Assembly (NCBI GenBank): GCA_009869945.1
Contig: WIXG01000792.1
Span: 1 to 21,320, forward strand
Direction: 5' to 3'
Length of the DNA stretch: 21,320 nt
DNA from: Mesaphorura yosii
Taxonomy: Eukaryota; Arthropoda; Collembola; Poduromorpha; Tullbergiidae
The notes beneath the pieces are model-generated. The model worked only from the letters and a program-made list of their open reading frames with translations. It had not been told where the DNA came from and made no database searches. Made by a program: the position numbers and the translations under genes. Positions 1-21,320 of the stretch are shown here, in pieces. Numbering within the stretch: position 1 is the first letter of the stretch; every line of letters starts with the position of its first letter.

Positions 1-549
1 AAAAAATGAGTTGCACTTAATACGAGTTTTTATGAAAGGATGAGATGGATCAACATGAGTTTTTCCGAATGAGTTGTGCATGACATGACTTACACCAGGA
101 TGAGTTGACCGAGAATCACGGAACTGGCCTTGGATAATGAAGAGTTGATCAAAAAGTGTCGGAGTCGCCTTGAATGTACCGTCGCACCTTCAAGGATGTC
201 CAGTGAATGATTAGTTCCAAAAATCAAAATTCTCTGATTATTGTTCCCGGTATCAATTTATAAAAAGTTTTCTTGATTACGAAGCTACGTAAATTCTTCG
301 GGCAGAACCAAATTTGTGCTTCTGGTTGCGATTTAGAGATTGCCTTGAAATGCCACGAGTCTCACTCGCTGCACTTTCCGCTTCAAGGAGTTGTGTAAGG
401 GCAGTTTTCCTGAATGTCAGAGAACATAATCAAGTATGTAAATAAAGTTTGCATTGAATTTTTGCCAACATTTAACTTCTTCAGTCTCACCCAAGCATGC
501 CGTTTAAGCACCAGCAATTCCTGCGATAGCTACGACGGACGCAGTTGGC
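1..549. other. No gene seen
   Basis: AT-rich sequence with several loosely spaced copies of ATGAGTTG-like words in the first 120 bases, too irregular to call a tandem repeat. I see no convincing exon on either strand. It lies 3' of the FLYWCH exon and could hold its untranslated region. Confidence 0.4.
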
Positions 550-828
550 TCAGACGACACTCCTGCAGTTGCAAATTATAGTGTTGACCACTCTTATCTT
601 CTCATTTGACGCAGCATTAAGAGTATGATTGTGGTTAGCAGATTCCATCAGGACTTGGACAGCATCTCCGTTTTCCGGAATGTACTCAGAACTGTGGACA
701 CGACCGAGGCAGTCATGATTTCGGTTTTGAGTGCAGAGCCAATTTTTTTTCTCAACTCCGTTCTTGTGGAAGTTGTAGGAGTAGCCTTGATATAAAAGTA
801 GTAATCCACCCTTCTGACTTTTGATCAC
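550..828 (-). CDS. FLYWCH-type zinc-finger exon (partial gene or fragment)
   Basis: The minus-strand frame encodes about 90 residues matching the FLYWCH zinc finger: an opening SQKGG...LLYQGYSYNFHKN (F-x-Y-like core), then WLC, a second Cys in HDC, and the closing HNH pair. These give the C-C-H-H zinc ligands. FLYWCH fingers bind DNA or mediate protein contacts and occur in chromatin factors such as Mod(mdg4) and in MULE-type transposon genes. There is no in-frame ATG at the start. A stop lies directly upstream, but an AG at about 829-830 could be a splice acceptor, so this is probably one exon or a fragment. The 3' limit is the in-frame stop and could instead be an unseen donor. No partner exons are recognisable nearby, so whether it is host gene or mobile-element remnant is open. 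Confidence 0.6.
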   Translation of the reverse strand: MIKSQKGGLLLLYQGYSYNFHKNGVEKKNWLCTQNRNHDCLGRVHSSEYIPENGDAVQVLMESANHNHTLNAASNEKIRVVNTIICNCRSVV

Positions 829-1477
829 TTATGCCATTTCGCGTTCACTGCACAGTGCTTCTTCCAAATTAAAATATTGTAAATGATAAAACAGTAAAAT
901 ATATGACAGTAAAACAGAATAATAACACAAATGTTCAATTAGGGAACGATTCGACTTAAAATAATAAAATTTAATTAAATGGTAAAATATTGGCTCAAAT
1001 AAATAAAGAGAAGTATTTAAAATTCGTACTTGACGCTAACTTGGTACGTGAAATTCTTTCGCTATGTTCGAAGGCGGCCTTAATTATCACACTGCAGTTG
1101 TGGTATCAAATTCACTGTTCGGCAAATTTTTTGCATACTAAGACTTTCGCAAATCAAAACCTCATAGAATTCTAGTACAGTTTTACTTCTTGCCATTTTG
1201 GAAATTTCCAGCCGTTTCCAAGCTATGCTGGAAACAAATTTCGAGAATCACGGGAACCTATCCGGAGTTAATACTCTTCTAAACGGTTCTCCTTCTGACT
1301 CAAGATTTGCCTCATACGAAGAGATAAGATTTTATTCTTCATAATCTAATCTTACGAGTCCTTCCGATAATCAAATATGATAAGCAAATAAGCACAAGAA
1401 CAAAAACTTACTACTACTAAGCACTACTTATTATTGATAGAGAGTACAAGTCATCACAAATTGGTGATATTTGGCAT
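829..1477. other. No gene seen, AT-rich spacer
   Basis: Very AT-rich sequence with only short chance frames on both strands. I see no domain, splice pattern or repeat that I can support. Confidence 0.4.
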
Positions 1478-1557
1478 GGGTGGATTTTGGTACGGGTGGA
1501 TTTTGTCGTGGGTGGGTTTTGTCGTAGGTGGATTTTGGTACGGGTGGGATAAGTCGT
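1478..1557 (+). repeat. 16-bp minisatellite, five copies
   Basis: Five consecutive 16-bp units of the form GGGTGGATTTTGTCGT begin at 1478, 1494, 1510, 1526 and 1542. Units 1 and 4 carry GGTAC in place of GTCGT at their ends. Unit 5 is diverged (GATAAG replaces the T run). The array is G- and T-rich on the plus strand. No function is evident. Confidence 0.85.
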
Positions 1558-3531
1558 GTTACGACCAACCTCACTCGTAGTCCTTGTATGCGTCATTGTC
1601 CCTGCTTCCCTTTGTTCCTTATGGTCACCGATCTTGTGACCATTTGTCCAGCCAGGAAGGGAATGCCCAGGCTGGTCTGCTTTGACATGTTGTCCAGCTA
1701 TGGCTTAAGCTTGACACGAGTCATGCTTCATGCACAATTCATACGCGACTAATAATGAAAGGCTTGACCAAAGAAAATGCAGAAGAAATTTCGGGAGCAT
1801 GCATAACGCCAGTTTATTTTATCTTTACTTTTTACTTTAGTTTAGTTAAAGGTCATAAACTACTTAATGAATTACTGATTCCTTGCCTCATACAATGTGT
1901 TAACAGCTTCCTCTACTCTTGTCTCCTGATCATGAACGCCCGCGCAGCAGCTGCCACAGCGTTATCAAACTTTGCTTGGTTAAATACCTTCGTAGGGTAA
2001 TCCGTGTATTATGAGGTGCTATTAACTCCATGAAAACGTGTCCTGTGTTTAATACGTACGTTCACAATGTCTATAAAAGAGTTCCGGGTTTGATGCACCA
2101 CAGTTTAACGAGCCCGTGCTTCGTCCAAAGAGCGCCAGCATCCGGCAACCGGACCTCCGCGGTTTGCATTGCAAATAGTTTCGCTGTGGCTGCTCGAAGA
2201 TTGCTGTCGGTTAGCTCCAAGAAATGGGCATACGCTTGGTCAAGTTTCTGGATCAACACCTGCATGAAGGGTTCTTGGTATTGGCCGACCCCTATCCCAC
2301 GAGCTGCTTGGAGTACCATAATGCTGGACTCCTTCAGGTCTGCATGTCGTGGCGTGAAGGTCTCTGGTGCCAATCCAGTACTATTGAATGACTTGTTCCA
2401 TGCCAGCTCGATACACCGCCTCCGCCTTTTCAATGTTTTGTTTCCATGGGATTTCTGCGGTAGCTTGGAGCACAGATTTCAATTCAGGAATTCGAGCGGG
2501 ATCAGTGTACAAGTCCGCCCAGACCTTAACGTACTTCTTTAACTTCTCGCCCGTAATTTCTTCGTCCCGATACGCTTCAAATTGGCCTGTACAGCTGTTG
2601 GTGACACAACAAATGCAATAACATGTTTTATAAATTCAGGATCTCAATTGTGCTGGTCAGTATTATCTATCACTGCTACAGCTGATCCTGGATGCGGAGG
2701 AGCGACGAAGCTGATGTCCTTGAAGCAAGAACGGACTCTCTCTCGTGTGCACTTGGACTCTTGTGCTGATCCTTCGAGGTCATCAAAATAATATGACTTC
2801 AAGTTCTCATGGACACTATTCTCGTCTTCTGGGCATGCACGGTCGTCATGAACCCCGTATCCATGTTCTTGTGTAGTCACGGATTAGTAACATGAATTTC
2901 TGAAAGGCAGCGTCTTCATTATCAGCTCCTAATTTCGCGCACTCGATAAATGTATGCAAAAACTGAAACGTATCCCCACCAACACCTTGAACATTAAACA
3001 GTTGACCGACGAGAGCAAAGTACTGACTGCGAATAGAAGGGCATCGCCTTGCGTGTCCGTTTGTAAATCATGGAGGCCTTGGACGTCAAGGAGCAAGACA
3101 GCAACCTCCCGTGTGCTCCCAACTTGGGTTGGAAATACATCGGACTAGATTTGGATCCCGGCAGTCACGCGTTGTTTTCCGCCACGCCAGACGAACACTT
3201 TAGGTAAAGTTTGGCTGATCCAATCGTCTGGATGAGTGTGCCCGAATTTGAGGAACTTAGGAACTGGTTGAGCGTAAAAGACTTGCCCTCACGCATCTTC
3301 CCATTGATGGAGTAAATTGCCAGCGGACGATTCCCGACGAGGGTCAGAATCCGGAGTAAAGCTTGAATAAAGATTTGGACACTATTTCAAGTGACGAGTT
3401 TCATGACGGTGACGGTATTTGTGATTCCGGTTGGCCATTATGCGTGTCACTTGCCAGTCAAACGCCCCAGTGACCCGAATTAAGGAGACCAAAAGCGACT
3501 CCAAAATCGGCAATTAAGTAAACAAAATTTA

Positions 3532-3763
3532 CAGTATGGGACGAAAGTTTTTGTGCATCGTCAAAAATAGTACTCCCTCGGAAACTATCATAACTTCCTC
3601 GGGTTCACTCCAATTTGCATGATTTTTTGACATTAAAGGCATCTGTAGTTGACCATTCGAATGACCAACGGGAGCAAAGTTAAAACCTTGCTTGGATCAA
3701 TCTAATGACAGGTTCAAAATTTCATGATTTTTGGAAATGCACAAAAACCTTCGTCCCATACTG
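3532..3763. mobile_element. TA-flanked MITE (Tc1/mariner-like), 232 bp
   Basis: The ends are inverted repeats starting CAGTATGGGACGAA at 3532 and ending in the reverse complement at 3763. About 27 bp match with one difference, and similarity continues more weakly. TA lies immediately outside both ends (3530-3531 and 3764-3765), as expected of the TA target duplication of Tc1/mariner elements. There is no coding capacity, so it is a non-autonomous element. It lies in the intron between the Death-domain exon and the GTPase region of the pseudogene. Confidence 0.85.
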
Positions 3764-4129
3764 TACTCAGGTCAGAATTAGAGAATTCAAGTTTTTTTCC
3801 TTTTTCTTTTTTCGCTCGAAAAACCACTCCTCACCCCCTATCAGGACTCAAGTCCATTTCATTATTTTATAAGGCAAAACGTTATACAAAAGAAAATTCA
3901 TATAAAGAAGAAACGTTTACAAAAGGAAGAGTTGGCAAGAAAGTTTCTCATGAGCATTCGTCTTGATAGCAGTGCCAGTCATGAAAGCCACCTTGTACGC
4001 ATTTACAAATCATGGTCGGTGGTTTGGCTCGGAAATGGGCACCTATCGACAATGCGGTTATTTGTTCTACCAAAAAATTCAACAAAAATTAAAATTAAAG
4101 GACCATCCTGAAGGAACCATCTTACATAC

Positions 4130-4373
4130 CTGCAAGTTTGTTAAGCCGATGTCCTCGGAGCACCACAACCAAATCTGCAAGCTCCTGCTCTCCATTAGCC
4201 TTCCATTTGTTTAACGAATCAAGAACAGCATCTCCACTTACGGTTCCATTCTGTTGGAGTGCATCTTTTATATTCGGTTTTTCCAGATCAGTTTCCGCAA
4301 TATGATCCACTATCATCGACCATTTGTCTATTGCAGTTGGATCTCTCACGACGAGGTCACGAATTGGGACCAT
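4130..4373 (-). other. Intact Death-domain exon of the pseudogene
   Basis: From the ATG at 4373, 81 codons read IRDLVVRDPTAIDKW...VLDSLNKWKANG...LNKLAG, the same Death-domain subfamily as the exons at 5865 and 9981. There is no lesion. The donor CAG/GTATGT is intact, as is the upstream acceptor TTTTAG at 4386-4385. Reading on into the intron meets a stop after two codons (83 residues in all). The exon could therefore still yield a Death-domain-only peptide although the rest of the gene is dead. Confidence 0.75.
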
Positions 4374-4454
4374 GTCTTCCGGTTCTAAAAATCATTTATT
4401 GAGACCACAGGTAGAATTAATACTCGAATTAATAGATTACAGGGTAAACTTACC

Positions 4455-5864
4455 TTCTGGAGGCTAAACATGCCCGGATCCAATGCCAGAATATTTTGGG
4501 GCCATTTTGATTTAATGGTTGTTGTATTTCTGATAGTTTTCTGCTTCTAACTGTTCAAACTAACCTCGGCAGAATTTGTCTGTCTCGTGAGAATACGACA
4601 GATGTGAAAGTTGACAAGAGATAAGACAGCGCCCTTAATGGACTTGTGATTTTGCACACCTTTTTGAGTGATTTGACATTTTTGATTGATTCTGTTCACT
4701 CATTTTGGTCTGTTGCATATTTGATGTGATTCATAATTTATTCAACATGGAGCTGATGGGGTTGAATGGAATTCAATTCGCGGTGGTATCATTAGGGTAG
4801 AAGATTGATTGTATGGGTGCTTGGGTGGGGGAGAGCTCAAGTGAGTTTCATCGAATATTAATCATGCAAATGCAATCAATGTATAAAGTGAATGCTTGAT
4901 ATGCAATTCACGGGGAATATTTGCTTTTTGTGTCTGGACAGACGAAAGTATAACGGATGCAGCTTCAGCGGTCAATACACATGATAGCGAATTGTAGTTT
5001 TTATCGCAAATATGCAGCCAGTACAGCGGTTATTTTTTTAAAATTTATTGGAGGACGAATTTGCGGACGGGTATTGGATTCATATATTGCTAGAGGGTGC
5101 GCAGATTCAAATAGAGCCACCTGAGCATCCTCTGTTTATCTCTTCAGGGAACGGAATTCATGGCCCAAATCCACAGAAAGTGAACATACGAATGTCCTCC
5201 TCCAAATAGAAAGAGAACCAGTATTGAGAACCGACAGTGATGTGAAAATGTGATGCTTGGTACCGAGTTAATAAATCCTAAGACAATCTTGAAGAAATCC
5301 CGGTTATTTCCAATTCAACCGCAAGCCAGTTATCGTTACCTGCACGTACGAAATAGTAAACGATGTTCTCACTTTGCATGCCCGTCCTCCCAAGACCTGA
5401 CCAGACCAATTCAAGCAACTTTGCACATAATATGCAACTATGGTAGTATCGAAAGACATATGTTTGAGCTAAACGACAAATTCGCCATTTCTCGCTTATG
5501 CGATTAAAGTACTACTGAGTCAGGGGTTGAGCTTCTGAGAAGCACAAAACTTGCCAAATGGGAGGAGCACTGTAGCATCACAGATTGCCGAAGAAAACAC
5601 ATACGCTCACGATCATAAATGACAACGGGTATTTTGGCCACCACCATAACTTTTGTTGAGAGCTTATCTAATCTTTGCTTGTGTGCGCTGTCCCGCAGTG
5701 TTCATGGCTCTGCCCTACTGTCTCATTACTTGAAAAGAATCACACGGTTACATATAATGGCTGAGGGCCGAAGTTTTGATCACGGTGAATTTTGGCAGAT
5801 CTTGGCAACAATACGTTTTAGAAAGTGATTTGTTGTCTCTCGTCAAGTTTTAAAATTTGTCCCG
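4455..5864. other. Divergent intergenic region, no gene seen
   Basis: This 1.4-kb stretch separates the 5' ends of the minus-strand pseudogene and the plus-strand NB-ARC gene, which are head to head. Short frames are present, but none shows a recognisable domain or bias. It presumably contains the promoter and a 5' untranslated exon of the NB-ARC gene: TCTCTCGTCAAG ending near 5847 would serve as an acceptor just before the start codon. I could not place a transcription start. Confidence 0.4.
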
Positions 5865-8087
5865 ATGAATATGGATACGGTATCAATTTGTGACCTGGTT
5901 ATCAATGACCCTGTGGCCATTCAAAGATGGAACAGAGTAGTAGATCGGCTAGTCAAATCTCCACTTGAAAACACGATGATCAAGAAACTAATGGCAACTT
6001 CGAATTCTGCCTCGTTTGAGCAAGCTGTAATTAATTCATTGAACATTTGGAGGGAGGAGGGAAGTAGAGACATTTCGCATTTGGCCACGATACTGACAGA
6101 ACTTGATTTGAATTCACTGGCAGGTAATTAATAATAACATGACTGTGTAACCGAAAGCTGAGCTACTTGGGCCTACACAGGAGAAATCTTACGGCAGCGG
6201 GGATGCGCTAGGGGAGTATGGTTTGAAGTTAGGGAGCCTGCGTACAATTTCACTGGACGCAGAGACGAACTGAAAACGCTTTATGCAAAGGCCATATGCT
6301 GCGATGGGATTTCGAACATTATCTGTATCAGAGGCCTTGGAGGAGTTGGCAAATCTTCCCTGGTTCAACAATACATCTTCACATACAGAAGTTTGTATGA
6401 TAATGTGATCTGGATTAACGCGGATTCTGTGGAATCAATACAGAATTCATTCATCAGACTAGCAAAATACCTTCAAATGGATATTGATGGGTTGTCAAGT
6501 GAGAGGCTTGCGTCCAACTTGTTCGAGGTGCTGAGACCCAAGAAATGTTTGTTTGTATATGACAATATAAGACAGCGAGCGCATTTTAGCCAGTTTAAAC
6601 CGACGAATATCAGCTCAGATCGCATACGACCTATTGTACTAGTGACAACTCGGAAGACTAACTTAAAGCTGCTTCATAAGTACCAAATCGATTTAGACGT
6701 TTTAAGTATGGAAGATGCAATAGAATTTACAATGATGCAGCTACCAGCAATCACAAGCACAAGTGCTAGAGAATTAGCTACCAAACTACAACAATTCCCC
6801 CTGGCACTGCAGCAAGCCGTTTCATTCATACAGAACAAGTATATTGAAGACAACGAGTGCATATCTAAGTATTTAACTGAATTCGACAACCCTGAGAAGA
6901 ATGTACTAGATTATGTCGAGGAGAAAGAGGAGGGAGAACGTACCAGTGACCTAAACCCCAATCAACCGCATTCAATGACAACCTCCACTGTGTGGGAAGT
7001 GACTTTGAAAGAAATCGAAGGAATTAAGGGTGGCGAATCAGCATTGAAGTGCATAAGAATACTTTCCTACCTTAATCCTGAGAACATTAGCAGGGATTTC
7101 TTGTCTATCCTTTCTTCTAGTTTCGAAAATGAGTCAGAGATGAGCCTACATCTACTGCACAGATTTTCAATGATCAGTGTAAACTCTCAGAAAGTAAAAA
7201 TTCATCGACTGGTCCAACATGTGATAAGGCAAAGAATGAGTTCAAAACAAAGAAAAGAATTAATGGGCTTCATTCAACTTTTACTAGAACAAGAACTGAA
7301 CAAGCTTGAGTTCTCTGAGTTCGTAAGTGAGTGTATGTCACACGGATTGCATTTATTCACATTTCAGTTGAAGTATGCTGATGATTTGATGAAAAACAAA
7401 TTTAGTTATTACTCCCGGCTCTGTTTCTACCTGATGGTGAATGAAAACTATTTGGACGCCCAATCACTAGCTCACCACTGTATTCAAATATACCAGCAGA
7501 TTGACCGAGATGAATGCGAAAGCACACTTGATATGAAATGGAGATTGGCTAGTGCACTATACTGCCAGGGCGACCTGCAAGGTGCACAGGCAATCATTCA
7601 ACCAATTATAAAAATCTGTAAGTCTAAGCTAGGGGCCGACCATCGGTTAACTATGGACATCCTTGTGCTAATGGCCGTTATCCAATCGGGAATGGGAAAT
7701 TATCTATCTGCACTAGCAAACTATGACCAAGTCATTCCACTATTCGAAAAGCTTTACGCAGACAACAAGAACGTATCATTTCTAGATTGTAAGCAAGGCA
7801 AAGCATTTGCACTGTGGAAGACAGGCAATCCAGACGATGCTATAAACCTGCTGCAGGATGCACATGAGGAATTGGTTGCTCTGTTTGGATGTGAAGACTT
7901 GGATGCACTGCAAGTAAAACAAGGAATTGCTGAAATCCTTCATCAAAAGGGTGAGCTCAAGAAAGCACTAAATGAGTACACGGATGTATACCTGGAGATT
8001 GAAAAAGTCCGCGGGGATAAACACGAGGAAACAATCGCTTTGAAACAGAAAATTGATGAGATAATTTATGAAATATCTAATTATTAA
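5865..8087 (+). CDS. Death domain / NB-ARC / TPR protein (Apaf-1/NLR-like STAND ATPase)
   Basis: Two exons, 5865-6123 and 6181-8087, joined across a 57-bp phase-1 intron, give 721 residues. Residues 1-86 are a Death-fold domain (DLVINDPVAIQRW...NSLAG). Exon 2 continues in frame through FTGRRDEL (110-117) and the P-loop GLGGVGKSS (138-146). Next come a Walker B-like LFVYDN (210-215), the TTR sensor (242-244) and FPLAL (292-296), which together define NB-ARC. A winged-helix-like stretch with HRLVQ (428) follows. From about 492 to the end are kinesin-light-chain-type TPRs (repeated LG..H, G....A). Known relatives are cytosolic sensors that bind ATP or ADP, open on ligand binding and assemble through the N-terminal domain. 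The acid after the Walker B Asp is Asn (D214-N215), unlike the usual DD. The GTPase gene follows in the same direction. The start is the first in-frame ATG. The ligand is unknown. Confidence 0.88.
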
Positions 8088-8112
8088 TTATATTAACCTA
8101 TTTCTGTACTTA

Positions 8113-8118
8113 AATAAA
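8113..8118 (+). promoter_or_regulatory. Poly(A) signal AATAAA of the NB-ARC gene
   Basis: A canonical AATAAA 26 bases after the stop codon of the Death domain/NB-ARC/TPR gene, followed by TG- and T-rich sequence. Confidence 0.7.
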
Positions 8119-9072
8119 ACGTATGCATGGCATGATGCGTGAGAAATATTCAACAAAATACATTATCATCGTGTACATTTGTTCTCATTTTTACTCATTT
8201 ATGTCGTGCACATTCATGCTTCGTCATACTTGGTTCTCGTTACAGGCTGCAACATGTACTGTGTGTAAATCAGAAGACGACACATAGCAAATTTGTTTAA
8301 GCTGTATTCACACTATCAGCGAAAACATTCTGTTAAAAATTAAGCACCGACTTTGCAAAATTGGTTCTGATTTTGGTGGCAAAAAGGTCAGGTTGCTATA
8401 GAGAAAATAATTCCTGTGTCGTCTTCTCCTTTACACACAGTATTTTTTCGGTTAAGCTAGGTACACAGCTCGTGCTTTTCCACCGTGGAATCGCACCTGT
8501 GGAAATGAGGTTGGGAGATAATTGCATGAACTGTTCACCTAGGAAAATACAGTATGAATATTCTTTTCACTGCCACCTTCGCTTAGCTGTACGCAGCTAA
8601 ATTTCTCAGTGAATTTTGTAGTCCATTTTTGAAAAATTCATAATTTTTTTTTCTTTTTGACACTCCTGAAGTAAATCGTTAGTTTCATTAGAGTATCAAG
8701 TTTAGTTTAGTAAAGTATAGGTCAGTTAAATATACAAAAGCATGTAGATGATCTCTGCAAGCCAAATCGTGCCAGTTGCTGACCAACGAAACCGAAGCGA
8801 ACAGTCTTCTTGCGACCATCAAACGATGTGCTCGTTTAATAATCGCCAGCATCATGAAATGATTTAACTCAATGTTTTCTCATTCCCCACAATTATTTAC
8901 TCCCGAGATAATTTTTAGAACAGCTCACGATGCAGATTACACTTAAAAACTAGTAGTGCCTACTAAAATTGTCAGAACTAATCATTTTAAACTATTCTAA
9001 TGTTTAGAAATCGATCATACAAAACAAATCTTAAGAATTTTCTACGTTCACCATCTTGGAATAATGGGTCCG
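8119..9072. other. No gene seen between the two Death-domain genes
   Basis: AT-rich spacer with short chance frames only. It lies between the NB-ARC gene and the fold-back repeat upstream of the GTPase gene. I see no exon, RNA gene or clear tandem repeat. Confidence 0.4.
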
Positions 9073-9092
9073 ATTTCACGCAAAGGATGATA

Positions 9093-9449
9093 TCAGTTAA
9101 GGCACTGTTTCTGGCCAAACGCAGACTACTGATGAGTCATATATCAATCGAAAGCTTATGACACAAGGATAAAAAAATTGGGTTGAAATAGTTGAAAATC
9201 ATGGTTTGACATTTTTCTCAGAATTTACACCAAAAAGCAAGTAATTTTTGTTTCGAGACTTCTTTTCGATGACTGCTCGTTTTGGAGATTTTGGGGGTCA
9301 AAGTGCTGAACTTTGACAAGCCACTGTGGACTCAGGCAGTGGAATTTCAATGTGAAATATATTTCGTTGGAATCCTTGTGTCATAAGCTTTCGATTGATA
9401 TATGACTCATCAGTAGTCTGCGTTTGGCGAGAAACAGTGCCTTAACCGA
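9093..9449. repeat. Fold-back element with 77-bp inverted arms
   Basis: The left arm (9093-9169) and right arm (9373-9449) are inverted copies differing at only two of 77 positions, around a 203-bp centre. Weaker outer similarity extends the arms to about 9073 and 9469 (TTTCAC...AAAGGA on both sides). There is no coding capacity. A MITE or fold-back transposon is likely. The RNA would form a long hairpin. I could not identify a target-site duplication with confidence. Confidence 0.85.
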
Positions 9450-9461
9450 CACCCTCCTTTC

Positions 9462-9583
9462 TGGGTGAAAAGAATGCTTTTTTCACAGTGAAAAATAATC
9501 AAGGAATTTCACGGGTGAAAGGTTGGAATAGCGTACTGCAAAATGGAAATTCCCGCGGAATTTTCACACACCCAGTTTTCACC
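9462..9583. repeat. Cluster of TTTCAC/GTGAAA motifs
   Basis: Just outside the right arm of the fold-back element are at least five copies of TTTCAC or its complement, some paired as short palindromes: GGGTGAAA at 9463-9470, TTTTTCACAGTGAAAAA around 9479-9495, TTTCACGGGTGAAA at 9507-9520, TTTTCAC at 9561-9567 and TTTTCACC at 9576-9583. They may be subterminal repeats of the same element. They also lie about 0.4 kb upstream of the GTPase gene, so a regulatory role cannot be excluded. Confidence 0.5.
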
Positions 9584-9980
9584 TTGAAAAAACGAACTGC
9601 GTACCAGCCTTACCTCTACTTTATGTCAAAGGAAAATGTAAACGACGAAGCCCTCTATGCGTGTATGAGCAAATATTGTATATGAACCAACACATGCTTA
9701 TCATTGTGCACGCTTATCAGAGAAAGTTTCTTCAAACACATAGTACGCCAGGTCGACTCTCATCCATGAGCATGTTATAAAATCTGTACCTTCGTAGAGC
9801 TGGTATGGTGTGATTAAAGCAAGAGTACGACGTAGAATAACATTGTTGTCTAAAATGGCGCAAATCAATTACCCCACATTGACCAGACCTAGCTCCAAAG
9901 ATCACGGTGATTAACAAGTTATTAATTAAAAAAGGTTATATAATTTTTGCTTCCAAATTTCAGACTTGGAATCTCTAAAT

Positions 9981-12051
9981 ATGGACAAAATTCGAGATCT
10001 CGTCCTGGAGGACCCAGTTGCCCGACATAAATGGGCCATGGTTGTAGATAACCTTATCCTAAGTGTTGTCGATACACATAGAATCAAGCATCTATTAAAA
10101 TCCAGTCCCGCAGAAGCGGTGCTTCAATCTTTGCTAATATGGAAAGCGTACGGCCACACTAGTGCAGACTTACTCCGAGTTCTGAGGCGATATAACTTGT
10201 CTACACTAGCAGGTTAGCATTTCACAACTCGTTTTTGCAAACATTTCAATTGGAGTATCACAAAGATGTCACAAGAATTTCCGTCTATGGGTCTTAATCT
10301 TCAACTTTATGTTACAGACGAAATTAGTTCAGCTCTACTTCATTACAATGGAAGTGCGATACCCATCGTCGAATTAGGATCGGGAAAGACGGTTCGAATT
10401 AACTTGCAAGTATTGAATAATATCTTGGACCTTGTTGGCAATCGAAAACTGGCTATTTATTCAATCAACGGGAAAACACGCTCCGGGAAATCGTTCATGC
10501 TTTGTCAATTCATGAAGTACCTCAAATTTGGCAATACACATCCGAATGATTGGATTAGTCAGAAGCTATCTGAAGAATTTTCTTGGCATAGTGGAATGGC
10601 ACGGGTCACATCTGGCCTCCAATTATGGTCTGAGATATTTCTTGTACAAGATGGCGAGTGTGAAACAGCAGTTCTGCTCATGGACGTTCAAGGATTTTGG
10701 GACTTTCAAACTGAAACGCGGGGCGATGCAATTCTTTTTGCATTCAGTACCTTGCTTTCCTCTGTAAACATCTTTAATGTGAATAATGCTAGTGCGGACA
10801 CGTTTCAATTTCTGCACGCTTTCTTAGAGTGTGCCAAACTTTCCATTCCCATTGGTACTGATACTGAAAGGTAGGTGGATTTTTTACAGTTACACATGAA
10901 ACATATGTGATTCGTAATTTACGGGTATGTCCTATTTCGGCAGGGAAGGCGCGGCTTTCCAGAAGCTGGTGCTTCTATTGCGAGACTTTGTATCAGATAG
11001 AGAATATGGATTTGGACTTCATGATGACCGGGGTTGCCCAGAGAACGAAGAAGGCTTACATGCTAACCTTAAGAACTATTATTTCGACTACCTTGACCCA
11101 TCAATACTGTCGTCGGAGGCTATACGAGATAGACAAGCCATTAGTTCATGCTACAGGGACCTGAGTGTCGTTGCACTTCCTCATCCAGGACTAAGATTAG
11201 TGAAGGATGATAGTGACCCGCTTAATTGGGAACCAAGATTCAAGGCTCACGTTGTAGAATTTGTGGAAAGTATCCTTGGAACTGCCTCGGTATATGAAAA
11301 TGTGAAGCGGGTTGGAAACGAGGAAATCACTGGGTACAAGCTGAAAGATTTTGTCCAGGCCTGGGCGGACCTGTACACTAATTCAGACCAAATTCCGGAA
11401 ATCAAATCTATAATACAAGCCACCAATGAAATACAAGGAAGACAAACTGTCGCGAAGTATTTGAGCATTTACAGAAATGGCATTGAACAAGTTATTCGTG
11501 AGAATCCGGATGGATCGATTCCTTATTCGTTAACATCGAAGCATGAAACCTTGAAAGCGTCGTGTCTACAAACATTCCAGGCAACTCGTTTGGTGGGAGG
11601 AGAATTCTACCAAAAGCCATTCATCGAACTCTTGACGAAAGAAATTGACCATGCCTACGAATACTTTCTCGAGTTGAACCAGAAGAATCTTGCCACAGCA
11701 GCCAGAGCTGCTGAAGGAGACGCAAGGCGAGAAGCAGCTAAACAACTTTCCATAGAAACGGCCCAGTTGTCATTGGATGAGGCTAGGCGAGCTCTGGACG
11801 CGGCAAGGACGCGATTGACAGCACTTCATCAAAATCGGGAATCATTCTATAATGTTACATACATAAGAACTAAACACGCGACACGTGTATTTGGATTTAA
11901 GGGCAGTCCATATTATACAACCGAAGCTGCAAAAGTATTTGATCACGCCAGATTTGATCAAGCTGTAGCCATGGCCAAGGAAGATGTCCAAGGTGGTGAA
12001 TCGAGAGTACAACAAGCTATCAATGCATGGGAAGTTGCAAGAAATCAATAA
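9981..12051 (+). CDS. Death domain / atlastin-GBP-like GTPase fusion
   Basis: Three exons, 9981-10212, 10276-10870 and 10944-12051 (introns of 63 and 73 bp, phases 1 and 2), give 644 residues. Residues 1-77 are a Death domain (IRDLVLEDPVARHKW...LSTLA). The dynamin-superfamily GTPase follows: P-loop GKTRSGKS (143-150) with Arg146 where GBP1 R48 and atlastin R77 sit, switch Thr189 in VTSGLQLWSEIF, G3 DVQG (214-217), the G4-like LLRDF with RD at 289-290 (as in atlastin and GBPs), and PHPGL (355). A helical middle domain (about 425-520) follows. Atlastins next have two membrane segments. Here there is instead an Ala/Arg/Glu-rich coiled-coil-like stretch (about 525-575) and a soluble tail ending ARNQ, with no CaaX box. 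TTTCAG at 9958-9963 suggests a 5' untranslated exon upstream. The family hydrolyses GTP and oligomerises. A role in Death-fold signalling or host defence is my inference. Confidence 0.88.
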
Positions 12052-12260
12052 TTAATTCCGCGTATGGATAAATAATTTTATTCAAAATTACATTCAGTTT
12101 AACATTATACAAATACAATTATAAACTATTTTAATGAAATCGCACACTAGTTCTTAGTTTGATGCAGGAGCGAATGTTTGGTACGTGAATGCTAAATTTA
12201 CATATTGCTTTGGCTCCTCGGTGGTGTCTTCACCTGGCTTCGTCTTCTGAGCCCCAGAAG

Positions 12261-13740
12261 TTAACGGCTAAGCCTCGTCCTCCTCCGGCTCATCAGCCAT
12301 TCCATACTCCGGTCCCCGATCATGCTACCTTTCCCACACACTGAGTTGAGTTCGTCAAGAATCTCTTCCAATGTTTTTTGTATAGCATTGGGTACACAAA
12401 AGTACACGAACCCCGCCCCGAGCCCGCTACTGACCCCATACACTACGAATGACTAAACTCCTGCTGTTGAGGCGAATCGGGTGACGAGGAATGCATACAA
12501 GATGTGCCCTCCTGCGGGTAGCTCTGAAGTTACCCCTACGTTGCGATTTGGCATTAATTCGCTCGTCAGGATCAGGGCACCGGACCCGGCCCGACCTCAT
12601 AGGCTCCGATGAAGGTCAGCATGCTTAGGAGTGGTACCGAACCCCAGGCGGCTGTCTGAGCTTGCGGACCACTCAGAAACGTCAGAGCCATGACCACGCT
12701 GGCGGCAGCCAATCCGAATTCAGACCCCATCAGGAGCCGCTTTCGCCCCACTTGGTCTACAAGCAGAGCCCCGAAGCCGAGGAAGGCCAACATGAAGCAC
12801 CCTGAGACCACGGAGTACATGTGCGCACCCCCCGAAGTTGCCCCTGCCGCAAGAAACACGTCCACCATGTAGAACAGAAGAGGATTACGCCCTGAAAGCT
12901 GTTGGAATGCCATCAGAGCCGTGCAGGTTGCAATCAGGCCCCAAACGTTCTTTGGGCCCTTGTGGTGCTTAGCTGCAGCCGCGGTGCCCGCGAGGGAATC
13001 AAGAGTCGCAGTTAATTCAATCTCCACCTTGACGGGCGACTCAAATCCCCGAAGCCAACACAGCACAGCCTCTGCACCCTGATCCGCTTGGTGTATCCCC
13101 GCCTTCCGAGAAAACGAAGTGACTCCGGCACGGCGGGAGTCAGTGTCAGCCCCAGGAACGCGAAGGGGCAGAGGAGGGTCACGATGGAGAGCGTATACCA
13201 AGAGACAAAGGAGACCAACAGCAATGCAGAACAGGATTCCCACCACGACGGAGCCTTGCCCACAGTACGAAAGCATGCCCCAGCCCCAGACATCGGGGAC
13301 CGCGATCTCCGAGATGTAAATCTGACCCAAGAGGAGGAGCGACCCGAAACTGGCTCCCGTCAGTGTCCGCCCGATGTAAATCATACTCACATATGGGAAA
13401 ACTTCTGCAAGCACGAAGAACGACCAGCTGAGAAGGGAAATGACGGCGGAGGCGATCATGGTCGGGAGGCGACCTGCAAGGGGGATCAGGTCACCGATCC
13501 AAGCTTCTTGAGATGAGGTCGCGGAGTGTGGTCATTTTGAAGCTGGGTAGGGCAGTAGGCAGCGATTGTGCCTGCTGTGAAGAGGCCAGTTGATACTGTG
13601 GGCAAGGAAATGGAAAAAAATCAAGGATAGACGGGTGGAGATCCTTGCCTACGCACGCCCGCGTGCTTACCTGCAAGTGTGGATTAAAGTTGTCGGCGGT
13701 AGCTTAAGTCAGTAGTGAATTGGTCAAGAAGGTCTGACCA
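12261..13740 (-). pseudogene. Decayed MFS sugar transporter (GLUT/Tret1-like)
   Basis: The minus strand shows the parts of a 12-helix sugar porter, scattered over frames. In order: YRRQL followed by a stop; an intron at 13596-13670 with good GTAAG and CACAG borders; LFTAGTIAAY; EAWIGDLIPLAGR (shortened relative to the family); YIGRTLTGASFGS; then, in a second frame, PESLRFLGRRG; back in the first frame AVLCWLRG, FQQLSGRNPLLFYM, DQVGRKRLLM; GPGPVP; a lost base before ILTSELMPNRNVG; a TAG; and finally VYFCVPN..QKTLEEIL. There are at least four frame changes or deletions and at least two stops. The family moves hexoses or trehalose across the plasma membrane by facilitated diffusion. Assembly errors could explain one or two breaks, but not all of them, since neighbouring genes are clean. 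It converges with the GTPase gene. Confidence 0.82.
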
Positions 13741-13857
13741 TGGCCATGGCCAGCGATGACGGTCCATTATTGAAGGATACAGTTTTGAAATGAAGCAAGC
13801 ATGTCTGCGCGACTGTCCTGGTTGGAGTCCAGAGTTCAAATGAATGTCTCATTTGAG

Positions 13858-13971
13858 TAATTAACTTTATTCATTACACTAATTAAAGGATTGCTTCTTA
13901 ATTAATTATTAATTTGCCTCATTAATTCGTTGTAATTAATTAGTGTCGGTATTATTACCAATTAATTACCC
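13858..13971. repeat. TAATTA-rich block
   Basis: About seven TAATTA or ATTAATTA words occur in 114 bases between the transporter pseudogene and the GFAT fragment. This is the core site of many homeodomain proteins, but it is also what plain AT-rich sequence produces. No gene lies in 13741-14220 otherwise. Confidence 0.4.
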
Positions 13972-14225
13972 ATCAAAGCCCGCCTTTAATTCGGAATTCA
14001 ACATTAATGCTTAATTGCCAATTGCCCGACGCCATGCATACTCCCAGAATTCATCATCATCGATGTGACATGTCCAATGACTATGGTGGTGCCATTCGCA
14101 GAAAACGTAATGCATGACTTTTTTAAGCCATTTAATTGGAGTAAATAAATATTTGATCACCAACAAACGGACGTGATGCTCGGTTGCTCTTCTTCCACCA
14201 GCAGTGTGTGTTTAATACTACGTAC

Positions 14226-14473
14226 GAGGTGGGCGAAGGAGGCGGCTTCGAGCTGGGTCTCGTCTAGCGGGTCGGAGGGGTTGCGCTTCAGGTTAGGGTT
14301 GCGGTACCCCGCGTTGGGGTTCCCGTACGCCGTTGGCGCAGGCGCTCCGAGCTCGTTATGTAAATCCTGTTTCGCCCCTGGGCGCGGATGGTGGCCCGCC
14401 TTGGCGCCTGCGTCGTCGTAGGCTTCGGCGTAGTCGTGGAGGTGGAGCCTTCGGACGCGGAGGTGGTATTCTT
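14226..14473 (-). CDS. Candidate exon of unknown protein
   Basis: One minus-strand frame is open from the GFAT fragment's 3' side and reads DYAEAYDDAGAKAG...YGNPNAGYRNPNLKRNPSDP...ASFAHLV. The composition is GC-rich and protein-like, and it ends at a good splice donor (CTC/GTACGT, exon end 14226). The 5' border is a guess (AAAAG/AAG near 14474). I do not recognise the family. Another frame of the same DNA is Thr/Pro-rich and could be the real one. It lies immediately downstream of the GFAT fragment, in a different frame. Confidence 0.25.
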
Positions 14474-14481
14474 CTTTTGGG

Positions 14482-14904
<423 letters not shown>

Positions 14905-14950
14905 TTAACGTTCGTTTTCTTTATTTACATGCAAGATGAAGTAGAATTTT

Positions 14951-14956
14951 TTTATT
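14951..14956 (-). promoter_or_regulatory. Poly(A) signal of the receptor gene
   Basis: AATAAA on the minus strand, 67 bases after the stop codon of the ionotropic-receptor-like gene, in an A-rich setting. Confidence 0.6.
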
Positions 14957-15023
14957 TCCAAACTAACTGCGTTAGATAAGCGAAACAATTCGTACAAATA
15001 GTTTTCTATCCCGTACTATCTAT

Positions 15024-17039
15024 CTATCGTTTCAAGATTGGACTACAAACTTTCTTAACCCTCGCTTTGTGCCTAAAGCCCCAAACCTTGCGGGCAAGCC
15101 CCGACGCGACCTCCGCCAAGAAGACACCCACGCCTCCGCCGATGAGGTACAGGTAGCAGACAAAAACGGTGCTCAGTCCCGTCCTGAAGGAGAGCGGGGC
15201 ATACTTGAAGAGCGTGCTGGACTCGGGGGCGACTTCCCGCCAAGTCCCGTCGATGTACAGCGAATCCCACAGTTTGTCAATCCCTCCCGCAAGAAGCCTG
15301 CTCACGTACTCCTGCAGGGCGCCCCGCAGGTGCCCGGAGAACTGCGCCGTCTCCCACATCGACACGTCAAAGACTTCATCGACGGCGGCGCAGTGAAGAC
15401 TCGCGTAGCGGACGTCGGAGTGAATTCGCTGCACGTCGAAGGCGACGAATTTCGCAATATCGAGCATCGTCCCGGTCCCGGCGTACTTTGCAATGCAGAA
15501 CGGGTCGGAAATGTTCCCGCATTCGAACCAAGGCAGGAAGAGGGCGTCAGTGAAGTGGATGCCCAGACGCTTGAAGTTGTACTCCATTCCATGCCCGTGA
15601 TACTCCTCCGCATCCGCGAGGAGCCGAAAGCCGTCTTGCTCGAACAGCTCCTTGTTTGTGGGGATAGTCCGTGGCTGAAGCGGGGCGAGGATGTCGGACG
15701 TGAAGTAGCCGATGTACGCCTGTTGTGGGAGGACGAGCAGGAAGAAGATGGCCCCTACCCGGCGCGGCCAACGGTGGCCGTACTGCAGAGGGATTGAGAT
15801 CAGGCTCCAGAGCACGTCGAGGGCGTACCACGGACTGCGGGCCAGTGCCCCCGCAGCGACGCCGAGCGCCAGGAGGCAGCCCCACGTGGCCACATCAAAG
15901 GGGCGGAGGAAGAAAGTCACGGGGGAGGGCTGGAGCGAGGCGGAGGTGCGGCAGTAGAGGTGTCGGTACTCGTTCACTATGAGGAGGACGAGGCTCGTGT
16001 GGGCCGTCGCCGACTCGGTGTCTCGGCTCACGCCGGACTTTGCACAGTGAAAGCAGACCCTCACCCGTGGCCCCGTTGGGAGCTCGAATCCGACGGAGCT
16101 CAGGTTGAATCGGGCGGAGATCATTCCGTTGAAGACGAGGAACAGGTTTCCAACCCGCCAGGAGAGCCTCATCCGTCCTTCGATGTCCGGCTCGTCGTCC
16201 GACCACCAATAATTCGTCTCCAGATTGTGCTTGTGGCGTTGACCGGCTGCCGCAGTCGCAGGGTTCAGGCGGGCGTGTGCGGCCCGCAGCAGCTCCACGC
16301 TGGGGAGCACGGCGCCAGCGATTGGTGGCTGCCAGTGCACGGTGCGCTGCATGCAGAAATAGCAGAGGACGCCCCAAATTGACCGTTCTCGCACCAGTCG
16401 CCTGACGGAGACGGCAACCACCGCCACGACGGGAGCCCGGTCCTGGAAAACGGTCGTCGCCTGCTTGAGCCAGTGCAGGTAACCTTCCGTGCTCTCCTGC
16501 GTGGCGCCTACGCTCTTGTTTGTGAGGAGGAGCCCCACGAAGAACACGACGCCGGTGCGGTCGGAGTACGCGAGCTGGCTTGCCTCGAGCACGGCCGAGA
16601 CCGGGATCCAATCGTCGAAGGCGACCGTTAGGTATGAAACGCAGGTCGTGCAGGATGAAAGGGATTCCTCTACGAGGGTCCGCGTCCGGGTGGTCGTGCC
16701 GTTGGCGTCGCGGGCCGCCGCTGTCGTTGCCAGCCCGCCGTCAGTCGAAATCACGATGGTGCCTCCGCCCGCGTTGTCGGCGTTGGCAGTGGCTGCGAAT
16801 ATCTGCTCTTCGGGCTCGACGTAGTCTGGCCGCCCGCCGACGTACTCCGCTGGGAGGCTATCGATCGCAAGCGTAAACTGCAGCACGCAGCGGGGAGGCG
16901 GCTGGAAGATCGGCAGTTTGTACGTGGCGAGAAGGGGCAGGCAGGCGGCGAGGAGAAGGAGCGTCAGCCCCAGCGTCGGCGCCGACGTTGGCGGCGGTGG
17001 CTGCAGGGCCCTGGGTCGGAAGAAGAGCGCGTTGTTCAT
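15024..17039 (-). CDS. Divergent ionotropic-receptor-like channel (iGluR/IR family)
   Basis: A single uninterrupted frame of 671 residues from the ATG at 17039. A hydrophobic stretch at 22-40 is a signal peptide or anchor. Residues 41-370 are a long extracellular region with Cys pairs (130/133, 329/332) and NxS/T sites. The receptor core follows the IR order: FFLRPFDVATW leading to M1 (384-402), a short pore-loop/M2 segment (405-420), M3 (426-446) running into YFTSDILAPLQPRTIPTNKELFEQDGF, a second ligand-binding half with the AGGIDKLW motif before M4, and M4 (620-645) with a basic tail. IRs are cation channels of sensory neurons in protostomes. The pore and ligand residues are strongly diverged, so the ligand cannot be predicted. 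The lack of introns is unusual beside its neighbours. GC-rich codons produce long shadow frames on the other strand. Confidence 0.8.
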   Translation of the reverse strand: MNNALFFRPRALQPPPPTSAPTLGLTLLLLAACLPLLATYKLPIFQPPPRCVLQFTLAIDSLPAEYVGGRPDYVEPEEQIFAATANADNAGGGTIVISTDGGLATTAAARDANGTTTRTRTLVEESLSSCTTCVSYLTVAFDDWIPVSAVLEASQLAYSDRTGVVFFVGLLLTNKSVGATQESTEGYLHWLKQATTVFQDRAPVVAVVAVSVRRLVRERSIWGVLCYFCMQRTVHWQPPIAGAVLPSVELLRAAHARLNPATAAAGQRHKHNLETNYWWSDDEPDIEGRMRLSWRVGNLFLVFNGMISARFNLSSVGFELPTGPRVRVCFHCAKSGVSRDTESATAHTSLVLLIVNEYRHLYCRTSASLQPSPVTFFLRPFDVATWGCLLALGVAAGALARSPWYALDVLWSLISIPLQYGHRWPRRVGAIFFLLVLPQQAYIGYFTSDILAPLQPRTIPTNKELFEQDGFRLLADAEEYHGHGMEYNFKRLGIHFTDALFLPWFECGNISDPFCIAKYAGTGTMLDIAKFVAFDVQRIHSDVRYASLHCAAVDEVFDVSMWETAQFSGHLRGALQEYVSRLLAGGIDKLWDSLYIDGTWREVAPESSTLFKYAPLSFRTGLSTVFVCYLYLIGGGVGVFLAEVASGLARKVWGFRHKARVKKVCSPILKR

Positions 17040-17322
17040 GGCGAATGAACTGGTAGGACAATGGCGAATGACAAGAGAAGGTCAGAGGGGAGAAGCAAAA
17101 ATACTGAAAATAGAAAAGTTGAGTGCAGCAGCAGCGGCAGCGTTGAATTGTTGATTCGGTGTTTGAATTGCAATTGCAGAATAATTGGTAAATTGGCGAA
17201 ATGGATTCATTAAGTAAACAGTTCAGTGCGTTAAGTACCTGGCCGCTCCTCCAGCTTAGAGCAGGCCATCGCAGCACTCAAATGCGAACCTGAATTATCC
17301 ACTTTACTACTTTACGTATTTG

Positions 17323-17601
17323 TTACTTGGTCTCACACGTTTCTAATGTGCTTGCCATTTGTTGAAAAATCGTTCCAGTTCCAACAATGCGATCGATCGC
17401 TCGTGGCATGGCGCCACCCAAGCACTTAATCCTGCCCACGGCCACCCAATTATTTACACACCCACCAAATGGAACCTCATTCTTCTTGGAATTGGAATCA
17501 CACTCTAGGCAGGCTTTATTACCACATTTCTTGAATAAGAATACAAAGCAGCAATGCCCAATGTGTATTACAATATTATTATTACAAATGTTTCTTATCA
17601 C
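17323..17601 (-). CDS. Unrecognised Cys-rich frame
   Basis: A minus-strand frame reads KKCGNKACLECDSNS...FGGCVNNWVAVGRIKCLGGAMPRAIDRIVG...LETCETK, with coding-like codons and CTTATTCAAG as a possible acceptor before it. I do not recognise it. It lies 3' of the small membrane-protein gene and overlaps that gene's apparent poly(A) signal (AATAAA, 17515-17520), so it may be untranslated sequence or an old exon fragment. Confidence 0.2.
   Translation of the reverse strand: MIRNICNNNIVIHIGHCCFVFLFKKCGNKACLECDSNSKKNEVPFGGCVNNWVAVGRIKCLGGAMPRAIDRIVGTGTIFQQMASTLETCETK
17515..17520 (-). promoter_or_regulatory. Possible poly(A) signal of the small membrane-protein gene
   Basis: AATAAA on the minus strand, 115 bases after the stop codon at 17635. 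It is the nearest canonical signal. Confidence 0.45.
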
Positions 17602-17634
17602 TTATGCTATGATGCAGCTGCAACACCAATTGGC

Positions 17635-18050
17635 TCAATCCCCTGCTGCTCCAAAGAGTTGCTTGCCCCTGTGGTTGAATGTGATGAAGTTTGGGCGGTA
17701 GACGAACGACTCGGGGGACTTGTTGGCCAGGTCCTGCGTCGCCTGGATCTCTTTGAAGGTCTTCGTGGAGGTGGCACCCCAAATCGCGACTGCGACGGCG
17801 ACGAGCACTGGAATCGTCATCTGTACAATGCAACAATATGTAAATTAGTTGTAGATGTAGCAGAATGAAGAACTGGGCTCGGGACAGGAAGCTTTCAATT
17901 CCTGGTTACAGCGAAATCGGGTTTCGGGTGGCCTACCTCCTTCTCTCGCCCACTGGCGCTGGTTCCGAATCCGAAGAAGATCCACCACATCAGGCAGGAG
18001 AGCGACAGGGAGAAGGCAGCCCAACTCATCGATCTTGTGCTCAATTCCAT
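17635..18050 (-). CDS. Small two-pass membrane protein, function unknown
   Basis: Two exons, 18050-17937 and 17820-17635, join in phase 0 across a 116-bp intron (GAG/GTAGGC ... TTGTACAG/ATG) to give 99 residues. The first hydrophobic segment (about 9-29) is AAFSLSLSCLMWWIFFGFG. The second (about 40-55) is IPVLVAVAVAIWG. A short Arg/Lys/Glu-rich loop (33-38) separates them, so a hairpin with both ends on one side is likely. The C-terminal 40 residues are polar (FKEIQATQDLANKSPESFVYRPNF). I do not recognise the family. Exon 2 alone also has an ATG as its first codon, so a shorter product is possible. The gene is divergent from BicD with about 500 bp between their start codons, so they may share a promoter region. 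Confidence 0.6.
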
Positions 18051-18552
18051 TGTAGCAATCGGCAATGATAACGACACGACTAGTAACCGGAAAATCGACG
18101 ATCAAATGCAAGAAGGCGGCAGGCTCGAGACTCCAGTCAGTCCAAATTCACCGATTTCCAATTTATTCGTCCAAGATCGAAGCGGCTGCGTTAAATCAGA
18201 CTCGATTATAAACTGCAATCGAGCTGGAACTGGAATTAATTGAACTACTGAATTAAATTGCAGATTTGTATTGAAAACCGAATGCGGCTGTGTCTGCGAG
18301 AGAACTGAATTCAGTGCGAATTCACCTCTTAGCAGCTCTCACATGATCTCCTCAAGCGAGGATGCCAATGCACGGCCGGGACAGAGCTCGAATATGAATC
18401 TCGAAAGATAAAAAATACAGTCCCGTCCCCAATTCAATATTCAACATGTTACACGTCAAAGCAGCTCCGGTGTCGATAAATTAATTCCGACCTACCCGAA
18501 TTGAGGGGAATTGACCAATTCCTACCCACACCACCGCGATCCAAGCCCAGCG
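18051..18552. promoter_or_regulatory. Divergent promoter region of the small membrane gene and BicD
   Basis: 502 bases between two outward-facing start codons, holding no other gene. Both 5' untranslated regions and core promoters should lie here. I see several AATT-containing words but no clear TATA box, so I place no transcription start. Confidence 0.5.
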
Positions 18553-20605
18553 ATGGACAATCAACACATGTCGACGTCACCGCAGGCGCTCCTCGCTGAA
18601 ATCGCCGGGCTCACGGCTCAGCTCGACGAAGCCCAGGCGGAGAAGGTACAAGCGGCCGAATACGGGATGGGGCTGCTGGAGGAGAATACGAGACTCAACG
18701 CACGCTGCAACGAGCTGAGCGAGGCGCACGAGACATTGCGGACCGAGCTGGAGGCTACGCGGACAACGCTGGGGCGTGTGTCCGAAGTGCAGCGAGTGAG
18801 CGAGGCCAGCGGAGTCCAGCACGAAGAGAAGCTGCTGTCCGAAAACACTCTCCTTCAGTCGACGTACCGTACTCAGGTTGGCGAGCTGGAGGCTGAGCTG
18901 AAGAGGGCTCGGCTGGAGGTGGAGCGACTGCAGCAGGAGAAGGAGCGACTCACTACAGGAGTCACGCAGCTGCAAGAAGACGCCGAGCGGAGCCAAAAGG
19001 AGCGGGCCGAGAGCCGGAGGGAGCTCAAGGAGCTGAAGTTACGTGAAGCCAGGCTCCTGAAAGACTGTAGCGAGCTGGAGGAGCTCAACTGTGACCTGCA
19101 GAAGCAAGTCTCCGTGCTCCGGGCGGCCCAAGTCGAGTTCGAGGCTACGAAACACGAAGTCGGTCGTCTTGCAGAGCTCGTGGGGGATTTGGAGAGGCAA
19201 GTCATGGAGCTGGGGGCGCTGAAGGCGATTGCGGAGCGGCAGGTACGAAGAAAGGCGCCAATTTTATTCAAACTCATATTTAAAACTGAGTTTAATCCCT
19301 GATTTTCAGCTGGAGGAAGCCCTCGAGGCCAGACAAGCGGAGCGCGAGGCCAAACTCGCGCTGAAGAAGGAGTTGGAGGCACGGGCCAACGCCGAATCAC
19401 TCGCAAGCCTCGCGGGGCTGGCCATTGGGCTACACGGCAGCGGTGGCGCAGACGACGCCTACGGCAACGCAGACTCGGGCCCGCCCAGCAGCCTATTCGA
19501 CGAAATCCACGGGGGTCGGATCGCGAAACTGGAGAAGGAGCTGGAAGCGGCGGAGCACCAGGCGCTCGCTCAGGCCGAGACCCTGAAGGCCCTTGAGGAG
19601 GCGCTTGGCAAGGAGCAAGCCGACGTGGTGCGGCTTAAGCAGCAGCTACAGCTTCAGGCAGGCGCCGGCGCCGCCGAGTGGAGCCAGACGAAAGAGAAGC
19701 TGGCGGCCGCCGAGGGCCGAGCGACGCACGTCGAGGCTGAGCTGGCTGAAGTGGAGAACTTGATCAATCAGTTGCATGACGCCGTGGAGGGGGCCCGAAT
19801 GGCACTCGGAGGCGTGAGCGACCTGCTGGGTGGCGTGTACTACCAGGCGTGCGGAGCGCAAGGGGTCACGCCGAAGAGGGTGCTGTTTGAGCATTCGAAG
19901 ACGAATGAAGAAGAGTCTCAGTCGATACCCAGCAGCCCATGCGGCGGCGGCGCGAAGACAAAGGCGACCGCCAGGCTCTTGCTGGCGTTGTTGAGGCGAG
20001 GAGGCGCTGTTGGCTGGCAGATCGAGACACTCGTCGATCAGGTGAAGGCCCTACAGGAAGTCGTCGGCGTGGGCGGCTCTTCGGCGGTGATCGCAGCGGC
20101 TGAGCTTCAGAAAGATGATACATCCGCGCCTGACGGCGCTGCCGTCGAAGAATCCCGGCGCCTCCGCTCGCTGCTGGAGCTTAAATCCGAGCAGACAGCA
20201 ACGCTCCGCTCCGTGCTGACCGCTAACAAGCTGAATGCGGAACGGACGCTCGACGGCCTGAAGCAAAAGTACGACAAGGAAAAGGCGCTCGTCACCGACA
20301 CAATGCAACGGCTCCGCACGGAGCTGCGGCTCCTGAAAGAAGACGCGGCCACCTTCTCGTCCCTCCGCGCCATGTTTGCGACCCGCTGCGAGGAGTACGC
20401 CGCCCAAGTCGAGGAGCTGAGCCGCCAGCTAGGCGCGAGCAACGACGAGAAGCGGACACTCAATCAGCTGCTGAAGCTCGCTGTGAAGCAGAAGCTCGAT
20501 CTGAATAAGAGGCTGGAGGTCATGGAACTCGAGCGCGACGCGGCGACGGCGAGCCTCACGCCAGTACGGAGGCATCCGGCGGGAAGGAGCGGGAATTTCA
20601 AATGA
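18553..20605 (+). CDS. BicD: Bicaudal-D dynein adaptor, short form
   Basis: Two exons, 18553-19242 and 19310-20605, join in phase 0 across a 67-bp intron (CAG/GTACGA ... TTTTCAG/CTG) to give 661 residues. BicD links dynein-dynactin to cargo such as Rab6 vesicles and, in flies, mRNA via Egalitarian. The N-terminal coiled coil carries the CC1 box AAEYGMGLLEE (34-44), which in the family binds dynein light intermediate chain. REARLLKDCSELEE and LQKQVSVLRAAQVEFE (about 164-198) are hallmark BicD sequence. The C-terminal cargo-binding coil contains KEDAATFSSLRAMFATRCEEY (from 573), nearly identical to known BicD proteins, then LNQLLKLAVKQKL. The total is short of the roughly 780-820 residues common in flies and mammals, the loss being in the middle coil. 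The start is the first in-frame ATG, with a second at codon 6. Confidence 0.93.
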
Positions 20606-20673
20606 AACGATGCCATGCAGTGCAATTCTAAATATTTATTCACTTCGTCCAAATTTATACTACATTTGAGTGC

Positions 20674-20679
20674 AATAAA
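20674..20679 (+). promoter_or_regulatory. Poly(A) signal AATAAA of BicD
   Basis: Canonical AATAAA 69 bases after the BicD stop codon, followed within 20 bases by GT-rich sequence (GGTGTCAGTGTGTGAG), which resembles a downstream element. Confidence 0.7.
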
Positions 20680-20699
20680 ATAAACGGTACGGTCACTGG

Positions 20700-21320
20700 T
20701 GTCAGTGTGTGAGAGTGGAAATTCACATCCTCTTCATGGAAATGAGTTTCTCCTTTTCGTTTTGAAAAAGTTCAATATTACTACTTGCTATTTTGAGAAA
20801 TTAAAATGGATTTTTGTCTTTTTTACTGCTTCTGGACACAGAAAAGTTTCACAGCCACCAAACCAAACCTTCGTGTTCAGATCTTAACAGCTTTTAAAAG
20901 TTTTAGTCGCTTCATGCTTCATCCGCTTTGAACACCGGTCACATTTTGTCTTCGTGATCAAAACGCTGGCATTATATCTCATTAATATTACTCGTATTAA
21001 ATGAGTACGCATACGTTTTTTGAAAACGAGAGGCTCTGGCCTGGCTCTGATTCACTGATCAACTCCGAAGCGGTGTGGGCGGAAGTCACGAAATCAAACT
21101 CATTCCATTCATTGATCATTTCCATTCACTGACCAACCAGCATGTTGAGAGTGGAGAATTTCATCTTATATTTAATGGCGTGCAGAGCAGGCAGGCGCGA
21201 TGTACGCGTCTTTGTTTTATGTCGGTTGAGTGTGCTCCTGTGTGCAGGGCACGGTCATGAACACATTTGGTGAGAAGGAGAAGAAGCGTTGAGTATTGGC
21301 CTCAGTGCCAAAGTTAACTT
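20700..21320. other. No gene seen
   Basis: AT-rich sequence beyond BicD with only short chance frames on either strand. I see no exon or repeat that I can support. Confidence 0.4.

Follow-up and report, generated by a model that had tools for sequence, protein, structure and literature searches.

Two genes that lie in tandem on a contig of the collembolan Mesaphorura yosii (WIXG01000792.1) both begin with a Death domain, one continuing as a STAND ATPase and the other as a large GTPase. Do they form a dedicated module of sensor and effector, as a sequence-only reading had proposed, or do they belong to something larger? The window, i.e., the whole stretch of 21,320 nucleotides that was analysed, contains two genes whose coordinates and architectures, as first described, were confirmed by exon models, Pfam and a match to atlastin-1. 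Both proteins carry an N-terminal Death domain of one family, each on an exon of its own that ends at a common phase-1 boundary. The features are as follows.

1875 to 3419, minus strand: GBP-like remains of a third copy, in several frames and with stops
4131 to 4373, minus strand: Death exon of the third copy, open, with the donor position of genes 1 and 2
5865 to 6123, plus strand: gene 1 exon 1, Death domain, ending at a phase-1 donor (GCAG/GTAATT)
6124 to 6180, plus strand: gene 1 intron, 57 nt, GT-AG, phase 1
6181 to 8087, plus strand: gene 1 exon 2, with NB-ARC ATPase, winged-helix-like DUF7779, TPR array and stop codon
6312 to 6839, plus strand: NB-ARC match inside gene 1, Walker A GLGGVGKSS
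7035 to 7250, plus strand: DUF7779 match inside gene 1, residues 372-443
9082 to 9460, no strand assigned: element with inverted repeats lying between the two genes; arms of 89 nt, 94% complementary; a repeat found elsewhere in the genome too
9981 to 10212, plus strand: gene 2 exon 1, Death domain, ending at a phase-1 donor (GCAG/GTTAGC)
10318 to 10870, plus strand: gene 2 exon 2, start of the GTPase domain of atlastin/GBP type (P-loop, DxQG)
10944 to 12051, plus strand: gene 2 exon 3, remaining GTPase domain (RD motif), helical middle domain and charged helical tail

The two exons of gene 1 encode a product of 721 aa. Its Pfam matches are NB-ARC (1.8e-12; 47.5 bits against a gathering score of 23.5), TPR_12 (5.5e-20) and DUF7779 (8.2e-8; 32.8 bits against 27), and the above-cut-off NB-ARC profile, the P-loop and the winged helix identify it as a STAND/NB-ARC ATPase. 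The fold search agrees: the predicted structure of the exon 2 body (pLDDT 85.6) contains helical repeats, its top matches are a STAND-TPR protein and Apaf-1, and as modelled the body is a STAND-TPR fold. A sequence search against solved structures gave no match at E up to 0.001, and PADLOC returned no match for the gene 1 body and weak matches only for L001. Along its full length the body matches FxSxx_TPR (NF040586), an NB-ARC-TPR family of bacteria, at 6.3e-67, under that family's curated cut-off. The original assignment of gene 1 to the Apaf-1/NLR class is a loose label, given the TPRs in place of LRR or WD repeats and the match of the body to this bacterial family. Gene 1 as an Apaf-1 or NLR proper was rejected, as no CARD, LRR or WD was found; the 22 Pfam families matching at E up to 1 included TPRs and no LRR.

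Gene 2 encodes 630 aa in three open exons with consistent splice phases. Its frame is open upstream of the ATG as far as a possible acceptor AG at ~9963, so that gene 2 may have an extra 5' exon. The product matches the Pfam families GBP (5.5e-27) and Death (PF00531, 1.1e-5; 25.9 bits against a gathering score of 22.6). With its GTPase domain, P-loop, DxxG and RD it belongs to the GBP/atlastin large GTPases (PF02263), and its nearest solved relative is atlastin-1 (1.9e-47). The alignment with atlastin-1 keeps GxxRxGKS, the switch Thr, DxQG and RD, motifs whose roles in the gene 2 GTPase we take to be the familiar ones. The transmembrane hairpin of atlastin was not seen by a crude hydropathy test run without an atlastin positive control (no 19-residue window above 1.6, maximum 1.43), and the classical GBP_C helical domain stayed below threshold (15.8 bits against a gathering score of 24.3).

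The broken third member that had been described beside these genes is indeed present. Its Death exon is open, whereas the GTPase part (3419-1875) can be aligned only in pieces, four of them, which overlap, use three frames and hold 6, 4, 0 and 1 stops; a TAG lies inside the GBP profile match at 3001-3198. Some of the stops in these pieces may fall in introns.

The Death exon of gene 1 has no match in the Pfam search; it was recovered by the gene 2 Death exon as query (2.3e-10, in a search limited to selected loci) and forms one row of a 36-row family alignment. In this alignment one Leu is invariant and Trp, Lys and three more Leu are nearly invariant, with rows that are only about 40% identical. 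Of 14 family rows searched, eight match Pfam Death (PF00531) at an E of 1 or less. For a paralogue in the alignment the predicted fold is a Death domain, with the six-helix bundle of the superfamily and a gap separating Death-superfamily matches from unrelated folds.

Within this family, genes 1 and 2 are no close pair. Identity between their Death domains is 37%, which places them at the 32.5th percentile when the 630 pairs of the family are compared. Of the 35 Death relatives of gene 1, gene 2 is the 12th closest; in the reverse comparison gene 1 comes 31st of 35. The two do not group in a tree built from 36 of 39 Death segments (two fragments and L042:1372-1620 were left out, and three segments came from an overlapping source). 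The claim that both domains belong to one subfamily survives only as membership of a family of about 70 matches. A dedicated matched pair was rejected on Death identity and the tree. Death genes cluster generally, 20 of 76 Death exons having another within 6 kb.

A single Death-exon query against the 93 Mb genome gave 70 matches at E up to 0.001 and 76 at E up to 0.1, of which 74 are stop-free. The genome also gives 66 Chitin_bind_4 matches, an expansion of the kind that marks arthropods. The Death family, whose exons keep a fixed phase-1 boundary, is found ahead of numerous NB-ARC-TPR ATPases and of a handful of other protein types, among them GBP/atlastin GTPases. An NB-ARC stretch lies on the same strand within 2.5 kb downstream of 25 of the 76 exons and a GBP GTPase downstream of three; 48 have neither by coordinates. 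These classes rest on coordinates for all 76 exons and on DNA for 30 (L049-L078: 16 NB-ARC, 1 GBP and 13 other), and the coordinate comparison took 11 GBP places built from 15 matches (C21 and C221 exons merged). Seen from the other side, half of the 52 NB-ARC stretches (26) are preceded on their own strand by a Death exon at most 2.5 kb away and 26 are not, against about 0.001 expected per stretch under uniform placement, a null that is too lenient because Death genes cluster. The splice check covered loci leading to NB-ARC or GBP, with L056 left out. Donor position and phase are identical in all 19 split loci, some of them close paralogues, and a phase-matched acceptor occurs in 17 of 19, which is weak evidence since several AGs often fit. 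In three loci Death and NB-ARC share a single open frame. Both architectures, Death-NB-ARC and Death-GBP, recur in this genome.

The Death exon also precedes other candidate effectors, so that, on the sequence, the frame has to be wider than a module of two genes. In L077 a Death domain and a protein kinase share one frame, in L056 the exon lies ahead of a vWA domain, and others precede GBP-HSP70-like coils (GBP and HSP70 were Pfam-tested for C554 only). The frames of L053, L074 and L057 stop shortly after the Death domain and could be candidate adaptors. L056 and the NB-ARC locus L059 are 85% identical over 529 bases of DNA that end 14 bases into the intron and take in 266-276 bases upstream of the exon; as read from these sequences, a copy of one Death exon and its upstream DNA passed between the NB-ARC locus and the vWA locus. 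The sensor-GTPase neighbourhood may not be unique to the window either, because the second Death-GBP locus, C566, has a degenerate TPR piece like the sensor family ~2.7 kb off on the opposite strand (E-values from a search space of 3.5 kb), the contig itself giving no NB-ARC match.

The reading that we propose, and whose chances we judge to be about even, is a large Death-domain network built by exon shuffling, to which genes 1 and 2 both belong; its NB-ARC sensors could recruit effectors that bear the Death tag. A tag carried by many sensors and a few possible effectors suggests a plug-and-play immune network. In such a network the TPR array would sense a ligand and the NB-ARC module would exchange nucleotide and oligomerise. 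Once clustered, the Death domains would nucleate a Death assembly, which would bring in tagged effectors in trans. One of these would be gene 2: its Death domain would concentrate the large GTPase, and GTP-driven dimerisation would then allow it to work on membranes or on the surface of a pathogen, or to set off cell death. Such recruitment would probably be many-to-many within the family and not confined to the two neighbours; any binding, signalling or immune role of genes 1 and 2 is putative. The GTPase arm may be marginal, as two of the three Death-GBP loci are broken or look so, gene 2 alone appearing intact. The wider notion of an arthropod inflammasome-like system, with a shuffled Death exon as the common plug, dozens of bacterial- or fungal-style NB-ARC-TPR sensors and interchangeable effectors (GBP GTPase, kinase, vWA), we regard as possible rather than probable.

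The same anatomy could arise if the Death exon and its upstream DNA had spread mainly as a regulatory-plus-first-exon cassette, in which case genes 1 and 2 would have inherited it from a common source and would act separately, with the GTPase Death domain aiding self-assembly only. The upstream bases within the L056/L059 copy, the clustering of Death exons and the lack of a matched-pair signal or tree grouping for genes 1 and 2 all agree with this. We nevertheless find it unlikely: the Leu, Trp and Lys conserved at about 40% identity, together with the stop-free matches, suggest that the Death domain itself is kept for use, and in the tree the two broken GBP copies have Death exons that group together (96/87), so that architecture and Death type are not wholly unlinked. 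Mild clustering of architecture on the tree, where 24 of 33 inner branches are poorly supported, is indicated by a label test (three labels need 11 changes, a number as low in 6 of 200 shuffles).

Improbable, in our judgement, is the reverse order. Here the GTPase would be the sensor or platform: like vertebrate GBPs it would assemble, driven by GTP, into a coat on pathogens or damaged membranes, and its Death domains, once clustered, would seed NB-ARC proteins or Death-only adaptors. Vertebrate GBPs are linked to inflammasome activation (excerpts of PMC9005921 and PMC4932187) and the short adaptor-like frames exist, against which stand the lack of a transmembrane-like stretch in gene 2 by the crude hydropathy test and the 25 Death-NB-ARC versus three Death-GBP copies, which would fit NB-ARC as the diversified sensor. 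We give least credence to Death-GBP as a short-lived fusion being lost in this lineage, with gene 2 its last intact copy and of little present function, since the stops in the third copy and the frame change just after DxQG at C566 (read by eye; the profile matches overlap) are set against an open gene 2 with consistent splice phases and kept GTPase motifs, and birth-and-death turnover is general among GBPs (PMC9005921, excerpt).

Among the literature matches listed (open-licence papers, titles and abstract starts), none concerned a Death-GBP protein or a Death-NB-ARC expansion in arthropods, and a term search of the main text of a study of HGT chimeras in arthropods (PMC13389597) gave no hit for death, NB-ARC, tetratricopeptide or guanylate. 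Arthropod NLRs have been described as lacking an N-terminal effector domain, and inflammasomes may be missing there (2024 survey, PMC11508797, excerpt); a shrimp NLRC was described afterwards (PMC12370184). If the proposed network holds, this picture would change for at least one lineage, whose genome has some 25 loci of the Death-NB-ARC type and Death tags on GTPase, kinase and vWA genes; a phylum with NLRs that reportedly lack such domains would then have an immune network coded by Death domains. It would also offer a compact system for asking whether an exon-shuffled common adaptor wires sensors to effectors in trans. The L056/L059 copy makes an evolutionary step visible, and, should the anatomy alone hold, it would still be a clear animal case of adaptor exon shuffling onto STAND genes.

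Gene 1 resembles the bacterial FxSxx_TPR family along its whole body, and in fold it matches STAND-TPR proteins and Apaf-1. Apaf-1 and CED-4 carry a CARD, whereas the N-terminus of gene 1 is a Death domain and its TPRs stand where others have WD repeats or LRRs. About 400 residues of gene 2, its GTPase and middle domain, can be aligned with atlastin-1, as in the atlastin/GBP large GTPases that include silkworm BmAtlastin-n (PMC9005921, excerpt), but gene 2 has no visible membrane hairpin and adds a Death domain and a charged helical tail. Zebrafish Gbp4, likewise a GBP-type GTPase with a Death-superfamily domain, enters the ASC signalling speck via its CARD (PMC4932187, excerpt); that CARD is C-terminal and the protein interferon-inducible, whereas the Death domain of gene 2 is N-terminal, on its own exon, and adjoins an NB-ARC-TPR gene. 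Adjacent fungal NLR and effector genes with a common assembly motif, e.g., NWD2/HET-S (PMC5485727, excerpt), show the same arrangement of sensor and effector, but their motif is amyloid and closely matching, while genes 1 and 2 have a Death fold and no close match. The Death-exon network is a variant of an already known adaptor principle, known from the effector-associated domains (EADs) of STAND conflict systems in bacteria and from the Death-superfamily networks of metazoans (Kaur et al. 2021, PMC8195603, excerpt, which reports few or no TRADD-N domains in arthropods and shows no Death-GBP protein). As in those systems, one small helical adaptor recurs within a single genome, with copies both on STAND NTPases and on candidate effectors that are separate proteins; here it is a metazoan-type Death domain, in an arthropod genome, carried by exons with a fixed phase-1 boundary.

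Two open genes stand in tandem on the plus strand of the window, with a broken third member beside them. Read by standard splice rules for genes 1 and 2, and from the sequence and an alignment for the third copy, their features are as follows.

5865-6123, plus strand: gene 1 exon 1, 259 nt
After 6123, plus strand: gene 1 intron, 57 nt, GT-AG
Ending at 8087, plus strand: gene 1 exon 2
9981-10212, 10318-10870 and 10944-12051, plus strand: gene 2 exons
4373-4131, minus strand: Death exon of the third copy, open
After that Death exon, down to 1875, minus strand: GBP-like remains of the third copy

The gene 1 product (721 residues) matches NB-ARC (1.8e-12), DUF7779 (8.2e-8) and TPRs (5.5e-20) in Pfam, a search that did not recognize its first exon. 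The gene 2 product (630 residues) matches the GBP GTPase domain (5.5e-27) and, above the cut-off, Death (1.1e-5). These results confirm the sequence-only reading, which had described a Death-family NB-ARC/TPR gene followed by a Death-GBP gene. The closest solved relatives of gene 2 are atlastins (1.9e-47), and its alignment with atlastin retains the P-loop and adjacent Arg, the switch Thr, DxQG and the RD motif, which we take to function as GTPase motifs. Unlike atlastins, gene 2 showed no transmembrane-like stretch in a crude hydropathy scan. The third copy, likewise noticed earlier, keeps an open Death exon, and its GTPase remains align as four pieces that overlap, spread over three frames and holding 6, 4, 0 and 1 stops, some of which may be intronic; one TAG lies within the GBP profile match. 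A pseudogene with the same Death-GBP architecture is the best reading of this copy.

The predicted structure of the gene 1 body (pLDDT 85.6) retrieved a solved STAND-TPR protein first (2.4e-11, TM-score 0.37 over the model) and Apaf-1 second (5.7e-9, TM-score 0.51 over the model). By sequence, residues 22-623 align with the bacterial FxSxx_TPR family (6.3e-67), although below the curated cut-off of that family. The most fitting description of gene 1 is an NB-ARC-TPR protein of bacterial/fungal style that carries an animal Death domain.

Elsewhere in the window, 9082-9460 holds an inverted-repeat element with 89-nt arms; it matches 84 pieces across the genome and probably represents a small mobile element. 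The neighbours at 12572-20605 are a sugar transporter, a SIS-domain protein (GFAT-like by eye), Bicaudal-D and a 685-aa frame that has no Pfam match and is ionotropic-receptor-like by eye.

The 93 Mb genome around the window has 66 Chitin_bind_4 matches, a sign of an arthropod. In it, one Death exon of the family used as query gave 76 matches at E <=0.1 (70 at E <=0.001), and that of gene 1 gave 63 at E <=0.1. By position, 25 of the 76 exons lead to an NB-ARC match within 2.5 kb downstream on the same strand, 24 of them at no more than 336 nt; three others lead in the same way to a GBP match, namely the two window copies and one on contig C566, and 48 were assigned to neither. This unassigned class holds further NB-ARC genes, since a local profile detects NB-ARC at two loci, L071 and L075, missed by the Pfam list. 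Conversely, 26 of 52 NB-ARC stretches have a Death exon upstream on the same strand within 2.5 kb, where uniform chance would give about 0.001 each. When the 30 best Death matches were read in the DNA, the next domain was NB-ARC in 16, GBP in one and something else in 13. Among the other partners are a vWA domain (2.8e-29, L056), a protein kinase in one open frame with a family-profile Death domain (Pkinase 4.5e-30 in Pfam; L077:518-2008, contig C711), and coils related to GBP-HSP70 proteins (L050 and L063).

At L053:1468-2010 and L074:1477-2073, about 100 residues precede the Death domain and the frame stops right after it; Pfam found no second domain in either. Both could be adaptors, in a layout reminiscent of FADD. 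A GBP GTPase domain and an HSP70 domain (6.9e-157) share a single open frame, 1538 residues or longer, at L046:2387-7000 (contig C554); similar GBP frames occur on C468 (L045) and C464 (L048), with nearby HSP70-like sequence judged by eye only. On contig C800, about 2.4 kb separates an NB-ARC match (15837-16445) from a caspase match on the other strand (18848-19432), which has one internal TAA.

The sequence-only reading would have been undermined if the Death exons were not spliced to the downstream exons, a worry answered as far as DNA can answer it. The donor GT keeps one position and phase at all 19 split loci that lead from Death to NB-ARC or GBP, although these include close paralogues and are not all independent. 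A phase-matched acceptor occurs in 17 of the 19 (missing at the window pseudogene and L033), a less telling result, since more than one AG will often fit. Three further loci carry Death and NB-ARC in a single open frame. The Death-vWA locus L056 (contig C1070) and the Death-NB-ARC locus L059 (contig C1011) share 85% identity over 529 bases (L056:1489-2003 and L059:1222-1746), comprising 266-276 upstream bases, the entire Death exon and 14 intron bases, with no additional alignment at E <=1e-10, and their Death domains are sisters in the tree (100/96). A Death exon and its upstream DNA have therefore been copied between an NB-ARC and a vWA locus, in one direction or the other, and this upstream DNA may be a promoter.

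Whether genes 1 and 2 form a dedicated two-gene module, as first proposed, meets mixed evidence. In its favour, a degenerate TPR piece lies about 2.7 kb from the Death-GBP gene on C566, in opposite orientation (34% identity to the sensor paralogue L005 over 120 residues), though it could be a different TPR gene because a profile search found no NB-ARC on that contig; on C468, about 4.6 kb separates a Death-coil gene from a GBP match. Against it, the two Death domains share 37% identity, which puts them at the 32.5th percentile among 630 family pairs; gene 2 ranks 12 of 35 among the Death relatives of gene 1, and gene 1 ranks 31 of 35 among those of gene 2, whose nearest is L050 (53%). Death genes also cluster in general, 20 of 76 having another within 6 kb. 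The two-gene module thus has partial support only, and a genome-wide Death-exon network is the better unit. The C566 copy itself looks broken, with a change of frame right after DxQG and a stretch of gene 2 absent (both judged by eye) and with overlapping profile matches, so that gene 2 is the only intact-looking Death-GBP gene found. Within this C566 copy (L047:1015-2361), overlapping matches to gene 2 indicate a tandem repeat of the helical middle region, the repeat being judged by eye.

The comparisons document a common Death family, its predicted fold, its architectures and their shuffling. Most likely, NB-ARC would drive oligomerisation of the sensor, with the TPRs sensing a ligand; oligomerised sensors would cluster their Death domains, which could recruit Death-tagged effectors such as gene 2 by Death-Death contact. 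GTPase activation, and any immune role, would be presumed in such a scheme. Arthropod NLRs are described as lacking N-terminal effector domains in a 2024 survey (PMC11508797). The unusual points are the Death-GBP architecture and the arthropod Death-NB-ARC repertoire, and the whole is a variant of a known principle. The Death-tagged sensor/effector scheme parallels effector-associated domains (PMC8195603) and fungal NLR/effector pairs (PMC5485727), and the Death-tagged GTPase parallels zebrafish Gbp4, whose CARD is required for entry into ASC specks (PMC4932187).
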